A stretch of 64,000 nucleotides of DNA from Caldilineaceae bacterium SB0664_bin_27. Its GTDB lineage: Bacteria; Chloroflexota; Anaerolineae; Caldilineales; Caldilineaceae. Below, piece by piece: positions 1-64,000 of the stretch (position 1 is the first letter of the stretch; the number at the start of each line of letters is the position of its first letter). A program made the translations under genes and the position numbers. The notes under the pieces were generated by a model. It was not told where the DNA came from. It did not search any database and saw only the letters and a program-made list of their open reading frames with translations. The stretch is taken from NCBI GenBank assembly GCA_009838625.1, contig VXRG01000097.1:1-64000 (forward strand), in the 5' to 3' direction.

Positions 1-73
1 CTCTCGTATTCTCTAGTCTTCTCTTGCCCAGCCCCAGCGGAACACCCATCCAACCATCAGTCCCCCGAGTCCC

Positions 74-209
74 CATGGACAAAGGCCCTACGAAGTTCTC
101 CGCGCCCCTCCGCGTCCTCCGCGGACAAAAAGCTGTTCTTCTCGGCCCTTCATGGACAAAGGCCTTACGAAGTTCTCCGCGCCCCTCCGCGTCCTCCGCG
201 GACAAAAAG
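74..209. repeat. 59-bp direct repeat, two copies
   Basis: Bases 74-132 and 151-209 are the same 59-bp unit with a single C/T difference, separated by 18 bases (period 77). Each unit begins with CATGGACAAAGG, contains three CTCCGCG blocks spaced 9-10 bases, and ends in GCGGACAAAAAG. The unit lies outside any convincing gene. An open frame runs through both copies but its translation is low-complexity and has no ribosome-binding site. CTCCGCG-rich elements of this style occur between genes in several bacterial phyla; that placement is from memory and not checked. Confidence 0.85.
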
Positions 210-258
210 GTGTTACTCACTCCTCTCCACTCTCTCCTCGCCTTTCCCCGCCTGAACT

Positions 259-286
259 TTGAGCACTCCACTGCCTATGTTAAAAT
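259..286 (+). promoter_or_regulatory. Putative sigma70-type promoter of the sulfatase/transporter operon
   Basis: TTGAGC (259-264) and TAAAAT (281-286) are separated by 16 bases, matching -35 and -10 hexamers at four and five of six positions. The sulfatase start lies 65 bases downstream of the -10 box, so it is well placed to drive the 351-6383 gene set. This is a sequence match only. Confidence 0.4.
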
Positions 287-350
287 GGCGCCCGACTTCC
301 TTGGCTACTTTTGCTCTCAGCAACCCGCTTCACACATGGACGTGTAGTAC

Positions 351-1805
351 ATGGACCGCCCCCACATCTTGCTGATAACCACCGACCAGCAGCGTTTCGA
401 CGCGGCCGGAAACGCCGCGCCGTCGTTCATGCGCACACCCCATTTCGACCACCTGACTCGCGAGGGAGTCGACTTCACTTCCGCATACGGTGACTGTCCG
501 GTGTGCGTTCCTTCGCGCATGTCGATCATGACCGGCAAATACGTCACCACCCACGGAATGACCGGTAACGGGCCGTCTTCGCGCGCCATCCCTGACGCCC
601 GCAACACCCTGCCGACCTGTATGAGTAATCTGGGCTACCAGACCGCCGCCATCGGCAAAATGCACTTCACACCCCAGCGCGCCCGCCACGGCTTCCAGGA
701 AATGATCCTCCCTGAGGACTACTACCGCCACATGGCCCGTCGGGGCTACGACGTCCAGCCCATGCACCACGGCCTCGGCCAGAATGAGCTCTACCCCGGC
801 ATGGCCACCGTGCCCGAAGCGCTCACCCTTACCTCCTGGACCGCCGAACAGTGCGTCGAGTACATCCGCGAACGCCGCGACCCTACCCTGCCCTTCTTCC
901 TCTGGTGCTCCTTCTCCAAGCCCCACCCACCGATCGATCCGCCAGAGCCGTACTACTCCATGTATCGCGATTGCGATATCCCGACTCCGGTCTTCGGCGA
1001 TTGGAGCGAAGGCGAGGACGTCCCCTATGCATTTCGCCTCATGCGGGAAAAGCAGTCCTTCGACCTCGTGCCGCCAGAGGTAATCCGCGAGGCACGCGCC
1101 GCCTACTACGGTGTCATCACTCAAATCGACTACAACATGGGCCGCGTTTTCGCCGCCCTGCAGGACATGGGCATCTTCGACGATACTCTCATCATCTACA
1201 CCTCCGATCATGGTGAATACCTGGGAGACCACTGCGCCGGCGGCAAGGGCTTCTTCCACGAACCCTCCGCGCACGTGCCATTTGCCTTGCGCATGCCCCA
1301 GGGTTGGGACAACCGCCAACATGGAACGCGCAACCGTTCTCTTGTCACCCTCGCCGATATTCTGCCCACCGCCGTAACAGCCGCGGGCGGCGCCCCCCCG
1401 AGCGATGTCGACGGTCTCGATCTTGTCGCCCTGGCGAGGGGTGAGATCGAGCCGCGAACCCACCTGGAATCAGCTCTCGGCGGCCCAGACAGGCCCGGCA
1501 ACTACGCAATCACCGACGGCCGCTGGAAATACATCTGGTTCCCGGTAGGCGGCAGCGAGCAGCTCTTCGATCTCGAAAACGATCCCCAGGAACTGCACAA
1601 TATCTCATCTGCTGAAGTCGCCTCACCCCACCTCGAACGACTGCGGACAGAGCTTATCGCCCGCCACCAGGCCAGAGGGTCCTCGGCAGTCGAGGAGGGA
1701 AACTGGGTTACGCTCCCTGTACCGGCCGAAACCGAAGCAGACCGGCGCAATACAAGCTGGCCAGGCTATCATACAGAGTTCTATCATATCGATGTACGCC
1801 ATTGA
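351..1805 (+). CDS. Type I sulfatase (alkaline-phosphatase superfamily)
   Basis: Hydrolyses a sulfate ester, probably on a carbohydrate; the exact substrate is not readable from sequence. The 484-residue protein begins with the superfamily metal site D12-Q-Q. It carries the sulfatase signature C52-V-P-S-R56, whose cysteine is normally converted to formylglycine, then G-K103-M-H105 and the second metal site T-S-D286-H287-G. The length is normal for the family. There is no signal peptide, so it probably acts in the cytoplasm. It sits 75 bases upstream of an Opp/Dpp-type binding protein gene on the same strand, which suggests desulfation of an imported substrate. No formylglycine-generating enzyme gene is seen in the window. 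Confidence 0.93.
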   Translation: MDRPHILLITTDQQRFDAAGNAAPSFMRTPHFDHLTREGVDFTSAYGDCPVCVPSRMSIMTGKYVTTHGMTGNGPSSRAIPDARNTLPTCMSNLGYQTAAIGKMHFTPQRARHGFQEMILPEDYYRHMARRGYDVQPMHHGLGQNELYPGMATVPEALTLTSWTAEQCVEYIRERRDPTLPFFLWCSFSKPHPPIDPPEPYYSMYRDCDIPTPVFGDWSEGEDVPYAFRLMREKQSFDLVPPEVIREARAAYYGVITQIDYNMGRVFAALQDMGIFDDTLIIYTSDHGEYLGDHCAGGKGFFHEPSAHVPFALRMPQGWDNRQHGTRNRSLVTLADILPTAVTAAGGAPPSDVDGLDLVALARGEIEPRTHLESALGGPDRPGNYAITDGRWKYIWFPVGGSEQLFDLENDPQELHNISSAEVASPHLERLRTELIARHQARGSSAVEEGNWVTLPVPAETEADRRNTSWPGYHTEFYHIDVRH

Positions 1806-1880
1806 GAGGCATTTTCCTGGCGGAGACACGAATCTTCATCACCCCCTGAGCTACTCACCAAACTGCAAAGGAGTTCTCAA

Positions 1881-3971
1881 ATGTACCGAACCCGAACGAA
1901 ACGTTTGAGCCGCACCGCTGGGACCATATGGGTCCTTCTGCTTACGCTTGCCCTGGTGCTGTCCGCCTGCGGTGGCGGACCCGAACCTGCTGCCGAAGAG
2001 CCGGCCGCAGCGGAAGAAGAAGCTGCGCAGGACAGCGATGAAGGCGCCGGCGACGCGATGATGTCCACCAAAGAGGCGCCCCAGCTGGCCGAAATGGTCG
2101 CCGCCGGCGATCTGCCTCCCCTTGAAGAACGCCTTCCCATCGATCCTCTGGTCATTGACCTTCCCTGGATCGAGGTCGGGAAATACGGAGGCACGCTGAA
2201 GCGCACGACCACCCGCAGCAATTTGCGCGACACCTCAGCCTATATGTACGGCCACTCGCCCCTGCACTGGGAAGAGGGCGGTACCGCCGTCGGCCCAGGG
2301 CTGGCCAAAGCCTGGGAAATCAATGACGACGCCTCAGAATGGACCTTCTACTTCCGCGAGGGGACCAAGTGGTCCGACGGGCATCCCTTTACCGTCGATG
2401 ACATCCTCTTCTGGTGGGAGGATATGGCTGCCAATCCCGATCATCCGATGGCAATTCCTGCTTGGACGCTCGTAGGCGGCCAGCCAATGACCGCCGAGAA
2501 GATCGACGACTATACCATTCGCTTCAAATTCGTTGCCCCTGCCCCCCTGGTCGACATCGAACTCGCAGCCTTTGTCAACGGTGGCGTCTCTGGCAATTTC
2601 GGCCCCTATCCCCGCCACTACCTCGAGCAGTTCCATCCCGAATACTCCGATGCTGCCGACTATGAGGAGTTCACTGAAAAACAGGACTGGTGGAATAACC
2701 CGGATAGGCCGGTCCTGAATGCCTGGATGCCTGTCCTGCTTGAGACGGGCAACCGCATGATCCTCGAGCGTAACCCCTACTACTATGCCGTCGACACCGC
2801 CGGTAACCAGTTGCCCTATATCGACAGGTTGGAAGTGACCTACTCCGAAAACGCCGAGGTTCTGAAGTTGCGCATCTTCAACGGCGACGTCAACTTCCAC
2901 GCCCACCCCCATCTGTCGCTGCGCGACCTGGCAGTGCTGAAGGAAAATGAGACCAAGGGCGACTATCGCGTTCTCCTTTGGGATAACGGCGCCGGCGGCG
3001 CGCCCGCCTGGGGCGTCAACTGGAACAATCCCGATGACGGCAAGCGGGCAGTAGTGCGCACAGTCCAGTATCGCCGCGCCCTGTCCCATGCCATGGATCG
3101 CGAAAGAATTCGCAAGATCACCTTCCTTGGCTTGGGAGAGGCCGCCAGCACGGGAACAATGTCTCCCAACTCCGGTCAGTTTAACCGTACCGAAAGAGGC
3201 CAGGAGATGCTGGTAGCTTGGCGCGACTCCGCCGTTACCTACGATCCCGAACTGGCCGCCAGCCTGCTCGACGAGATCGACGTAACCGACCAGGATGGTG
3301 ACGGCTTCCGCGATCTTCCCGACGGCTCGCCGCTCGAAGTACGCATCGACTTCCCGGCCGGCAATACCGCTTTCATCGAGACCGCCGAACTGATGGTTGA
3401 GGACTGGAAAGCAATCGGCCTCAACGCATTCGTTAACTCCATTCCGGGCTCACAGTTGGGCGTCATGACCACCAGCGCCACCTACGACATTCGCCTCTAT
3501 GGCGGCGGCGCACCCGACGGCCCGGACCTGCTCACCTATCCTGCTTGGCTGGTATCATACGGCAGTGGCGGGCGCTGGGCTCCCCTGTACGGGGCTTGGA
3601 TGGCCGCAGAAGGCACACCCAAAGAGGGCACCGAACTGGACCTCGACCCGCGCGATCGTACGCCTCCGCGTGAGGAGATCCCGGTCGACGATCCTATGTA
3701 CCGCATGTGGGAACTGTACAAGCAGGCCATCGCCGAGCCCGACGAAGACAAGCGCGACGAGCTCACCTTCCAGATCATCCAGATCCACATCGACGAAGGT
3801 CCATTCCTGTTGGGAGGTATCGCCGATCCACCCAACATCATCGTGGCTGGCAACATGATCCAGAACGTGCCCACGCGCGATGACCTTCCGCTCGGCGGTT
3901 GGCACGGCCCGGGCGTACTGGGCATGCCCGGCGCAATGACCTATCCGGAAGTCTACTTCGTCGCCGAATAG
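1881..3971 (+). CDS. ABC transporter substrate-binding lipoprotein, family 5 (Opp/Dpp type)
   Basis: Captures an oligopeptide, oligosaccharide or glycoside outside the membrane and delivers it to the permeases encoded next. The leader ends in a lipobox, LVLSAC with lipidated C30, and is followed by an acidic Ala/Glu linker (about 33-60) that probably tethers the protein. The mature part has the family-5 pattern, including a G-G-T-L strand near 110, the 'WTFYFREGTKWSDG' block and a long C-terminal lobe. At 696 residues it is longer than the usual 500-600. AAAGGAG at 1868-1874 precedes the ATG. Chloroflexota use this family for carbohydrates as often as for peptides, so the neighbouring sulfatase favours a sulfated glycan-derived substrate (inference). 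Confidence 0.93.
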   Translation: MYRTRTKRLSRTAGTIWVLLLTLALVLSACGGGPEPAAEEPAAAEEEAAQDSDEGAGDAMMSTKEAPQLAEMVAAGDLPPLEERLPIDPLVIDLPWIEVGKYGGTLKRTTTRSNLRDTSAYMYGHSPLHWEEGGTAVGPGLAKAWEINDDASEWTFYFREGTKWSDGHPFTVDDILFWWEDMAANPDHPMAIPAWTLVGGQPMTAEKIDDYTIRFKFVAPAPLVDIELAAFVNGGVSGNFGPYPRHYLEQFHPEYSDAADYEEFTEKQDWWNNPDRPVLNAWMPVLLETGNRMILERNPYYYAVDTAGNQLPYIDRLEVTYSENAEVLKLRIFNGDVNFHAHPHLSLRDLAVLKENETKGDYRVLLWDNGAGGAPAWGVNWNNPDDGKRAVVRTVQYRRALSHAMDRERIRKITFLGLGEAASTGTMSPNSGQFNRTERGQEMLVAWRDSAVTYDPELAASLLDEIDVTDQDGDGFRDLPDGSPLEVRIDFPAGNTAFIETAELMVEDWKAIGLNAFVNSIPGSQLGVMTTSATYDIRLYGGGAPDGPDLLTYPAWLVSYGSGGRWAPLYGAWMAAEGTPKEGTELDLDPRDRTPPREEIPVDDPMYRMWELYKQAIAEPDEDKRDELTFQIIQIHIDEGPFLLGGIADPPNIIVAGNMIQNVPTRDDLPLGGWHGPGVLGMPGAMTYPEVYFVAE

Positions 3972-4082
3972 GAAAGAACGCTTGCCAATTCAAAGTCCTT
4001 CTGCACGCGCAGCGGCTGGAGTGACATCCAATGCCTTCCGCGGCCGCTCGACAGTGAAGACCTGTCGCTCTCTGGTGAACGG

Positions 4083-4147
4083 ATTCGCTACGGTGAGCGA
4101 ATGATGGGATAGGGAGAGAGGTGGCGTTTTGGCGCCCCTCTCTCCCT
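4083..4147 (+). promoter_or_regulatory. Intercistronic stem-loops between binding protein and permease
   Basis: Bases 4112-4121 (GGGAGAGAGG) pair perfectly with 4137-4146, and A4111/T4147 extends the stem to 11 bp around a 15-base loop. A smaller hairpin, ATTCGCT 4083-4089 with AGCGAAT 4096-4102, lies just upstream. There is no U-run, so it is more likely an mRNA-stabilising or partial-termination element than a full terminator. Similar hairpins follow the three other binding-protein genes here. Confidence 0.6.
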
Positions 4148-4263
4148 CCTGCATTCGATCTATCGCCAATTCGAGTGACTGCTGGAACGCGCGAAATTCA
4201 CTCCTTTCCTGTATATTGTGATCGTGTAGGAATTCAGAGCAAGCTGCCCGACGGAGGCCGCAC

Positions 4264-5247
4264 TTGCAAGGATTTATCGTCCCTCGCTTTCTCTATATGC
4301 TTGTCACGATGTTCTTTGTCTCCATCGTGGGCTTCGTGATCATCAACCTTCCCCCTGGCTCATACTTGGATGTCTATCGCGAACAGCTGGAGGCCCAGGG
4401 GACCACGACCACTGCGAGCCAGCTGGAGACCATAGTGAATCAATACGGTCTCGATCAGCCGATCTACGTGCAGTACTGGAAGTGGGTATCTGGCTTTGTC
4501 CAGGGAGACTTCGGCCGATCGTTCGCCTACAACAAGGATGTAAGCGAGTTGATCTGGGAACGGCTGATCTTGACAATGCTGATCTCAATTACAACCCTTA
4601 TCGTCACTTGGCTGATCGCAATCCCGATCGGCATCTATTCTGCCACCCACCAGTACCAGGCCAGCGATCACTTCTTCACCACCGTCGGCATGATCGGTCT
4701 CTCTATCCCCAACTTCCTCCTTGCTCTCATCTTCATGGTCATCGCGGCCATGGTCTTCGATCAATCTGTAGGAGGGCTCTTCTCCCCAGAGTACCAGGAC
4801 GCACCCTGGGACGTCGCCAAGCTGTGGGACCTGTTGAAACACATGTGGATCCCTGTCCTGGTCGTCGGCACCTCTGGCACTGCCGGACTGGTACGGATGA
4901 TGCGCGGCAACCTGCTCGACGTTCTCAAAATCGCATACATCACCTCCGCCCGCGCCAAGGGTCTCCCTGAACGGCGAGTCATCATCGTCCACGCAGTGCG
5001 CAACGCCATCCATCCTCTTGTAATGATTCTCGGCACCAGCTTGCCGCAAATCATCTCCGGCGCTTCCATTGTGTCAATGGTACTGAGCCTGCCTACAACA
5101 GGCCCGCTCTACTTCACTGCTCTTCTCGAGCAGGACATGTATCTTGCCGGCACCTTCCTTGTATTTCTGGCTGGGCTCCTAGTTATCGGCAACTTCCTTG
5201 CCGACATCCTGCTCGTCTGGATCGACCCCCGCATCCGCTACACCTGA
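4264..5247 (+). CDS. ABC transporter permease, DppB/OppB type
   Basis: One half of the membrane channel of an Opp/Dpp-type importer. The 327-residue protein has an N-terminal membrane helix, the family region with 'LDQPIYVQYWKW', and five further hydrophobic segments. The cytoplasmic EAA-like loop 'ARAKGLPERRV' contacts the ATPase. It ends with the typical 'DILLVWIDPRIRYT'. The start is TTG, chosen because GGAGG at 4253-4257 sits six bases upstream and the N-terminus then aligns with the family. It follows the binding protein gene and is two bases from the next permease gene. No ATPase gene accompanies the pair. Confidence 0.92.
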   Translation: MQGFIVPRFLYMLVTMFFVSIVGFVIINLPPGSYLDVYREQLEAQGTTTTASQLETIVNQYGLDQPIYVQYWKWVSGFVQGDFGRSFAYNKDVSELIWERLILTMLISITTLIVTWLIAIPIGIYSATHQYQASDHFFTTVGMIGLSIPNFLLALIFMVIAAMVFDQSVGGLFSPEYQDAPWDVAKLWDLLKHMWIPVLVVGTSGTAGLVRMMRGNLLDVLKIAYITSARAKGLPERRVIIVHAVRNAIHPLVMILGTSLPQIISGASIVSMVLSLPTTGPLYFTALLEQDMYLAGTFLVFLAGLLVIGNFLADILLVWIDPRIRYT

Positions 5248-5249
5248 CC

Positions 5250-6383
5250 ATGGCGACTAGCGCTCCAACCATCGATCTTCAGACCGGTGAAGAGGCCCGC
5301 GAAACAGCGGCCATCTCTCCCGCCCGCCTCATCGGCCGCCGTTTCTTGCGCAACAAACTGGCTATCGCCGGCGGCGTCGTCCTGATTCTTCTCTACTTGT
5401 CGGCCCTCTTCGCGGACTTCATCGCCCCAGTCCCTTACACCGAAGTCCGCGAAGACTATGTTTTCTTGCCTCCCCAGCTGCCCCGCTTTCTAGACGAACA
5501 AGGGAATTTCCACCTGCGGCCCTTTGTCTACGGCCTCGAAAGCGAACTTGATATGGAAACATTTCGCTTTGTATATAGCGAAATCCACGAAGAAAAATAT
5601 CCGATAAAGTTCTTTGTGGAGGGCTACGAATACAAACTCTTTGGACTCATCCCATTTAACCGGCACCTCTACGGGGTCGACGAGCCCGGCGTTTTCTATC
5701 TGCTGGGCAGCGACGATCTCGGCCACGACATGGTGGCCCGCGTCTTCAAGGGAGCAAGGATATCTCTGACGATCGGACTGGTTGGCGTCATCCTGACCAT
5801 CATCTTCGGCGCCACCCTCGGTACGATCTCCGGCTTCTACGGGGGCGCCCTGGATACGATGATCCAGCGCGTCATCGAATTTCTGATGTCTTTTCCTGCC
5901 ATCCCCCTGTGGGCGGCGCTCGCCGCAGCCATGCCGCCAAACTGGTCCCCCCTGCAGCGATTCTTCGCCATCTCCGTCATCCTCTCTCTGATAGAATGGA
6001 CCGGCCTGGCGCGGCAGGTCCGCGCCAAAGTGCTCTCCTTCCGCGAGATGGAATACAGCCTCGCCGCCAGGGCTGCCGGCGCCTCCGACGCCCGCATCAT
6101 CTTCCGCCACATGCTCCCAAACGCCTTCAGCCACATAATCGTCGTCGCCACACTCGCCATCCCCGGAATGATTCTCGCCGAAACCGCCCTCAGCTTTCTC
6201 GGCCTCGGCATTCAACCGCCCCAAACCAGTTGGGGCGCCCTCCTCAAACAGGCCCAACTGGTGAGCGTCCTACTCCAGCAACCCTGGCTGCTGATCCCCG
6301 CCTTCTTCGTCATCGCCGCCGTCCTCACCTTTAACTTCGTCGGCGACGGCCTGCGCGATGCCGTCGATCCCTATTCCCTGTGA
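5250..6383 (+). CDS. ABC transporter permease, DppC/OppC type, with extended periplasmic insert
   Basis: Partner permease of the preceding gene, which ends two bases upstream. The 377-residue protein has membrane helix 1 near 35-55, then an extracytoplasmic stretch of about 95 residues (55-150) rich in aromatic and charged residues. This is much longer than in the classical DppC and ends at the standard 'LGSDDLGHDM' motif. The remaining five helices and the EAA loop 'AARAAGASDARI' are normal, and it ends in 'GDGLRDAVDPYSL'. The insert may help dock the large binding protein (inference). The same long-insert form is familiar from other bacterial DppC homologues. Confidence 0.92.
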   Translation: MATSAPTIDLQTGEEARETAAISPARLIGRRFLRNKLAIAGGVVLILLYLSALFADFIAPVPYTEVREDYVFLPPQLPRFLDEQGNFHLRPFVYGLESELDMETFRFVYSEIHEEKYPIKFFVEGYEYKLFGLIPFNRHLYGVDEPGVFYLLGSDDLGHDMVARVFKGARISLTIGLVGVILTIIFGATLGTISGFYGGALDTMIQRVIEFLMSFPAIPLWAALAAAMPPNWSPLQRFFAISVILSLIEWTGLARQVRAKVLSFREMEYSLAARAAGASDARIIFRHMLPNAFSHIIVVATLAIPGMILAETALSFLGLGIQPPQTSWGALLKQAQLVSVLLQQPWLLIPAFFVIAAVLTFNFVGDGLRDAVDPYSL

Positions 6384-6503
6384 GGGAAGGCATCTGTGGC
6401 AAAATGAAGGCGAATGGTCTCCGAACCGGGATTCCGACCAGCGCCCTCTCTTTCCCATTCCGTGCATGAATCACAAACGACCCGCAAGGACGCTAAGCCA
6501 AGC

Positions 6504-8270
6504 ATGAATTTCCCAGCAAGGTCAGGTATTGCACTGTCAATCCTCATCGCCTGCATCGCATTCACTCTGGGGGCTTGCGCGTCAGCATCCACCTCTAGCG
6601 CATCGGAGTCCCTACGGTCCGACTCTGAAGCCCACGGTGAACCTGAGTCAATTGCTGGTCTGACCTTTTCCGTGTCTCCGGGGCGCTCACGAGACGCCGC
6701 TCACTTGGGTCCGCCTCCCCTTGGCGAAAACGTCGCCCCGCTGGCATCCGGACTCGCCTACATCAGGGGGCCCGAAGACCATCTCATCGTCGACGAGGAA
6801 GCATACCTGGCGATAGACGGCGACACCGAGACTATCTGGAGTTCCAAACAGCCTGCCCCCCAGTGGTATGCCATTGTCCTTGATCAGACCTACCTTGTAG
6901 ATAGAGTGGAGCTGGTAATTACTCAGTCGCCCCCTGGCCCCACGACCCATGAGATTTGGCTGGGCCACGGGTCCGGCTTGCGCACTTTCTACAGACGACT
7001 GTCCAATGTCCACACCGAAGATGGCCAGACCCTTGCCGTTGCGGTCGATCCCCCGCAATCTGTGAACGAAGTTTTGATTCTCACTCTTCAAAGTCCAAGC
7101 TGGGTCGCTTGGCGCGATTTCAGAGTATTCGGAACGCAGCCCGAAAGCTCGGCATCGGTAGGGGTGAAAACCCCATATGCAGTCACCCAAGTCGCCACCG
7201 GTCTGCAATACCCTGTCCGGGTCACGCATGCCGGCGACGGCAGCGGGCGCATCTTTGTGGTCGAGCAACCGGGACGCATCCGCATCGTCAAAGACGGCAT
7301 CACAAGGAGCGAACCCTTCCTGGACATCTCCGAACGTGTGAACTGCTGTATCGGGGAACGAGGCCTGCTCGGGCTGGCCTTTCCCCCTTCCTATCCCAGT
7401 ACTGGCCGCTTTTATGTGAGTTACACAAACGCCGTTGGAGCCACCACAATCAGCCGCATTTTCACCAGCGACGACCCCAATCGAGCGGATGAGAGCAGCG
7501 AGGAAGTCATCCTGACCCTCGACCAGCCCCACGAAAATCACAATGGAGGCCACCTGGAATTCGGTCCCCTTGACGGCCTTCTTTACATAGGCAGCGGAGA
7601 CGGCGGGCTTCCCCGCGATCCCGAAAATCGCGGGCAATCAACCGATACACTGCTGGGCAAGCTGCTTCGCATCGACGTTGAATCAGGCGAATCCCCCTAC
7701 GGGATTCCTGCCTCCAATCCCTTTGTCAACACTGACGGCTACCGGTCGGAAATCTGGGCCATGGGCCTGCGAAATCCGTGGGGATTCGCCTTTGACGAAA
7801 GGAGCGGCGATCTCTATCTGCCGGACACCGGCAACTTCAAACGCGAGGAAGTGAACTATCAGCCAGCAGGCAGTCGCGGCGGACGCAACTATGGCTGGCC
7901 CGTCATGGAGGGAAGCATCTGCTTCGAACACGATATTCTCGCCTGCAGCGCACAGGGCCTTACCCTGCCCGTGGCCGACTACGATCAAACGCATGGATGC
8001 GCAATCGTCGGAGGAGCAGTCTACACCGGCGTCGCCTACGCCGACTTGCTTGGCGAATTCATCGTCGCCGACTACTGCACCGGTCGGATCTGGGGCATAA
8101 GTCAGCTTGAAAGAGTCGGCGCGCCTGCCGGCCAAATCAGTTGGCGCAGCGCCCGGTTGGCTTCAGCCGGAATGCCCGTAAGCAGCGTGGGAAGCGACGA
8201 AGAAGGCAACGTCTATTTCACCGGCCACGCCCCGGACTCGGGCATCCTTTTCATCCTCTCCGAGCGATAG
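6504..8270 (+). CDS. Lipoprotein with discoidin-like domain and PQQ-sugar-dehydrogenase-like propeller
   Basis: Probably a cell-surface protein binding or oxidising sugars. Starting at 6504 gives a clean lipoprotein leader ending LGAC (C25); an in-frame start at 6414 would add 30 unhelpful residues. Residues about 45-215 resemble an F5/8 type C (discoidin) domain, with 'AIDGDTETIWSS' and 'SWVAWRDFRVFG'. About 235-588 form a glucose/sorbosone-dehydrogenase-type beta-propeller with 'HNGG', 'GSGDGG', 'GLRNPWG' and 'NYGW', which match PQQ-pocket positions of soluble sugar dehydrogenases. Six cysteines in the propeller, including adjacent Cys-Cys, recur in the paralogues. Activity is unproven; a binding role like that of Hedgehog-interacting-protein propellers is possible. 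Confidence 0.85.
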   Translation: MNFPARSGIALSILIACIAFTLGACASASTSSASESLRSDSEAHGEPESIAGLTFSVSPGRSRDAAHLGPPPLGENVAPLASGLAYIRGPEDHLIVDEEAYLAIDGDTETIWSSKQPAPQWYAIVLDQTYLVDRVELVITQSPPGPTTHEIWLGHGSGLRTFYRRLSNVHTEDGQTLAVAVDPPQSVNEVLILTLQSPSWVAWRDFRVFGTQPESSASVGVKTPYAVTQVATGLQYPVRVTHAGDGSGRIFVVEQPGRIRIVKDGITRSEPFLDISERVNCCIGERGLLGLAFPPSYPSTGRFYVSYTNAVGATTISRIFTSDDPNRADESSEEVILTLDQPHENHNGGHLEFGPLDGLLYIGSGDGGLPRDPENRGQSTDTLLGKLLRIDVESGESPYGIPASNPFVNTDGYRSEIWAMGLRNPWGFAFDERSGDLYLPDTGNFKREEVNYQPAGSRGGRNYGWPVMEGSICFEHDILACSAQGLTLPVADYDQTHGCAIVGGAVYTGVAYADLLGEFIVADYCTGRIWGISQLERVGAPAGQISWRSARLASAGMPVSSVGSDEEGNVYFTGHAPDSGILFILSER

Positions 8271-8281
8271 CTCTCGATTCA

Positions 8282-11200
8282 ATGCGTTCCAATAATCGGG
8301 AATCAGGTATAGTATTTTTGAAACTGTTCAATCGCAATTCCGTTGCAGGATACTGCGGCGCTTCCTTCAAGAGGAACTGTGGCTTGGTATTACTGGGATT
8401 GACTGTCACTCTCTTGGCCGCATGCGGTTCGGTACGGAACAGGCAACCACAACTGCCTTCGGAAGTTGCCAGTCTGACTGTTTCCCTATCTCCGGGATCC
8501 CGGTGGACTGCTTCCCCATTCGGACCGCCTCCCATCGGAGAAAATGTCGCCCCACTCGGTTTTGCTACCGCTTCTGCGAGAGACCTGACCGGCCTGCAAA
8601 AGGTAGATGCTGAGACCGCTATCCTCGCCATTGACGGAAACAGCGACACGGTCTGGACCTCGAATCAACCCGCTCCCCAGTGGTTCTCAGTCCTGCTCGA
8701 CGATCTCTATCGTGTCGACAGAATTCAAATGGTGATCACGCAGGCGCCTGCCGGGCCCACGTCTCATGAGCTCTGGCTGGACAACGGTTCAGGTAGCAGG
8801 ACGCTGTTTCGGCGCCTGACTGACGTGCCCACCTCCGACGGCCAAATCCTGAACGTGGAGCTGGATCCGCCCCAAATCGTGAGCGAGGTCTTCATCAACA
8901 CCACCAAGAGCCCAAGTTGGGTGGCTTGGCGGGAAGTAAAGGTGTTCGGTCAACCTGTACTAGACCCCGTGGTTGCCGGCAGCGCCCCCCGTCTGACCCT
9001 TCAACCTGTCGCTTTGGGTCTGGAGCTACCCGTTCGGGTTACACACGCCGGCGACAACTCACGGCGCCTGTTCGTAGCAGAGAAGATGGGCCGCATCCGC
9101 ATCGTCAGAAATGGCTCTGTACTTACTGCCCCCTTCCTCGACATAACCGACCGCGTCCGCTGCTGCGCGCATCGGGGACTGATCGACATGGCCTTTCCAC
9201 CCTTCTATTCCGAAAAGAACCATTTCTACGTAAGCTATACCAATGCCTCCGGACATACCATCATCAGTCGCTTCAGGACTACCGAAAACGCCGATAGGGC
9301 CGATCCCGACAGCGAGGAGGTCCTGCTTACAATCGAGCAACCCGCTGAACATCACAATGGCGGTAGTATGGCGTTTGGTCCGAGAGATGGTTATCTCTAC
9401 ATCTCCAGCGGCGATGGAGGTTCTTTCAGCTATCCCGACAATCCTGCCCTGGACACAGACACCTTGCTCAGCAAGCTACTGCGCATCGACGTGGAGTCCG
9501 GCATAGAACCTTATCTCGTCCCCGAAAGCAATCCCTTCATCAAGGCAGAAGGATACCGTGACGAAATTTGGGCCTTGGGCCTTCGCAATCCTGGAAAATT
9601 CGCTTTTGATTTGGCTACAGGGGACCTCTTCATACCCGATTCGGGGAATCGACGTAGCGAGGAAGTAAACTTTCAGCCGGCAAACAGCGTCGGCGGCGAA
9701 GACTACGGCTGGTTCAAAATGGAAGGAAGTCTCTGTTTCGACAACTTTGTCGTGCCTTGTAGCGCAGAAGGACTTACCTTGCCGGTTGCCGAATATGACC
9801 ACGCCCTGGGATGTTCCGTCGCAGGAGGCGTCGTCTTCCGCGGCAAAGGGTCACCAGCCATGCAAGGACTGTTTCTCTATGCCGACCTCTGCAGTGGTCG
9901 CCTTTGGGGACTGAGAAGGCCGCAACATCAGGAGCAAGACGGGTGGCAGAGTACGCTCCTGCTAAACGCGCCGATTTCTATCAGCAGCATCGGCGAGGAC
10001 CAGGACGGCAATGTATACGTGACCAGCTTCCAGGATGGTGTCCTTTATTCGCTCGTCGAAAGATCTTCGGCCAACCCGAACGTAACTGCGATTCGCAAGA
10101 ATGTTGCCCTCCAGGGTGCGGGCCGGGCCTCGTCCGAACCCGCTTCCATTGAGTTCGCGATCGACGGCGATCCAGCGACCGTCTGGAATGCGAAGCACCC
10201 CCCGCCTCAGTGGTATTCGGTCATCCTGGACGACCTCTACCTGATTGATCAGATTGAGCTGAGTTTCTCGCAGTACAGTATTGCGCCAGTTACGCTGGAG
10301 GTCTGGTTGGGCAATGGCTCAGGAACTCGCACGCTCTTTACCCGGCTCAGCGATGTCCGTCCCGCCAGAGAAAAAACGCAAACAATTCACATTGATCCAC
10401 CACAGAAAGCCAATGAAGTTCTGTTACTTTCCTTGCAGGGCTCGGAGGATGTCGCTTGGCGGGAAGTAAAGGTGTTCGGAACTCCTGTCACAAACTCCAG
10501 GCCTGAATTCAATGCGCCTCAAGTCAGGCTTGTAGAGATCGCCTATGGCTTGGATCTTCCTGTCCTTATCTCAAACGCGGGCGACGGCAGCGGCCGCATT
10601 TTCGTGGTCGAGCAAAAGGGACGGATCAGGACAATCAAGGGAGGTCACCTTCAGGACGTCCCCTTCCTTGACATATCGGAACGCGTCGTGTGCTGCGGCG
10701 AACAGGGTCTGTTCGGCCTTGCCTTCCCACCTCTATATTCCGAAAACCAGCACTTCTATGTGAGCTACTCCAATCTGGACGGTGATACGGTTGTCAGTCG
10801 TTTCAAGACGTCGGACGACCCGGATAGGGCGGAATCTGAGAGCGAGGAAGTCGTCCTGAGAATCGCCCAACCTTATAAGGTTCATAACGGCGGCCACCTT
10901 GCCTTCGGCCCCCGGGACGGCTACCTCTATATCGGCAGCGGGGACGGAGGTACGTTCCGCGATCCCGACAACATGGCGCAGAGAACTGACACATTGCTCG
11001 GTAAAATTCTGCGAATCGATGTGGAGTCCGGCGCCGTACCCTACGCCATTCCAATTGACAATCCCTTCGCCCGTTCAGAAGACGTTCGCGCAGAGATCTG
11101 GGCACTGGGTCTGCGCAATCCTTGGAGTTTTGCTTTTGATAGACTTACCGGAGCTCTCTTCATTCCGGACGTGGGTGGCAGTCTCCGTGAGGAGGTAAAC

Positions 11201-11608
11201 TATCAGCCTGCGGACAGCCGAGGTGGGAAGAACTACGGCTGGGCCGTCATGGAAGGGAACATCTGCTTCGAGCATGATTCCCTGGTCTGCAGCGCAGATG
11301 GTTTGACTCTTCCCGTTGCCGAATACGACCATTCTCGCGGCTGTGCAATCGTTGGAGGGGCAGTCTCAAGGGGTCCCGCCTCTACTGCACTCGTTGGGCT
11401 GTTCCTTTTCGCTGATTTCTGTCGCGGAGATATTTGGGGACTCAGGCGAACCGTAGAGCCGGCGACCGAAAGCGCAGATGGTATGTGGCAAAGTTTCCTC
11501 CTTGCAAACGCCGGCTTCCCCGTCAGCAGTATCGGCGAAGATGAGGAAGGCAACGTCTACGCCGCCGGATACCAAAATGGTACAATCTTCTTGATCACTC
11601 AGAGGTAG
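8282..11608 (+). CDS. Lipoprotein with two tandem discoidin/sugar-dehydrogenase-like modules
   Basis: A doubled version of the preceding gene product. The start at 8282, 11 bases after the upstream stop, yields 1108 residues with a lipobox LLAAC (C48). An open frame reaching back to 8141 overlaps the upstream gene and is not a leader. Module 1 has a discoidin-like domain at about 60-215 and a propeller at 230-590. Module 2 repeats the order at about 600-740 and 750-1108. Both propellers keep HNGG, SGDGG and GLRNP plus the six-cysteine pattern. The first propeller departs in places, for example GLRNPGKF for GLRNPWG and 'RCCAHRG' for the usual 'CCxxxRG'. Two separately exported sugar-binding or oxidising heads on one anchor is the simplest reading. 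Confidence 0.85.
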   Translation: MRSNNRESGIVFLKLFNRNSVAGYCGASFKRNCGLVLLGLTVTLLAACGSVRNRQPQLPSEVASLTVSLSPGSRWTASPFGPPPIGENVAPLGFATASARDLTGLQKVDAETAILAIDGNSDTVWTSNQPAPQWFSVLLDDLYRVDRIQMVITQAPAGPTSHELWLDNGSGSRTLFRRLTDVPTSDGQILNVELDPPQIVSEVFINTTKSPSWVAWREVKVFGQPVLDPVVAGSAPRLTLQPVALGLELPVRVTHAGDNSRRLFVAEKMGRIRIVRNGSVLTAPFLDITDRVRCCAHRGLIDMAFPPFYSEKNHFYVSYTNASGHTIISRFRTTENADRADPDSEEVLLTIEQPAEHHNGGSMAFGPRDGYLYISSGDGGSFSYPDNPALDTDTLLSKLLRIDVESGIEPYLVPESNPFIKAEGYRDEIWALGLRNPGKFAFDLATGDLFIPDSGNRRSEEVNFQPANSVGGEDYGWFKMEGSLCFDNFVVPCSAEGLTLPVAEYDHALGCSVAGGVVFRGKGSPAMQGLFLYADLCSGRLWGLRRPQHQEQDGWQSTLLLNAPISISSIGEDQDGNVYVTSFQDGVLYSLVERSSANPNVTAIRKNVALQGAGRASSEPASIEFAIDGDPATVWNAKHPPPQWYSVILDDLYLIDQIELSFSQYSIAPVTLEVWLGNGSGTRTLFTRLSDVRPAREKTQTIHIDPPQKANEVLLLSLQGSEDVAWREVKVFGTPVTNSRPEFNAPQVRLVEIAYGLDLPVLISNAGDGSGRIFVVEQKGRIRTIKGGHLQDVPFLDISERVVCCGEQGLFGLAFPPLYSENQHFYVSYSNLDGDTVVSRFKTSDDPDRAESESEEVVLRIAQPYKVHNGGHLAFGPRDGYLYIGSGDGGTFRDPDNMAQRTDTLLGKILRIDVESGAVPYAIPIDNPFARSEDVRAEIWALGLRNPWSFAFDRLTGALFIPDVGGSLREEVNYQPADSRGGKNYGWAVMEGNICFEHDSLVCSADGLTLPVAEYDHSRGCAIVGGAVSRGPASTALVGLFLFADFCRGDIWGLRRTVEPATESADGMWQSFLLANAGFPVSSIGEDEEGNVYAAGYQNGTIFLITQR

Positions 11609-11626
11609 ACCGTAACCCTGCATGCC

Positions 11627-11664
11627 GGGAACACAGATGCCTTCCATTCGACATCCCTGTTCCC
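11627..11664 (+). promoter_or_regulatory. Intercistronic stem-loop between propeller lipoprotein genes
   Basis: GGGAACA (11627-11633) pairs perfectly with TGTTCCC (11658-11664), and GATG (11636-11639) with CATC (11652-11655) inside it, separated by two-base internal loops. No U-run follows. It lies between the second and third propeller genes and could limit read-through or protect mRNA ends. Confidence 0.5.
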
Positions 11665-11724
11665 AGTACCTGTAAACCGTACATTCAGCGGGCAATGAAA
11701 TCATTCCTAGCGGTTGAGCTACCA

Positions 11725-13476
11725 ATGAGAACTGTCATCGCGTTGACAGGCCTGCTTCTGATCCTATTAGCCTTGACCTCCTGCGTAGCCGGATCGGAGA
11801 CCGTACCACCCCCCGCAGCGCCCACAGTCAAGCGCCAGCCTCACCCGGCCGCTACCCCAACAGTCCTTCCTACAGTCGCCCCTACAGCCGCGTCAACTCC
11901 CGTGCCGGCACCAGCGCCGGCATCGGAGAGCCCAAACGTCGCTCTCATGGCCACAGTGCGCGTCTCGTATGGTGAGGAATCGCTACATTTCGCCGCCGAC
12001 GGAGATCCCGAAACCGTCTGGAACTCGCAAAACTTCCCTTCACAGTGGATCTCGATAACCTTGGACAACCTGTACCTAGTGGAGCGGATAGAGTTGATCG
12101 TTGCCCAGGCCCCTCCAGGACCCACCACCAATATCTTGTGGCTTGACAACGGATCAGGCGTCCGTACGCGGTTCCATCACCTTACTGATGCATATACGGA
12201 GGACGGGCAGACACTTGCGATCGAGATAAATCCCCCGCGCCCAACTAAAGAGATTCTCGTTCAAACCCTCGAAAGTCCAAGTTGGGTCGCTTGGCGAGAA
12301 GTGAGAGTCTTTGGGTTGCCCCCTCCTCTCCAAAGTGAGAATAATACGCATTCTTCGCTGAAACTCGAAAAAATCCTGGAAGAGCTTGTGCTGCCGGTGC
12401 AGGTTACCCATGCCGGCGACGGCAGCGGCCGCATCTTCGTGGTTGAGCAGCAGGGACGAATTAGCATCGTCAAGAATGGAGTGCCCAACGAAACCCTCTT
12501 CCTCGATATCTCGAATCGCGTAAACTGCTGCGAGGAACGCGGTCTCTTCAACGTCGCCTTTCCGCCTTCATATCACATCAGTCAACAGTTCTATCTTAGC
12601 TATTCGAATAGCAACGACGACACCGTCATCAGCCGCTTCACAACGACTGATGACGCCGACGTCGCCGACCCCGCCAGTGAAGAAATCCTTTTCGTCGTTG
12701 TTCAGCCTCACGTTGTCCATAACGGAGGCCGCCTTGCTTTTGGCCCTCGCGACGGCTATCTGTACGTCGGTATGGGTGATGGGGGAAGCGAAGGACCCCC
12801 TGTCCACTTCTCACAAGACCCGCAACTATTCCTGGGGAAAATCCTGCGAATCGACGTGGAATCTGGCGTCGAACCCTATGCAATCCCTCCCGACAATCCA
12901 TTCGTGGCGAACGAGAGCTTCCGCGACGAAATCTGGGCTCTCGGCCTTCGTAATCCCTGGGGATTCGCATTTGACCGGCAAACCGGAGCTCTCTACCTGC
13001 CTGACGCAGGACACAATGATCGCGAAGAAGTGAACTTCGTGCTACCATCCAGCTCTGGAGGCCAGAACTACGGATGGCCCACCATCGAAGGCACCAGATG
13101 CATGAGGTTTCCAGACCTCCCCTTTCCCTGCCGCGAGTCAAATGTATTCGAACACCCGGTAGCAGAATATGACCACACCCGTGGCTGCTCCATCGTAGGT
13201 GGCGCGGTCTATAGAGGTTCTGCACTTCCGCAATTGACCGGCCGCTTTATCTTCGCCGACTTTTGCAGAGGGGACATCTGGAGTATCACACAGGAAGAGG
13301 ACACGGAGGCTCCCACAGAGAGTCAGGCCTCTAGAAAACTCTGGCTGGCTGAACTGATTATAGGAGGATTAGTCCCTATCAGCAGTATCGGCGAAGATGA
13401 AGAGGGGAGCCTGTATGTCACAGGTTACGCAGATGGCGCTGTCTACAAGTTAGTCCAGTCTCCGGAGACCGAATAA
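11725..13476 (+). CDS. Lipoprotein with discoidin-like domain and PQQ-sugar-dehydrogenase-like propeller
   Basis: Third gene and fourth module of the tandem family. The start at 11725 gives an ideal lipoprotein leader (LLALTSC, C20); a start at 11695 would add ten residues including a glutamate to the n-region and cannot be excluded. A Pro/Thr/Ala-rich spacer (about 25-70) follows the lipid anchor. Next come a discoidin-like domain (about 70-200, 'AADGDPETVWNS', 'SWVAWREVRVFG') and the propeller (about 215-580) with HNGG, GMGDGG, GLRNPWG and NYGW. The six-cysteine set is present with longer spacing in one loop. It probably acts on or binds the same class of ligand as its neighbours. Confidence 0.84.
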   Translation: MRTVIALTGLLLILLALTSCVAGSETVPPPAAPTVKRQPHPAATPTVLPTVAPTAASTPVPAPAPASESPNVALMATVRVSYGEESLHFAADGDPETVWNSQNFPSQWISITLDNLYLVERIELIVAQAPPGPTTNILWLDNGSGVRTRFHHLTDAYTEDGQTLAIEINPPRPTKEILVQTLESPSWVAWREVRVFGLPPPLQSENNTHSSLKLEKILEELVLPVQVTHAGDGSGRIFVVEQQGRISIVKNGVPNETLFLDISNRVNCCEERGLFNVAFPPSYHISQQFYLSYSNSNDDTVISRFTTTDDADVADPASEEILFVVVQPHVVHNGGRLAFGPRDGYLYVGMGDGGSEGPPVHFSQDPQLFLGKILRIDVESGVEPYAIPPDNPFVANESFRDEIWALGLRNPWGFAFDRQTGALYLPDAGHNDREEVNFVLPSSSGGQNYGWPTIEGTRCMRFPDLPFPCRESNVFEHPVAEYDHTRGCSIVGGAVYRGSALPQLTGRFIFADFCRGDIWSITQEEDTEAPTESQASRKLWLAELIIGGLVPISSIGEDEEGSLYVTGYADGAVYKLVQSPETE

Positions 13477-13691
13477 CCGGGAAATGCGAAGGGAAGTTCA
13501 GTCTCGTACAGCATGTTCAATTGCTGAGCAACATTTGTCCATAGGGCTGTCATAATTGCTTGTGCATCACCTCTGACAGCGCCAAGGAAAAGACCGCTCA
13601 CTGACAAGCAGGTGTCAGAAATCTCTAGTTTGGACTCTGGTAGCTTAAAGAGAGTTCTTCTGGAGACCACAGGTCCGAAGGAGGTCCAGCT

Positions 13692-15221
13692 GTGCAAAAA
13701 GAGCGCCCCAACATCCTCTGGTTCTGCACCGACCAGCAGCGATTCGACACAATTCACGCCCTTGGCAATCCCCACATCAACACCCCTAACCTGGATCGAC
13801 TGGTCGCGGAGGGCGTCGCATTTACCCACGCCTTTTGCCAGAGCCCAATCTGTACCCCAAGCCGGGCCAGCTTTCTGACCGGCCGTTACCCAGGCAACGT
13901 GCGCGGCTGCATGAACGGCAACGAAGAATGGGGCGAAGGCGCGCCCCTTGTAACACACCTGCTTGCAGAGGACGGCTACGACTGCGGCCTCAGCGGCAAG
14001 TTCCATCTCGCCGGCGCCCACGGCCGCGAAGAACCACGCCCTGAAGAAGACGGCTACAGAGTCTTCCACTGGAGCCACGACCCGCAAGATCGCTATCCCT
14101 CAGGCCACGCTTATGCCGACTGGCTGTCTGCGCAAGGATACGCCCTGCGCGACCTGCGCGAGGACCCGGCCTCAATCCCGCCCGAGCTGCATCAGACAAC
14201 CTGGTGCACTGACCGTGCCATCGATTTCCTGTCGGAGAAGCGGCGCAAAGGCCCCTGGCTGATGAGCGTCAACGTCTTTGACCCCCACTCACCCTTCGAC
14301 CCGCCGCAGGAGTACCGCGATCGATACGATTCGTCCAAGATGCCCTCCCCCCCGTTCCGCCAAAGTGACATTGAAACCCAGGCCCTGATTCCCGGAGACT
14401 TCCAGAACGAGGCCCGTCCGCCGCAAGAGTTTGATGCCCAGGACGTAATCGCCGCCTACTACGCCATGATCGAGCTCATTGACGACAATATCGGCCGTCT
14501 TTTGAACGCACTCGAAGAAACCGGCCAGCGCGAAAACACCGTCATCATCTTCACCAGCGATCACGGCGAAATGCTTGGAGACCACGGTCTCCTTCTAAAG
14601 GGCTGTCGCTTTTACGAGGGGTTGGTGCGGGTCCCTTTGATCATCAGCTGGCCGGGCCATTTCCCGCTGCAAGAAGAGCCGGCATCCGAAGAGAACTCCG
14701 AAGACAATGGATCCGAGAAAGAAGAGGTAGACGCTGAGGAGGATTCCCAAATCGGCGCGACCGAAGAAGAATCGCCCTTGCCTCCGGCCGGTTTCGTCAG
14801 CGACGCCTTGGTCGAGCTGATCGATATCGCCCCCACCTTGCTGGAAGTGGCCGGGCTGCCCGTCCCGCTGCGCATGCAGGGCCGGTCGCTGCTACCGATT
14901 CTGCGCGGCGAACTGCCGCCCGACCAACACCGCGACTTTGTCCGCTGCGAATACTATCGGGCTCTCAATCCCGATGTTCCCGGTCGAAACCAGTACGAGG
15001 GCAGCTACGCCACCATGTACAGGGACAATCGTTACAAAATCGTCGTCTACCACGGCCACGAACAGGGCGAACTCTACGACCTGGAGAAGGACCCCAACGA
15101 GTTTGAAAACCTGTGGAATGACAACGACTGCGCCGGTCTTCGCTTTGACTTGATGCGGAGCAACTTCGATGCACTTGCCTTCGCCGTCGACCCGGGACCG
15201 CCGCAAGTAACGCCTTTCTGA
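13692..15221 (+). CDS. Type I sulfatase with acidic insert
   Basis: Sulfate-ester hydrolase, 509 residues, probably cytoplasmic as no signal peptide is seen. The start is GTG at 13692, supported by AAGGAGG at 13678-13684. Motifs include D14-Q-Q, C54-T-P-S-R58 (formylglycine site), G-K103-F-H and T-S-D290-H291-G-E. Residues about 327-361 are an unusual Glu/Asp/Ser-rich insert between 'ISWPGHFP' and 'GFVSDALVELIDIAPTLL', two blocks that are close together in most relatives. The gene is convergent with the hydrolase cluster on the opposite strand, 12 bases away, and lacks obvious operon partners. It is only distantly similar to the sulfatase at 351-1805, so substrates probably differ. Confidence 0.92.
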   Translation: MQKERPNILWFCTDQQRFDTIHALGNPHINTPNLDRLVAEGVAFTHAFCQSPICTPSRASFLTGRYPGNVRGCMNGNEEWGEGAPLVTHLLAEDGYDCGLSGKFHLAGAHGREEPRPEEDGYRVFHWSHDPQDRYPSGHAYADWLSAQGYALRDLREDPASIPPELHQTTWCTDRAIDFLSEKRRKGPWLMSVNVFDPHSPFDPPQEYRDRYDSSKMPSPPFRQSDIETQALIPGDFQNEARPPQEFDAQDVIAAYYAMIELIDDNIGRLLNALEETGQRENTVIIFTSDHGEMLGDHGLLLKGCRFYEGLVRVPLIISWPGHFPLQEEPASEENSEDNGSEKEEVDAEEDSQIGATEEESPLPPAGFVSDALVELIDIAPTLLEVAGLPVPLRMQGRSLLPILRGELPPDQHRDFVRCEYYRALNPDVPGRNQYEGSYATMYRDNRYKIVVYHGHEQGELYDLEKDPNEFENLWNDNDCAGLRFDLMRSNFDALAFAVDPGPPQVTPF

Positions 15222-15233
15222 CCAACTCCTCCG

Positions 15234-16970
15234 TCAGCCAGGCGTCTGGTAGGTCAAATCGTATTCTCCCAACTTGCGCAGTTGTGTCGATGCGTTGCGG
15301 AGGCTCGGCTCCCCTTCTCGGAGCCAGGCCTCGATCTCCTCACGGTGTCCAAGTTGTCGAAGAGCGTTCCAGCTCGCGCCGAAGTGAGCGCGTCCGCTTG
15401 GCCCGGCGGAGTCCCAAAAGAACAGATTCTCCACACCCTGCGCGTAAAGTGAAGCCGCCTTTCGGTTGAACTCTTCTGGCGGCATGTGACGCGGCATCAC
15501 ATTGAGAGCCAGTTGACAAGACGTGCCCTCAACCAGCCGGACGAAATAGGCGACCGCCTCCTCGTCCTCCCAGGCCATACCCATACTGTCAACTCCGGGC
15601 AAATCTGTGTACGGGATCAGTGTATCGACCAACCCCTCCGCGATCCAGCCCTCCAGGTCGAGCCCGTTCCGAAAGTTCTCCTCCCGGTTCAGTACACACG
15701 CCGATACAGCAATCCGTTCTCGCCCCTGCTCCCGGGCCAACTCGTCAAGCGCCTCTCGCAACTCCCGGTGAAACGCCGTCAGCGCGATACTTCGGTAGGC
15801 CAGCCAGCGCGGATCATCATCCTCCAGCTGCCGCGGGTCCTCACTATGGGCCTCGATAAAACCTTCTACCAACGGGGGCTCATAGTCCACCAACGGCGGT
15901 CGCCGGTTATACAGTATGCAAACTCCGTCTACAGGATGCTGCGCAACCTCTAGCAGCATGTCGATGACAAATCGGCGCGTGTCGGCAAACGCATAGGATA
16001 TGCGCGGCGCGGTTCTTCCGTCCTTTCCCACCATGCGCAAGTCCGGCCGCGAAAAGTAAAGACTCCCCGGATTCCATTGTTCCAAAGGCGGCGGGTAGAA
16101 AAAGCCCGCTGGGCGGTAACTTGCATGAAAACTGAGACCGATCTCGTGGGCCGCCTCCAGCGCCACCACAAAGGGGTCGAGCTGCTGTTCCCGGAAACTG
16201 CGCCATGTTTCCGCATGCAATCGGTCGCCCTGCCGGTCGAAGTCTTCGATACCGTCACAGGTAGGAAGGAGACCGGCCTGCCCCAGGTAAAACATCAGTC
16301 CCCCTGCGCCGCACTCCCAGTAAAGACGTGAAAAATCGGTATGCCTGTAGGGCTCGATCTCATTGCGAACCGCCGCTTCAGTCGCCGTTCCATACAGATA
16401 GAGATACCCGTGGGCATCATTGTGGGCATAGAGCCTACGCGTATCTGTCCGCAGACGCTCGCTCTCCACTTCCTTGACCAGTTCCTCGGGCATCGGTACC
16501 AGCTTGATATAGGCAATCTTGGTCCGCTGGCAGGACACCGTCGCCGGTTCATCTGCCTCTCCGGTTGGCGTACACACTTGTTGAATAAACATCTCCTGTC
16601 CCGACAGATCGGCGTCCTTCCAGAAGAGTTCATGAACGTTATGCCCGTGGGGATTCGAATCTGACCAGTCAGGGCCCATGCTCAAATGGGTAAAGCAAGG
16701 ATCCCCGCTCAGTTTCAGCTCAATCGAGCCGAGTCCCCTATGGTCCGGGTAGACCCCGACAAAAATCTGATGCCATCCGCTCAGCGCGAGACCCACCGAA
16801 ACTTCCGGGGCAGCCGTCTCTTCTCCGGCACTCAGCAGGTTTCCACTCAGTCCTGCTGTTTCGTACGGCTGCACGTGCCAGGCTTGGCGTTTAGGCGTCG
16901 ACGAGAGCCTGCTCTGTGGCTGACAGCGCCCAAGGTCGGAAATGAAAACAGCTTCATCTTTGTCAGGCAC
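15234..16970 (-). CDS. Putative glycoside-hydrolase-like TIM-barrel protein, copy 1
   Basis: Protein of 578 residues with an N-terminal beta-sandwich region (about 1-150) and a C-terminal part that reads as a TIM-barrel hydrolase of the GHL10-like type; exact family unassigned. Shared blocks with the protein at 21709-23373 include 'DFSRLYWECGAGG', 'PPLVEGF', 'MPRHMPPEEF' and 'FFWDSAG'. There is no signal peptide, so it probably acts on imported substrate. The start is GTG; GGAGGTG at 16976-16982, inside the last codons of the upstream permease gene, sits five bases before it. It is the last gene of the minus-strand transporter cluster. Confidence 0.72.
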   Translation of the reverse strand: MPDKDEAVFISDLGRCQPQSRLSSTPKRQAWHVQPYETAGLSGNLLSAGEETAAPEVSVGLALSGWHQIFVGVYPDHRGLGSIELKLSGDPCFTHLSMGPDWSDSNPHGHNVHELFWKDADLSGQEMFIQQVCTPTGEADEPATVSCQRTKIAYIKLVPMPEELVKEVESERLRTDTRRLYAHNDAHGYLYLYGTATEAAVRNEIEPYRHTDFSRLYWECGAGGLMFYLGQAGLLPTCDGIEDFDRQGDRLHAETWRSFREQQLDPFVVALEAAHEIGLSFHASYRPAGFFYPPPLEQWNPGSLYFSRPDLRMVGKDGRTAPRISYAFADTRRFVIDMLLEVAQHPVDGVCILYNRRPPLVDYEPPLVEGFIEAHSEDPRQLEDDDPRWLAYRSIALTAFHRELREALDELAREQGRERIAVSACVLNREENFRNGLDLEGWIAEGLVDTLIPYTDLPGVDSMGMAWEDEEAVAYFVRLVEGTSCQLALNVMPRHMPPEEFNRKAASLYAQGVENLFFWDSAGPSGRAHFGASWNALRQLGHREEIEAWLREGEPSLRNASTQLRKLGEYDLTYQTPG

Positions 16971-16972
16971 TC

Positions 16973-17872
16973 TTACACCTCCATACGCGGATCAAATGCA
17001 TCTCTCAACCCATCTCCTACAAAGTTCATCGCCAGTACCGCTACGGAGATCGCGATGCCCGGAGGCAGCCATAGCCATGGCGAGTTCGTCAGGACCGTCA
17101 ATGACTGGGCCGAATTGAGCATGCTGCCCCAACTGGCCTGCGGAATCTGCACGCCCAGCCCCAGAAACGAAAGTGCAGACTCGGTCAGAATCGTGCCGGC
17201 CACGCCTAAAGTCGCCGCCACCAAGATATAAGGCTGAAGATTCGGTAGAATATGCCGGAAAACGATTCGTGAATGCGGAGTGCCTATACATCGGGCCGCC
17301 TCCACAAATGCCTGTTCTCGCAGAGACAGCACCTGCGCCCGCAGCAGCCGCGCCAGGCCTTCCCATCCCAACACACCAATTACCACCATCACGTTGATGA
17401 TATTGGGCCCGAGCAGCGCCACCAGCATCAGGATCGCGAAAAAAGTCGGAAAGTTCATCACCAACTCAGTGAACCGCATCAGGATGTTGTCGATCCGCCC
17501 CCCAACGTAACCTGACACCGTGCCAATCAACACACCAATGGATATGGAGATCACATTGGCAACAAAGCCTACCGACATCGAGATTCGCGCGCCGTAGACC
17601 ATGCGCGCCCACATATCGCGCCCAGCGGAATCGGTTCCCAGGATATGGTCCGCGCTCGGCGGTTGTCTGATGCTGTCCAAGTCCACCGTGTAGGGGTCCT
17701 GTATCGCGATGATAGGGGCAAAAATGGCGGCAAATCCCAGAACTGCGATAATCCCCAAACTGGCGACAGCCACTTTGTGCCGCCGAAAGCGGGCTGCCAC
17801 CGTATTTGGGCTCTTGCGGTCTGTCAACTCCATCTGTTCAGAGCTGAGGTCGGGCAATGGGGTCTTGGACAT
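16973..17872 (-). CDS. ABC transporter permease, DppC/OppC type
   Basis: Membrane subunit (299 residues) of the minus-strand Opp/Dpp-type importer, partner of the permease at 20747-21709. It has the 'LGTDSAGRDMWARMVYG' motif, six hydrophobic segments, the ATPase-contacting loop 'EAARCIGTPHSRIVFRHILPN' and the terminal 'GDGLRDAFDP'. Unlike the permease at 5250 it lacks a long periplasmic insert. ATG at 17872 is preferred because it gives a normal N-terminus. An upstream in-frame ATG at 17941 would place the start inside a perfect stem-loop. Its stop codon is two bases before the GTG of the following hydrolase-like gene. Confidence 0.9.
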   Translation of the reverse strand: MSKTPLPDLSSEQMELTDRKSPNTVAARFRRHKVAVASLGIIAVLGFAAIFAPIIAIQDPYTVDLDSIRQPPSADHILGTDSAGRDMWARMVYGARISMSVGFVANVISISIGVLIGTVSGYVGGRIDNILMRFTELVMNFPTFFAILMLVALLGPNIINVMVVIGVLGWEGLARLLRAQVLSLREQAFVEAARCIGTPHSRIVFRHILPNLQPYILVAATLGVAGTILTESALSFLGLGVQIPQASWGSMLNSAQSLTVLTNSPWLWLPPGIAISVAVLAMNFVGDGLRDAFDPRMEV

Positions 17873-17927
17873 GAGGCTGAACGCACAGTGGACCTGCCTA
17901 GGCGCACACACCAGACAGGTTGTGAAG

Positions 17928-17954
17928 GGAGAGGATGCCATTCATCCTCTCCCC
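17928..17954 (-). promoter_or_regulatory. Perfect intercistronic stem-loop after binding-protein gene
   Basis: An 11-bp perfect inverted repeat, GGGAGAGGATG (17928-17938) with CATCCTCTCCC (17944-17954), has a five-base loop. It lies 18 bases after the binding-protein stop and upstream of the DppC-type permease start on the minus strand. No U-run follows, so partial termination or 3'-end protection of the binding-protein message is the likely role. Confidence 0.7.
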
Positions 17955-17972
17955 TCTTCATTTCTTCAAACC

Positions 17973-19697
17973 CTAGCCGTCGAAGGACCAGCCTTCCAGA
18001 TTCGTCCACCAGTCCCGCTTCGCAGGCAGCGGATTGGACAGATCGGCCAGGCTTGTCACCACGCCCTGGTCGGTGATCTCAGGAATGCTTACACCGCCGT
18101 TGAACACCCAGACATTGTTGCCTACGTACAGTGGCGCGTGCGACGGGTTGTCGTTGAGAGTTCTCTGAAGATCGAAGTAGATCTCCTGACGGGCGGCCTG
18201 GTCTGTCAACTGGCCCGCCTCGATCACCTTCTCCTCAAAGTCGCCGCCTATCGCCTCGGAGTAGCCGTTGGCATTGCGGCCCTGGGTCGTCAGATGGAAC
18301 TTGAGGAACCCATCCGGATCGGGGAATGAACCGAAGCCAACCCGCACCGCGTCAAAGTCGTGCGTGTCGTAGAATCGCTCCACCCAGACCGAACTGTCCA
18401 TCTCCTCGATCTTGATCTTGAAGCCTGCCTCCTCCAGCATCTGCTTCTCCGCAGCAACCTGCGCTCGGGCCTCCTCGCTCTTCAGTGTGATCAGGTTGAC
18501 AGTGACCTCCTGGTCAAAGTCCCATCCTGCCTCATCCAGCAGGCTGCGGGCCAGATCGGCATCGTAGTCATACGGGTTCAGGTCATCGGGGATCGACCAG
18601 CCATGGATCAACGGAGAATTGTAGATCGTCCCGTTTCCGCCTTGGAAGACTTCGATAATCTTCTTCCTGTCCAGGGCATGCAGCCATGCCTGCCGCACCC
18701 GCTTATCCGCAAAGAAACCGCGCCGTAGGTTGAACGAATAAGCCGTAAACACCACACCGGTCGTGGCCACGACCTTGAAGTCACTGTTGTCAATGAACGA
18801 CTGCACGACCTCGGAGGAGCCGGTGTTGAGACCGCCCCAGGCGTTGAAGTGCGCCTCTCCCCGCTCCAGCGCGATCTGTCCCACGTCGGGCGAAGCGACG
18901 ATCTGCATGATGTAGCTGCCCAGCTTCGGCTTTCCCCAGTGCCAGTCGTCGTTGGCCTCCAGGCGGATATACTGGTCCGTCTGGTACTCCACAAACTTGA
19001 ACGGGCCGGACCCCAGCGGGTCTTCAAAGAAGAAGGACTGATTCTCCAGCGCGTCAGGCGCCACGTCGCCTAATACGTGCTTGGGAAGAATCGAATTGGT
19101 TGCCTGAAACAGAAAAAGCCCCGTCGGGTATGCGGTGGTGAACTGGATTGTCTTCTCGTCCACAACAGTTATTCCGGCTACACTGTCCGCCTCACCGTTG
19201 GAGTAAGCCTCGGCCCCCTCGATCATGGCCAGGTTGCTGACACTGCGCGACTTGGTCGCAGGATTCAGGTAGAGTTCGTACGTATAAAGTACGTCCTCGG
19301 CCGTAAAGTCAGTTCCGTCGTGCCACCTCGCATCCGGATGAATGTGGAACGTGTACTGCGTTGCGTCATCCGACGCCTCCCAGCTCTCGGCCATAATCGG
19401 CACAAAGCCGGTCTTGGGCACATTCTGCTGGATCAGCGGCGGCAGTACGCACTGGAAGAAATGCGCTTGGAAACCCTGCACCGCCGTAAGGGGATTGAAG
19501 CTGTTTATCGGCCCACCGTAAAGGCCGATCAGATTACCCCTCTGCATCTCTTCGGCAGCCGCCTCAGCCGCCGCCATCCCCGCGTCCGAATCCGATGCAA
19601 CCGGTGCGCACGCCGCCAGCGCCGCTGCACCGGCCGCCAGCGCGCTTGCCTTGAGAAACTCACGTCGGTTCACGCCTCGATCTCTGATAATTCGCAT
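17973..19697 (-). CDS. ABC transporter substrate-binding lipoprotein, family 5, Tat-type leader
   Basis: Binding protein (574 residues) of the minus-strand importer. The leader has twin arginines R11-R12 followed by E-F-L-K, then ends in LAAC (C30), so Tat export plus lipidation is likely. The mature part follows the family-5 pattern: 'SFNPLTAVQG' near the start, 'YTFHIHPDARWHDG', 'FTAEDVLYTYEL' and 'VRQAWLHALDR'. ATG at 19697 is chosen because GGAGGAG lies just upstream; an upstream in-frame start at 19730 has no such site. The gene is separated from the upstream DapA-family gene by 127 bases and from the downstream permease by a strong hairpin. Confidence 0.93.
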   Translation of the reverse strand: MRIIRDRGVNRREFLKASALAAGAAALAACAPVASDSDAGMAAAEAAAEEMQRGNLIGLYGGPINSFNPLTAVQGFQAHFFQCVLPPLIQQNVPKTGFVPIMAESWEASDDATQYTFHIHPDARWHDGTDFTAEDVLYTYELYLNPATKSRSVSNLAMIEGAEAYSNGEADSVAGITVVDEKTIQFTTAYPTGLFLFQATNSILPKHVLGDVAPDALENQSFFFEDPLGSGPFKFVEYQTDQYIRLEANDDWHWGKPKLGSYIMQIVASPDVGQIALERGEAHFNAWGGLNTGSSEVVQSFIDNSDFKVVATTGVVFTAYSFNLRRGFFADKRVRQAWLHALDRKKIIEVFQGGNGTIYNSPLIHGWSIPDDLNPYDYDADLARSLLDEAGWDFDQEVTVNLITLKSEEARAQVAAEKQMLEEAGFKIKIEEMDSSVWVERFYDTHDFDAVRVGFGSFPDPDGFLKFHLTTQGRNANGYSEAIGGDFEEKVIEAGQLTDQAARQEIYFDLQRTLNDNPSHAPLYVGNNVWVFNGGVSIPEITDQGVVTSLADLSNPLPAKRDWWTNLEGWSFDG

Positions 19698-19824
19698 GAA
19701 TCTCCTCCTGGAAAGTGAAAGAAACGTCACGGATACCGCTTAAGTAGCGAAGAAGAACGGTCAATGCTGGCGACAAGTGTCGGTCTCGCACCGCCAACTC
19801 TTCTCCTGGCAAGATTCTCGTTTC

Positions 19825-20736
19825 CTATCGGAACTTCAACTCCACAAACAGTTGCGACAACGCCTCCATCTGCTCGTCCGTCAACGAATGATATGGAGGT
19901 CTCCGCCAGCGCTGGGCTAACCCAAACAGCTCGTACGTACCGTGCACAGCCGCGTCAAAGCCGCCGACAACATTGAGAACATAGTTAAAATAAGGCATGT
20001 CGTATTCGACAATGATACGCGCGGCCGCACTCAAGTCCTCGTCCTGTACAGCCTGCCAGTAGGCCTGCGTAACCTGTGGCGCAAATGTAACGAATGTTGA
20101 CAGATAGCCGTCGCACCCATAGTGAATCAGGTCAAAATGGTTCTGCTTCTGTCCCCCCGAGATGATCGCCCAGTGGCCGTGCAACAGGAGCGCCATCTTG
20201 CGGGCGAAGACACCGACCAGATCGTCTTTGATCGCAACGACCCCCGGTACTTCGTCTCGCAGCCGTCGCAGCACTTCCAGCCCGAGTTCGTGCGATCGGC
20301 TGAACACATTCGTCACCACCATCACAGGGATCTCGGCAGCCGCCGCCGAGTAGTGCGCGACAAAGGTATCGGCCGTGCACGAGCTGGCCCAGTCCGGCGG
20401 CAGCACCATGAGAACGTCCGCCCCCACTTCGCGAGCATAACGACCGAATTCAACCGTCTTGCCTGTCCACCAGATACGGTCAGCCGCCACCACCGCGGCC
20501 CGCCCCGCCGTCTGTTCAGCCACCACCCTGGTCACCTCCGCCACCTCGTCGTCAGTGAGCAGAGAAAACAGACTGTCCCCGTATGTCAATAGCATCGTCG
20601 TGCTGCCGGCACTGATACCACAGTCCACCAGCCCCCGCAGGCTAACGTAGTCTATCTCGCCATCCTTCGTGAACGGCGTGTGAACCGACATGACGGGCCC
20701 GGATAGCAGAGAACTCAACTCTTGTGGAGAACGCAT
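19825..20736 (-). CDS. DapA/N-acetylneuraminate-lyase family aldolase-like protein
   Basis: TIM-barrel class I aldolase family (dihydrodipicolinate synthase, NAL, KDG aldolase and relatives), 303 residues. The Schiff-base lysine is visible as V-A-I-K170. The position usually occupied by the catalytic tyrosine of the Y-N-x-P-x-R motif reads T142-N-V-F-S-R, so true DapA activity is doubtful. The start at 20736 lies ten bases after the permease stop; an in-frame start at 20796 would overlap that gene. Placement inside a sugar/glycoside transporter cluster suggests retro-aldol cleavage or dehydration of a sugar acid rather than lysine synthesis (inference). Confidence 0.82.
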   Translation of the reverse strand: MRSPQELSSLLSGPVMSVHTPFTKDGEIDYVSLRGLVDCGISAGSTTMLLTYGDSLFSLLTDDEVAEVTRVVAEQTAGRAAVVAADRIWWTGKTVEFGRYAREVGADVLMVLPPDWASSCTADTFVAHYSAAAAEIPVMVVTNVFSRSHELGLEVLRRLRDEVPGVVAIKDDLVGVFARKMALLLHGHWAIISGGQKQNHFDLIHYGCDGYLSTFVTFAPQVTQAYWQAVQDEDLSAAARIIVEYDMPYFNYVLNVVGGFDAAVHGTYELFGLAQRWRRPPYHSLTDEQMEALSQLFVELKFR

Positions 20737-20746
20737 GCAATCAACC

Positions 20747-21709
20747 CTACTCGTGCCGTATGCGCGGATCTGCGACCGCATACAATATGTCCGCAATCAA
20801 ATTGCTGAATAGAACAAGGATTGCGGCGACAAACGTCAGCCCCATCAACACCGGATAGTCCCGTTTGGAAATGGCCTGAATCGCCATGCGCCCCATCCCC
20901 GGCCACTGAAACATGGTCTCGATAATGACTGTGCCGCCAAAGAGAATCGGCAGGCGCAACGTCACAATTGTAATGACCGGCAGCAGAGCGTTTCGCAGCG
21001 CGTGCCCGATTACGACGCGAGTCTCTTTGAGACCCTTGGCGCGTGCAGTGGTCACATACTCTTGCCCCAGTATCTCCAACATGCCCGATCGCATATAACG
21101 GGTTAAGCCGGCAGTCAGGTCGAGCGAGAGAATCACGCCCGGAAGTACCAAATGATGCAGATTGTCCAACAGAGGGGGCGGTGCGTCGAACGCGACCGAA
21201 CGCATGCCAAACGTCGGAAACCATTCCAACTTAAGTGCAAAAACATAGAGGGCAAGCAGCGCCAGAAAGAAGGACGGGATCGAAATGGAAAACAGTGCAA
21301 ACAGAGTCAGGACATAGTCCCAGATCGTATACTGCTTGAGTGCGGCAAGTACACCCAGGCTGATGCCCAGCACCGAAGAAGCGACAAGCGCAAATCCCAT
21401 CAGCTCCAGAGTGGCCGGCAGTCGCACTGCAATCCTGCGCAATACCGGCTCACCCGTCTGATACGAGTAGCCGAAGTTGCCTTGCGCCAGTTGACCTAGC
21501 CAGATTACATAGCGCACAATTACAGGTTTGTTGAGGCCCATCTCCTCCTTCAAACGTTCAAGGTTCGCCGCCGACATCTCCTCTTCCGGGTCAATCATGG
21601 CCTGCACCGGATCGCCGGGCGCGGCGTTTATGAAGCTGAACGTAATCAGTGTGATGCCCAGAATCAAGGGAATCGCCAGCAGCAGCCTGTTGGCAATGTA
21701 TGTAGCCAT
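20747..21709 (-). CDS. ABC transporter permease, DppB/OppB type
   Basis: First permease subunit of the minus-strand importer, 320 residues. The N-terminal helix 'RLLLAIPLILGITLITFSFI' is followed by the family motif 'AAPGDPV', a region with 'LGQLAQGNFGYSY', and the ATPase loop 'ARAKGLKETRV'. It ends 'DILYAVADPRIRHE'. ATG at 21709 shares one base with the TGA of the upstream hydrolase-like gene (TGATG), a classic coupling arrangement; an alternative ATG at 21721 would overlap by 13 bases. The DapA-family gene and the binding protein separate it from its DppC-type partner. Confidence 0.92.
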   Translation of the reverse strand: MATYIANRLLLAIPLILGITLITFSFINAAPGDPVQAMIDPEEEMSAANLERLKEEMGLNKPVIVRYVIWLGQLAQGNFGYSYQTGEPVLRRIAVRLPATLELMGFALVASSVLGISLGVLAALKQYTIWDYVLTLFALFSISIPSFFLALLALYVFALKLEWFPTFGMRSVAFDAPPPLLDNLHHLVLPGVILSLDLTAGLTRYMRSGMLEILGQEYVTTARAKGLKETRVVIGHALRNALLPVITIVTLRLPILFGGTVIIETMFQWPGMGRMAIQAISKRDYPVLMGLTFVAAILVLFSNLIADILYAVADPRIRHE

Positions 21710-23373
21710 CAATAAGCCCAATGCGGCGGATACTTGTCCAGCACATAGCCGCCAACGCTCCGAAGGGGAACGGTCCGGAAGAGCTGTCCACCTCCGTCAT
21801 CCCAGCTCTCCAACCGGTCTCTGTGCCCCAGTCGCCGTATCATGCTCCACTCTTTCAGCCTCTGATGACGCCCATTCGTATCCCAGAAACACAGACCGTC
21901 TGCCCCTGCCGCGTAGTACTGGAGTGCCCGCACGCGGAAATCCTCCGGAGGCATCGTTCGCGGCATAATCTCAGGATAGTACTGGACTGTCGAATTGGCT
22001 GTCAGCAGCCCAAAATAGTCGACGTCGATTTCCTCATCCCGCCATGGATAGGAGATCAAATTGTCAATCAAGCCGCCCTCAACCCAGGCTGGAATGTCCA
22101 GTCCATAGAAAAGGTTGCTCTCGGCATTATTCAGGACATGAGCCGAAATCTCTAGCGGTCGCCCTCGCGCCTCGCCTAACTCTGCCATTTCCCGACGTAG
22201 TTCCGCCATGAACTCCGTCATCACTCTCGCCCGGTAACGCAGATACCGCTCGTCATCCTCCGCCAGTTCCCTCGCGTCGAGACCGGTCTCCTCCCTGAAA
22301 CCCTCGACCAGCGGTTCTTCGTACAGCAAGAAAGGCGCACCGCGATTGAAGATCGGATTGACGCCGTCAATGTCGTAGCGCGTGGCCAGTTCACGAAAGA
22401 CTGCCAGCACCAGTTCGCGTACCTCTGGGAAAGCGTAACTCATCCGCGCGATCTCACGGCCGTCAAGATCTACACAGCGCCACTCCGGGTGCTGCGCGTA
22501 GAAGTCGCCCGTAAAGTAGTCCTCAAACGGAGGGCAACACTGAAACGCCTCCATTCGCTGGCTGATGTGGACCTCCAAACCGACGTTGTGCCCGTACTCC
22601 ACCACCGTCTCAATCGTGTCGATGCCCAGCCCCGCCAGAATCTGCATCGACTCCGCGATATAACGGTCGCCCACCCTGGGAAAGTCTCTCGTCTTGCTTC
22701 CGGTCAAGCTGCCGATTGCCGAAGGATAAGTTAGAACGTCGCCGCCTGCTCCCGGGCACCAGAACATCTTCCCGAAGTCGGTATCTCGGAATGGCTCGAG
22801 AAACTCCCAGATCTCCTCGCGGCTCGTTGGTCGGAAGCGCGCGAAATCGCTGAAACCATCGTTCATGCAAATGAGCCGCCTGTGGTCTGCATCGGCACGG
22901 TCGGACTGAAGCCGTGCTACCTCCTCCTCGTCAAGAGGATCTAGCTTTACATAGGCAATGTAGGCCGGATGTGACAGACCCGCCGACTGTTGGGCCAGGA
23001 CCAGGTCCTGGCCGGTAAGGTCGGCTGTCTTCCAAAACCGTTCGTCAAGAGAGTAGTTGTCGGCGAACTTCCCTGGCTCACTCTCGCGGTTCACTTTGAT
23101 GAAGGAACTGTCGCCGGACAGTCTGACGCGTACCAGATCCTCGGTCCAATTGCTCCACAAACCCAGGTAGATCCTGTGCCATCCCGATACGCCAAGCGGG
23201 ATGGTGACAGGCGGCGCTTCTGTTTCCGGGCCGGCAATCAGCATATTGCCGCTGAACTCCTGCGTCTCGTAGGGAACAACCTGCCAGTGGTATTTCCGCC
23301 TCTCGCTGGATAGAGCGAGTTGAGGCAAACCTAGGCCCAAGTCGGTCAGGTAGATCGGCTCAAGTGCAGACAT
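21709..23373 (-). CDS. Putative glycoside-hydrolase-like TIM-barrel protein, copy 2
   Basis: First gene of the minus-strand cluster, 554 residues, paralogous over its full length to the protein at 15234-16970. It has the N-terminal beta-rich region (about 1-150, 'HWQVVPYETQEFSGN') and a barrel region with 'DFGKMFWCPGAGG', 'YAFPEVRELVLAVFRELA', 'PLVEGF', 'MPRTMPPEDF' and 'CFWDTNG'. No export signal is seen. GGGAGGAG at 23380-23387 (minus strand) precedes the ATG. Having one copy at each end of the cluster suggests two related linkages, or a pair acting in sequence on the imported compound. The catalytic residues cannot be assigned by eye. Confidence 0.72.
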   Translation of the reverse strand: MSALEPIYLTDLGLGLPQLALSSERRKYHWQVVPYETQEFSGNMLIAGPETEAPPVTIPLGVSGWHRIYLGLWSNWTEDLVRVRLSGDSSFIKVNRESEPGKFADNYSLDERFWKTADLTGQDLVLAQQSAGLSHPAYIAYVKLDPLDEEEVARLQSDRADADHRRLICMNDGFSDFARFRPTSREEIWEFLEPFRDTDFGKMFWCPGAGGDVLTYPSAIGSLTGSKTRDFPRVGDRYIAESMQILAGLGIDTIETVVEYGHNVGLEVHISQRMEAFQCCPPFEDYFTGDFYAQHPEWRCVDLDGREIARMSYAFPEVRELVLAVFRELATRYDIDGVNPIFNRGAPFLLYEEPLVEGFREETGLDARELAEDDERYLRYRARVMTEFMAELRREMAELGEARGRPLEISAHVLNNAESNLFYGLDIPAWVEGGLIDNLISYPWRDEEIDVDYFGLLTANSTVQYYPEIMPRTMPPEDFRVRALQYYAAGADGLCFWDTNGRHQRLKEWSMIRRLGHRDRLESWDDGGGQLFRTVPLRSVGGYVLDKYPPHWAY

Positions 23374-23930
23374 ATGAGGCTCCTCCCGAAGCTTTTGGCG
23401 AATCGGATTTCGAGGATCCAGAGGAGTGGCGACGTTAAAGCAAGAGCGGGCGCCGTCCGCTCAGAATATAAACTACCTTGCAGGAAAAGTGCAACCCGAA
23501 TTTTTTTGGCTGCGATCCGCTGACCGAGAGGTGGTTGCGAAACAGCGGTGGAGAACAGTCAAACTGTGCATTTTGCCGCATTATTTGGGTCGAGGGCGAA
23601 CAGTTTGAGCTTGCCGGGCAAAACTCCGTTGCCAATTCAGTGTGCGTTGCGCTCGAATGCATTTTCCTCATATTCAATGTACATTTCGAGCGTCTCCTTG
23701 GAAAGGGACGTAGAACTTCTGCCATAAACTGTCGGCACTTCTCCTTGCAGGCATCCTGAGTCTGTAACCAATCTGTCAACCCTGATCCAAATTAAGTCAA
23801 ACTTGGTGGTGAGCTATTAGGGACGCATCCTCTGTAGGCAACTCAGAGGGGCCTGACCGAAGTATGGACAAAAAAAAGTCATACGAAAGTTAACCCAGTG
23901 CTGGTATTAGGCCCCATGTAGATGTCTTAT
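23374..23930. other. Gene-poor stretch upstream of the minus-strand cluster
   Basis: Apart from the ribosome-binding site and a possible promoter for the minus-strand cluster near its left edge, I see no gene. Short open frames on both strands (60-114 codons) have no ribosome-binding sites and no recognisable motifs. Base composition is more AT-rich than in the genes around it. Confidence 0.5.
23465..23494 (-). promoter_or_regulatory. Weak candidate promoter of the minus-strand cluster
   Basis: On the minus strand TTGCAC (23494-23489) and TATATT (23470-23465) are 18 bases apart and lie about 90 bases upstream of the first gene start. The -10 box matches five of six positions; the -35 match is poor. 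Confidence 0.3.
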
Positions 23931-23931
23931 G

Positions 23932-23945
23932 TCTTACACACCTCA
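23932..23945. repeat. Tandem ATGTCTT heptamers upstream of the candidate RNA promoter
   Basis: Two head-to-tail ATGTCTT units (23932-23938 and 23939-23945) end eight bases before the candidate -35 box. Position and tandem arrangement are compatible with a regulator site, but the unit is short and may be chance. Confidence 0.4.
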
Positions 23946-23953
23946 TCTCGATT

Positions 23954-23981
23954 TTGGGATTCTCACAAACTGTGCCATAAT
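23954..23981 (+). promoter_or_regulatory. Candidate promoter for a structured RNA
   Basis: TTGGGA (23954-23959) and CATAAT (23976-23981) are 16 bases apart, matching four and five of six sigma70 positions. Transcription would begin near 23988, exactly at the 5' edge of the structured element. Confidence 0.45.
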
Positions 23982-23986
23982 ACATA

Positions 23987-24103
23987 TGCCATTGTTACAC
24001 TTTTACAGTTAGAACTGGATGGAGCATTGTGCCCCCTTGCCCTGTAATGCGTGTAACTATGGCACCTGCACTCCATTCAGTCAGCAAGGGGGCGCCTCTT
24101 TTT
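23987..24103 (+). ncRNA. Candidate structured non-coding RNA with pseudoknot/terminator
   Basis: Bases 23987-24000 pair with 24051-24064 (13 of 14), continued inward by TTACAG 24003-24008 with CTGTAA 24042-24047. The loop of this stem contains 24029-24040, which pairs with 24084-24095 (12 pairs, one wobble), followed by a T run at 24099-24103. The second pairing crosses the first without sharing bases, so an H-type pseudoknot ending in a terminator-like hairpin can form. A promoter lies just upstream. There is no downstream plus-strand gene for about 2.1 kb, so a free-standing small RNA is more likely than a leader. A miniature inverted-repeat element is the alternative. No known RNA family was recognised. 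Confidence 0.45.
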
Positions 24104-24505
24104 CCCGCCGCTTTCAACTAGATTCCCTGGCGCCAGCCCAGTCTGCTGTCACCGCTCCCCGAAACGCCAGTTGTTGAACATTCCTGGCCTTTTTGGCCAA
24201 AAGTATGGTTGAACTCGTACGGCAAACTGCCCTCGCGGCCACCCACAATTGACGCGGCCGGTAGCACTCTACCGCAAGTTTGCAGACATGTTGAGCCCTC
24301 AGGATTGGTCTAAAGGTGATGAGTCCCATGAAGTTCAGGACTGAACACGATCCACCTAATGCGAGGAAAGGAGCTAATTCAGTTTATCGGAATGCTGGGA
24401 ATGCACTGAATCGTTGAAGGGTGTTTGCGTGAAAAAAGGTCCATGCGCTTTCGATTGAATCGTCCGCGCATGACCCCGGGAGGATCCATTTGACCTCCTT
24501 TTCTT
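24104..24505. other. Gene-free stretch downstream of the candidate RNA
   Basis: No convincing gene, tRNA or repeat was seen. A 12-bp palindrome TTTTGGCCAAAA occurs near 24190. The short reading frames present have no ribosome-binding site or motif. Confidence 0.4.
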
Positions 24506-24528
24506 AGGCCAAAGGGGGGGGGTGGCCT
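24506..24528 (-). terminator. Short hairpin after alcohol dehydrogenase gene, with G9 tract
   Basis: AGGCCA (24506-24511) pairs with TGGCCT (24523-24528), one base past the stop codon of the minus-strand gene. The loop contains nine consecutive G on the plus strand (24514-24522). No U-run follows on the minus strand, so termination would be weak. Confidence 0.4.
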
Positions 24529-24529
24529 C

Positions 24530-25597
24530 TTAATCAAATACCAGCACTGATCGTGCGACTTTGCCTGCCTTCATGTCAGCAAACGCCTCGTTGATCTCAT
24601 CCAGCGGCCTGTAGCGCGAAATCAGCTCGTCCAGCTTGATCTTGCCTTGCTTATAAAGTTCCAGAATCCACAAGAAGTCAACGCGCGGCCTTGCCGCGCC
24701 GTGGAAGGCCCCCATCAATGTCCTGTCCTCGAGCAAGTGCCACCCCTCCACCGAAACATCCTGACCTGTCGGCTGCACACCCACCACGACCGCCGTGCCG
24801 GTCATCCGCACTGAATCGATCGCCTGTCTCACAATCGCGGGAAATCCAACCACTTCAAACGCATAATCCGCCCCTCCGCCTGTGATCTCGGCGATTCGCT
24901 GAACCGGGTCCTCCTTTGCGCTGTTAATAAAGTGCGTCGCTCCCATCTGTTCCGCCAGTTCCAGCTTGTAGTCCACTGTATCAACTGCGATAATCTTGCC
25001 GGCCGCGGCCAGCACACCTCCCTGGATCACGTTGAGCCCCACGCCCCCGCAGCCAAACACCGCCATCGACGCCCCAGTCTCTACCTGCGCTCGGTTCACC
25101 ACCGCACCGATCCCGGTGATCACCCCGCAGCTGATCAAGCACGCCTGCTCGAGTTGTGTGTCATCCGGCACCTTCACACAAGCGTCCGCCAGCGCCAGTG
25201 TCTGCTCCACAAAAGTCGGCCGAACGTGATAAATGGGCTCGCCGTCTTGCCTATACCGGCTCACCGGCTCCATGCGGTGCGTCTCACATAGCGCCGGCCT
25301 TCCATTCGTGCAGTTCCGGCAGCTCCCACACATTGCATCCAGCGAAAGAATGATCTTATCGCCCGGCGCAAAGTCTCGCACACCCTCACCCACCGCCCGC
25401 ACCACACCGGCCCCCTCATGGCCCAGCAGCCACGGCAGGCGCTTCGGGGTTCTGTGGTCAGTAACATAATGGTAATCGCTGTGGCACACACCGGCCCCCA
25501 CGATATCCAGCAACACCTCCCCGAACTCTGGCTCCTCCAGCTCAACATCCTTCACCGCCACAGGCGCGTGCGCCTCGTACATGATCGCAGCCTTCAT
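24530..25597 (-). CDS. Zinc-dependent alcohol dehydrogenase (medium-chain, class III-like)
   Basis: NAD(P)-dependent oxidation of an alcohol, 355 residues. Catalytic zinc ligands are visible as C38 (G-V-C-H-S-D), H60-E61 and C157. The structural zinc site is C90, C93, C96 and C104. The cofactor fold has G-C-G-G-V-G (182-187). Overall it resembles the class III/AdhC branch that includes formaldehyde-linked and NDMA-dependent enzymes. The ATG at 25597 follows a GAAGGAG site. It is flanked by gene-poor regions on both sides and is probably transcribed alone. If the demethylation cluster elsewhere in the window releases formaldehyde, this enzyme is one candidate for handling it (inference). Confidence 0.9.
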   Translation of the reverse strand: MKAAIMYEAHAPVAVKDVELEEPEFGEVLLDIVGAGVCHSDYHYVTDHRTPKRLPWLLGHEGAGVVRAVGEGVRDFAPGDKIILSLDAMCGSCRNCTNGRPALCETHRMEPVSRYRQDGEPIYHVRPTFVEQTLALADACVKVPDDTQLEQACLISCGVITGIGAVVNRAQVETGASMAVFGCGGVGLNVIQGGVLAAAGKIIAVDTVDYKLELAEQMGATHFINSAKEDPVQRIAEITGGGADYAFEVVGFPAIVRQAIDSVRMTGTAVVVGVQPTGQDVSVEGWHLLEDRTLMGAFHGAARPRVDFLWILELYKQGKIKLDELISRYRPLDEINEAFADMKAGKVARSVLVFD

Positions 25598-26236
25598 CGT
25601 TTCTCTCCTTCAAGGTCTTCGTGTTCGACTGAAATCCTGGAGTCAACCATCGCGCACGAAACTTACTACGAATTCCTCAATGAGTAAAGCCTGAAAAGCC
25701 GAGGCGCCTTACCTCAGGAAAGACTCGTAGACTCCGCTTGCCGCGACCTGGATTCTGTCAACAGGATTCCGCGAACACAGCTACCTGCAAAACTGGTAGT
25801 GCCGCTCTGTCCGAGTGCCCCTGTTCCCACCAGGCTGCGAAGCCCGCACTTCTACCCGTAAAACCCCGAGCAGCTTACCGTTTTGGCCAGCTCGTTAGGG
25901 TCACCAACTTCATCCGTGCTAAAGTAGATCCAAGGTAGCCTCTCAAGCCCAGGACAGACTTCCTTCCCCACCAAATACAGGACCCTTGCGTAAGGCACCG
26001 GAAACTGTTTCTAGTTAAACGTTCCCAACCCGCCCCACCTTTCTGGACCTAGTGCAGCCGTGCGAAAACACGACGTCGGCGTTTTCCTCGACACAAACAC
26101 AACACCTTGGTTCCGGGTCTAATGAAGCTTAGTCGCACAGTTCGGCCTGGACCTGGCCTGAACGGAGTTCTCGTCATCCTGGCCTCCATGAAACCTGGCA
26201 GCCAGTCCCTCACACCAAACCACTAAAGGAGCCAAA
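25598..26236. other. Intergenic region between divergent dehydrogenase genes
   Basis: About 640 bases between a leftward and a rightward gene, expected to hold both promoters; no strong consensus promoter stands out. Short open frames have no ribosome-binding sites. A rough palindrome, GAAAAC (26064-26069), CGACGTCG (26071-26078), GTTTTC (26081-26086), lies 150 bases before the rightward gene and could be an operator. Confidence 0.4.
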
Positions 26237-27418
26237 ATGGGCATCAGCCTCGGCATCGTCGGCCTGGGATCCTTCGGCAGTTCCTTCGCCGACCTCTTCA
26301 TGAGCCACCCCCTCGTCGACCGCATCGCCCTCTGCGACCGCGAACCTGACCGCATCGCCCGCTTTGCCGGGCTCGACCACTGGCAAGCCAAGTTTCACGC
26401 CCGCGATGCCTACGCCTCCCTCGACGAAATCTGCGCCAGCGACATCGACGCCATCGCCCTCTTCTCCCAGCCCTGGCTCCACGCCCCCCAGGCCGTTCAG
26501 GCCATGGAGTCAGGCAAACACGTATACAGCGCAGTGCCTATCGTCATGTTACCCGACGGCGACGAAATACTTGACTGGTGCGCCCGCCTCGTCGAAACCG
26601 TGGAACGCACCGGCCACTCCTACATGCTCGGCGAGACAACCTACTACCGGCCGGAATCGATCTACTGCCGCCGCCGCTCGGCAGAGGGCGCTTTCGGCGA
26701 ATTCGTCTACAGCGAAGGGGAGTACTACCACGACGTCGACAGCCCCAGCAGCAACCTGCGCCTTGTCCAGGCCCACAGGCTGGCAGGTCAGGCTGGCCAG
26801 GAGTGGATCGCAGCCAGGGATGACTACAAAAACAGAGGAATTCTGACCGGCCCTATGCACTATCCCACCCATTCGACCAGCGGCCCCATGAGCGTGATGA
26901 ACGCCCGCGCCCTCAAAGTCTGTGCCTGGGGCTATGCCAACCGCACCGAGGATACCTACTTCAGCGAACAGGGCTACCGCTTCAGCAACGAGACCGCACT
27001 TTTCCAAATGAGCAACGGTTCAACCATGCGCATCTGCGAACTCCGCGAGATAGGCCTCCAAAACCGAGAGACCTTTCGCATCTATGGCACGCAGGGCAGC
27101 TACGAGCACGAACAATGGTGCGACAAAGAGAGCCGCTCGCCCCTCACACCTGAAGAAATGCGAAATCCTCTGCCGCCTGATGTCGAAGACGCCTTTAGGG
27201 CTGCCAGTCGCTCCTCCGAAATCTACGGCGGCCACGGCGGCTCCCATCCCTATCTGGTCCACGAATTCGTCGAAGCAGTGCATCAGGAACGGCAGCCTGC
27301 AATCAACGTCTGGTCCGCCGTACGCTACATGGCAGCAGGCGTCATCGCTCACAAGTCAGCTCTGCAGGACGGCGAAATTCTGCCCATTCCGGATTGGGGA
27401 GACGGGCCTGGTGCCTAG
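26237..27418 (+). CDS. Gfo/Idh/MocA-family oxidoreductase lacking the EKP lysine
   Basis: Dinucleotide-dependent sugar or cyclitol dehydrogenase family, 393 residues. The N-terminal Rossmann motif is G-I-V-G-L-G-S-F-G (6-14), and the C-terminal domain has 'PMHYPTHS' and 'GGHGGSHPYLVHEFV'. The usual catalytic E-K-P motif reads A99-V100-P101, so the active-site lysine is missing; the protein may bind substrate without normal catalysis or use another residue. The ATG has AAAGGAG immediately upstream. The gene is convergent with the small conserved gene that follows and has no operon partner. Confidence 0.88.
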   Translation: MGISLGIVGLGSFGSSFADLFMSHPLVDRIALCDREPDRIARFAGLDHWQAKFHARDAYASLDEICASDIDAIALFSQPWLHAPQAVQAMESGKHVYSAVPIVMLPDGDEILDWCARLVETVERTGHSYMLGETTYYRPESIYCRRRSAEGAFGEFVYSEGEYYHDVDSPSSNLRLVQAHRLAGQAGQEWIAARDDYKNRGILTGPMHYPTHSTSGPMSVMNARALKVCAWGYANRTEDTYFSEQGYRFSNETALFQMSNGSTMRICELREIGLQNRETFRIYGTQGSYEHEQWCDKESRSPLTPEEMRNPLPPDVEDAFRAASRSSEIYGGHGGSHPYLVHEFVEAVHQERQPAINVWSAVRYMAAGVIAHKSALQDGEILPIPDWGDGPGA

Positions 27419-27427
27419 CCCCCGCCC

Positions 27428-27694
27428 TCACACCAGATCCATTAGCCAGCCGCGATGGAGGACCCATTCGTCCTCCACTGGATCCCATCGTAACTCAAAA
27501 GAGTTTTGCCCCGGCGTCTGCACAAGGAAACTGCGCACACGTCTACCTTCGACCATCTCGTCCCACTGGCGGCCCAAGGCAACGATACTGTGCGTCCTGC
27601 CCTGCCATTCGAACGACCCGGGCGCGATCTTACCCGTCGGCAGCGAGCGCACTCTAACGCGCACAGGTTCGTCGATCGCAACCTGTTGACTCAT
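27428..27694 (-). CDS. Small conserved protein, DUF6504-like
   Basis: Eighty-eight residues with a compact beta-rich pattern, 'GSFEWQGRTHSIVALGRQWDE' followed by 'FELRWDPVEDEWVLHRGW'. This resembles the small DUF6504-type domain found near DNA-repair polymerase genes in other bacteria; the assignment is from memory. Its ATG at 27694 overlaps the TAA of the CinA-type gene (TAATG), so the two are translationally coupled. An upstream in-frame start at 27703 is possible. No function can be stated. Confidence 0.6.
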   Translation of the reverse strand: MSQQVAIDEPVRVRVRSLPTGKIAPGSFEWQGRTHSIVALGRQWDEMVEGRRVRSFLVQTPGQNSFELRWDPVEDEWVLHRGWLMDLV

Positions 27695-28215
27695 TAACTG
27701 CACTTGTCCGTCGCGTAAGAGAGCAGCATTTCCAGCGCAAGCCGCGCGCTCATCAGCTTGTTGCCGCGCCTGTCTGCCGGCCAGATCGCCTTCTCCGCCC
27801 GGCTGAATCCGTCCTTTGCCGCAAGATGGAGGTAGACCAGGCCCATCGGCTTCTCGACAGTCCCGCCGGGGCCTGCCACACCCGTGATCGACACCGCCGC
27901 GTCCGCATCATACTCTCGCAACGCGCCATAAGCCATCTGCCTCGCCACAGTCGCGTTAACAGCCCCATCGCGTAGCAAAACACCGCCGTCTACACCCAGC
28001 AGCCTCTCCTTCGCCGCATAGCTGTAGACCCCTGCGCTTCCCAGGAACCAGTCCGAGCTTCCCGGTATCTCCGTGATCAAATGTCCTACCAGGCCGCCCG
28101 TGCAGCTCTCCGCGACTGCAGCGATCAACCCTGCTCGCTTCAGAGCGTAGCCCGCCTCCTTCGCCAGCCCCGTCAAGGCCCTTTCATCAATGGGTTCAGT
28201 ATTCTGATTCGCCAT
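27694..28215 (-). CDS. pncC: CinA C-terminal-type nicotinamide-nucleotide amidohydrolase
   Basis: A stand-alone CinA C-terminal domain of 173 residues, about the usual length for PncC. This family deamidates nicotinamide mononucleotide to nicotinate mononucleotide, recycling the by-product of NAD-dependent DNA ligase. Signature motifs are A-E-S-C-T-G-G (35-41), 'GVYSYAAKERLLGV' and S-I-T-G-V-A-G-P-G-G (109-118). The N-terminal MoaB-like domain of full CinA is absent. It is co-transcribed with the small gene downstream, whose start overlaps its stop. Confidence 0.85.
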   Translation of the reverse strand: MANQNTEPIDERALTGLAKEAGYALKRAGLIAAVAESCTGGLVGHLITEIPGSSDWFLGSAGVYSYAAKERLLGVDGGVLLRDGAVNATVARQMAYGALREYDADAAVSITGVAGPGGTVEKPMGLVYLHLAAKDGFSRAEKAIWPADRRGNKLMSARLALEMLLSYATDKCS

Positions 28216-28552
28216 ATTTCCTCTTCGTTAAGTTGGAACTTCCGGCTGGCCCCACACATGGCTTCCCTTCTGCAGCCTAGTCAGCCAGACCTGGGGCCAT
28301 TATAGTCCGCCCTTTTCCGCCCGCCAACTGTACGCGTCGTGACAGGAGTGCTCTCTTGCAACCCCCGACGCTTCCGCTCGGACTCCCAAGGACAATGCGC
28401 CACAGAGCAAGGCAACTGCACCCCGAAAACCCATGCTGCAGAGAACCGTAGGGGCGGCCCTAATGGGCGCTCTTCGAGGACTCTCGGCCGAGTTCCGGCG
28501 TTCCCGCAATGGGTTTCAAGCGCATATGCGCTCCGGCTCCAGCCAGCCGCAG
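28216..28552. other. Intergenic stretch before the membrane coiled-coil gene
   Basis: No gene seen. The first part should contain the promoter of the leftward CinA-type gene, but no clear consensus was found. Open frames in this stretch are under 95 codons and lack ribosome-binding sites. Confidence 0.4.
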
Positions 28553-28581
28553 TTGACAGAAGTCCGGGATTTCTGTATTTT
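28553..28581 (+). promoter_or_regulatory. Sigma70-type promoter of the coiled-coil membrane protein gene
   Basis: A perfect TTGACA (28553-28558) and TATTTT (28576-28581) have ideal 17-base spacing. The gene start is about 200 bases downstream, leaving a long leader in which I see no known riboswitch. Confidence 0.5.
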
Positions 28582-28787
28582 CAATAGGCTTGGAGTTCGT
28601 CAGAAGTCCCATTTCAAGGGCTTGGGACTGAGGCTTGGCAACCCCGTCGTCCAACTGACGAAAAACTGTACACCCTGCCGGTGAAGGCCGTTTAGGCAAC
28701 CCAACTGCACTAAAGAACGAAACTCGCCCCGGGTCCTTCTTCATCCCGGGTTCTGTACAGAAGCCGCACCTATTTGAGGAGAAAGTA

Positions 28788-29789
28788 ATGGAACTCCAGA
28801 CAAAGCAGCCGCCTGAACTGGAATTCAGTATGCCGGAGGTCGAAGAGTCGCTGACCGCCTACCTCTCTGCCATAGGCGGCGCGATCATCGGCCTGCTTCT
28901 CACGCTCCTCGTCCTGGCGATCTGGAACGGCGGCACCCTGAATTTCACCAACATTTCCAGGGTCAATGCGCTTGACGCCGGCCTTACCGATGTCGCTGCT
29001 GACCTCGAAACGGTAAACGCAAACGTCGACGCCCTCGGCGAACGCCTCGTCCTGCTCGAACAGGAGTCCGGCGCGGTCGCCGCACTGCAACATAGCCTCT
29101 CCGAGCTGGACACCAGCCTGGCTGACCTGGACCGCACGCTCAGCGAACAGGGCATCCAACTTGCCCAACTGGACACCGCCGTCGAAGATCTTCAAGTCAC
29201 CAGGCGTAACTTTGACCTCTTCACTGCGGCTCTCACAAACGCGCTGGCGCAAATGGAGACGGCAGCTGCGGCCTCGCAGTCAGAAAACGGCGGTGTCTCA
29301 CAAAGGACTCCGTCGGCTGGACCGGCACCAAGTGCGTCCCGCACTGACGATCGCCGCGCCGCAGAATCGGCCGAATCGAAATCCGCGACCACAGATAGCG
29401 GTCTAAAGGCGGACGAATCGGCACAACCGGTCCAACCCCTTCCACAGCCTGCGGTAGTCGTGAGCGAAAAAGTCGCGCCCGATGCCTTACTCGTCTATCT
29501 CTTTCTAGACGGAAATGCCGACGGCCTGTTCGACGCCGACGAGAACCTCATCGCCGGCGCCACCGTAACACTTACCTCCCCTGACGGAAGAGCCGTTGCT
29601 GCTGAGAACAGTGTCGGTTCCGCCGGTACCCTCTTCGAAAAACTTAACGGTGGCGAGTTCACAGTTTCTGTGGATGAAGTGCAGGGCTATACGCTTGCAA
29701 GCCTCAACAACACGACCGTAGAAGTCGATCCCGAGGCCGGAGCCGGCCAGATAGTCTACTTTGCTGTTGTAACGACAGCCGGGGACTGA
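28788..29789 (+). CDS. Membrane-anchored coiled-coil protein with SdrD-B/Cna-B-like domain
   Basis: Unrecognised 333-residue protein with clear architecture. It has a short cytoplasmic N-terminus, one membrane helix (about 26-47) and a long Leu/Asp/Glu-rich heptad region (about 58-150) that should form a coiled coil outside. A Ser/Ala/Pro/Gln linker (about 155-225) follows. The last 105 residues resemble an SD-repeat B or Cna-B-type beta-sandwich, with 'LDGNADGLFDADENLIAGATVTL' acting as a calcium-style D-x-N-x-D-G loop. GAGGAG at 28776-28781 precedes the ATG. It probably projects from the cell surface as a stalk or adhesin-like spacer (inference). No operon partner is seen. Confidence 0.75.
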   Translation: MELQTKQPPELEFSMPEVEESLTAYLSAIGGAIIGLLLTLLVLAIWNGGTLNFTNISRVNALDAGLTDVAADLETVNANVDALGERLVLLEQESGAVAALQHSLSELDTSLADLDRTLSEQGIQLAQLDTAVEDLQVTRRNFDLFTAALTNALAQMETAAAASQSENGGVSQRTPSAGPAPSASRTDDRRAAESAESKSATTDSGLKADESAQPVQPLPQPAVVVSEKVAPDALLVYLFLDGNADGLFDADENLIAGATVTLTSPDGRAVAAENSVGSAGTLFEKLNGGEFTVSVDEVQGYTLASLNNTTVEVDPEAGAGQIVYFAVVTTAGD

Positions 29790-29820
29790 TTATGAGGGGT
29801 CAACCACCGCAATTCGCTGG

Positions 29821-30381
29821 TTACTCCGCCGCCTCAGAAACTTCATAAAAGATGAGCAGCACCGAACCGTAGCGGCGCCTGTCAAACTCGATCAGTGTAT
29901 CAAGTTTGATTGGCGCCTCTTCGTGCGGGTCGATTTGGACGATGACGACACTATCGTCTACCAACAGCCCGACTCCGGCATCGACCGCCTTCAACGCCTT
30001 CTTCCATAGTTCCCGGTACTGAGGCGGCGCGATGTATACCAGGTCAAACGGCTCGCCCTCAAACTTCTCGATGAAGTCGAAGCTGTCACGTCTCGTTACT
30101 GTCGCTAAATCAGCCATCCTGCAGTGAGACAGATTCTGCAGTATCGTGCGAACCGCCGCACGACTTCGGTCCACAAAAAAGGCGTGCTCCGCCCCCCGGC
30201 TCAGCGCTTCAATGCCCACCGCGCCGGTGCCCCCAAACAGGTCCAGTACGTATCGCCCCTCGATCCAGTTTCCCAGAATCGAAAAGAGGGCCTCCTTCGC
30301 CCGGTCGGTGATCGGACGCGTGCCGTCCCCTGGAACCGACTGTAGCCTGTGCCCTCTCGCGCTCCCTGATATAACTCGCAT
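29821..30381 (-). CDS. rsmD: 16S rRNA (guanine966-N2)-methyltransferase RsmD
   Basis: Methylates G966 of 16S rRNA during 30S assembly, using S-adenosylmethionine. The 186-residue protein has the family N-terminus 'MRVISGSARGHRL', 'RPITDRAKEALFSIL' and SAM motif D-L-F-G-G-T-G (47-53). The catalytic N/D-P-P-Y motif appears as I117-A-P-P-Q-Y122, a departure that may be lineage-specific. ATG at 30381 fits the family start. A TTG at 30390 has a better-spaced AAGGGG and may be the true start, adding three residues. It is convergent with the preceding gene, 31 bases away. Confidence 0.9.
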   Translation of the reverse strand: MRVISGSARGHRLQSVPGDGTRPITDRAKEALFSILGNWIEGRYVLDLFGGTGAVGIEALSRGAEHAFFVDRSRAAVRTILQNLSHCRMADLATVTRRDSFDFIEKFEGEPFDLVYIAPPQYRELWKKALKAVDAGVGLLVDDSVVIVQIDPHEEAPIKLDTLIEFDRRRYGSVLLIFYEVSEAAE

Positions 30382-30461
30382 AGCCTGCAAAAACTGAACC
30401 CCTTGTAACCGGCCTCTAGCCCTCTGAACAGGTTGACGCCAGCTAATTCTCCCGTCACAGG

Positions 30462-30467
30462 ATTATA
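30462..30467 (-). promoter_or_regulatory. Possible -10 element for rsmD
   Basis: A perfect TATAAT on the minus strand lies about 80 bases upstream of rsmD. No good -35 box is seen at the right distance, so support is weak. Confidence 0.3.
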
Positions 30468-30492
30468 GTTGCACTCACGCGATTTCAGACAA

Positions 30493-30521
30493 TTGCGCGA
30501 AATGGCGGCCTGAGATAAAAT
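30493..30521 (+). promoter_or_regulatory. Promoter of the glycine-riboswitch/gcvP transcript
   Basis: TTGCGC (30493-30498) and TAAAAT (30516-30521) have 17-base spacing. Transcription would begin near 30528, about 30 bases before the first aptamer, which is the expected arrangement. Confidence 0.5.
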
Positions 30522-30559
30522 AGCCCGCGTCAGGACTGGCAACTGAATACTTGCTGACG

Positions 30560-30814
30560 CGCGACGAGAGAGACTTCACATTCGAAGCGCCGAAGGGGCA
30601 AGCCGGCGGGACGACCCAACCTGTCCGGTCACACTCTCAGGCAAAAGGATCGTCGCGATACGGCACCTTTGGAAAGCGTCGCCAAACAGGCATTTGGCGG
30701 CCACCGACGGGGCAACCGCACGCCGGCAAAGGCAGGTGGGGACAGAAGAAGACCTCCCCGGTTCCACTTAACACCACGGCGGTGTGCGTCAATCTCTCAG
30801 GTCAAGGACAGAGG
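30560..30814 (+). promoter_or_regulatory. Tandem glycine riboswitch
   Basis: Two glycine aptamers precede gcvP. Aptamer 1 (30560-30657) is closed by a perfect 8-bp P1 (30560-30567 with 30650-30657) and has the hallmark strings GCGCCGAAGGGGCAAGC and CTCTCAGGCAAAAGGA. Aptamer 2 (about 30666-30814) is closed by CCTTTG with CAGAGG and has GACGGGGCAACC and CTCTCAGGTCAAGGACAGA; its arm 3 is enlarged. The linker between them is about eight bases, as in known tandem glycine switches. Together with the terminator downstream this should switch gcvP on when glycine is abundant. The family is well established as controlling glycine-cleavage genes. Confidence 0.92.
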
Positions 30815-30817
30815 CAA

Positions 30818-30849
30818 CGGGCACTCTTTCGAGATGCCCGTTTTTTCTT
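30818..30849 (+). terminator. Intrinsic terminator of the glycine riboswitch
   Basis: CGGGCA-CTC pairs with GAG-A-TGCCCG around TTTC, followed directly by TTTTTTCTTT. It sits immediately after aptamer 2 and 78 bases before gcvP, so it is the expression platform. Confidence 0.85.
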
Positions 30850-30927
30850 TCCGGTAATTGGTGTCCTTGCTACTGCCGCCGCAACGAAGTCGGCCAAAGA
30901 GTGAGGCGGAAACCCAAGGAGTGATCC

Positions 30928-33900
30928 ATGAGCCCGCAATCCCACACTGTACCGCCCAAAGCCGCGAGCAACGGCCTTGGCAATGCCTCCAGGGAAGGAG
31001 TCGCCTGGCAGCTCGCCGAACACGCCTCGAAGAAGATGGGACGGGAGGGCCTCCTCCAGCGCACAGATGCCTTCGTCCCTCGCCACTTGGGGCCGGACCA
31101 CGACGAGCAGGAGGCGATGCTGCTAACTGTCGGTGTGGATTCGCTCGACCAACTGATCGACCAGACCATTCCTGCTCCGATTCGGCTCCAGCGTCCCCTA
31201 GCCCTTCCCGATCCGCGCCCCGAATCCGACATTTTGGCCGAAATGGCGGAATTGGCCGGACGCAACCAGCTCTTCCGGTCCTTCATCGGCATGGGCTACT
31301 ACGACACCATTACGCCCCCCGTCATCCTACGAAACGTCCTTGAAAATCCCGGCTGGTACACCCAGTACACGCCGTATCAAGCCGAAATCGCACAGGGGCG
31401 GCTGGAAGCCCTGCTCAACTTCCAGACAATGGTTTCCGACCTCACAGCACTGGACATTGCCAACGCCTCCCTCCTTGACGAAGCCACCGCCGCTGCCGAG
31501 GCTATGATGATGTGCAAGCGCGCTCAGAAACGGGGTGCCTCAGGGGACGCCTTTCTTGTCTCCGACAAGGTCCATCCCCAGACCATCGACACCATCAGAG
31601 TCCGCGCCGAACCCTTGGGCTACAAGATCGTCGTCGGCGACCATGGAAATTTCTGCCCCGACTCCGGTACCTTCGGCATCCTCTTACAGTACCCGGACAC
31701 CGAAGGCACCATCAGTGACTACCGCGGTCTGGTCGAAGAGGCTCACGCCGCCGGCGCCCTGGTCGTGGTCGCCACCGATCTCCTGGCCCTGACCCTGCTC
31801 ACGCCACCAGGCGAATGGGGGGCTGACATCGCAGTAGGCAGCGCCCAGCGCTTTGGCGTGCCCATGGGTTACGGCGGCCCCCACGCCGCTTTCATGGCCA
31901 CCCGCGATCAGCTCAAACGACAGATGCCCGGCCGCCTAGTCGGCGTCTCACAGGACGCCCAGGGCAGGACTGCTCTTCGTCTTGCCCTCCAGACCAGGGA
32001 ACAACATATTCGCCGCGACAAGGCCACCAGCAACATCTGCACGGCCCAGGTGCTCTTGGCAATCATGGCCTCAATGTACGCCGTCTACCACGGTCCCGCC
32101 GGTCTCAAAAGAATCGCTCAGCGGATTCAGCTCCTGACCTCCATCCTTGCCTCCCAGCTGCAAGTACTGGGTTACCGCATCACGCAATCCAGTTCCGGCC
32201 CCCTCTTCGATACGTTGAAGATCGACGGAGGACCACACACACAGGATGAGCTTCGCCGCGCAGCCGCCGCACACCGCCTCAACCTTCGCCAATATGAGGA
32301 TGGGGCAGTCGGCATCTCTCTCGACGAAAAGACCACCGCTGCCGAGCTGGAAGCTCTTCTGGAGATATTCGGCAGGCCCCCACGGCCCGAATCTTCTTCA
32401 GCAATTCAGGATGGCCGGCCGCACGCCAACGGCCCCGAACTAGACGCGCTCGCCAGCGAGGTCGCTCTCGACTATCCCGAGCCCTTCGCGCGCAAAAGCC
32501 CCTACCTGACCCATCCAATCTTCAACACCATCAAGTCGGAAACCGAGATGCTGCGCTACATTACCAAGCTGCAGAACCGGGATCTCTCTCTCGCCCACTC
32601 CATGATCCCCCTCGGCTCCTGCACCATGAAACTGAACGCCACCGCCGAAATGATCCCTGTCACCTGGCCCCAATTCTGCGGGCTCCACCCCTTCGCTCCC
32701 CTCGAGCAGGCACAGGGCTACCTCGAACTCTTTGACCGCCTCGCCCGGGCTCTGGCCGAAATTACAGGCTTCGCCGCCGTCTCCTTTCAGCCCAACGCCG
32801 GCTCCCAGGGCGAGTACGCGGGCCTGCTCGCGATCCGGGCTTTGCACCTCAGCCGCGGCGATGACCATCGAGACATCTGCCTCATCCCCTCGTCTGCTCA
32901 CGGCACCAACCCTGCCAGCGCTGTGATGGCCGGCATGAAGGTTGTCGTGGTCCGCTGCGACGAAGAGGGAAACATCGACCTTCCCGACCTCAGAGCCAAG
33001 GCCGAACAGCACAGCAATCAGCTCGCCGCGCTCATGGTCACCTATCCCAGCACGCACGGCGTCTTCGAAGAAGCTATCCAGGACGTCTGCGACCTTGTCC
33101 ACCTCCATGGCGGCCAGGTATATATGGACGGCGCCAACATGAATGCCCAGGTCGGTCTCTGCCGGCCCGGGGACATGGGCGCCGACGTCTGCCACCTCAA
33201 CCTGCACAAGACCTTCTGCATCCCTCACGGTGGCGGCGGACCTGGAATGGGCCCGATCTGCGTCGCCGAACATCTCGCGCCCTTCCTCCCAGGCCATGCC
33301 GTTGTCCCCGGCATCGGCGGCCCAAGCGCTATCGGCGCCGTATCGGCCGCGCCCTGGGGCAGCGCCGCCATTCTGCCCATCTCATACGCCTACATCGCCA
33401 TGATGGGCGGCTCCGGCCTGACCGAAGCCACCCGCATCGCTATCCTCAATGCTAACTACATCGCCGCCCGTCTTGAACCCGCCTACCCCGTCCTTTACAA
33501 GGGAACCCAGGGCCGTGTGGCCCACGAATGCATCATCGACACGCGTTTCCTTAAGGATCACGGCCTCCAGGTCGACGATATTGCAAAACGGCTCATCGAC
33601 TTCGGCTTCCACGCCCCTACAATGTCCTTCCCAGTCGCGGGCACGCTAATGATCGAGCCCACTGAAAGCGAGTCCAAGGACGAGCTTGACCGCTTCTGCG
33701 CCGCCATGCTCGCAATTCGGGAGGAAGTCCAGGCCGTTCAGGACGGCAAAATCAGCCCCGAGGATTCTCCCCTCCACCACGCACCACACACCGCCGACCT
33801 GGTCACCGCCGACCAGTGGGATCGCGCCTACAGCCGAGAAACCGCAGCCTTCCCCGCCAACTGGGTACGAGAAAATAAATTCTGGCCCGCAGTCAGTCGC

Positions 33901-33966
33901 ATCGACAACACCTACGGCGACCGCAACCTTGTCTGCGCCTGCCCGCCGCTGGAGAGCTACGCCTAA
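30928..33966 (+). CDS. gcvP: Glycine dehydrogenase (decarboxylating), P protein, fused form
   Basis: PLP enzyme of the glycine cleavage system; decarboxylates glycine and passes the aminomethyl group to lipoyl-GcvH. At 1012 residues it is the single-chain form with both halves, slightly longer than the usual 950-960 because of an N-terminal extension of about 45 residues. It has 'RHLGPD' near the start, '[25 protein letters not shown]', and in the second half '[11 protein letters not shown]', 'YPSTHGV' and the PLP lysine K761 within [14 protein letters not shown] at 30916-30921 precedes the ATG. It is controlled by the glycine riboswitch. gcvT, gcvH and lpd are not in the window. Confidence 0.97.
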
Positions 33967-34043
33967 ACACTGTTGCAAACGATGTGAATCACAGTGGCTG
34001 CCAAGCTCTAGTCTGACTTCACCCTGCAGATCAGGCTGGAGAG

Positions 34044-34128
34044 GGGCAGGCTTTGTGCCTGCCCTTGCACACACTGCCTCTTCCAGTCCCCTTCTAACCT
34101 CATGTAAAGGCAAGCCTTGCGCCTGTCC
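34044..34128. repeat. REP-like palindromes after gcvP
   Basis: GGGCAGGC (34044-34051) and GCCTGCCC (34057-34064) form a perfect 8-bp hairpin with a five-base loop. A degenerate second copy, AAGGCAAGCCTTGCGCCTGTCC, lies at 34107-34128. The same type of paired palindrome recurs at 60182-60245. Both pairs lie just downstream of a gene. Confidence 0.65.
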
Positions 34129-34239
34129 TCGCGTAGGCTCAATAACTGCTATTCGCGAATGCCATTCGTGGACCCTCCGCCTTTCTTCGGCAATGTAGGC
34201 ATGTCAGACCAGAAGCTATGGCCCTGAGCGCGAATGCGG

Positions 34240-34268
34240 TTGACACCAAATATAATGACGTTTATAGT
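34240..34268 (+). promoter_or_regulatory. Strong sigma70-type promoter of the first sugar ABC operon
   Basis: A perfect TTGACA (34240-34245), a 17-base spacer and TATAGT (34263-34268, five of six). The binding-protein start is about 130 bases downstream. This is the best promoter match in the window. Confidence 0.7.
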
Positions 34269-34398
34269 TTGAGTCTGAACTACAGAGTCGAGGAGTTTAC
34301 GGGGAGCCGGTGTCACTTCTCTCTGCTCACTTCTCTTCACTCTTTCCTCCACCTGTGTCTTGCCTGGGGCAGAAAAACAATCAAGGAGGCCTGCCGAA

Positions 34399-35736
34399 AT
34401 GTCTGATTCAATTGAACGAAAACAAGAGCAGAGGGGCAGCACGCTCAACCGGCGTGACTTCCTGCGCAGTGCAAGCGCGTTGGCCGGACTCGGGCTGCTT
34501 GCAGCTTGTGCCCCGGCCGCCCAACCAGCCGGCGAAATGGGCTCCGACGCACCGGCTGAGAGGGCCAGAGTCCGCTACCTGTCCTGGTGGTTTGAAGAAG
34601 GCAATCGCGGCGAAACTTGGAACAATTTTGTCGATGAATTCAACGAATACCAGACCGAAATCGAAGTCGTAGCCGAAAATATCCCATTCGACCAGTACAC
34701 GACCAAAACGATTGTCGGCACACAGTCAGGCCAGTTGGACGGCGACATCGTCATGGCCACGCCAGAGCTGGCGCCCCGCCTAATCCAGTCAGACCTCCTC
34801 GTCCCCCTCGACGACGTTCTCGTGCGCAACAGCATCACCGATTTGAGCTCCGCCCACGACGCCCTGCGCAAGGATGGCCACCTCTACGGCCTCGACATGG
34901 TTACCGTCGCCTTCGGCATCCTCTACAATAAGGATCGCTACGAGGAAGCCAATATCACGCCTGCCACGACGCCTGAGGAATGGGTTGAAGTGAGCGCCGC
35001 CCTGACCGATCGCGAGGCCCAGAAATACGGATTCTTTGCCACCCACCTGGTCAGCGAACCCTCAGACTTCTGGTTCCAACTGGAAGTGTGGTGCATGCCT
35101 TACGACGGCATTTGGGCTGAAGGCACGACCCCTCTGCTTACCTCAGATGGGATCATTCAGGGCCTCAAGCTGTTCAAGCAGATGTACGACGTCGCCATGC
35201 CTCAGGGCGCGGACAATCCAACCGGTTACCGGCTCTTCCAGAACGGGGATGTGGCCCAGGGCCTCTATGTCTCCGCGGCCGTCGGCGCCTTTACCAAGGA
35301 CGCCCCCGACCTCTATCCGAAGCTGCGCAGCGCCCCCATCCCTTGGGAGACCAATAAGTCAATTGCACGCATCCATCCAATGATGGTCAACAAGGACTCA
35401 GAGGTCGTTGAAGAGTCGCTGGAATTCGTCACCTACATGTATAAGCCCGACAACTACCGTCGTATGGTTGAAGGCTGCCAGGATGTGATCTTCGCACAGC
35501 CTTCCGCTGCCAGACAGGAGTACCTGGACGGCCTTGAGTGGTTGAAACCCGGCTATTTCGGCGTTGACTATGTAACGCCATTCGATATTGTCGGCGACTT
35601 CGTCTACAATTTCAACGAGTTCGGGCAGATCGTTATCACCAACTTTGCCGACGTGCTCATTGCCGGCAAGTCGGTTGAGGAAGCAATGGAGATCGCACAG
35701 GTGCAGGCCGAAGATCTGGCGGAACGTATCTCATAG
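34399..35736 (+). CDS. Sugar ABC transporter substrate-binding lipoprotein, family 1, Tat-type leader
   Basis: Family 1 (maltose-binding-like) extracellular solute-binding protein, 445 residues. The leader carries R18-R19-D-F-L-R and ends in LLAAC (C37), suggesting Tat export and lipidation. The mature domain starts with 'VRYLSWWFEEGN' and has the expected hinge and 'GDVAQGLYVSAAVGAF' blocks. ATG at 34399 is chosen because AAGGAGG at 34383-34389 precedes it; a longer frame from 34360 is unlikely. It is followed by a hairpin and two MalF/MalG-type permease genes. The ligand is probably a mono- or oligosaccharide, but cannot be named. Confidence 0.93.
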   Translation: MSDSIERKQEQRGSTLNRRDFLRSASALAGLGLLAACAPAAQPAGEMGSDAPAERARVRYLSWWFEEGNRGETWNNFVDEFNEYQTEIEVVAENIPFDQYTTKTIVGTQSGQLDGDIVMATPELAPRLIQSDLLVPLDDVLVRNSITDLSSAHDALRKDGHLYGLDMVTVAFGILYNKDRYEEANITPATTPEEWVEVSAALTDREAQKYGFFATHLVSEPSDFWFQLEVWCMPYDGIWAEGTTPLLTSDGIIQGLKLFKQMYDVAMPQGADNPTGYRLFQNGDVAQGLYVSAAVGAFTKDAPDLYPKLRSAPIPWETNKSIARIHPMMVNKDSEVVEESLEFVTYMYKPDNYRRMVEGCQDVIFAQPSAARQEYLDGLEWLKPGYFGVDYVTPFDIVGDFVYNFNEFGQIVITNFADVLIAGKSVEEAMEIAQVQAEDLAERIS

Positions 35737-35743
35737 CAAAATA

Positions 35744-35795
35744 GGCGAGGGGCGGCTGGACCGGCACGACACCGTTCTCTCCCGTTACCCTCGCC
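35744..35795 (+). promoter_or_regulatory. Intercistronic stem-loop after binding-protein gene
   Basis: GGCGAGGG (35744-35751) pairs perfectly with CCCTCGCC (35788-35795) across a 36-base loop. It lies eight bases after the binding-protein stop and about 90 bases before the permease genes. No U-run follows. Confidence 0.5.
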
Positions 35796-35888
35796 TTCCC
35801 CATTCGTGACGCATTTCAAATCGGCGAAAATGACGCCTGCACGAGCAGGACCCATTCACCTCTCGCAAGACGCCTAGTCTATTCAATA

Positions 35889-36839
35889 ATGAATGAACGA
35901 GTCGATGCAGACGCCTTGGCGGGCCGCTCCGGCGGCAGAAAGTCGCCTCCCCGCCTCTTCCGTCGGCGCTATCTCTTGCCCTTCGCACTGGTCCTCCCAA
36001 TCGTCCTCTACGAAGGGCTTCTGATCGTCTACCCCATTGTCCAGGGCATTTATGGTAGTTTCACACGCATCGAGTTGGCATCCAGCGCGGCCACAATCTG
36101 GGTGGGATGGGACAACTACGAGCGCATGTTCTCCGACCCTGCCTTCTGGAAAGTGATCCGGGTCACGCTCCTGTTCACCTCTCTGGTTATCGTGGTCGCC
36201 CTGACGGTCGGCCTCCTCACCGCGCTGCTCTTCAATCGGCCATTCCGTTTCCGCCCAGTCGCGCGCGGCATGCTGATGATGCCCTGGGCCATCCCCGAAG
36301 TTCCCGTCGTTATGATCTTCATCTGGATCCTCAGCCCCCAGTTCGGCGTCGTCAACATACTGGCGCGCATGCTCCCCGGCGTCACCCAGAACCCTCAGTG
36401 GCTGCAGGTACCAGAGCTGGCGATGGCTTGGATGGTGCTGATCTCCTCCTGGAAAGCATTCCCCTTCTACAGCCTCGTGATCCTCGCAGCCTTGCAGGCC
36501 ATTCCCCAGGAACTCTACGAGGCCGCCCGCGTCGACGGCGGCAACCGTCTGCAGCTCTTCTGGCATGTGACCATCCCGGGTATTGGCTCAACCCTCGAGC
36601 TTCTCGTCGTCTTGGCCGCCATTTTTTCATTTAAGCAGTTCACCATCATCTTCCTGATGACCGGAGGCGGCCCCTCAGGCACTACGGAAACGATCGTAAT
36701 CCGCATCTTCAATACCGCCTTCCGCTTCTACGACTACTCCTACGCAACTGCGCTGGGCGTAGCCGGTTTCGTCGTCTCTCTCGTTGTCGCCCTCGTCTTC
36801 ATCCTTATGCAAGTCCGTCGCACACAGGAAACCGCCTGA
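35889..36839 (+). CDS. Sugar ABC transporter permease, MalF/UgpA type
   Basis: First membrane subunit of the importer, 316 residues. Six hydrophobic segments begin with 'YLLPFALVLPIVLYEGLLIVYP'. The ATPase-contacting EAA loop reads 'EAARVDGGNRLQLFWHVTIPGI', the usual form for carbohydrate permeases. Its stop is one base from the next permease start, so the two are coupled. The binding-protein gene lies upstream behind a stem-loop. Confidence 0.93.
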   Translation: MNERVDADALAGRSGGRKSPPRLFRRRYLLPFALVLPIVLYEGLLIVYPIVQGIYGSFTRIELASSAATIWVGWDNYERMFSDPAFWKVIRVTLLFTSLVIVVALTVGLLTALLFNRPFRFRPVARGMLMMPWAIPEVPVVMIFIWILSPQFGVVNILARMLPGVTQNPQWLQVPELAMAWMVLISSWKAFPFYSLVILAALQAIPQELYEAARVDGGNRLQLFWHVTIPGIGSTLELLVVLAAIFSFKQFTIIFLMTGGGPSGTTETIVIRIFNTAFRFYDYSYATALGVAGFVVSLVVALVFILMQVRRTQETA

Positions 36840-36840
36840 A

Positions 36841-37716
36841 ATGGTTGCCCATGTTGAGGACACACGTGCAGCGGCGTCCAAGCTTACCGCTAGGCGCCTG
36901 CTCAACAGCTCCCTTTTCTACCTCACCGTGGCTGTCGTCTCCTTGATCATCGTGTTCCCCGTCTACTGGATGATGATAAGCACGTTCCAGCCCAGCAAGT
37001 ACATTTTGCACTTCCCGCCTCCCCTGCTTCCCCAGGAGCTCTACTTCGATCAGTTCGGCGAACTGTTCAGCGAACACCCAATCGCGAAATGGCTGCGAAA
37101 CTCTTTCCTCATCGCCGTCATGACAATGCTGCTCTGCATGGCCCTCTCGGTTCTGGGAGCGTTCGCGCTGTCCAACTTGCGATGGCCGGGTCGCAACCTG
37201 TTCGGACTGTTTCTGTTGGTGACCCAGATGCTGCCCGAAGTCTTGATCCTGATTCCTCTCTACATCCTTTATCGCCGTCTCAACATTCTGAACAGCATTC
37301 CATCACTGGCCCTGATCGACGCCGCCTTCATTCTCCCTATCTGTATCTGGATTCTCAAGGGAGTCTTCGACAACGTCCCCCCGGAAGTGCTCGACGCTTC
37401 CGTCGTGGACGGATGTACGGAGTTGGGCGCACTATGGCGAATCGTCCTGCCGTTGTCCGCGCCCGGCTTGGCCGCAGTCGCAGTTGTCGCCTTCTTCTTC
37501 GCCTGGAATGAATACCTTTATGCCGGTATCATGCTCAGCAGCGGGGACTTCATGCCCGCCTCTGTGGGCCTCTCCACCCTCAAAGCGATCGCCCAGACGC
37601 CGGTGGAACAATACATGGCCGCCGGGCTTGTCTTTTCAGTTCTGCCTGTGGTCTTCTACCTCGCGATGCAGAGGTATATCGTTTCCGGCCTGACGGCCGG
37701 TGCGGTCAAGGGGTAA
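36841..37716 (+). CDS. Sugar ABC transporter permease, MalG/UgpE type
   Basis: Second membrane subunit, 291 residues, with the MalG-type N-terminus (one helix followed by 'FPVYWMMISTFQPSKYI'). The EAA loop is 'DASVVDGCTELGALWRIVLPLSAPG', and five further helices are visible. The start at 36841 follows the upstream TGA by one base; an in-frame ATG at 36784 would overlap the preceding gene by 56 bases. No ATPase gene follows, so a shared MsmX/UgpC-type ATPase encoded elsewhere is implied. Confidence 0.93.
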   Translation: MVAHVEDTRAAASKLTARRLLNSSLFYLTVAVVSLIIVFPVYWMMISTFQPSKYILHFPPPLLPQELYFDQFGELFSEHPIAKWLRNSFLIAVMTMLLCMALSVLGAFALSNLRWPGRNLFGLFLLVTQMLPEVLILIPLYILYRRLNILNSIPSLALIDAAFILPICIWILKGVFDNVPPEVLDASVVDGCTELGALWRIVLPLSAPGLAAVAVVAFFFAWNEYLYAGIMLSSGDFMPASVGLSTLKAIAQTPVEQYMAAGLVFSVLPVVFYLAMQRYIVSGLTAGAVKG

Positions 37717-37797
37717 GAGCTAGCGGGTCGTGAATGGCTCGCAGTTATCTGAGGCTCGCCTCCCCTCATTCGCAAACAGATTGGAGATTTGTGTACA

Positions 37798-38514
37798 GTG
37801 GAAACAGGTCATTTACTCCTTGCCGGCGGCTCTGAATTCGGAGGCCAGATGGCCGCCCCCGACCGCCGCAGCATCGAACTGGCTGGCGGTCTCGACACTC
37901 CCATAGCAATAATCCCAACGGCCGCCGCGCCCGACAACAACCACCGCCGAGCCGGCGAAAACGGCCGCCGCTGGTTCACCAGCCTGGGCGCGACCAATGT
38001 CCAGGTCGTCCCCCTGATCGACCGCGACTCAGCCGCAGATTCGAATGTAGTCGAAGCCGCGGCCGAAGCGAAACTGATATATCTGTTGGGTGGCTTTCCC
38101 GGCTATCTATGTGAAACGCTTCGCGGCTCGCCCGCCTGGTCGGCCATGCTCACGGCCTACGCCGGCGGCGCCGTACTGGCCGGAAGCAGCGCAGGCGCTA
38201 TGGTACTTTGCCAGCATCTCAACGACCCGCATGGACAGGGCACGACAGCTGGCCTTGGACTCATCCCTGACGCCATCGTCCTGCCCCATCACAACACCTT
38301 TGGACAGGGCTGGGCCGACCGGCTACGGGGAATCCTGCCCGACGCAACACTAATCGGCATCGACGAAGAAACCGCCATGATAAGCGAAGGACCAGCCCAG
38401 CAGTGGCGCGTATACGGCGCCGGCGACGTCACTCTCTATCTGCCCGGCCACAAACTGTCGCACCCTCAGCGCTACCTAGCCGGCCAGGTGCTGCGTCTCC
38501 AACTCCCTGACTGA
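37798..38514 (+). CDS. Peptidase S51/cyanophycinase-like protein
   Basis: Class I glutamine-amidotransferase-like fold of the S51 group (dipeptidase E, cyanophycinase), 238 residues. The nucleophile elbow reads A-G-S-S121-A-G-A-M, and 'LLGGFPGYL' and 'HHNTFGQGW' correspond to other conserved blocks. The usual family role is cleavage of Asp-containing peptides. GTG at 37798 is preferred since GGAG at 37783-37786 is well spaced; a TTG at 37789 lies too close to that site. It follows the sugar permease genes by about 80 bases on the same strand, an unusual partner for a sugar importer. Confidence 0.8.
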   Translation: METGHLLLAGGSEFGGQMAAPDRRSIELAGGLDTPIAIIPTAAAPDNNHRRAGENGRRWFTSLGATNVQVVPLIDRDSAADSNVVEAAAEAKLIYLLGGFPGYLCETLRGSPAWSAMLTAYAGGAVLAGSSAGAMVLCQHLNDPHGQGTTAGLGLIPDAIVLPHHNTFGQGWADRLRGILPDATLIGIDEETAMISEGPAQQWRVYGAGDVTLYLPGHKLSHPQRYLAGQVLRLQLPD

Positions 38515-38566
38515 TTCCGGGAGACCGTCTTGACCGCCAGGAACACGAGGACACTGCTGGCAGGCA

Positions 38567-39130
38567 TCAAATGCGCAAAATGCGGAAGTCCTCAAACCTG
38601 ATCCAGTGCTCCTCTTCAGGCGGCCCGTTATAGCACTGAATGCTGACCTGCTCGTTATCCGCAGGCGCCAGCTCCCCCGTGGCCGCCGTCTCGAATGCAG
38701 ACGCCCCTTCCGGACGGTACTGTGCCTCCCACGACTCAGCATCCACCACCAGTCGCAGCCGCACACTCTGCGTAGGCATCGCCTTGCTGCCTGGAATGAT
38801 GAACACCTCCCCGTCTATCAGTTCCTTAACCTCCTTGAAAACCGGCTCCCCGTCCTGGTACCACGTGATGCCCGCCTGCTCGTACTGCTGTGTTGGCGCA
38901 CGATGGTTTATGATCGTCACTTCAATCGCATACACGCCCGTACTTCGGTCCGGCGCCGGCCGCACAAGCGCATTCCTCACTGTTCCCGCTACGCCGGGCT
39001 CCACCACGATCTCCAGCCCACAGTCACGTATTCTCCAACGTTCCGGATTTTCGCGAATCCAGAACCACTCGGAGTCCATTTCACCTTCAAACCGCTCGCT
39101 GAAAATCAGCTGTTCTTCCGACTTACCCAT
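38567..39130 (-). CDS. Concanavalin-A-like jelly-roll protein, DUF1349-like
   Basis: A 187-residue protein without export signal, made of alternating beta-strands ending 'EEEHWIRFEDFRILRI'. The blocks 'QYEQAGITWYQDGEPVFKEVKE', 'VRLRLVVDAESWEAQYRP' and 'VSIQCYNGP' resemble the DUF1349 or GH43 C-terminal beta-sandwich. Such domains bind or cap carbohydrates. ATG at 39130 follows a GGAG site; an in-frame start at 39157 is less likely. It is the second gene of a two-gene minus-strand unit with the DUF1961 protein. Confidence 0.65.
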   Translation of the reverse strand: MGKSEEQLIFSERFEGEMDSEWFWIRENPERWRIRDCGLEIVVEPGVAGTVRNALVRPAPDRSTGVYAIEVTIINHRAPTQQYEQAGITWYQDGEPVFKEVKELIDGEVFIIPGSKAMPTQSVRLRLVVDAESWEAQYRPEGASAFETAATGELAPADNEQVSIQCYNGPPEEEHWIRFEDFRILRI

Positions 39131-39200
39131 AATCTTCACTCCTCTAGCACTGACCATACTTGCCTGTCTTGCCCCGCTCTCCCAGTTGCCGTCGCAGACT

Positions 39201-39890
39201 CTACTCTCCCTCCCGGCTTATTCTCCGCACGACCAGATTCGCGTACTCGCCCACCAGAGGCGCCATCTGCCGCAGCCCTAACTTTCCGCCTCCCAGCACT
39301 GGCCCATAGCTGACCCCGTCGTCGCGCCAGCTGAAAATCGGCAACTCGTTGATCGAAAAGGCAACTTCTGCCCCGCACTTGACCATCTGAATCCGGTACG
39401 GAGGTGCCGCATCCGCAACAAGCGGAATCGGATCCGCGCCTTGGGCCACCATGTGAAAGCCGTAGCTCTTGCGCAAATTGCAGATGTGAAAGGCGCGCTC
39501 CTCCGGCCAACGACGTCTGAAATAGGATACGTGCAACGCGTTGATATCCCCGTGGTGATACTGTTGGTACTCACCTGTGCGTTCAGCCAATGATGAATCG
39601 AACAGGTCTTCGCCGTTTTGTCCCGTCGCCGACAGGAACAGAATGCACAACCCCGGCTCCTGCACCGGCCAGAACTCCCATTCAATACTCACATCCCCCG
39701 GAAACGTCTCGGGGCACCATAGGACAAAGTTGGACTTCTGCCCCTCCTCAGGATCGCGCAGATTCTCCATCCGCATCCGCCCGTTGGGAAAACTGATGCG
39801 CGCCTCTCCTTCCAACCTGAATCCGGCCGCGTCCGACGCGTTCGCGAGAGAGTTGCTATAGACAATGTCCGCAAAGTTGAACCGGCTCAT
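39201..39890 (-). CDS. DUF1961 family protein
   Basis: Recognisable DUF1961 member, 229 residues, about full length. Characteristic blocks are 'GLCILFLSATGQNGEDLFD', 'RTGEYQQYHHGDINALHVSY', 'RRWPEERAFHICNLRKSYGF' and 'AQGADPIP'. The fold is expected to be a beta jelly-roll, and the family is often found in polysaccharide-utilisation contexts; the biochemical role is not established to my knowledge. There is no signal peptide. It is transcribed with the DUF1349-like gene 70 bases downstream. Confidence 0.85.
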   Translation of the reverse strand: MSRFNFADIVYSNSLANASDAAGFRLEGEARISFPNGRMRMENLRDPEEGQKSNFVLWCPETFPGDVSIEWEFWPVQEPGLCILFLSATGQNGEDLFDSSLAERTGEYQQYHHGDINALHVSYFRRRWPEERAFHICNLRKSYGFHMVAQGADPIPLVADAAPPYRIQMVKCGAEVAFSINELPIFSWRDDGVSYGPVLGGGKLGLRQMAPLVGEYANLVVRRISREGE

Positions 39891-40222
39891 AGCTCTCCTC
39901 TAAGAATTCCTTCGCTCCGTGCAGGAGTGAATCCTACGTGCCGAGACCGAATGTGTCAAAGCGCTAAGAGGCCCTGCAGAACGGAACAATACCCGACATG
40001 AAACGCAAAGGGAATTTCGCGTAGAAATCTAGAGTCCACCAATCTTCTTCTCCGTACTCTCCCATCCCCGCCACGTGTGCATTGCAGAAGTTGGGGCGAA
40101 ATCTCGTATGCGTAGGGAAGCCCAAGCGCCGCCTTATGCCACTTCAATTCCTCTAACCACTGACCCCTAACCCCTGCCGTGTCCACCCCAAATCTGGGAA
40201 GCACCCCTCCTACGCAAGCCAC
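39891..40222. other. Intergenic region between divergent units
   Basis: No gene seen. It should contain the promoter for the leftward DUF1961 unit, for which no clear consensus was found. The short frame on the minus strand lacks a ribosome-binding site. Confidence 0.4.
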
Positions 40223-40251
40223 TTGACATGACCAATCACAATCAGTATCCT
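40223..40251 (+). promoter_or_regulatory. Sigma70-type promoter upstream of PhyH gene
   Basis: A perfect TTGACA (40223-40228), a 17-base spacer and TATCCT (40246-40251, four of six). The PhyH start is 74 bases beyond the -10 box. Confidence 0.5.
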
Positions 40252-40324
40252 TGTACCGTAAATTCAGCTTCGTATGAAGGCCCGACTGAAGTACCAGCAC
40301 AATTGCACATGAAAGGAAGTTCCA

Positions 40325-41368
40325 ATGTCAAGGGAAATCCGCGAGTTCCGCGTTTCGAACGACGCCTTCGACGACCCCGCCGAACTGCAGCGCCGCCTCG
40401 CTGACGAGGGCTATCTCTTCTTCAGACAGCTCCAGGACCCTGACAAAATGAGCGAGCTGCGCCGCGTCATGATGACCAAAATCCAGGAAATCGGCTGGCT
40501 CCTGCCCGATACTGACCCCTATGACGGTATCGCCGACGTTTCCAAGCAATGCACCGAGGGCGACCGTGAATACGTTGACGGCTATAGCCAGGTCTACAAG
40601 TTGGAGCCCTTCCATCGCGCCGCCCACTGGCCCGAAGTAACATCCATGATCGAAAAGATCATGGGTCGCCCCATCATGCCCCACCCAAATCAGATCGCCC
40701 GTCTCTGGTTCCCCAAATACACCGAACACACCACCCCCATGCACCAGGACTTCGTCCACTTCCAGGGCAACTTTGAGACCTACACCAGCTGGGCCCCAAT
40801 CGGCGACTGCCCCATCGAGCTCGGCCCCCTCGCCGTCATCCCCGGCTCCCACAAAGTCGGACGCGTTCTTGACCACCACTTCTCCCTCGGCGCCGGCGCC
40901 TTGAAAGTCGATGTCGACGCCGAAGAAGAGATTGAACCGGATTGGCACTCGACCGACTTCGAGATAGGTGACACGCTCATCTTCCCCGCTCTCACCATCC
41001 ACCAGGCCCTGCCGAACTACACCGAGGACCGCCTGCGCCTCTCGCTCGACAACCGCTACCAGGCCGTCGGCGACCTAATTGCCGAGCAGATGCTCACCCC
41101 CCACGGCCCCAGCGGCCTCGAATGGGAAGAGGTCTACGAAGGCTGGCAGTCCGACGAATATAAGTACTACTGGAAGGACTTCGACAACCCAGTGGTAGCC
41201 AAGGATTCGAGCTTTGGCGAAAAGGGCTTTGCCGAAGCCCTCGAACTGGCCCGCGCCGGCGACGAACACGCCGTAATCGGCCTTCAACGCGCCATCAAAT
41301 TCGATCCCGATTCCGAAGCCGCCCAGTCTGCCAGAGAAGCACTTGCCGAAGCTGGAGTAGAGACTTAG
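40325..41368 (+). CDS. Phytanoyl-CoA dioxygenase (PhyH) family protein
   Basis: Fe(II)/2-oxoglutarate-dependent oxygenase fold, 347 residues, likely hydroxylating a small organic substrate. The iron triad is H140-Q-D142 and H226; the nearby R238 would bind 2-oxoglutarate. A C-terminal tail of about 60 residues is Ala/Glu-rich and helical. In bacteria this family covers many substrates and phytanoyl-CoA is rarely the real one. It precedes a sugar ABC operon by about 220 bases, which hints at oxidation of the imported compound. One of five PhyH genes in the window, with low mutual similarity. Confidence 0.9.
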   Translation: MSREIREFRVSNDAFDDPAELQRRLADEGYLFFRQLQDPDKMSELRRVMMTKIQEIGWLLPDTDPYDGIADVSKQCTEGDREYVDGYSQVYKLEPFHRAAHWPEVTSMIEKIMGRPIMPHPNQIARLWFPKYTEHTTPMHQDFVHFQGNFETYTSWAPIGDCPIELGPLAVIPGSHKVGRVLDHHFSLGAGALKVDVDAEEEIEPDWHSTDFEIGDTLIFPALTIHQALPNYTEDRLRLSLDNRYQAVGDLIAEQMLTPHGPSGLEWEEVYEGWQSDEYKYYWKDFDNPVVAKDSSFGEKGFAEALELARAGDEHAVIGLQRAIKFDPDSEAAQSAREALAEAGVET

Positions 41369-41587
41369 GCCGCCATCTGGCTTCCGCACTCTATCGCCTA
41401 CCACAACGGTGGCTGAAATAACGCCCTTCAAGATTTCTTTTAGGGTCACGTCGTCTTCATCACCGCAAACCTTCAACTTTGAGGAGGTGAATTAGCCCGC
41501 TGCTGCTCGCTCTCGATACGGCGCCCATCGGGGCCCGTACGACTTCCTGATTAATCGACTATCAAGGACAAGGAGAAGAGGCAGAAA

Positions 41588-43123
41588 ATGACTGGCAATG
41601 GTCTGAGTAGACGAAACTTTCTGAAAGCCTCCGCCGGCGCAGTAGGCGTGGGCTTGATGGCCGCCTGCGCCGCCCCAGGCGCCCCCGCCGGAGAAGAGAT
41701 GGCTGAAGATTCCGGCGGCGAAGCGGCCGCCATGGAAAGGGTGGACGTTCACTGTAACCTCGCACAGCTGCAACCCACCGAGTGGACCACCCGCTCTGCC
41801 GAACACCCCTTGGTCGGCAACGCAGCACGCATTCTCGCCGAGCGCTTTGAAGAAATCAACCCCGATATCGCCGTCGTATTCGACGAATCCGGTGATGACG
41901 CCTGGCTAACCGCCGCAGTAAGCTCTGGAGAATCCCCCGACCTGATGAGTCGCCTCGACCTCGTTCAACGCGGCTGGTGCGTCCCCATCGACGACTGGCT
42001 TGATGCCCCCAGCCGCTACGCAATCCAATACGACACCTGGTCCGAAAGCTTCTATCCTTCCATGATGGAGTCTTTGACCTGGTCTGACGGCCTCGACTAC
42101 TGTGCCCCCATCCGCGCCATCTGGCCCTACCTCGAAGTGGGACTCGCCTGCAACATGGAGATCTTCAATGAGCACGGACTCTCGCCGCCTGCCACCTGGA
42201 CCGAACAGATGGAGGTCTCCCAGGCCCTCAAGCAAGCCGGCCTTGGCCTCTCTCCCTGGCCCCGCGAAGGCGAGACCGGCAACTGCTGGCCCCTTGCACT
42301 CCAGATCCTCCCACCCATGATGCAGGAAGTCTGCATCGAAATGGACGCCGACAATGACTTCTTCGTCGGCATCGAGGAAGCTCTGCCCGCTCACAACGCC
42401 GAGCTCATCGGCCCCTACACACCCATCTACCAACGAGCTTGGGACGAAATGTATGCTCTCGCTCTGACATGGGTGGACGGCTTCAACACCACCGATCTCG
42501 ACCTCCTCTGGCGTGAAGGCTCGGTCGGTATGCAGTACCGCGCCACTTGGGAATTCGCGACCTTGGCCAACGACCCCAACGTAGACTTCGAGCGCACCTT
42601 CGTTCCCTCGCCAATGCCCGCCGCTGCCGACATTCCCCCCACCGTCAGCATGCCCGGCGCAGTCGACCCCAATGACTATACCGCCGGCGACGGCAATGTG
42701 CCCGGCGAACACGTGCAGGCCATTCGCGGCCCCCAGGACGTAATGCTCAAGTCCTCAACCGAGATGCGCGGCAACCGCGACCAGGTCATCAACTGGTGGC
42801 AGTTCATCACCGAGCCAGAGAACAACGCCTTCCTCAACAACGAAAACCAGCAGTACATCCCGTCCGCCAAGGATGCCAAGCTCGGACCGTTATGGTCCAC
42901 CATCGGGGGATATAAACTACCCCTCTACACCTACACCATCGCTTGGTGGGGCATGGGGCTCCTCTGGGACTGGGACTACTTCACCGAGTGGCGGCGAATC
43001 TTCGTGGCCTGGGTGATCGGCGACATGGACCGAGCCGAATTCTTCGAGCGCCAGCAGCGCTCCTGGGATGAAGGTGTCGCTCGCTACGAAGCCCTGCTCG
43101 CCGACCAAGAATCAGACAGCTAA
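41588..43123 (+). CDS. Sugar ABC transporter substrate-binding lipoprotein, Tat-type leader
   Basis: Extracellular solute-binding protein, 511 residues, on the long side for family 1. The leader has R8-R9-N-F-L-K and ends in MAAC (C27). It has 'AARILAERFEEINPDIAVVFDES' and an aromatic-rich C-terminal lobe ('AWWGMGLLWDWDYFTEWRR') suited to stacking on sugar rings. AAGGAGAAG lies just upstream of the ATG. A hairpin, a small membrane protein gene and two permease genes follow. Substrate unknown; the adjacent GH32/43-like protein suggests an oligosaccharide. Confidence 0.92.
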   Translation: MTGNGLSRRNFLKASAGAVGVGLMAACAAPGAPAGEEMAEDSGGEAAAMERVDVHCNLAQLQPTEWTTRSAEHPLVGNAARILAERFEEINPDIAVVFDESGDDAWLTAAVSSGESPDLMSRLDLVQRGWCVPIDDWLDAPSRYAIQYDTWSESFYPSMMESLTWSDGLDYCAPIRAIWPYLEVGLACNMEIFNEHGLSPPATWTEQMEVSQALKQAGLGLSPWPREGETGNCWPLALQILPPMMQEVCIEMDADNDFFVGIEEALPAHNAELIGPYTPIYQRAWDEMYALALTWVDGFNTTDLDLLWREGSVGMQYRATWEFATLANDPNVDFERTFVPSPMPAAADIPPTVSMPGAVDPNDYTAGDGNVPGEHVQAIRGPQDVMLKSSTEMRGNRDQVINWWQFITEPENNAFLNNENQQYIPSAKDAKLGPLWSTIGGYKLPLYTYTIAWWGMGLLWDWDYFTEWRRIFVAWVIGDMDRAEFFERQQRSWDEGVARYEALLADQESDS

Positions 43124-43138
43124 ATTGACGAATCTGTG

Positions 43139-43175
43139 GGTGAGCGGATAGCGGCCCTTGCCCTGTCCGCTCACC
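43139..43175 (+). promoter_or_regulatory. Intercistronic stem-loop after binding-protein gene
   Basis: GGTGAGCGGA (43139-43148) pairs perfectly over 10 bp with TCCGCTCACC (43166-43175) across a 17-base loop. It starts 15 bases after the binding-protein stop and ends 27 bases before the next start. No U-run follows. Confidence 0.6.
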
Positions 43176-43202
43176 ACATTCCGTCTTCCTCCTTCCGCTC
43201 AC

Positions 43203-43640
43203 ATGCTACGCAAAATCCGGTTGGCCGCAGTCGGCCTGCTCCTCCTGATACTCGCCCTCCTTGCCGCGGACTTCATTCAGTCCCTAGTCCGTCTCAACAA
43301 AGTCGTGATTGAAGGCGAGTTCAACAAGGAAAAAGTCGTTTCCGACGGCGAAGATTCAATCATTCTTACGGTCCGTGTCACCGAAAACGGCCAACCGCGC
43401 GTAAACGACACCTTGCAGGCCTGGCTGGAGCCCGGCAACGGCCTCATGATCCCGGAGTGGTCCTACACCGACGAAAACGGCGAAGTCGAAATAACATTCA
43501 CGCCCAATCCGGCCACCGCCTACGATATCAAAACGGACTCAATCATTAACGTCATCGACATCAACATCGGGCGCTGGCTCGAGGTAGACAAGAGCTTCTC
43601 CATTGAAGTGCCCGTCGAAATCCCGCTTTCCTCAGACTGA
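43203..43640 (+). CDS. Small membrane-anchored Ig-like (Big_1-type) protein
   Basis: Unrecognised 145-residue protein. A basic N-terminus and membrane helix (about 6-23) are followed by one beta-sandwich domain. Its 'DSIILTVRVTENGQPRVNDTL' and 'SYTDENGEVEITFTPNP' segments resemble bacterial Ig-like domain 1 as in invasins. ATG at 43203 is preferred over an in-frame start at 43158, which would fall in the preceding stem-loop. It lies between the binding protein and permease genes on the same strand, an unusual place that suggests an accessory role in the importer, for instance holding the binding protein near the channel (inference). Confidence 0.7.
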   Translation: MLRKIRLAAVGLLLLILALLAADFIQSLVRLNKVVIEGEFNKEKVVSDGEDSIILTVRVTENGQPRVNDTLQAWLEPGNGLMIPEWSYTDENGEVEITFTPNPATAYDIKTDSIINVIDINIGRWLEVDKSFSIEVPVEIPLSSD

Positions 43641-43805
43641 ACCGGGGCGCGCCAAAACGATACGCAAGAAGTGAACTGCAAAATTCCCGTTCTCGAAGAA
43701 TTATCGTTCTCGTTGTTTTCTTAGAGGCCTACCCGCAATGTCAATGGAACTCATACTTCCTCCCCGATCTGAGGACCTCCAAATGGAGAAGCTCAGGGTG
43801 ACAGC

Positions 43806-44783
43806 ATGACAGAAGGTACAGGAACCGCCGAACAGGGCAGTGTGGCAGACCTCTCAACAAGAACTCCTACAAGGTCGGGAGACCTCTCAACCTGGCAGGC
43901 AATGCGCCGTTCCTGGCAGGCCTACGCCCTTCTTGCCCCCGTCTTCATCCTCCTCCTCATCTTCAACTACTACCCGCCCATCCTCGGCCTTCTTCGCGCC
44001 TTCTACCGCTGGCGTCCCGGAGTCGAAGCCAGCTTCGTCGGCCTGCAGCACTTTGGCGTCTACTTCACCTCGCCCGAAACGCCGCGCGAGCTCTTCAACA
44101 TGTTCAAGCTGCTCGCCTTCTTCTTCTTCTCAGGCGCAGTCATCCCTTTCATCATGGCCGTACTCATCTTCCGTATCCGCGACACCGAGTCCAAGGAACT
44201 CTATCGCCTCTTTCTCATCATCCCCATGCTCGTGCCGCTCATTGTCGTTATCCTCCTCTGGAAGCAGATCTACGACCCTAACCTCGGCGTCATCAACGGC
44301 CTGTTGGAACAGTTCGGCCTGGGTTTCCTGGCGCGCAACTGGCTTGGCGACACCGCCACCGCTCTCTACGCCATCATGTTTATGGGTTTCCCCTGGGTCT
44401 CAGGTGTCGGCACCCTCATCTATCTGGGGGGCCTCGGCCAGATTTCCGAATCGATTTTCGACGCCTGCGAAGTCGATGGCTGCACCGGCCTCCGCCGCAC
44501 TCTCCGGATAGACCTGCCCCTCGTCTTGGGACAAGTGCGCCTCATGACGATCCTCGCAGTCATTGCCGGCGTCACCTCCTTCCAGACGATCCTTGTGCTG
44601 ACCGACGGCGGCCCCGGCTTCGCCACCATGGTGCCCGGCCTGACCATGTTCCACAAGGCCTTCCGCACCCAGCAATTCGGCTACGCTGCCTCCATCGGCA
44701 TGGTCCTTTTCGTCATCACCTTTACCGCGACGCTGGCCGTCAACCGCACAGTTCATCCCGCCGTTGAAGACGTCCGCCACTAG
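43806..44783 (+). CDS. Sugar ABC transporter permease, MalF/UgpA type
   Basis: First permease of the second sugar importer, 325 residues. A 35-residue hydrophilic N-terminus precedes the first helix, 'YALLAPVFILLLIFNYYPPI'. The EAA loop 'CEVDGCTGLRRTLRIDLPLV' and six helices are evident. The next permease gene follows after 41 bases. About 165 bases separate it from the small Ig-like gene upstream. Confidence 0.92.
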   Translation: MTEGTGTAEQGSVADLSTRTPTRSGDLSTWQAMRRSWQAYALLAPVFILLLIFNYYPPILGLLRAFYRWRPGVEASFVGLQHFGVYFTSPETPRELFNMFKLLAFFFFSGAVIPFIMAVLIFRIRDTESKELYRLFLIIPMLVPLIVVILLWKQIYDPNLGVINGLLEQFGLGFLARNWLGDTATALYAIMFMGFPWVSGVGTLIYLGGLGQISESIFDACEVDGCTGLRRTLRIDLPLVLGQVRLMTILAVIAGVTSFQTILVLTDGGPGFATMVPGLTMFHKAFRTQQFGYAASIGMVLFVITFTATLAVNRTVHPAVEDVRH

Positions 44784-44824
44784 AGCAGACTGAGGAAGCA
44801 GTTGCAGTTCAAGGAGATCAGCAA

Positions 44825-45721
44825 GTGAGTACCACAACCTCCACCCAGGTCGCTCCCTCCACCCGGCGCCCCCTGCGCTACTACCAGATCGGATCGCACC
44901 TGTTCATCACCGTCATGCTGCTCCTCTCACTCATACCCACTTATCTGCTGATCACCTGGTCCTTCAAGAACGGCCTCCAATATCGTTGGGAACGTTGGGC
45001 CATCAGCTTCCCGTTGCGTTGGAGCAACTACGGCGCCGCCTGGGAAATCGTCGGCGATTATATGATCAACACCATCATCGTCGCCTTCATCGGCCTCATG
45101 GGAATGCTCCTGCTCTCGCTCATCGGAGGCTACGTCTTCGCCCGCATGGACTTTCCCTTCCGCGAAACGCTCTACTACGCCATCATCGCCCTCCTGATGG
45201 TCCCTTGGGTCCTCTCCTTCATCCCCGCATACATGGTCTACGTGCGCCTCGGCCTGCTGAACACTCGCTTGTCTCTGATTATCCCCGAACTGGCGGGCGG
45301 CCCTATCTTCGGCATCTTCCTCATGCGCGCCTTCATCGCCGGAATCCCGGAGGAGCTGTTCGAGTCCGCCCGCTGTGACGGCGCCGGCGTCCTCGACCTC
45401 ATCGGCCGCATCACCCTGCCGCTGTCACTGCCCGGGCTCGCCACCCTGGCCGTCCTCAACTTCATCGGCGTCTGGAACTCCTTCCTCTGGCCGCTGGTCA
45501 TGATCCAGGATGACGCAAAACAGATGATCGCGGTCGGACTCTACAAGCTGGCCCGGTCCGCCACCTACGGCGGCGTCGCCGGTTGGACCAGTCAGGACTT
45601 CGGCGTCTGGGGACCGCTCTATGCCGGCTATGTGATCGCTTCACTCCCCCTCGTTCTCCTGTTTATCGTCCTCGGCAAATTCTACGTCGAGGGCCTGGTC
45701 GACTCCGGCATCAAAGTCTGA
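44825..45721 (+). CDS. Sugar ABC transporter permease, MalG/UgpE type
   Basis: Second permease, 298 residues, starting with GTG; AAGGAG at 44811-44816 is well spaced and supports that start. The MalG-type beginning 'LIPTYLLITWSFKNGLQY' and EAA loop 'ESARCDGAGVLDLIGRITLPLSLPG' are clear. The GH32/43-like gene follows after 86 bases. No ATPase gene is linked. Confidence 0.93.
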   Translation: MSTTTSTQVAPSTRRPLRYYQIGSHLFITVMLLLSLIPTYLLITWSFKNGLQYRWERWAISFPLRWSNYGAAWEIVGDYMINTIIVAFIGLMGMLLLSLIGGYVFARMDFPFRETLYYAIIALLMVPWVLSFIPAYMVYVRLGLLNTRLSLIIPELAGGPIFGIFLMRAFIAGIPEELFESARCDGAGVLDLIGRITLPLSLPGLATLAVLNFIGVWNSFLWPLVMIQDDAKQMIAVGLYKLARSATYGGVAGWTSQDFGVWGPLYAGYVIASLPLVLLFIVLGKFYVEGLVDSGIKV

Positions 45722-45807
45722 CATTGTCTCAATTCCACCCAGCAGCAAAGCGGACCTCTGGTCCCGAACTGCCCGCTGCTGCAAACCCGCTAGGGAAGCC
45801 ACACAAA

Positions 45808-47190
45808 ATGACTACCTCAACTCAGTCCATGTTCTTCAAATCCAAGGGCGTCAACGCCCACTGGGATACCTGGATGTTCTACCACGAGGGCACATTCTAC
45901 CTCTTCTACCTCATCACCGAGTACAGCCCCGGCGAGGGCTTCGGCCTCGCCACCTCCCCCGACGGCGTCACCTGGACCGACCACGGCTGGGCCATCAAAG
46001 CTTCCGACAAAATGGTCACCTACCTCGGCACCGGCGCCGTCTGGAAGTCACCCGACTTCGACAGCAGCGGCCGTTTCATCTGCAACTACTCCGAATGGCG
46101 CGTCGAAGAAGACGGCCGCCAGACCCAGAACATCTTCTTCGCCCATAGCGAAGACCTCATGAACTGGACCAAATTCGGCGACGACCACATTTTTCGAGTC
46201 GACTCCCGCTTCTACGAGCAACACGGCCGGTGGGACTGCATCTTCCCCCTACCCCGTCCTGAGGGCGGCTACTACGGATACTGGACCGCCACGCCCAAAG
46301 ACGCAGTCGGCTTCGGCTTCGGTCGCAGCGACGACGGCGTTCACTGGGAAGCCCTGCCCTCCCCCGAGCTCATCTGGGAAGGCGCCGACCCGCCCAAAAG
46401 CATGGAGGCCGGCGCTGTCGCTGAATTCAACGGCAGATACTACGCCATCGTCGGCCAGGGCTCTAGGACCATGAAGACCATGATCGCCGACAATCCCGCC
46501 GGCCCCTACTCGGTCGCCCCCGTAAACTACGCCCTTCTCGAGAACTCCGGCGAGCACAAACACACCTACTTCGCCCGCTTCCTCCGCACGCCCGACGACA
46601 TCCTCGTCAACCACCACGCCGTAACCCGCTTCCAGCTCGACACAGGCCGCGACATCTGCTACTGGGCGCCATTGAAGAGAGCCTTCGTCGACGAAGCCGG
46701 CACCCTCTGGTTCGGCTACTGGCAAGGCAACGAAGCTCTGAAGAAAAATGCTGTCTCGACGCAATTCGCCGCTCAGGGCGGACGCGTCCAGATAGCAGGC
46801 ACATTGGTGGACACCGCGGGAGGCGTAGTAATCGAAGGCAGCGTAACTCTCCCCACAACCGGACAACCGGAAACAGACTGGCCCGGCCTCTACATAGAAT
46901 ATAGTGCAGGCCTGGGCAGCTACATCCAGGTAGGCCCCGCCGGCGTCACCCATTTCGGCCTGATGGCCGAGTCCGAAAACCATGCCCAGCGCGAAGACGT
47001 CATGGCCCGCGCCTGGCCATTCGGCGACACTGTTGTTTTCCGCACTCTCCTTAAGGAATCAGTCCTCGAACTCTATCTGGACGACCTCCTGATCCAGTCC
47101 TACAGCCTCCCTGCCGAAGCCAACGGCCGCATCGGCCTTCTCAACCCCATCGGTCAAACTCAAGAGGTTCAGGTCTGGAACGCCGTCTGA
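45808..47190 (+). CDS. GH32/GH43-like five-bladed propeller protein with jelly-roll tail
   Basis: A 460-residue protein with repeated 'W-D-T-W-M-F-Y-H-E-G-x-F-Y-L-F-Y' and 'SEDLMNWTKFGDD' style strands, typical of the beta-propeller of glycoside hydrolase clan GH32/43/62/68. The last 150 residues form a beta-sandwich ending 'NPIGQTQEVQVWN', as in GH32 enzymes. D20 and the 'MEAGAVAEFNGRYY' block sit where nucleophile and general acid are expected, but assignment is tentative. The longer reading frame from 45583 overlaps the permease gene and is rejected. No signal peptide, so it would act on imported oligosaccharide. Confidence 0.8.
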   Translation: MTTSTQSMFFKSKGVNAHWDTWMFYHEGTFYLFYLITEYSPGEGFGLATSPDGVTWTDHGWAIKASDKMVTYLGTGAVWKSPDFDSSGRFICNYSEWRVEEDGRQTQNIFFAHSEDLMNWTKFGDDHIFRVDSRFYEQHGRWDCIFPLPRPEGGYYGYWTATPKDAVGFGFGRSDDGVHWEALPSPELIWEGADPPKSMEAGAVAEFNGRYYAIVGQGSRTMKTMIADNPAGPYSVAPVNYALLENSGEHKHTYFARFLRTPDDILVNHHAVTRFQLDTGRDICYWAPLKRAFVDEAGTLWFGYWQGNEALKKNAVSTQFAAQGGRVQIAGTLVDTAGGVVIEGSVTLPTTGQPETDWPGLYIEYSAGLGSYIQVGPAGVTHFGLMAESENHAQREDVMARAWPFGDTVVFRTLLKESVLELYLDDLLIQSYSLPAEANGRIGLLNPIGQTQEVQVWNAV

Positions 47191-47230
47191 GAAGACTGAA
47201 GTTCACTTTCTCATTGATTTGTCCGACTCA

Positions 47231-47252
47231 GAGGGCCTTCTCCGAGGCCCTC
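47231..47252 (+). terminator. Terminator-like hairpin after GH32/43-like gene
   Basis: GAGGGCCT (47231-47238) pairs perfectly with AGGCCCTC (47245-47252) around a six-base loop, 40 bases past the stop. There is no U-run, so strength is uncertain. Confidence 0.45.
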
Positions 47253-47410
47253 ACAGGATGAGATGATGTGATCTTCGTGGCCCTCAGCCGACAAAGAGAG
47301 AGTCTTCCGCGGCTCACCATGGCCCCAGGCGGACTGAGTTGTCTCTGCCCTTGCATAACCCGGTTCAGACAGTCATCCAAAAGCCTTGAACAATCAGCCG
47401 GATACCGCCA

Positions 47411-48265
47411 ATGACACTCGTCCTAAGCACTGAGCAATGTGACTTCTACAAGACCTACGGCTACCTGCACGCCCCCGCAGTCATTCCCTCCGACCTCCTC
47501 GACCTCATGACAACAGTCCTCTCCCGCTGGGCCGACGACACCATCAAGAACTGGCTTAGCGAAGGGCTGATCGACAACCCCCGCAACGACCTCGACCTCC
47601 AGCACCGGCTCGCCCACCTCTGGGAAGCCGCCGGCAGGCCGCAATACATCCGCAGCCCCCGCCGCGACCTCCTCAGCCGCGAGATGTACGACATCCTCGT
47701 CCACTCGTCCCTTCTCGCCCTCGCCCAAGACCTTCTCGACACGCCCGAAATTTCCGTCCACGGCATCTTCAATGCCCGTCCAAAACTCCCCGACCAAATC
47801 TGGACCCAGACCCCATGGCACCAGGACGCCCAATACTACCGCGACGCCGAACAGGTCCACGTCACCTCCATCTGGATGCCCATTCAGCCTGTCACCGAAC
47901 ACAACAGCTGCCTCCAGGTTGCTCCCGGCCTCCACCGCGGCCCGCTTCACGAAGGCTGGAACGACCCCGAAACCGGCTTCCTCGGCCTCGCCCCCGAAGT
48001 ACGGGAAAGCCTGCAAGGCGTATCCATCGAAATGCAACCTGGCGACGCCCTCTGTTTCACACAGATCACACCCCACCGCGCCCTCCCCAACCGCTCCATC
48101 CAGGTCCGCTGGTCCATCGACGTGCGCTACGAGCCCACCGCCCAGGCCACTGAAGCCGGCCAAAAGCAGGGCTTCATTGCCCACAGCCTGAGCTCACCAA
48201 GCACGATTCCAACCTATGAAGAGTGGCTGAAGAAGTGGGAGGAGATTCCCTCGGGGAGCTACTGA
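47411..48265 (+). CDS. Phytanoyl-CoA dioxygenase (PhyH) family protein
   Basis: Fe(II)/2-oxoglutarate oxygenase, 284 residues. The iron ligands are H137-Q-D139 and H222, with R233 as the likely 2-oxoglutarate anchor in 'QVRWSIDVRY'. The latter block and 'PHRALPN' resemble the next gene product, so the two form a pair within the window's five PhyH proteins. Its stop is about 80 bases before the next start. Substrate unknown; location suggests the compound handled by the upstream importer and hydrolase. Confidence 0.9.
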   Translation: MTLVLSTEQCDFYKTYGYLHAPAVIPSDLLDLMTTVLSRWADDTIKNWLSEGLIDNPRNDLDLQHRLAHLWEAAGRPQYIRSPRRDLLSREMYDILVHSSLLALAQDLLDTPEISVHGIFNARPKLPDQIWTQTPWHQDAQYYRDAEQVHVTSIWMPIQPVTEHNSCLQVAPGLHRGPLHEGWNDPETGFLGLAPEVRESLQGVSIEMQPGDALCFTQITPHRALPNRSIQVRWSIDVRYEPTAQATEAGQKQGFIAHSLSSPSTIPTYEEWLKKWEEIPSGSY

Positions 48266-48348
48266 TCAAACTTTCCCCATCTGAGCCTTGCGCAGTATAA
48301 TTCCATCAAACCAAGCCACCGCAACCGCCCGCGCCACCACCCGGACCT

Positions 48349-49320
48349 ATGACCATGAGCCTCACACCAGACGAACTTGTCCTCTTCCACCGCCAGGGCT
48401 ACCTGCTCAAAACTGGCCTCTTCACCGCCGAAGACCTCAAACCGCTCCAGGACGCCCTGACCGAGGTCATCGATCAATGCGCCCGCGAACTGCAGGCCGA
48501 CGGCAAACTAACCAACATCCACGCGGACCAGCCCTTCGGACGCCGCTTGGCCAGCATCCACGCCGAAAATGAAGATGCCGGCAAAGAAATCACCAGCAAG
48601 GTCATGGGCAAAGGCGGAGGCGGCTACAACGGCCCCGCCATGTTGCAAACGATCCGCCACCCCGCCCTCCTCTCCTGCATCGAGAGCCTCGTCGGCCCCG
48701 ACATCATCGGCTCATCCGTCTACCGCATCCGCCCCAAGCTTCCCGGCTGGGACCGCGGCGAAGTCCCCTGGCACCAGGATTCGGGCTATTTCCTCGCTCA
48801 CTGCGACCGCCACCTAATCGTCACTTGCTGGGTCCCCCTCGTCGACGCCACCCTCGAAAACGGCTGCCTCCACGTCATGCCAACCGTGCACAAGACCGGC
48901 ATCCTCCGCCACTACACTGAGGGACACGCCGGCTTCCTCGAAGTCCCGGACGAAGACCTGCCTTCAGTCGAACCCGTCCCCGTCCCCATGAAGGCCGGCG
49001 ATGTTCTCCTCCTCACCAACCTCACCCCCCACGCCTCCTTTGCCAACAACACGAACGTGGTGCGCTGGAGTATCGACCTTCGCTACCAGAGCGCCAACGT
49101 ACCCAACAACGTCGAAGAAGAACCCGCCTCCTACACTACCGAACGCGATCCCGTCACCATGGCCTGCTATCCGCCCGAAGCCGACTTTGTCATCCGCGAT
49201 CAAAGCGACCCGTCGCGAGAAGTCCACTCTGCCGACCAGTTTAGGCAGCTGCGCCAGCGCTACGAAGAAACCCGCCCCAACATCCCCGGTCGCGGCTGGA
49301 CGCCCTTGCAAGAGCGCTAA
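48349..49320 (+). CDS. Phytanoyl-CoA dioxygenase (PhyH) family protein
   Basis: Fe(II)/2-oxoglutarate oxygenase, 323 residues. Ligands are H142-Q-D144 and H228; R239 lies in 'VVRWSIDLRYQ'. It is larger than its neighbour because of an insert near 55-95 containing Gly-rich 'MGKGGGGYNG'. An internal ATG two codons downstream (48355) could also serve as start. It is probably co-transcribed with the preceding PhyH gene. Confidence 0.9.
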   Translation: MTMSLTPDELVLFHRQGYLLKTGLFTAEDLKPLQDALTEVIDQCARELQADGKLTNIHADQPFGRRLASIHAENEDAGKEITSKVMGKGGGGYNGPAMLQTIRHPALLSCIESLVGPDIIGSSVYRIRPKLPGWDRGEVPWHQDSGYFLAHCDRHLIVTCWVPLVDATLENGCLHVMPTVHKTGILRHYTEGHAGFLEVPDEDLPSVEPVPVPMKAGDVLLLTNLTPHASFANNTNVVRWSIDLRYQSANVPNNVEEEPASYTTERDPVTMACYPPEADFVIRDQSDPSREVHSADQFRQLRQRYEETRPNIPGRGWTPLQER

Positions 49321-49750
49321 CGAACAGTCTTCAAAGCGCAACTTTATTCGTCGCATCCGCTGCGGCCCGGCGCCCCAGCCGGAATGGGGCCCCCCAAGTT
49401 CCGATAGACAAGAACGAGAAACCAGGGCTTGTTGCCTTTTGTCTGAACAGTGACTGCCGGGTGCAGAGTTCGGCAGACCCCCAAAGGCAGCCCGAATCTC
49501 GCCCCTGCATTGGACTGCACCGCCCGTCAGCGCGAAGTGCGGACTTCCTGTTTTTGATGTATAATTTGCTCCCGGGAACGCGCTCCCGCACTTACCGCCG
49601 CCCCCGGCAAAGTCGCCGCAGCTGAAGCGGACGTACTCTGAAAGCGCGCACCCAAGCTTCTCTTGCTCAGGCAAGCCTGGAAACGACAGATTTCGCCCGC
49701 GAAGACGCGCCCCTTGCGCCCGCTTTCGACGCAACTCGCGCAGTCTGCCA
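49321..49750 (+). other. Upstream region of the desaturase-Rieske cluster
   Basis: No gene seen. A perfect TATAAT (49560-49565) about 230 bases before the first fusion gene is the best promoter clue; no matching -35 box was found. The leader after it contains small GC-rich hairpins but no known riboswitch was recognised. Confidence 0.4.
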
Positions 49751-49781
49751 CTTGTAAGTCCCCTGACCGGTCATGTACAAG
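49751..49781 (+). promoter_or_regulatory. Palindromic operator-like site before the first fusion gene
   Basis: A perfect 10-bp palindrome TGACCGGTCA (49764-49773) is flanked by CTTGTA (49751-49756) and TACAAG (49776-49781), which are complementary. The site ends next to the AAAGGAGAA ribosome-binding site of the gene at 49796. It could bind a dimeric repressor or act as an RNA hairpin masking translation. Confidence 0.4.
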
Positions 49782-49795
49782 AAAGGAGAACTTCC

Positions 49796-51202
49796 ATGAG
49801 TGTAAAGGCGATCCCCAGAGACTACAGCCTCTCCGGCGGCCACCAGGACGCCATTGAGCTCGACAATGACCGCATCGTTGAGAAGATGGAAGAAACCTGG
49901 TGGAAGCCAAAGCTCTCACGCCAGCAGATGAGAGAGATCATGCAGCGCCGCGACGGCCCCGCCCTCCGGCATTACGGCCTCTGGTTCGTCCTGCTTGCAG
50001 CCAGCGCCTACCTCGCCGTCATTTCCTGGGGAACCTGGTGGGCGATCCCTGCTTTTCTCATCTACGGGACCATCTATTCCTCGTCCGACGCAGGCTGGCA
50101 CGAATGCGGCCACGGCACACCGTTCCGCACGCACTGGCTAAACGAACTCCTCTATCACGTCAACTCCTTCATGACCATGCGCGAAGCCTACATGTGGCGC
50201 TGGAGCCACTCCCGCCACCATACCCACACCTACATCGTCGGCCGCGACCCCGAAATCCAGGTCCAGCGACCCGCCGACCTGCTAAAAATCGCCATGGACT
50301 TCTTCTATCTTCGCAGCGGCCCACCTGAAGTCTGGCGCGTCGTCCGCAATGCATTTGGCCGGCCTAACTCGGACGTCCTCGACTTCATGCCGGAGCGCGA
50401 GCTGCCCAAAATGTACTGGTCCTCTCGCATCTGTCTCGCCATCATCGCCGCCTTCGCGGTCTGGTCCATCGCCATCGGCAGCTTCCTTCCCATGATGTTC
50501 GTGCTCCTGCCCCGCTTCTACGGCGGCTGGCTGCACCAGCTTCTCGGCCTCACCCAGCACGCCGGTCTTGGAGAGGACACATACGACCACCGCGAGAACA
50601 CGCGCACCGTCTTCGTCAACCCGGTCTTCGCCTATCTCTACATGAACATGCAGTACCACATCGAGCATCACTCCATGCCGATGACCCCCTTCCACGCCCT
50701 GCCCAAACTGCATGAGGCCGTCAAGGATCAAATGCCCCCGCCTTACAGGAGCCTCTGGGAGTGCTACAGGGAGATGATCCCCGCCCTGATCAAGCAGGCC
50801 ACCGGCGATCCCGGGTATCAGATCATGCGCCCCATCCCGCAGGAGGCGGAAAGCGAGACCGCTGAAACGCCTGCCGCCGCAGAGTCCTCAGGCGAGTGGG
50901 TCGAAGTCTGCCCGGTCGAAGACCTTGAAGAAGAAGACGTCATCCGCCTCGACCACGGCAGCCGCACCCTAGCCGTCTACCGCCTCAAAGGCGACAGGTT
51001 CTACGCCACCGACGGCCTCTGCACGCACGAGTACGCATACCTCGCAGACGGCCTGGTTATCGACGAAGTCATCGAATGTCCGCTCCATAACGGTCGTTTC
51101 GACATCACCACAGGCCGCGCCCTGCGCGCCCCGGCCTGCGACCACCTCGAAACCTATCCCGTCGAACGCCGCGGCAACACGCTCTACGTACGCGTCGCTT
51201 AA
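49796..51202 (+). CDS. Desaturase-family oxygenase fused to Rieske ferredoxin (MocD-MocE-like), copy 1
   Basis: A 468-residue fusion. Residues about 55-335 are a membrane desaturase/hydroxylase-type di-iron domain with histidine boxes H102-E-C-G-H106, H138-S-R-H-H142 and H288-I-E-H-H292, plus H255/H265 in 'QHAGLGEDTYDH'. After an acidic linker (350-380), residues 380-468 form a Rieske [2Fe-2S] domain with C409-T-H411 and C428-P-L-H431. In rhizopine-catabolising rhizobia, MocD (desaturase-like) and MocE (Rieske) are separate and are thought to demethylate 3-O-methyl-scyllo-inosamine. Here they are one chain, and no MocF-type reductase is nearby. Oxidative O-demethylation or hydroxylation is therefore the best guess. 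Confidence 0.88.
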   Translation: MSVKAIPRDYSLSGGHQDAIELDNDRIVEKMEETWWKPKLSRQQMREIMQRRDGPALRHYGLWFVLLAASAYLAVISWGTWWAIPAFLIYGTIYSSSDAGWHECGHGTPFRTHWLNELLYHVNSFMTMREAYMWRWSHSRHHTHTYIVGRDPEIQVQRPADLLKIAMDFFYLRSGPPEVWRVVRNAFGRPNSDVLDFMPERELPKMYWSSRICLAIIAAFAVWSIAIGSFLPMMFVLLPRFYGGWLHQLLGLTQHAGLGEDTYDHRENTRTVFVNPVFAYLYMNMQYHIEHHSMPMTPFHALPKLHEAVKDQMPPPYRSLWECYREMIPALIKQATGDPGYQIMRPIPQEAESETAETPAAAESSGEWVEVCPVEDLEEEDVIRLDHGSRTLAVYRLKGDRFYATDGLCTHEYAYLADGLVIDEVIECPLHNGRFDITTGRALRAPACDHLETYPVERRGNTLYVRVA

Positions 51203-51258
51203 AGCCGCAAAATGCGCATTAGCCTCCTGACTGGGCGGCTTTTGTGAGGAGTTCAGCC

Positions 51259-52665
51259 ATGGGCGTACAAGCGATTCGCAGAGACTACAGCCTCTCCGGC
51301 GGCAACCGCGACGCCGTCGAACTCGATGGCGACCGCATCACCGGCCGCATCGACGACCAATGGTGGAAACCCAAACTCTCCCGCCAGCAGATGCGGGAAA
51401 TCATGCGGCGCCGAGACGGTCCCGGTCTCTGGCACTTCGGCCTCTGGTTCGTGCTTCTCGGCCTCAGTGCCTACCTGGCCTACATTTCCTGGGGTACCTT
51501 GTGGGCCATTCCAGCCTTTCTCGTCTACGGCACAATCTACACCTCCGCCGACTCCCGCTGGCACGAGAGCGGCCACGGCACGCCATTCCGCACACGCTGG
51601 CTCAACGAGTTCGTCTATGCCATCGCCTCATTCATTGCAATTCGCGAGGCCTATTTGTGGCGCTGGAGCCACTCGCGCCACCATACCCACACTTACTTCG
51701 TCGGCCGCGACCCTGAAATCCAGGTCCAGCGGCCCGCCGACCTTATCAAGCTTCTCATGGACTTCTTCTACCTTCGCAGCGGGCCCCCCGAAGTCTGGCG
51801 TCTTATCCGCAACGCCTGCGGCCGCCCCAACCCCGACGTGCGCGACTTTGTGCCAGAGCGGGACCTGCAAAGGATGTACTGGTCCAGCCGCGTCCATGTC
51901 GCCATCTACTGTGCATTTATTGTGTGGTCCATCACCATCGGCAGCATCCTGCCCATGATGTTCGTCCTTCTTCCCCGCTTTTACGGCGGCTGGCTCCAGC
52001 AGCTCCTGAGCCTTCCCCAGCACGCCGGCCTCGGCGAGGACACGTACGACCATCGAGAGAACACACGCACAATCTACGTCAATCCCGTATTCGCCTTCCT
52101 ATACGTCAACATGCAGTACCATCTTGAGCATCACGCCATGCCCATGACCCCCTTCCACGCCCTGCCCAAGCTGCATGAAGCCGTCAAGGACCAAATGCCT
52201 CCACCCTACACGAGCCTGTGGCAAGCCTACAAAGAACTGATTCCAGCCCTAATCAAACAGGCCACCGGTGACCCCGACTATCGCGTAATCCGCCCGATTC
52301 CCAACGACCCGGAAACCGAAGTCGTTGAAACGAACGCCCCTGTTGAGTCCTCTGGCGAATGGCTGAAAGTCGGCCCCGTCGAAGACATCGAAGAAGAGGA
52401 GGTCATTCGTCTCGACCAGGGCAGCCGCACCTTCGCAGTCTACCGGCTCAAAGGGGACCGCTACTACGCCACCGACGGCCTCTGCACACACGAATACGCA
52501 TACCTGGCCGATGGCCTCGTAATAGACGGCGTAATCGAGTGCCCGCTTCACAACGGCCGCTTTGACATCGCTACCGGACGCGCCCTGAGCGCTCCAGCCT
52601 GCGATCACCTGGAAACCTACCCAGTTGAACGCCGCGGCAATTCGCTCTACGTCCGCATCAGCTGA
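51259..52665 (+). CDS. Desaturase-family oxygenase fused to Rieske ferredoxin (MocD-MocE-like), copy 2
   Basis: Tandem paralogue of the preceding gene, also 468 residues and clearly similar throughout, from 'RDYSLSGG' near the start to 'VERRGNSLYVRIS' at the end. Histidine boxes are H-E-S-G-H, H-S-R-H-H and H-L-E-H-H, and the Rieske ligands C-T-H and C-P-L-H are kept. The first box has Ser where copy 1 has Cys. ATG at 51259 is supported by GAGGAG at 51246-51251; a GTG at 51244 is unlikely. Fifty-six bases separate the copies. Divergence is spread over the whole length, so the duplication is not recent; the two may differ in substrate or form a heteromer. Confidence 0.88.
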   Translation: MGVQAIRRDYSLSGGNRDAVELDGDRITGRIDDQWWKPKLSRQQMREIMRRRDGPGLWHFGLWFVLLGLSAYLAYISWGTLWAIPAFLVYGTIYTSADSRWHESGHGTPFRTRWLNEFVYAIASFIAIREAYLWRWSHSRHHTHTYFVGRDPEIQVQRPADLIKLLMDFFYLRSGPPEVWRLIRNACGRPNPDVRDFVPERDLQRMYWSSRVHVAIYCAFIVWSITIGSILPMMFVLLPRFYGGWLQQLLSLPQHAGLGEDTYDHRENTRTIYVNPVFAFLYVNMQYHLEHHAMPMTPFHALPKLHEAVKDQMPPPYTSLWQAYKELIPALIKQATGDPDYRVIRPIPNDPETEVVETNAPVESSGEWLKVGPVEDIEEEEVIRLDQGSRTFAVYRLKGDRYYATDGLCTHEYAYLADGLVIDGVIECPLHNGRFDIATGRALSAPACDHLETYPVERRGNSLYVRIS

Positions 52666-52729
52666 CCTGCCCGCGACCGAACAACCCGCCAAAGAAACCA
52701 TTCATCTCAGCCCGCAAGGAACACACACG

Positions 52730-53686
52730 ATGCAGATCGCCTTTATCGGAGTTGGTGGGATCGCCCAAAACTACATCGGGAGCCTCGAGAAACTGAAGCG
52801 GCCCGTAGCCGCTGTCTGTGACATAAACGACCAGACTGCTGCGCGAGTCGCCGACGAGCTCGACTGCAACGGCTACACCGACCACCGCGAAATGCTCGAC
52901 CGCGAAAACCTGGATGTTGTCTTCGTCGCCATCCCGCCTGTCGCCCACGAAACACAGACTATCGACGCCGTCGAAGCCGGCGCCCACGTCTTCGTCGCCA
53001 AGCCCGTCGCCATGGATCTCGAATTAGCCCGGCGCACGCAGGAGGCGATCGCAGCCAGCGGCCGCATCAATCAGGTCGGCTATATGGCCCGCTACTCCGA
53101 TGTCACCGAGCGCGCCAAAGAGCTCGTGCAGGGCCGTGATCTCGGCATGGGCATGGGCCGCTTCCTTGTACGCATGCCGCCCTCCCATCCCTGGTGGGGC
53201 AAGTTCGCCGTCAGCGCCGGCCAGCTCGTCGAGCAGAGTACCCACGTCTTCGACTGGCTGCGTTACTTCCTCGGCGAAGTCGTATCCGTCCACGCCTTCG
53301 GCCACGACGGCCCCGACGACACCATCGCCGACTTCGAGGACAGCACATCCGTCAATCTCCGATTCGCCAGCGGCGCCGTCGGCAGCATCGTCAGCACCTG
53401 CTCCGCACGCGTCATAGACGGTTTCATGACCGAGCTCTGCGGCCGCGACCTCTACCTCCGCCTGGCCATGGACACCCATCTCTCCGGCTACATCGACCAG
53501 GAGGAGATCGACTACCACGGCCAGGAACGCGGCTACTACCGCCAGATCGAATGCTTCCTTACAGCCGTCGAAGCCCAGGACCAGAGCCTCGTCCGCTCCT
53601 CCTATGCCGACGCCGTCAACACCCTCGCCGTTACCCTGGCAGCAAATCGCTCCCTTGAAAGCGGCCAACTCGAGACCGTGGATTAA
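52730..53686 (+). CDS. Gfo/Idh/MocA-family oxidoreductase
   Basis: NAD(P)-dependent dehydrogenase of the cyclitol/sugar type, 318 residues. The N-terminus 'MQIAFIGVGGIAQNY' gives the Rossmann fold, and the active-site motif reads A-K-P with the catalytic lysine present ('HVFVAKPVAM'). 'EQSTHVFDWLRYF' supplies the conserved D-x3-H-like block. The start at 52730 follows AAGGA and matches the family; a longer frame to 52625 overlaps the upstream gene. Three bases separate it from the next gene, so it is part of the same operon. MocA itself is a family member in rhizopine catabolism, which supports a cyclitol-type substrate. Confidence 0.9.
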   Translation: MQIAFIGVGGIAQNYIGSLEKLKRPVAAVCDINDQTAARVADELDCNGYTDHREMLDRENLDVVFVAIPPVAHETQTIDAVEAGAHVFVAKPVAMDLELARRTQEAIAASGRINQVGYMARYSDVTERAKELVQGRDLGMGMGRFLVRMPPSHPWWGKFAVSAGQLVEQSTHVFDWLRYFLGEVVSVHAFGHDGPDDTIADFEDSTSVNLRFASGAVGSIVSTCSARVIDGFMTELCGRDLYLRLAMDTHLSGYIDQEEIDYHGQERGYYRQIECFLTAVEAQDQSLVRSSYADAVNTLAVTLAANRSLESGQLETVD

Positions 53687-53689
53687 CCA

Positions 53690-54517
53690 ATGAAATTCGG
53701 CACTCTTCAGAACGTAATCGAACAGCCTCTGTCGACCGTATTCGCCGTCGCATCTGAGCTCGGCTTCGAAGGCGTCGAACTCGACTGGTTCGACTTCGCC
53801 GAAGCCCAGACCGGCGGCCCCCTCGCGCCGGAGAACCTGGCAACAATTCGCCAGGCGGCGTCCCGGGCCGGTGTGGAGATCCCCTCCGTGGCCGCACACT
53901 TCCTCAATCGTGGCGGCCTCGCCGACTCCGAAAAAGAGGAATTTGGCCTGGATGCCGTTCGGACCGGCATCGGCCTATGCAGCGACCTCGGCGCGACCTT
54001 CCTGCTCGTGCCCTTTTTCGGCCCGGCGATGATGACAGATAAGGAGGCCGTCTCACGTCTGGAGAAAAACCTGCGCCTGCTCGCGCCAGAAGCTGAGGCA
54101 GCCGGCGTCACCCTGGCTATCGAACACACGCTGAAAGGCGACGACACGGCCGCCCTCCTCGACCGCGTCAACTCCCCCTCCATAGGCAACTATTGGGATA
54201 TGGCCAACTGCATGGGCCTGGGCTATGACCCACTCGAAGAGATCGCTCAACTGGGTCAACACATCGTACGCGTCCATGCCAAAGAGTACCGCCAGGGCGA
54301 CGCGCCTCCCGGTACGCCCGATGAGCCACACTTCGAAGGTCTCAACACGAAGCCATTCGGAGAAGGCGAAGTTCCAGTGCCGGCGGTTCTCACCGCCCTC
54401 CAACAGGTCGGCTACGACGGCTACATCGTCCTCGAAACCGGCAAGTTCGACGATGCCAGGCGTTCAGCCATGTCAGCTCTCTCCCTCCTCCAGGATCTGA
54501 CAGGCGAAGAGCAATGA
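53690..54517 (+). CDS. Sugar phosphate isomerase/epimerase-like protein (IolE/IolI-like TIM barrel)
   Basis: Xylose-isomerase-like TIM barrel, 275 residues. Metal ligands are visible as E145, D170 (W-D-M-A-N), H196 (V-H-A-K-E) and E249 (L-E-T-G). The family includes inosose dehydratase (IolE), inosose isomerase (IolI) and hydroxypyruvate isomerase. It overlaps the next gene by four bases (ATGA) and follows the MocA-type gene by three. In this context conversion of a keto-cyclitol or 3-keto-sugar is plausible. Confidence 0.88.
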   Translation: MKFGTLQNVIEQPLSTVFAVASELGFEGVELDWFDFAEAQTGGPLAPENLATIRQAASRAGVEIPSVAAHFLNRGGLADSEKEEFGLDAVRTGIGLCSDLGATFLLVPFFGPAMMTDKEAVSRLEKNLRLLAPEAEAAGVTLAIEHTLKGDDTAALLDRVNSPSIGNYWDMANCMGLGYDPLEEIAQLGQHIVRVHAKEYRQGDAPPGTPDEPHFEGLNTKPFGEGEVPVPAVLTALQQVGYDGYIVLETGKFDDARRSAMSALSLLQDLTGEEQ

Positions 54518-55329
54518 CCACCAACCCCGACGGAATGTCCCGTTTCCGGGGCAAAGCAGCCCTCGTCTCCGGCGGCGCCTCGGGTATCGGGCGCGCGACG
54601 GCAGAACGCCTCGCAGCCGAAGGCGCGCACGTCGTCATCGCCGATCTGGACATGGCCCTGGCAAATAAAACCGTAGAGAAGATCCGCGCGGCAGGAGGCA
54701 GCGCCGCGCACGTTAACGTCGATCTCGCAGACGATGCCTCAGTTGAACATTGCGCAGGTGCAGTCGCAGAGGGCGTTTCCGCCCTCCACTTCCTCGTCAA
54801 CAACGCCGCCATCCTGCGTCAAGGCCGCATTGAGGATGGAAGCTGGATTGAAAACTGGGAGATCGAGACCCGTATCGGTCTGCGGGGTTGGGTCATGATG
54901 ACCCAGATGCTCCTCCCTCTCCTGAAACAGGAAGGTGGAGCCATCGTAAACCTCTCATCTGAAGGCGGCTACCTCGGCCGGCCCGGCATGTGGGTCTACG
55001 ATGCTATCAAGGCCGGCGTTGTTTCTACCACAAAGACTATGGCCCAGGAGTTCTCCCAATACAAGATCCGCGTCAACGCCGTCGCCCCCGGCTGGATCGT
55101 AACGGAAATGCACTTCGCTACCCATCCAGACCCAACCGCACGAAAAAAAGAGCTCGAAGAAACGCGCATCGATTCCTGCCTCATGCAGCGCTGCGCCGGA
55201 CCGGAGGAAGTCGCCGGCGCCATCGCCTTTCTCCTCAGCGACGACGCCTCCTACATCACCGGCACGACCCTACACGTCGATGGCGGCCGCGCCGGCATGA
55301 GTCTAGGGCACCTCGGTGCCTTGGAGTAG
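54514..55329 (+). CDS. Short-chain dehydrogenase/reductase
   Basis: Classical SDR, 271 residues. The cofactor loop is S-G-G-A-S-G-I-G (19-26), followed by N-N-A-A (96-99), S148/S149 and the catalytic Y162-D-A-I-K166; D45 suggests NAD preference. 'ITGTTLHVDGG' near the C-terminus is typical. Its ATG overlaps the stop of the isomerase gene (ATGA), so the two are coupled. It is probably the last gene of the desaturase-Rieske operon, acting on a hydroxyl group of the same compound. Confidence 0.92.
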   Translation: MTTNPDGMSRFRGKAALVSGGASGIGRATAERLAAEGAHVVIADLDMALANKTVEKIRAAGGSAAHVNVDLADDASVEHCAGAVAEGVSALHFLVNNAAILRQGRIEDGSWIENWEIETRIGLRGWVMMTQMLLPLLKQEGGAIVNLSSEGGYLGRPGMWVYDAIKAGVVSTTKTMAQEFSQYKIRVNAVAPGWIVTEMHFATHPDPTARKKELEETRIDSCLMQRCAGPEEVAGAIAFLLSDDASYITGTTLHVDGGRAGMSLGHLGALE

Positions 55330-55425
55330 CAACGCGATTCCACAGCCCAGTTTTGGAACGGATTCAGGTCACATTTTATCGACGACACTCGCAGGTCGCC
55401 GCGCCGGCCTACACTGGAGCCCTCA

Positions 55426-56214
55426 ATGACTGCAAAGCTCGATGGCCAGCTCTGGCAAGACCAATCCCAACAAGCTCTCGAAGCATACACACGCGACGGC
55501 TACCTCGCTCTATCCGGCTTCCTGACACCGGACCAGGTCGCCGAAACTCGCGAATCGGTCGCCCTCTTTATCAGTGACCGCGTCCCCCAACTCCCCCGCG
55601 AGCAGGTCTTCTACGAGACACTCGGCCAGGCCGACACACTCAAGCAGATCATAGGCCTCTTCAACCACGACAGCTACTTCCACCGCCTCATGTTTGGCAG
55701 CCGCTTCGAAAAACTGGCTGAGCTGCTCCTGCAAGGCCCCGTCGTGGGCAAGAACATGCAGTACTTCAACAAGCCGCCCGTAATCGGCAAAGCCACCCCG
55801 CCTCACCAGGACGGCTACTACTTCATGCTCGATCCCTGCGAAGCCCTCACTATGTGGCTCGCTCTAGAAGAAGTGGACGAAGAAAACGGGTGCGTTCGCT
55901 ACGTGCGCGGCTCTCACCTTCTCCCGCTGCGCCCCCACGGACGCACGCAAACGCTGGGCTTCTCCCAAGGTGTTACCGACTACGGTACGCCCCAGGACGT
56001 GGCCGACGAAGTCTCCTTCCCCGCCCAGCCAGGCGACCTCCTCATCCACAACGCGCTGACCATCCACCGCGCCGACGGGAACAAGAGTCCGACGCGCACC
56101 CGCCAGGCACTCGGATTCATCTACTACTCCGAACGCGCCAAGGAGGACGAAGCAGCCCACGCCGCTTATCAGAAAAAGCTCGCCGCCGAGATGAAAGCCA
56201 AGGGCAAGATCTGA
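55426..56214 (+). CDS. Phytanoyl-CoA dioxygenase (PhyH) family protein
   Basis: Fe(II)/2-oxoglutarate oxygenase, 262 residues, close to the usual size for bacterial members. Ligands are H127-Q-D129 and H214, with R224 or R226 as the 2-oxoglutarate anchor. The 'LLLQGPVVGKNMQYFNKPP' and 'PHQDGYYFMLDP' blocks resemble members linked to ectoine- or phytanoyl-type hydroxylases, but substrate is open. It follows the SDR gene by 96 bases on the same strand and is convergent with another PhyH gene, 40 bases away. Confidence 0.9.
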   Translation: MTAKLDGQLWQDQSQQALEAYTRDGYLALSGFLTPDQVAETRESVALFISDRVPQLPREQVFYETLGQADTLKQIIGLFNHDSYFHRLMFGSRFEKLAELLLQGPVVGKNMQYFNKPPVIGKATPPHQDGYYFMLDPCEALTMWLALEEVDEENGCVRYVRGSHLLPLRPHGRTQTLGFSQGVTDYGTPQDVADEVSFPAQPGDLLIHNALTIHRADGNKSPTRTRQALGFIYYSERAKEDEAAHAAYQKKLAAEMKAKGKI

Positions 56215-56254
56215 CCGTTCTCCGACAAGGCCAACAACCGAGACGCTCCGAACT

Positions 56255-57121
56255 CTACTTCAGCGCCGGCCCCGGCGTCCACTGCGTTGCAATCGGCTCG
56301 GCGTCCCCTGCATAGACGATTCTGAGCGGTTCCATCCGCCTTTGTGCGTCACTTTGCGGTCCAGTCTCGGTCTCGCCGTTTCCGCCCTCCAAGGAATAGA
56401 TCGTCGCCTGTGTCCGCTCCGGCAAATCGACAAAGTGCGGATAATACCACATCGTCAGTACCGTTCGCCGCTCATCGCTCAAGTTCGCGTGCGCCGCGTG
56501 GAAAAGCCTGCCGTAACCCATCACCAGGTCCCCCGCCTTCACCGGCACGTCGACCTCCCCCTCCGCCCGCTGAAAAGCTGCGTCCTCAGGATTCGCATAG
56601 GTCCTCAACTCGTCCGTATGCATCGGCGCCGTCTGGTCGTGCAGCGCATGCCGCTTACGATGAGACCCGGGAATCACCCGCAGACACCCGTTGCGCGCAT
56701 CCGTATCCGTCAGGTAGTACATCAGAAAACACTGAATCGGCTGCCAGGTATAGCTCACCGGATCATCCCAAAACCGCCCGTCCTCGTGCCAGAACAGCGG
56801 TGGACTCTGCGACGGTTTGCTTATAATGCGCCCGTGTCCGAACTTCGGCACCGCAAACCCCAACTCCGCCAGCGCCGCAAGTGCCTGCGGATGGGCAATC
56901 AATTCAGCCAGGACACTGTACCGATAGGCCATCGCCCAATTAATCAGCACCATGCTTCCCGTTGTGCGATTCTGGTCAAAGTGCGCTTTTTCCTGCAGAC
57001 CCAGAATCTCGTCGCTCCACTTCGTCAATGCTTCCACCATTTCCGGCTCCAGAACGCCTCTGAACAAAGCATAGCCGTCCCGAATAAACTGCTCCCGCAA
57101 CCCAACATTCACTGCTTCCAT
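56255..57121 (-). CDS. Phytanoyl-CoA dioxygenase (PhyH) family protein, H-E-D variant
   Basis: Fe(II)/2-oxoglutarate oxygenase, 288 residues, on the minus strand downstream of the GMC oxidoreductase gene. The iron motif is H112-E-D114, with H208 or H211 as the distal ligand and R219 near it; the other four PhyH here have H-Q-D. The N-terminus is the standard 'FIRDGYALFRGVL'. The C-terminal 50 residues contain a Gly/Glu-rich segment. Forty-five bases separate it from the GMC gene, so both may act on one alcohol. Confidence 0.9.
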   Translation of the reverse strand: MEAVNVGLREQFIRDGYALFRGVLEPEMVEALTKWSDEILGLQEKAHFDQNRTTGSMVLINWAMAYRYSVLAELIAHPQALAALAELGFAVPKFGHGRIISKPSQSPPLFWHEDGRFWDDPVSYTWQPIQCFLMYYLTDTDARNGCLRVIPGSHRKRHALHDQTAPMHTDELRTYANPEDAAFQRAEGEVDVPVKAGDLVMGYGRLFHAAHANLSDERRTVLTMWYYPHFVDLPERTQATIYSLEGGNGETETGPQSDAQRRMEPLRIVYAGDAEPIATQWTPGPALK

Positions 57122-57166
57122 ATCGCTATTCCCCCCTGCCGTCTCAAGCCACTGACCAGTAGAGAT

Positions 57167-58795
57167 TCACCGACCACTGCCTTTAATCCTTTCCGCCATA
57201 TGCTCGCCAATCATCACCGCAGTCAAATGCGTATTCGCCCTCGGCACCTCCGGCATGACCGAAGCATCAATAACGCGAAGTCCATCCACCCCAATTACCT
57301 TGCAGTCCGGATCCACGACTGCGCCGGGGTCCCGGACCGCCCCCATCCGGCAAGTCCCTACAATGTGAAAGCAGTCGAGACACTCCTCCAGCAGCCACCG
57401 GTCAAGCTCTTGGTCACTGACCAGGCTGTCGATTGAGTCCCGCCTTCCGCCGTAAAGATCGCCCAGAGAAATCTCCTCGGAAATCCCCTTTACGGCGGCA
57501 TGCCCGGCCAGCGCAAACAGCCGCCGCACCCCGTCGCGCAGCCGCACCAGATCTCTCACGTCGGACAACATGCGTTCTTCGATAACCGGTTCAACCTGTG
57601 GGTCTGACGATTCGATCCGCAGCTGTCCCTGCGAAAAGGCTTGAAATACCGACACCACGATCACGCCGCGGTCCAGCGCCTCCCCCTCAATCCCGAATAC
57701 GTTGCAACTCGCCATCAGCATGTCGTTGCGTACCGCGCCCGCAAGCCCGGAGTGGTAGCGGACACAGCAGTTGGTCCGCCGCGCGTGCGGCCCGTCTGCC
57801 CGCGCCGTCGGACGCAATTTGAGATGCATCCCCACCGTCGGATGGTCCTGCAGATTCCGGCCGACTCCCGGAAGGTCGACCACCGGCCCCACACCGGCCG
57901 CTTCCAAAGCCTCAGCGGGTCCAATTCCAGACCTCATCAGAATGGCCGGCGAATGCACTGCCCCGGCACACAGCAATACCTCTTTGCCGCGCAAGACTGT
58001 TCCTTCGCCCTCGGTTCCCGTCAGACCGTCGACTCCAACCACGCGTACACCCGTTGCGCGCCTTCTCTTGCCCCCGTCGGCTGAATGTCCATCAAACTCC
58101 ACCCGATCAACCAGCGCCCAGCCAACAACTGTCAGATTCGGTCGGCCCCGCGCCGGCTCCAGGTAGCCGTCATTCGTCGAAACGCGCCTGTCCTCCCGCA
58201 TGGTCAGCGCCACCGGCGATACCCCGGTACTGCCCGGCGCATGATAGTCCTCCGCCCAGCCGTAACCCAACTCGACCGCCGCCTCCCGCAGCGCCAGGTC
58301 CACGGCGCCCCACTCCTTTATAGGCACGCGGCAGAGAGGGATCGGTCCCCCGCGTCCGTGAAAGGGAGCATCGCCAAAATTGAGGTCATCCTCCAGGCGA
58401 ACGAAGGACGGCAACACGTCCCTGCCCGCCCACCCGGTACAGCCCAACGCCGCCCAGCGGTCAAAGTCCTCCATCTCGCCCCGCAGTCCGATCAACCCAT
58501 TGATCGCCGAGCTTCCTCCCATTCCCCGCCCGCGCACGAACGGGGCAGCCTGCTGGCTATCACTGCGCTGCGCCGCCAGCCCCGGCCACTGGTAGACCTC
58601 CCGATACTCTTCTCCCAGTAGTATTTCGCCATGATTGTGGCTCTGCATCGCCGCCGGCGCCTCACCCGACCGGTAGTCCGGCCCCGCCTCAAGCAGCAAT
58701 ACCGTCACCGCAGGATCCTCAGTCAGCCTTGAAGCCAGCACCGCACCGGCCGACCCCGCGCCTATAACAATGTAGTCAAATATACGGTCCAACAT
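57167..58795 (-). CDS. GMC-family FAD-dependent alcohol oxidoreductase
   Basis: Flavoprotein of the glucose-methanol-choline family, 542 residues, oxidising a primary or secondary alcohol. The FAD-binding motif G12-A-G-S-A-G17 and E36 open the chain. 'RGRGMGGSSAINGL' is GMC signature 1 and 'GAVHSPAILMRSGIGP' signature 2. The catalytic pair is H477 (H-I-V-G-T-C-R-M-G) and H523 (N-T-H). There is no signal peptide, so a choline-dehydrogenase-like cytoplasmic or membrane-associated role is likely. It is the first gene of a two-gene minus-strand unit with a PhyH gene. Confidence 0.92.
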   Translation of the reverse strand: MLDRIFDYIVIGAGSAGAVLASRLTEDPAVTVLLLEAGPDYRSGEAPAAMQSHNHGEILLGEEYREVYQWPGLAAQRSDSQQAAPFVRGRGMGGSSAINGLIGLRGEMEDFDRWAALGCTGWAGRDVLPSFVRLEDDLNFGDAPFHGRGGPIPLCRVPIKEWGAVDLALREAAVELGYGWAEDYHAPGSTGVSPVALTMREDRRVSTNDGYLEPARGRPNLTVVGWALVDRVEFDGHSADGGKRRRATGVRVVGVDGLTGTEGEGTVLRGKEVLLCAGAVHSPAILMRSGIGPAEALEAAGVGPVVDLPGVGRNLQDHPTVGMHLKLRPTARADGPHARRTNCCVRYHSGLAGAVRNDMLMASCNVFGIEGEALDRGVIVVSVFQAFSQGQLRIESSDPQVEPVIEERMLSDVRDLVRLRDGVRRLFALAGHAAVKGISEEISLGDLYGGRRDSIDSLVSDQELDRWLLEECLDCFHIVGTCRMGAVRDPGAVVDPDCKVIGVDGLRVIDASVMPEVPRANTHLTAVMIGEHMAERIKGSGR

Positions 58796-59111
58796 CCGCT
58801 CACCACCGCCTCCGCGCGGCCCTATATTTCAGGCCCTGATGCGTCGAAAAGCGCCTCTACTCCGGATGAGTCTGACCGCGTGACACTGCGCTCCTTCATT
58901 GCAGTGGAAACCAGCACGGTTCAGACCTGACCCGCTCACTGTTCCCAATCATAGTCCTGGGGCGGACCTTGTGCCGGGTCGAATGCCCGACAAGATCCTC
59001 AAAGTACGCCGCAGACAAACAGCCCCTTCGAAACGCCCATTGCTACGGCTTTAACCGCCGTCATTTGATACACTCCGTCCCACCATCCCCACCCACTTAC
59101 CGGACTGCTAT
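58796..59111. other. Intergenic region between divergent GMC and SH3-protein genes
   Basis: No gene or repeat seen. The region must hold the promoter of the leftward GMC gene; no clear consensus found. It becomes AT-rich toward its right end. Confidence 0.4.
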
Positions 59112-59157
59112 CGTCAAATACTGTCAAATTGACAATCGGTTTGGCAGGATATATTGT
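59112..59157 (+). promoter_or_regulatory. Promoter with palindromic operator, SH3-protein gene
   Basis: TTGACA (59129-59134) and TATTGT (59152-59157) have 17-base spacing; the gene starts 64 bases later. The -35 box is the right half of a perfect 13-base palindrome, TGTCAA-A-TTGACA (59122-59134). A further half-site CGTCAAAT lies at 59112-59119. A repressor bound here would block RNA polymerase. Confidence 0.55.
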
Positions 59158-59221
59158 TAGATTGTCATCATTTAACTCATCCCATCATCATTGTAAGAGG
59201 GGAGAAAGGCAAAGGGGAAAA

Positions 59222-60157
59222 ATGAAGAAAACATTTCTCATTCTGCTCATCGCTGTACTTCTCGCAGGCTTCGGTGCGCCGCTCTATGCGCAGTCCGCAA
59301 CGCTCACACTCGAAAGCCTGGCCGAGAAAGTGGAGGCAATGGTCGAGCTCGTAACGTCCTTGTCCGATCGCATGAACGATTTCGAGGTCCGCCTCGCCGC
59401 GCTCGAAGCGACCGACACGCCGACTGCAACGTCCACACCGGCGCCCACTGACACACCGACGCCGATACCGACCTCCACGCCCACGCCAACCGCGACGTCC
59501 ACGTCCCCCACCGTCTCCATCAACAGAACGATGAACGTGCGCGCCGGCCCAGGCACCAATTACTCCGTCATCGGCCAGGCAACTGCCGGCGCCGAGTACC
59601 CGATCTCCGGGAAAAACCCGGCAGGCGGCTGGTGGCAGATCATCTACGGCGGCCAATACGGGTGGGTCTACGCCCCGCTGGTGACAGCCACCAATCCTGA
59701 ACTCGTCCAGATCGCGCCCGCCATTCCAACGCCGGCAGCAACGCCGGTCCCCACGGCGACACCTGTTCCGCCCCCGCCTGCGCACGCCTTCTCGCTCGTA
59801 AACAGCGGGAGCTGCCCGGGCAACGACCAGCAGACCTTTTTCGAAGGGCTGGTCCATGACCGGAACAACAACGTGTTGAACAATGTCTGTGTACACATCG
59901 CATTCAACGGCCCGCGCAATACCAAGTGTTCCGGTTGCGGCAAACCGACTGGCAAATGGGGGTTCTCTCCCTTCGGAGGCCCAGCCTCATCAGGCACCTT
60001 CGTCGAGATCTGGGTCGTGAACTGCCCTGCCGGCGTCAATACGGACGGCAGTCATAACTCAAAGGACTTCTCGAACCTGACACCACTCTCGCCCAAGTGG
60101 TCCATGAGCATCAGCAACAGTGTGGGCTGCAACAACATCACCTTCAAGCAAAACTAG
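59222..60157 (+). CDS. Secreted SH3b-domain protein
   Basis: Exported 311-residue protein. The signal peptide (about 1-23, ending LYAQS) is followed by a short coiled-coil (28-60) and a Thr/Pro-rich linker (64-95). Next is one bacterial SH3 domain (about 98-155, 'MNVRAGPGTNYSVIGQ' to 'QYGWVYAPLV'), a second Pro-rich linker, and a C-terminal domain of about 115 residues with six cysteines. SH3b domains bind cell-wall or surface ligands. The C-terminal domain is not recognised. ATG at 59222 is preceded by AAAGGGGA; a TTG at 59129 would begin inside the promoter. It has its own promoter and no operon partner. Confidence 0.8.
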   Translation: MKKTFLILLIAVLLAGFGAPLYAQSATLTLESLAEKVEAMVELVTSLSDRMNDFEVRLAALEATDTPTATSTPAPTDTPTPIPTSTPTPTATSTSPTVSINRTMNVRAGPGTNYSVIGQATAGAEYPISGKNPAGGWWQIIYGGQYGWVYAPLVTATNPELVQIAPAIPTPAATPVPTATPVPPPPAHAFSLVNSGSCPGNDQQTFFEGLVHDRNNNVLNNVCVHIAFNGPRNTKCSGCGKPTGKWGFSPFGGPASSGTFVEIWVVNCPAGVNTDGSHNSKDFSNLTPLSPKWSMSISNSVGCNNITFKQN

Positions 60158-60181
60158 ACAGCCGTAAATCCGACGACGAAA

Positions 60182-60245
60182 GGGGCAGGCCTCGCGCCTG
60201 CCCCAACCCTCCCGGTCCTGGTAGTGGCAGGCCCCGTGCCTGCCA
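60182..60245. repeat. Paired REP-like palindromes
   Basis: GGGGCAGGC (60182-60190) and GCCTGCCCC (60196-60204) form a perfect 9-bp stem with a five-base loop. A second copy, TGGCAGGC (60225-60232) with GCCTGCCA (60238-60245), follows after 20 bases. The pair matches the element at 34044-34128 and lies between convergent genes, where it could act as a bidirectional transcription barrier. Confidence 0.7.
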
Positions 60246-60256
60246 TTGTTGTTTCC

Positions 60257-61165
60257 TTACAGATTCCCCGATGCCCCCATCTTCTCCTTTACATGAGCAT
60301 ACACATGGCATCGTGCAGGATCATCTTTCCACCCCTCTATCCTTGGAAGGACCTCCTCAGGAATCCGCTTCGCCAGATTCAAGACCGCTCTGTAGACAGC
60401 CCTGCGTACGGCCGTCCGCTCATCCGCGGCCAACTGTTCCAACAGTCCTGACAGCGGCTCCAGACAGTTCGCCGCTTCTGCCGCAGACAGCGCCATCGCC
60501 GCATTCCACTGTGCGCGCGGATGATCGCTCGCCCGACTCAACCAGTCTGCCACCAGCGCCGGCTGGGCCTTTAAGAAGCCGCCACCGATCGCAAACGCGC
60601 CCATGTTCTTCCTCACATAGGGGTCGTCATCCTCCAACAGCGGCGTCAACGTCTCCAGCAACATCCGGCACTCCTCCTCCGTGCAGCTTCCTGCGGCCGA
60701 ACCGCTCGCCACCGCCGCAGCCCGCCGCACATTCGGTGAAGCGTGCGTTGCCCACTCACGCACTGTCGGGAATATCGCCGCGAAGTTCTCGCTGATCACC
60801 CGTCTCAACGCGCTCGCCGCCCACTCACGCACCTCCCAATTTTCGCTGTCAGCCAGTCTTAGAATGATGTCGGTCACGTTCGCCGGATTGTGCCCAAACA
60901 TCGGGCCAAGCAATACAAGCCCGACCTCCTGCGCCCCTTCACTTTCCGAGCCGGCAAATGCGGTGGCGGCGTCGTACAAGCCAGCGGTCCCCTCCCCATA
61001 GTGCCTGCTCATGATCTTTGCCGCCTGCAACTTCACAGCCTGCCTCGGCGTCCCCGCGTGCCCTGTCTTCTGTGAGTCCAGCACTGCGATCGCCTCCGCC
61101 CAACCGCCTCTCTCTATCTCCGCAGCAAAGTCGCCTTTCCAGGAGCCATCTGTCCGTGTAGCCAT
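60257..61165 (-). CDS. HEAT-repeat protein, DNA-alkylation-repeat (AlkD)-like
   Basis: All-helical repeat protein, 302 residues. Repeats such as 'SENWEVREWAASALRRVI', 'ASPNVRRAAAVASG' and 'DDPYVRKNMGAFAIGG' are spaced 35-45 residues apart, matching the HEAT-like repeats of the AlkC/AlkD DNA glycosylase family. The arrangement 'WEVREWA' followed by 'W-A-T-H-x-S-P-N-V-R-R' is especially AlkD-like. Whether it cleaves alkylated bases or is a non-catalytic scaffold cannot be decided. It is transcribed alone, convergent with the SH3 gene. Confidence 0.72.
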   Translation of the reverse strand: MATRTDGSWKGDFAAEIERGGWAEAIAVLDSQKTGHAGTPRQAVKLQAAKIMSRHYGEGTAGLYDAATAFAGSESEGAQEVGLVLLGPMFGHNPANVTDIILRLADSENWEVREWAASALRRVISENFAAIFPTVREWATHASPNVRRAAAVASGSAAGSCTEEECRMLLETLTPLLEDDDPYVRKNMGAFAIGGGFLKAQPALVADWLSRASDHPRAQWNAAMALSAAEAANCLEPLSGLLEQLAADERTAVRRAVYRAVLNLAKRIPEEVLPRIEGWKDDPARCHVYAHVKEKMGASGNL

Positions 61166-61378
61166 TCGTGCGGCCTTTCCTTCCCTTCATTGCGCCGTTA
61201 TCCGTTGTGTGGCATGCTGATCCCGCCCTATGCTTGTATTGCAGGGAACGAACAGCAGACTAATTTATAGACCACACAGCCTCAAGCCGCAAAGCGTCAG
61301 GCCACCCTACGCGTCCCTCCAGGGTCAAATGGTGTCCCTCGCGGACAGCGCGCAACCTCCCGAAAGGTTGAACGAACA

Positions 61379-62335
61379 GTGAGAGCAATCGTACTCAGGA
61401 CCCGCGACGACAACGTCAGAGAGAAGGTCCTCGTCCCCGACTGGCCCGATCCCCCAACACCGCACACCAACCAGGTCAAAATCAAGACACTCTACTCCGG
61501 CATCACCAACGGCACTGAAGGCAACCAGCTCCACAAGGGCAATTACGCTCCCGGCGACAGGCTGCTGCCCATGCCAACCGGTTACCAGACAGTCGGCCGC
61601 GTCATCGAGACCGGACCAGACACCCGATCTCTCCGGGTTGACGACCTGATTTTCGTTGGCAAGAGCACTGGCGGCCACCTCGAATACATCGTCGTCGCCG
61701 AAGATGAGCTCCTCATCAAACTCCCAAATGGCATCTCCCAGAGTGAGGCCGCCATCTATGGGATGGCAGCCGTCGCCCTCAACACCATCCGCAACGCCGC
61801 CCCGAAAAAAGGGGAAACCGTCCTCGTCGTCGGCGCCGGCTGCGTAGGCCAGGTCGCTGCCCAGTTTGCAGCACTGCAGGGCGCCCGCGTCACCATCTGC
61901 GACGTAGACGACCGCCGCCTCGATATTGCACGCCAGGTCGGCGCCGTCGAGCAAGCCCTCAACGTCGCGGGCGACGCCTGGTCAGCTCACATCGCCGACG
62001 AAAGCTTCGACGCCGTCCTCGACTTTGCCGGCGTCCCCGGCATGGAGGAACAGCTGATCCTGGCGATGAAGACCGGTGGGCAGGTCCTCTTTATCGCCGG
62101 CCGCGACCGCGTGAGCTACCCCTTCAACCTCGCCCAGCGCCGTCTCATCACCGTCAAGCAGAACAGCCACTTCTACGTTGACGACCTCGAAAACCTCGCT
62201 CGCCTCCACAGCCTCGGCCGCATCGACCTCACATCCATCGTGCAGGACGTAGTCCCCGCGGAAGAGGCTGAGCGCATCTACGATACCTTGCGCGACCGGC
62301 CCAATGACCTACTCGGCACAGTATTCAGCTGGTGA
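61379..62335 (+). CDS. Medium-chain dehydrogenase/reductase, zinc-independent type
   Basis: MDR-superfamily oxidoreductase, 318 residues. The N-terminal domain has 'SGITNGTEGN', like BchC-type and related sugar-alcohol dehydrogenases, but the catalytic-zinc Cys and the structural four-Cys lobe are missing. The cofactor fold 'VLVVGAGCVGQVAAQFAA' and 'TICDVDDRRLDIARQVGA' is intact. The start is GTG. The ThuA-like gene follows after 19 bases, so the two are co-transcribed. A role on a cyclitol or sugar is plausible by context. Confidence 0.85.
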   Translation: MRAIVLRTRDDNVREKVLVPDWPDPPTPHTNQVKIKTLYSGITNGTEGNQLHKGNYAPGDRLLPMPTGYQTVGRVIETGPDTRSLRVDDLIFVGKSTGGHLEYIVVAEDELLIKLPNGISQSEAAIYGMAAVALNTIRNAAPKKGETVLVVGAGCVGQVAAQFAALQGARVTICDVDDRRLDIARQVGAVEQALNVAGDAWSAHIADESFDAVLDFAGVPGMEEQLILAMKTGGQVLFIAGRDRVSYPFNLAQRRLITVKQNSHFYVDDLENLARLHSLGRIDLTSIVQDVVPAEEAERIYDTLRDRPNDLLGTVFSW

Positions 62336-62354
62336 GAAAGGGAAAAACTGAACG

Positions 62355-63005
62355 ATGAGCACGAACCAGTCCGACAACGGCAGCATCAAAGTCGCCGTCA
62401 TCACCGGCGGCCATTTCTTCGACGTTCCCGGCTTCCACGCCGTCTTCCGCGACATGCCCCAGGTCGACAGCTACATCCAGCTGGAGGCAAACTGGGCTGC
62501 CGACATCGGTCAGGCGCTGGACTCCTACGACGTCTTTCTTTTCTACAACATGCCGCGCGGCCTGCCGGAAGAAAGGACCCGGCCCGTACTCGAAAAACTC
62601 GGCGAGAGCGGCCAAGGCATCTTTCTCCTTCACCACGCCATCCTCGCCTACGAGCAGTGGCCCTTCTGGTCCGACCTGGTCGGGATTTCGGATCGCAGCT
62701 TTGGATATGACCATGAGCAGGAGCTGTCGGTCCAGATCGCTGACCCCGCCCATCCCATAACCCAGGGAATCGATCCCTGGCAGATGGTCGATGAGACCTA
62801 CTCCATGGCCAGTGCAAGCGAGGACAGCCACCTCCTGCTCACCACCGACCATCCCCGGAGCATGCGCGTCCTCGGCTGGACCCGCCAGTTCAGGAACGCG
62901 CGCGTCTTCTGCTTCCAGTCCGGCCACGACAATCTCACTTACGTCGACCACAACTTCCGCAAGACCATCCTGCGGGGCATCCAGTGGTGTGCGGGCCGTA
63001 TCTGA
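62355..63005 (+). CDS. ThuA-like domain protein
   Basis: ThuA (trehalose-utilisation) family, class I glutamine-amidotransferase-like fold, 216 residues. 'VAVITGGHFFDVPGFHAVF' and 'GIFLLHHAILAYEQW' are the family landmarks, and 'VFCFQSGHDNLTYVDHNFRKTILRGIQW' closes the domain. The nucleophile cysteine of true amidotransferases is absent, as usual in this family. ThuA proteins accompany sugar dehydrogenases, consistent with the MDR gene immediately upstream. Precise function is unknown. Confidence 0.88.
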   Translation: MSTNQSDNGSIKVAVITGGHFFDVPGFHAVFRDMPQVDSYIQLEANWAADIGQALDSYDVFLFYNMPRGLPEERTRPVLEKLGESGQGIFLLHHAILAYEQWPFWSDLVGISDRSFGYDHEQELSVQIADPAHPITQGIDPWQMVDETYSMASASEDSHLLLTTDHPRSMRVLGWTRQFRNARVFCFQSGHDNLTYVDHNFRKTILRGIQWCAGRI

Positions 63006-63034
63006 CCGGTAATAGAGGAAAGTCGCTCCCCCAG

Positions 63035-63064
63035 TAGGCCGACACAGAGGGTTGGGCCTATTTC
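63035..63064. terminator. Possible bidirectional terminator hairpin
   Basis: TAGGCC (63035-63040) pairs with GGCCTA (63055-63060), followed by TTTCGTT, between the convergent ThuA and cobQ genes. The stem is only 6 bp. Confidence 0.35.
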
Positions 63065-63088
63065 GTTAACAGCCTGAAACGCGAAGTT

Positions 63089-64000
63089 CTACGCGATCAG
63101 CGCCTCCACCGCATTCCAGTCGACTGCTTCTTCGACAGCATCGGCAAGCCGGTCATACTCCTGGTTCCTGAGCGCGGTTGACGCCGCGACCGCGCCGGAC
63201 CATCCCAGCCCGCGCAGCCAACTGTGCCGAAAGCCGTCGTTCTCGAACAGACCGTGCAGATAGGTCCCCCACACACTCCCGTCCGCCGCGGCTGCGCCGT
63301 CAGGGATCTGTACCGTCAGCCCGCCCCGCTCGATGATTTCGCCGAACCGGGCCGTCCCCTCCCGGACTCGTGAATCTCCCGTATGAATCTCGTACCCGCG
63401 CACTGTCGCGCCATCGGGCAGGCGCATGCCGGCCTGATGTGTCTCCTTCTGCGCGGAGAACGTCGTTGTAACCGGCAGCAGACCCAGCCCCGCTGCCTGC
63501 CCGCACGGCTCCCCCTCCATTCCCAGGGGATCCTCCAACCATTCACCTGCAATCTGATAGCCGCCGCAGATGCCCACCACCTGCGCGCCCCGTTCGTACG
63601 CCGCGAGGATGGCCCTGTCCAGTCCCCGCTGGCGCAGCCAAGCCAGATCGGTGAGCGTCGCCTTGGTCCCTGGTAGAATGACTGCGGCTGGACTCCCGAA
63701 CTCCTCCGTCCGCTCCACATAGCGCAGCCGCACGCCCGGTTCCAGGTAAAGGGCATCAAACTCGTCGAAGTTGGCGATGCGGGGCAGGTGGATAACCGCG
63801 ACGTCGAGCTGACCCTCTTTCAGCGGCGCCGCCGCGGTTCGGTCCCTCTCCAGAGGCACTGCGTCCTCGTCGGCAACGCGCAGATCGGGCACATAGGGAA
63901 TCACGCCCAATGTGGGCACACCGAATGCCCTCTCCCGCAGCATCTCCAGCCCGTCTCCAAGCAGCGCGGGATCGCCCCGGAATCTGTTGATCAGGAATCC
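63089..64000 (-). CDS. cobQ: Cobyric acid synthase CobQ, partial (N-terminus beyond window)
   Basis: Amidates side chains of adenosylcobyrinic diamide in cobalamin synthesis. The frame stays open to the right edge: the 19 codons before the internal ATG at 63943 read 'GFLINRFRGDPALLGDGLE', the CobQ-specific bridge between its two domains. The visible part ends the synthetase domain ('GVPTLGVIPYVPDL') and contains the whole glutamine-amidotransferase domain, with the nucleophile cysteine in G-I-C-G-G-Y-Q and 'IHTGDSRV' holding the histidine. It ends normally at 63089. About half of the typical 480-500 residues are present. Other cob genes probably lie to the right. Confidence 0.92.
   Translation of the reverse strand, partial: GFLINRFRGDPALLGDGLEMLRERAFGVPTLGVIPYVPDLRVADEDAVPLERDRTAAAPLKEGQLDVAVIHLPRIANFDEFDALYLEPGVRLRYVERTEEFGSPAAVILPGTKATLTDLAWLRQRGLDRAILAAYERGAQVVGICGGYQIAGEWLEDPLGMEGEPCGQAAGLGLLPVTTTFSAQKETHQAGMRLPDGATVRGYEIHTGDSRVREGTARFGEIIERGGLTVQIPDGAAAADGSVWGTYLHGLFENDGFRHSWLRGLGWSGAVAASTALRNQEYDRLADAVEEAVDWNAVEALIA

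Follow-up and report, generated by a model that had tools for sequence, protein, structure and literature searches.

Structured leaders in which base pairing occupies the ribosome-binding site are an established kind of control element. In the translational pseudoknot riboswitches preQ1-II, SAM-II and SAM/SAH, a 5′ leader contains an H-type pseudoknot, and the Shine-Dalgarno (SD) sequence is sequestered in one of two mutually exclusive folds. A leader-type structured element can also form a separate RNA, as with EutX and Rli55, and can titrate a regulator in that form. Both of these riboswitch-linked standalone small RNAs are named in PMC7602753. The tisB-type toxin mRNA leader combines a sequestered ribosome-binding site, a standby site and a pseudoknot, as outlined in PMC7708055. 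Here we describe an RNA within the window, by which we mean the whole 64,000-nucleotide stretch analyzed from Caldilineaceae bacterium SB0664_bin_27. Judging from sequence, this RNA is probably a standalone derived member of a class of pseudoknotted SD-switch leaders and would act in trans.

The conserved unit at this locus is a 131-bp block (23973–24103) that extends from an extended −10 element to a U-run. In a DNA search of 61 related genomes, the element was found in nine species of one Caldilineaceae genus (the window's own and eight others at 82%–88% identity) and as fragments in two further species, with no match in genera outside this one. The genomes compared are metagenome-derived Caldilineaceae bins, and several isolate names suggest that those of the genus are sponge-associated. 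Tandem second copies occur 380–400 bp away in four genomes (G001, G005, G006, and G015), and these together with the nine orthologues make up our standalone set of 13 copies. Across the set, all 131 bp align with zero indels. Mean pairwise identity is 0.88 in the block, compared with 0.59 in the upstream flank, 0.57 in the downstream flank, and 0.51 in shuffled sequence, and the window copy shares 0.84–0.89 identity with the eight other genomes in the block and 0.50–0.58 in the flanks. The original prediction of a standalone structured RNA is supported, as the block is kept from the −10 to the U-run while its flanks are lost, and the helices of its family covary. It had also named tandem ATGTCTT heptamers, which lie outside the block and are not conserved among homologues. 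Many dispersed genomic copies, which would have pointed to a mobile element, were looked for as well: the window's own genome holds one copy at the DNA level and no near-identical, MITE-like copies, its other family copies being divergent and mostly located before start codons. We also observed two partial relatives in G004 (L030:8360–8700 and L029:8030–8090). In one of them S1 and H5 are intact, with compensatory changes, and an IS607-like relic lies alongside; in the other, only the 3′ part remains, immediately before a secreted-protein gene.

The surroundings of the RNA, described beforehand as gene-poor, look so in the gene map around the element. In agreement with the predicted lack of a downstream plus-strand gene, none of the nine genomes has a same-strand gene 3′ of the RNA. 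The RNA faces a convergent Zn-alcohol dehydrogenase-like gene in eight of the nine, that is, wherever the contig is long enough (the G015 contig ends ~350 bp past the RNA). Since no conserved gene lies downstream, the element behaves as a standalone RNA gene. We discarded the possibility of a small protein encoded across the RNA (CDACNYG...), because its reading frame is not kept among kinase-leader copies. Elsewhere in the window, at 30555–30814, a tandem glycine riboswitch with two aptamers (Rfam matches of 65.6 and 32.0 bits) precedes a gene at 30928 whose 1012-aa product is probably glycine decarboxylase. The features of the locus are as follows.

Start at 23373, minus strand: 554-aa gene, the nearest on one side of the RNA
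23973–23981, plus strand: extended −10 promoter element TGCCATAAT (TGnCATAAT in 7 of 9 orthologous copies)
23987–24001, plus strand: 5′ arm of stem S1, TGCCATTGTTACACT, pairing with 24050–24064 (window extension 24005–24008)
24015–24024, plus strand: 5′ arm of helix H2, CTGGATGGAG, 10/10 pairs with 24071–24080 in all nine orthologues
24021–24035, plus strand: local hairpin H5, GGAGCA-TTG-TGCCCC, competing with H3 (5/6 pairs in the window)
24030–24040, plus strand: 5′ arm of helix H3, TGCCCCCTTGC, an anti-SD-like strand (11/11 pairs in the window)
24042–24080, plus strand: H4/H4′, inner hairpin of the terminator form, in the minimum free energy structure (all pairs kept in nine orthologues)
24050–24064, plus strand: 3′ arm of S1, CGTGTAACTATGGCA, invariant in nine orthologues
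24071–24080, plus strand: 3′ arm of H2, CTCCATTCAG, which doubles as the 3′ side of competing helix H4
24084–24094, plus strand: 3′ arm of H3, GCAAGGGGGCG, with the SD-like AAGGGGG inside
24097–24103, plus strand: U-rich end TCTTTTT after H3 (U-rich tail in 13 of 13 standalone copies)
24530–25597, minus strand: alcohol dehydrogenase-like gene, the nearest on the other side of the RNA

The ends of the block resemble those of a small transcript. The predicted promoter pair TTGGGA/CATAAT is present, although a region like this should contain one match of that kind by chance, and the −35 is not conserved. Of the promoter, homologues share just the extended −10, TGnCATAAT, which most copies keep; it varies in G002 (TGGCAAAAT) and G016 (TGCAATAAT), and the four tandem second copies have a related TGnTAnnAT-type motif at this place. 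The predicted T run after the 3′ helix has five consecutive T in the window and two to four in relatives, and because the run is short in most orthologues, termination may be weak. A terminator scan left the window site unflagged, the hairpin loop being far too long. Small-RNA features in the window thus comprise a conserved −10, the H3 hairpin, a U-run, and no downstream gene. From these we infer an independently transcribed RNA of ~115–120 nt, which would start near 23987 and end at the U-run near 24103.

Both helices of the original prediction occur in the sequence as described: a long stem (23987–24008 with 24042–24064) and a helix between its loop and a 3′ strand (24030–24040 with 24084–24094). 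That such crossing helices are uncommon by chance also holds. In 2000 dinucleotide-preserving shuffles of 23932–24103, a helix as good as the stem arose in 3 and a perfect 10-bp helix in 17, while none combined a 13/14-bp helix with a 10/10-bp helix crossing it; sense-strand folding gave z = −2.67. The 15-position core of S1 has 13 pairs and two mismatches in the window and 13–15 pairs in orthologues, and 99% of H3 cells are paired across the 13 copies. Additional to the prediction are the conserved crossing helix H2 and the local hairpin H5, which in relatives takes the forms GGGGCA.TGCCCC, GGGGACA.TGTCCCC, GGGCGC.GCGCCC, and GGACGC.GCGTCC. We also found that the loop/3′ helix is part of a long hairpin that competes with the first stem, its inner H4/H4′ pairs being 24042–24044 with 24078–24080, 24046–24049 with 24074–24077, and 24051–24055 with 24067–24071.

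Strands follow one another along the RNA as S1a, H2a, the H5 hairpin, H3a, S1b, H2b, and H3b. The three helices S1, H2, and H3 all cross one another, and H5 occupies part of H3a, so that all helices are not easily formed together. The crossing helices of the original prediction are present, but they probably alternate rather than all coexist. In nested folding, which leaves pseudoknot energies aside, the S1 and H3 forms differ by no more than ~5 kcal/mol in all nine orthologues.

The RNA belongs to a larger family, most members of which are leaders of genes. Weak matches of a covariance model built from the 13 window-type copies (R1) were 5′ leaders in which the 3′ strand of the crossing helix (GCAAGGGGGC) stands just before the start codon, and a pattern for this crossing helix revealed many leaders of a second type. 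A model built from these second-type leaders without any window-type sequence (R2) recovers the window RNA at 27.5 bits (genome-wide E of 7.5e-4, a rough value) and matches most orthologues at 23.8–31.1 bits. R2 matches 1–15 places per genome in 17 of 17 genomes of the genus, about seven of them in the window's own, with weak matches in two other genera of the family and matches in 5 of 300 other Chloroflexota genomes. The window RNA has S1, H2, H5, and H3 in the leader-family order (13/15, 10/10, 5/6, and 11/11 pairs). In 41 of 44 leader-type members, ATG or GTG directly follows the CAAGGGGG strand, which resembles a Shine-Dalgarno sequence, against a background chance of 25%. A start codon follows the SD-like strand in 0 of 13 standalone copies (the window RNA and 12 close copies), which is why we interpret the window RNA as a standalone derivative and not itself a leader.

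The folded RNA is evolutionarily conserved. We compared duplex energies of cognate arms with those of arms exchanged between RNAs across 50 members. Cognate S1 arms averaged −34.7 kcal/mol compared with −20.8 when exchanged, and the own partner ranked top in 33 of 50; values were −11.0 compared with −8.1 for H2, a difference of modest statistical weight, and −21.8 compared with −19.4 for H3. Each helix reached the permutation floor (P = 5e-5), and the covariation persists when each cluster under 65% similarity contributes a single member (19 clusters, a modest number of independent lineages). A control pairing without a proposed helix gave a much smaller difference with P of 0.04–0.07, and minor differences should accordingly be read with caution. 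Pairing reaches 96% of cells in the outer S1, with CG, TA, GC, and AT types all represented. The strands of H3 change together, as in CCCTCTTG.CAAGAGGG (L167), GCCTCCTTG.CAAGGAGGC (L135), and CCCTCCTG.CAGGAGGG (L150). Covariation, proposed beforehand as a check on the structure, is thus seen across the 50 members for S1, H2, and the SD-sequestering helix H3; in the 13-copy window group by itself it is limited.

This anatomy and covariation suggest how the leaders could work. H3 would pair the SD strand CAAGGGGG with the CCCCCTTG strand and block translation; in the alternative fold, S1 with crossing H2 and hairpin H5 would remove the partner strand and expose the SD. Since one fold hides the SD and the other frees it, we propose that every leader switches translation between two states. 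In the window copy, the H3 hairpin, the inner H4 helix, and the U-run would instead form a transcription terminator. If this is the terminator of a small RNA, as we propose, its function must lie in trans. The freed RNA would most likely work either as a decoy that draws off the factor reading the leaders or through base pairing by its 5′ arm, for example to the leader of the sensor-kinase gene that adjoins it in seven related genomes.

Genes downstream of the leaders are mutually unrelated and share no common pathway. Their products, most of which we described by sequence features and not by tool annotation, include small secreted or membrane proteins, SH3/Excalibur proteins, and HNH-like proteins, and some leaders precede short peptides located ahead of GmrSD-RecQ genes. 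PADLOC, run on eight downstream proteins, gave matches limited to GmrSD-RecQ types through GmrSD-like and RecQ-like parts, which are too general for us to claim a defense system. In the peptide loci, a leader and a conserved 34–39-aa peptide (e.g., MDLRHTITAR...) stand a few hundred nucleotides ahead of a GmrSD-like or RecQ gene (G001:C198, L177; G003:C528, L107; G005:C136, L108; G006:C87, L109; G000:C90, L166). The GmrSD-like gene of L177 is fused with RecQ domains, at L166 the gene ahead is RecQ, after which come a separate GmrSD-like gene and a single-strand-binding protein gene, and a similar arrangement occurs at L161 in a distant Chloroflexota genome. Five leaders (L066, L075, L163, L167, and L169) lie within ~2 kb of IS1595-like transposase genes, which suggests that a leader and its gene travel as a unit, either carried by such elements or alongside them. 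At L165:6204–6332 in the window's own genome (G000:C90:10203–10331), the start codon is lost (CTG) along with most H3 pairing; this looks like a decaying leader copy, and it lies 0.8 kb upstream of another hybrid sensor kinase paralogue. Two candidates were rejected: L049 from the genome scan, which lies inside a coding region without the fold and appears to be a coincidence, and L179, a G+C-rich chance match (11 bits) to the SD-helix pattern in IMG/VR. The core pattern had no match in IMG/VR, and blastn found none in plasmids.

A gene for a 790–800-aa hybrid sensor kinase, with GAF, PAS, HisKA, HATPase, receiver, and OmpR-type DNA-binding domains, immediately precedes the RNA on the same strand in seven genomes. 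The kinase family is expanded, and its paralogues are encoded at other loci of these genomes. The 5′ region of the kinase gene in the seven genomes contains a 16–17-nt copy of the RNA's S1 3′ strand, so the RNA's free 5′ arm can pair there. The complementarity extends over 14–17 nt in G001, G006, G010, and G016 (−26.8 to −29.5 kcal/mol) and gives weaker duplexes in G005 and G012. This match may serve regulation, or it may stem from a common origin of the kinase leader and the RNA, in which case the complementarity would be a by-product. The kinase gene is absent from the locus in the window genome and in G002, both of which keep the RNA, and in the window the sequence that separates the upstream gene from the RNA holds no remnant of it. 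Either the RNA has targets besides the kinase, or its role is being lost here. We also observed a long hairpin-like element upstream of the hybrid sensor kinase (L020:4965–5235 and equivalents in L022 and L024–L028). Its outer inverted repeat is 20–30 bp long, and it contains a small conserved hairpin around GGTCGGGAAC as well as the segment GCGTGTAACTATGGC, which matches the S1 strand of the window RNA exactly. It may be a separate structured leader.

Several other explanations would account for parts of these observations. The RNA could be an orphaned leader, left over from a lost gene and still transcribed but functionless itself. It has all leader features except the start codon, its S1 carries two mismatches, and other leader copies that lack a start codon, such as L165, look decayed. 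We consider this unlikely, as decay does not fit a block that is indel-free at 84%–89% identity to eight genomes beside unalignable sequence, or a U-rich end that replaces the start codon in every standalone copy. A comparably low probability goes to a metabolite or ion riboswitch, in which a ligand sensed through the S1/H2 pseudoknot controls translation and the standalone copy is a ligand-controlled small RNA. A pseudoknot with a mutually exclusive SD-sequestering helix is riboswitch-like anatomy, and the strands GCTGTGG and CAAGGGGGCACC are strongly conserved. However, the SD helix and the outer stem account for the most highly conserved strands, a search for a clear unpaired conserved pocket found none, and the downstream genes (secreted/membrane, SH3/Excalibur, GmrSD-RecQ, and HNH-like) point to no common pathway.

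Two further explanations place the signal in DNA. A recombination or transposition site, such as an integron attC-like site or an IS end with incidental RNA features, could explain why several copies lie near IS1595-like transposases, the IS607-like relic, a terminase-like gene, or contig ends, why some are tandem, and why the distribution outside the genus is sparse. It is nevertheless very improbable. Neither attC sites nor IS ends would be expected to have a −10-like motif immediately in front and a start codon immediately behind, the SD strand is included in the covariation, and the window copy is single, keeps its position in nine genomes, and shows no insertion or excision junctions at the element ends at the orthologous locus. 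An integron origin or attC array was rejected because the only integrase match in the window's genome (42.7 bits) is far below the cut-off of 265, with weak matches also in all 14 control genomes. We give least credence, and very little, to a regulatory DNA site for the OmpR-type DNA-binding domain of the neighboring sensor kinase. The sequence ATGCGTGTAACTATGGC does recur in a loop-like region upstream of the kinase gene of relatives and also downstream of it, but 131 bp are conserved with compensatory changes in several helices, and the same architecture is found at loci without the kinase.

The reading of the window RNA as a standalone, probably trans-acting derivative of a switch leader also bears on the wider family. 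At the orthologous loci, with a U-run in place of the start codon, the RNA resembles a leader turned free small RNA, a step that is rarely caught. The leaders precede dozens of accessory genes in one genus and are rare elsewhere in the phylum, and their recurrence before unrelated genes calls for a shared trigger for horizontally acquired genes. Standalone copies are a natural candidate for the leaders' trans-acting partner. We tentatively suggest that one shared trigger might control translation of accessory and mobile-element-linked genes through the knotted leaders that spread with them in sponge-symbiont Chloroflexota, and that standalone copies might adjust the entire set in trans, as decoys or antisense regulators.

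Compared with described systems, the family apparently has no counterpart in Rfam or in the titles and abstracts of the open-access literature searched. Rfam 15, at curated and relaxed thresholds, gave no family match over the window RNA or type-B leaders, the best relaxed match, to a plant miRNA model, scoring 22.2 bits where the cut-off is 53.4. Like integron attC sites and IS ends, the leaders are structured, repeated, adjacent to accessory genes, and sometimes tandem, but they carry their own −10-like motif and SD strand. EutX and Rli55 offer a functional parallel for the standalone copy, although the window RNA has no B12 riboswitch match in Rfam. The family resembles the tisB leader, as far as the account in PMC7708055 goes, in having a pseudoknotted 5′ leader ahead of a sequestered ribosome-binding site, and some of its downstream ORFs encode small hydrophobic peptides (L147 and L119). 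Most do not, however, no antisense RNA gene was identified for the family, and sequence and structure were compared through Rfam only. With preQ1-II, SAM-II, and SAM/SAH the leaders share all the features named at the outset, but their helices are much longer (S1 up to ~22 bp and H2 ~10–15 bp), and they have no Rfam match, diverse downstream genes, and no known ligand. By the tests made, the family is in neither class, and by analogy it would work like both the pseudoknot riboswitches and the tisB leader; what appears to be new is the combination of two covarying crossing helices with an SD helix that excludes a local hairpin.
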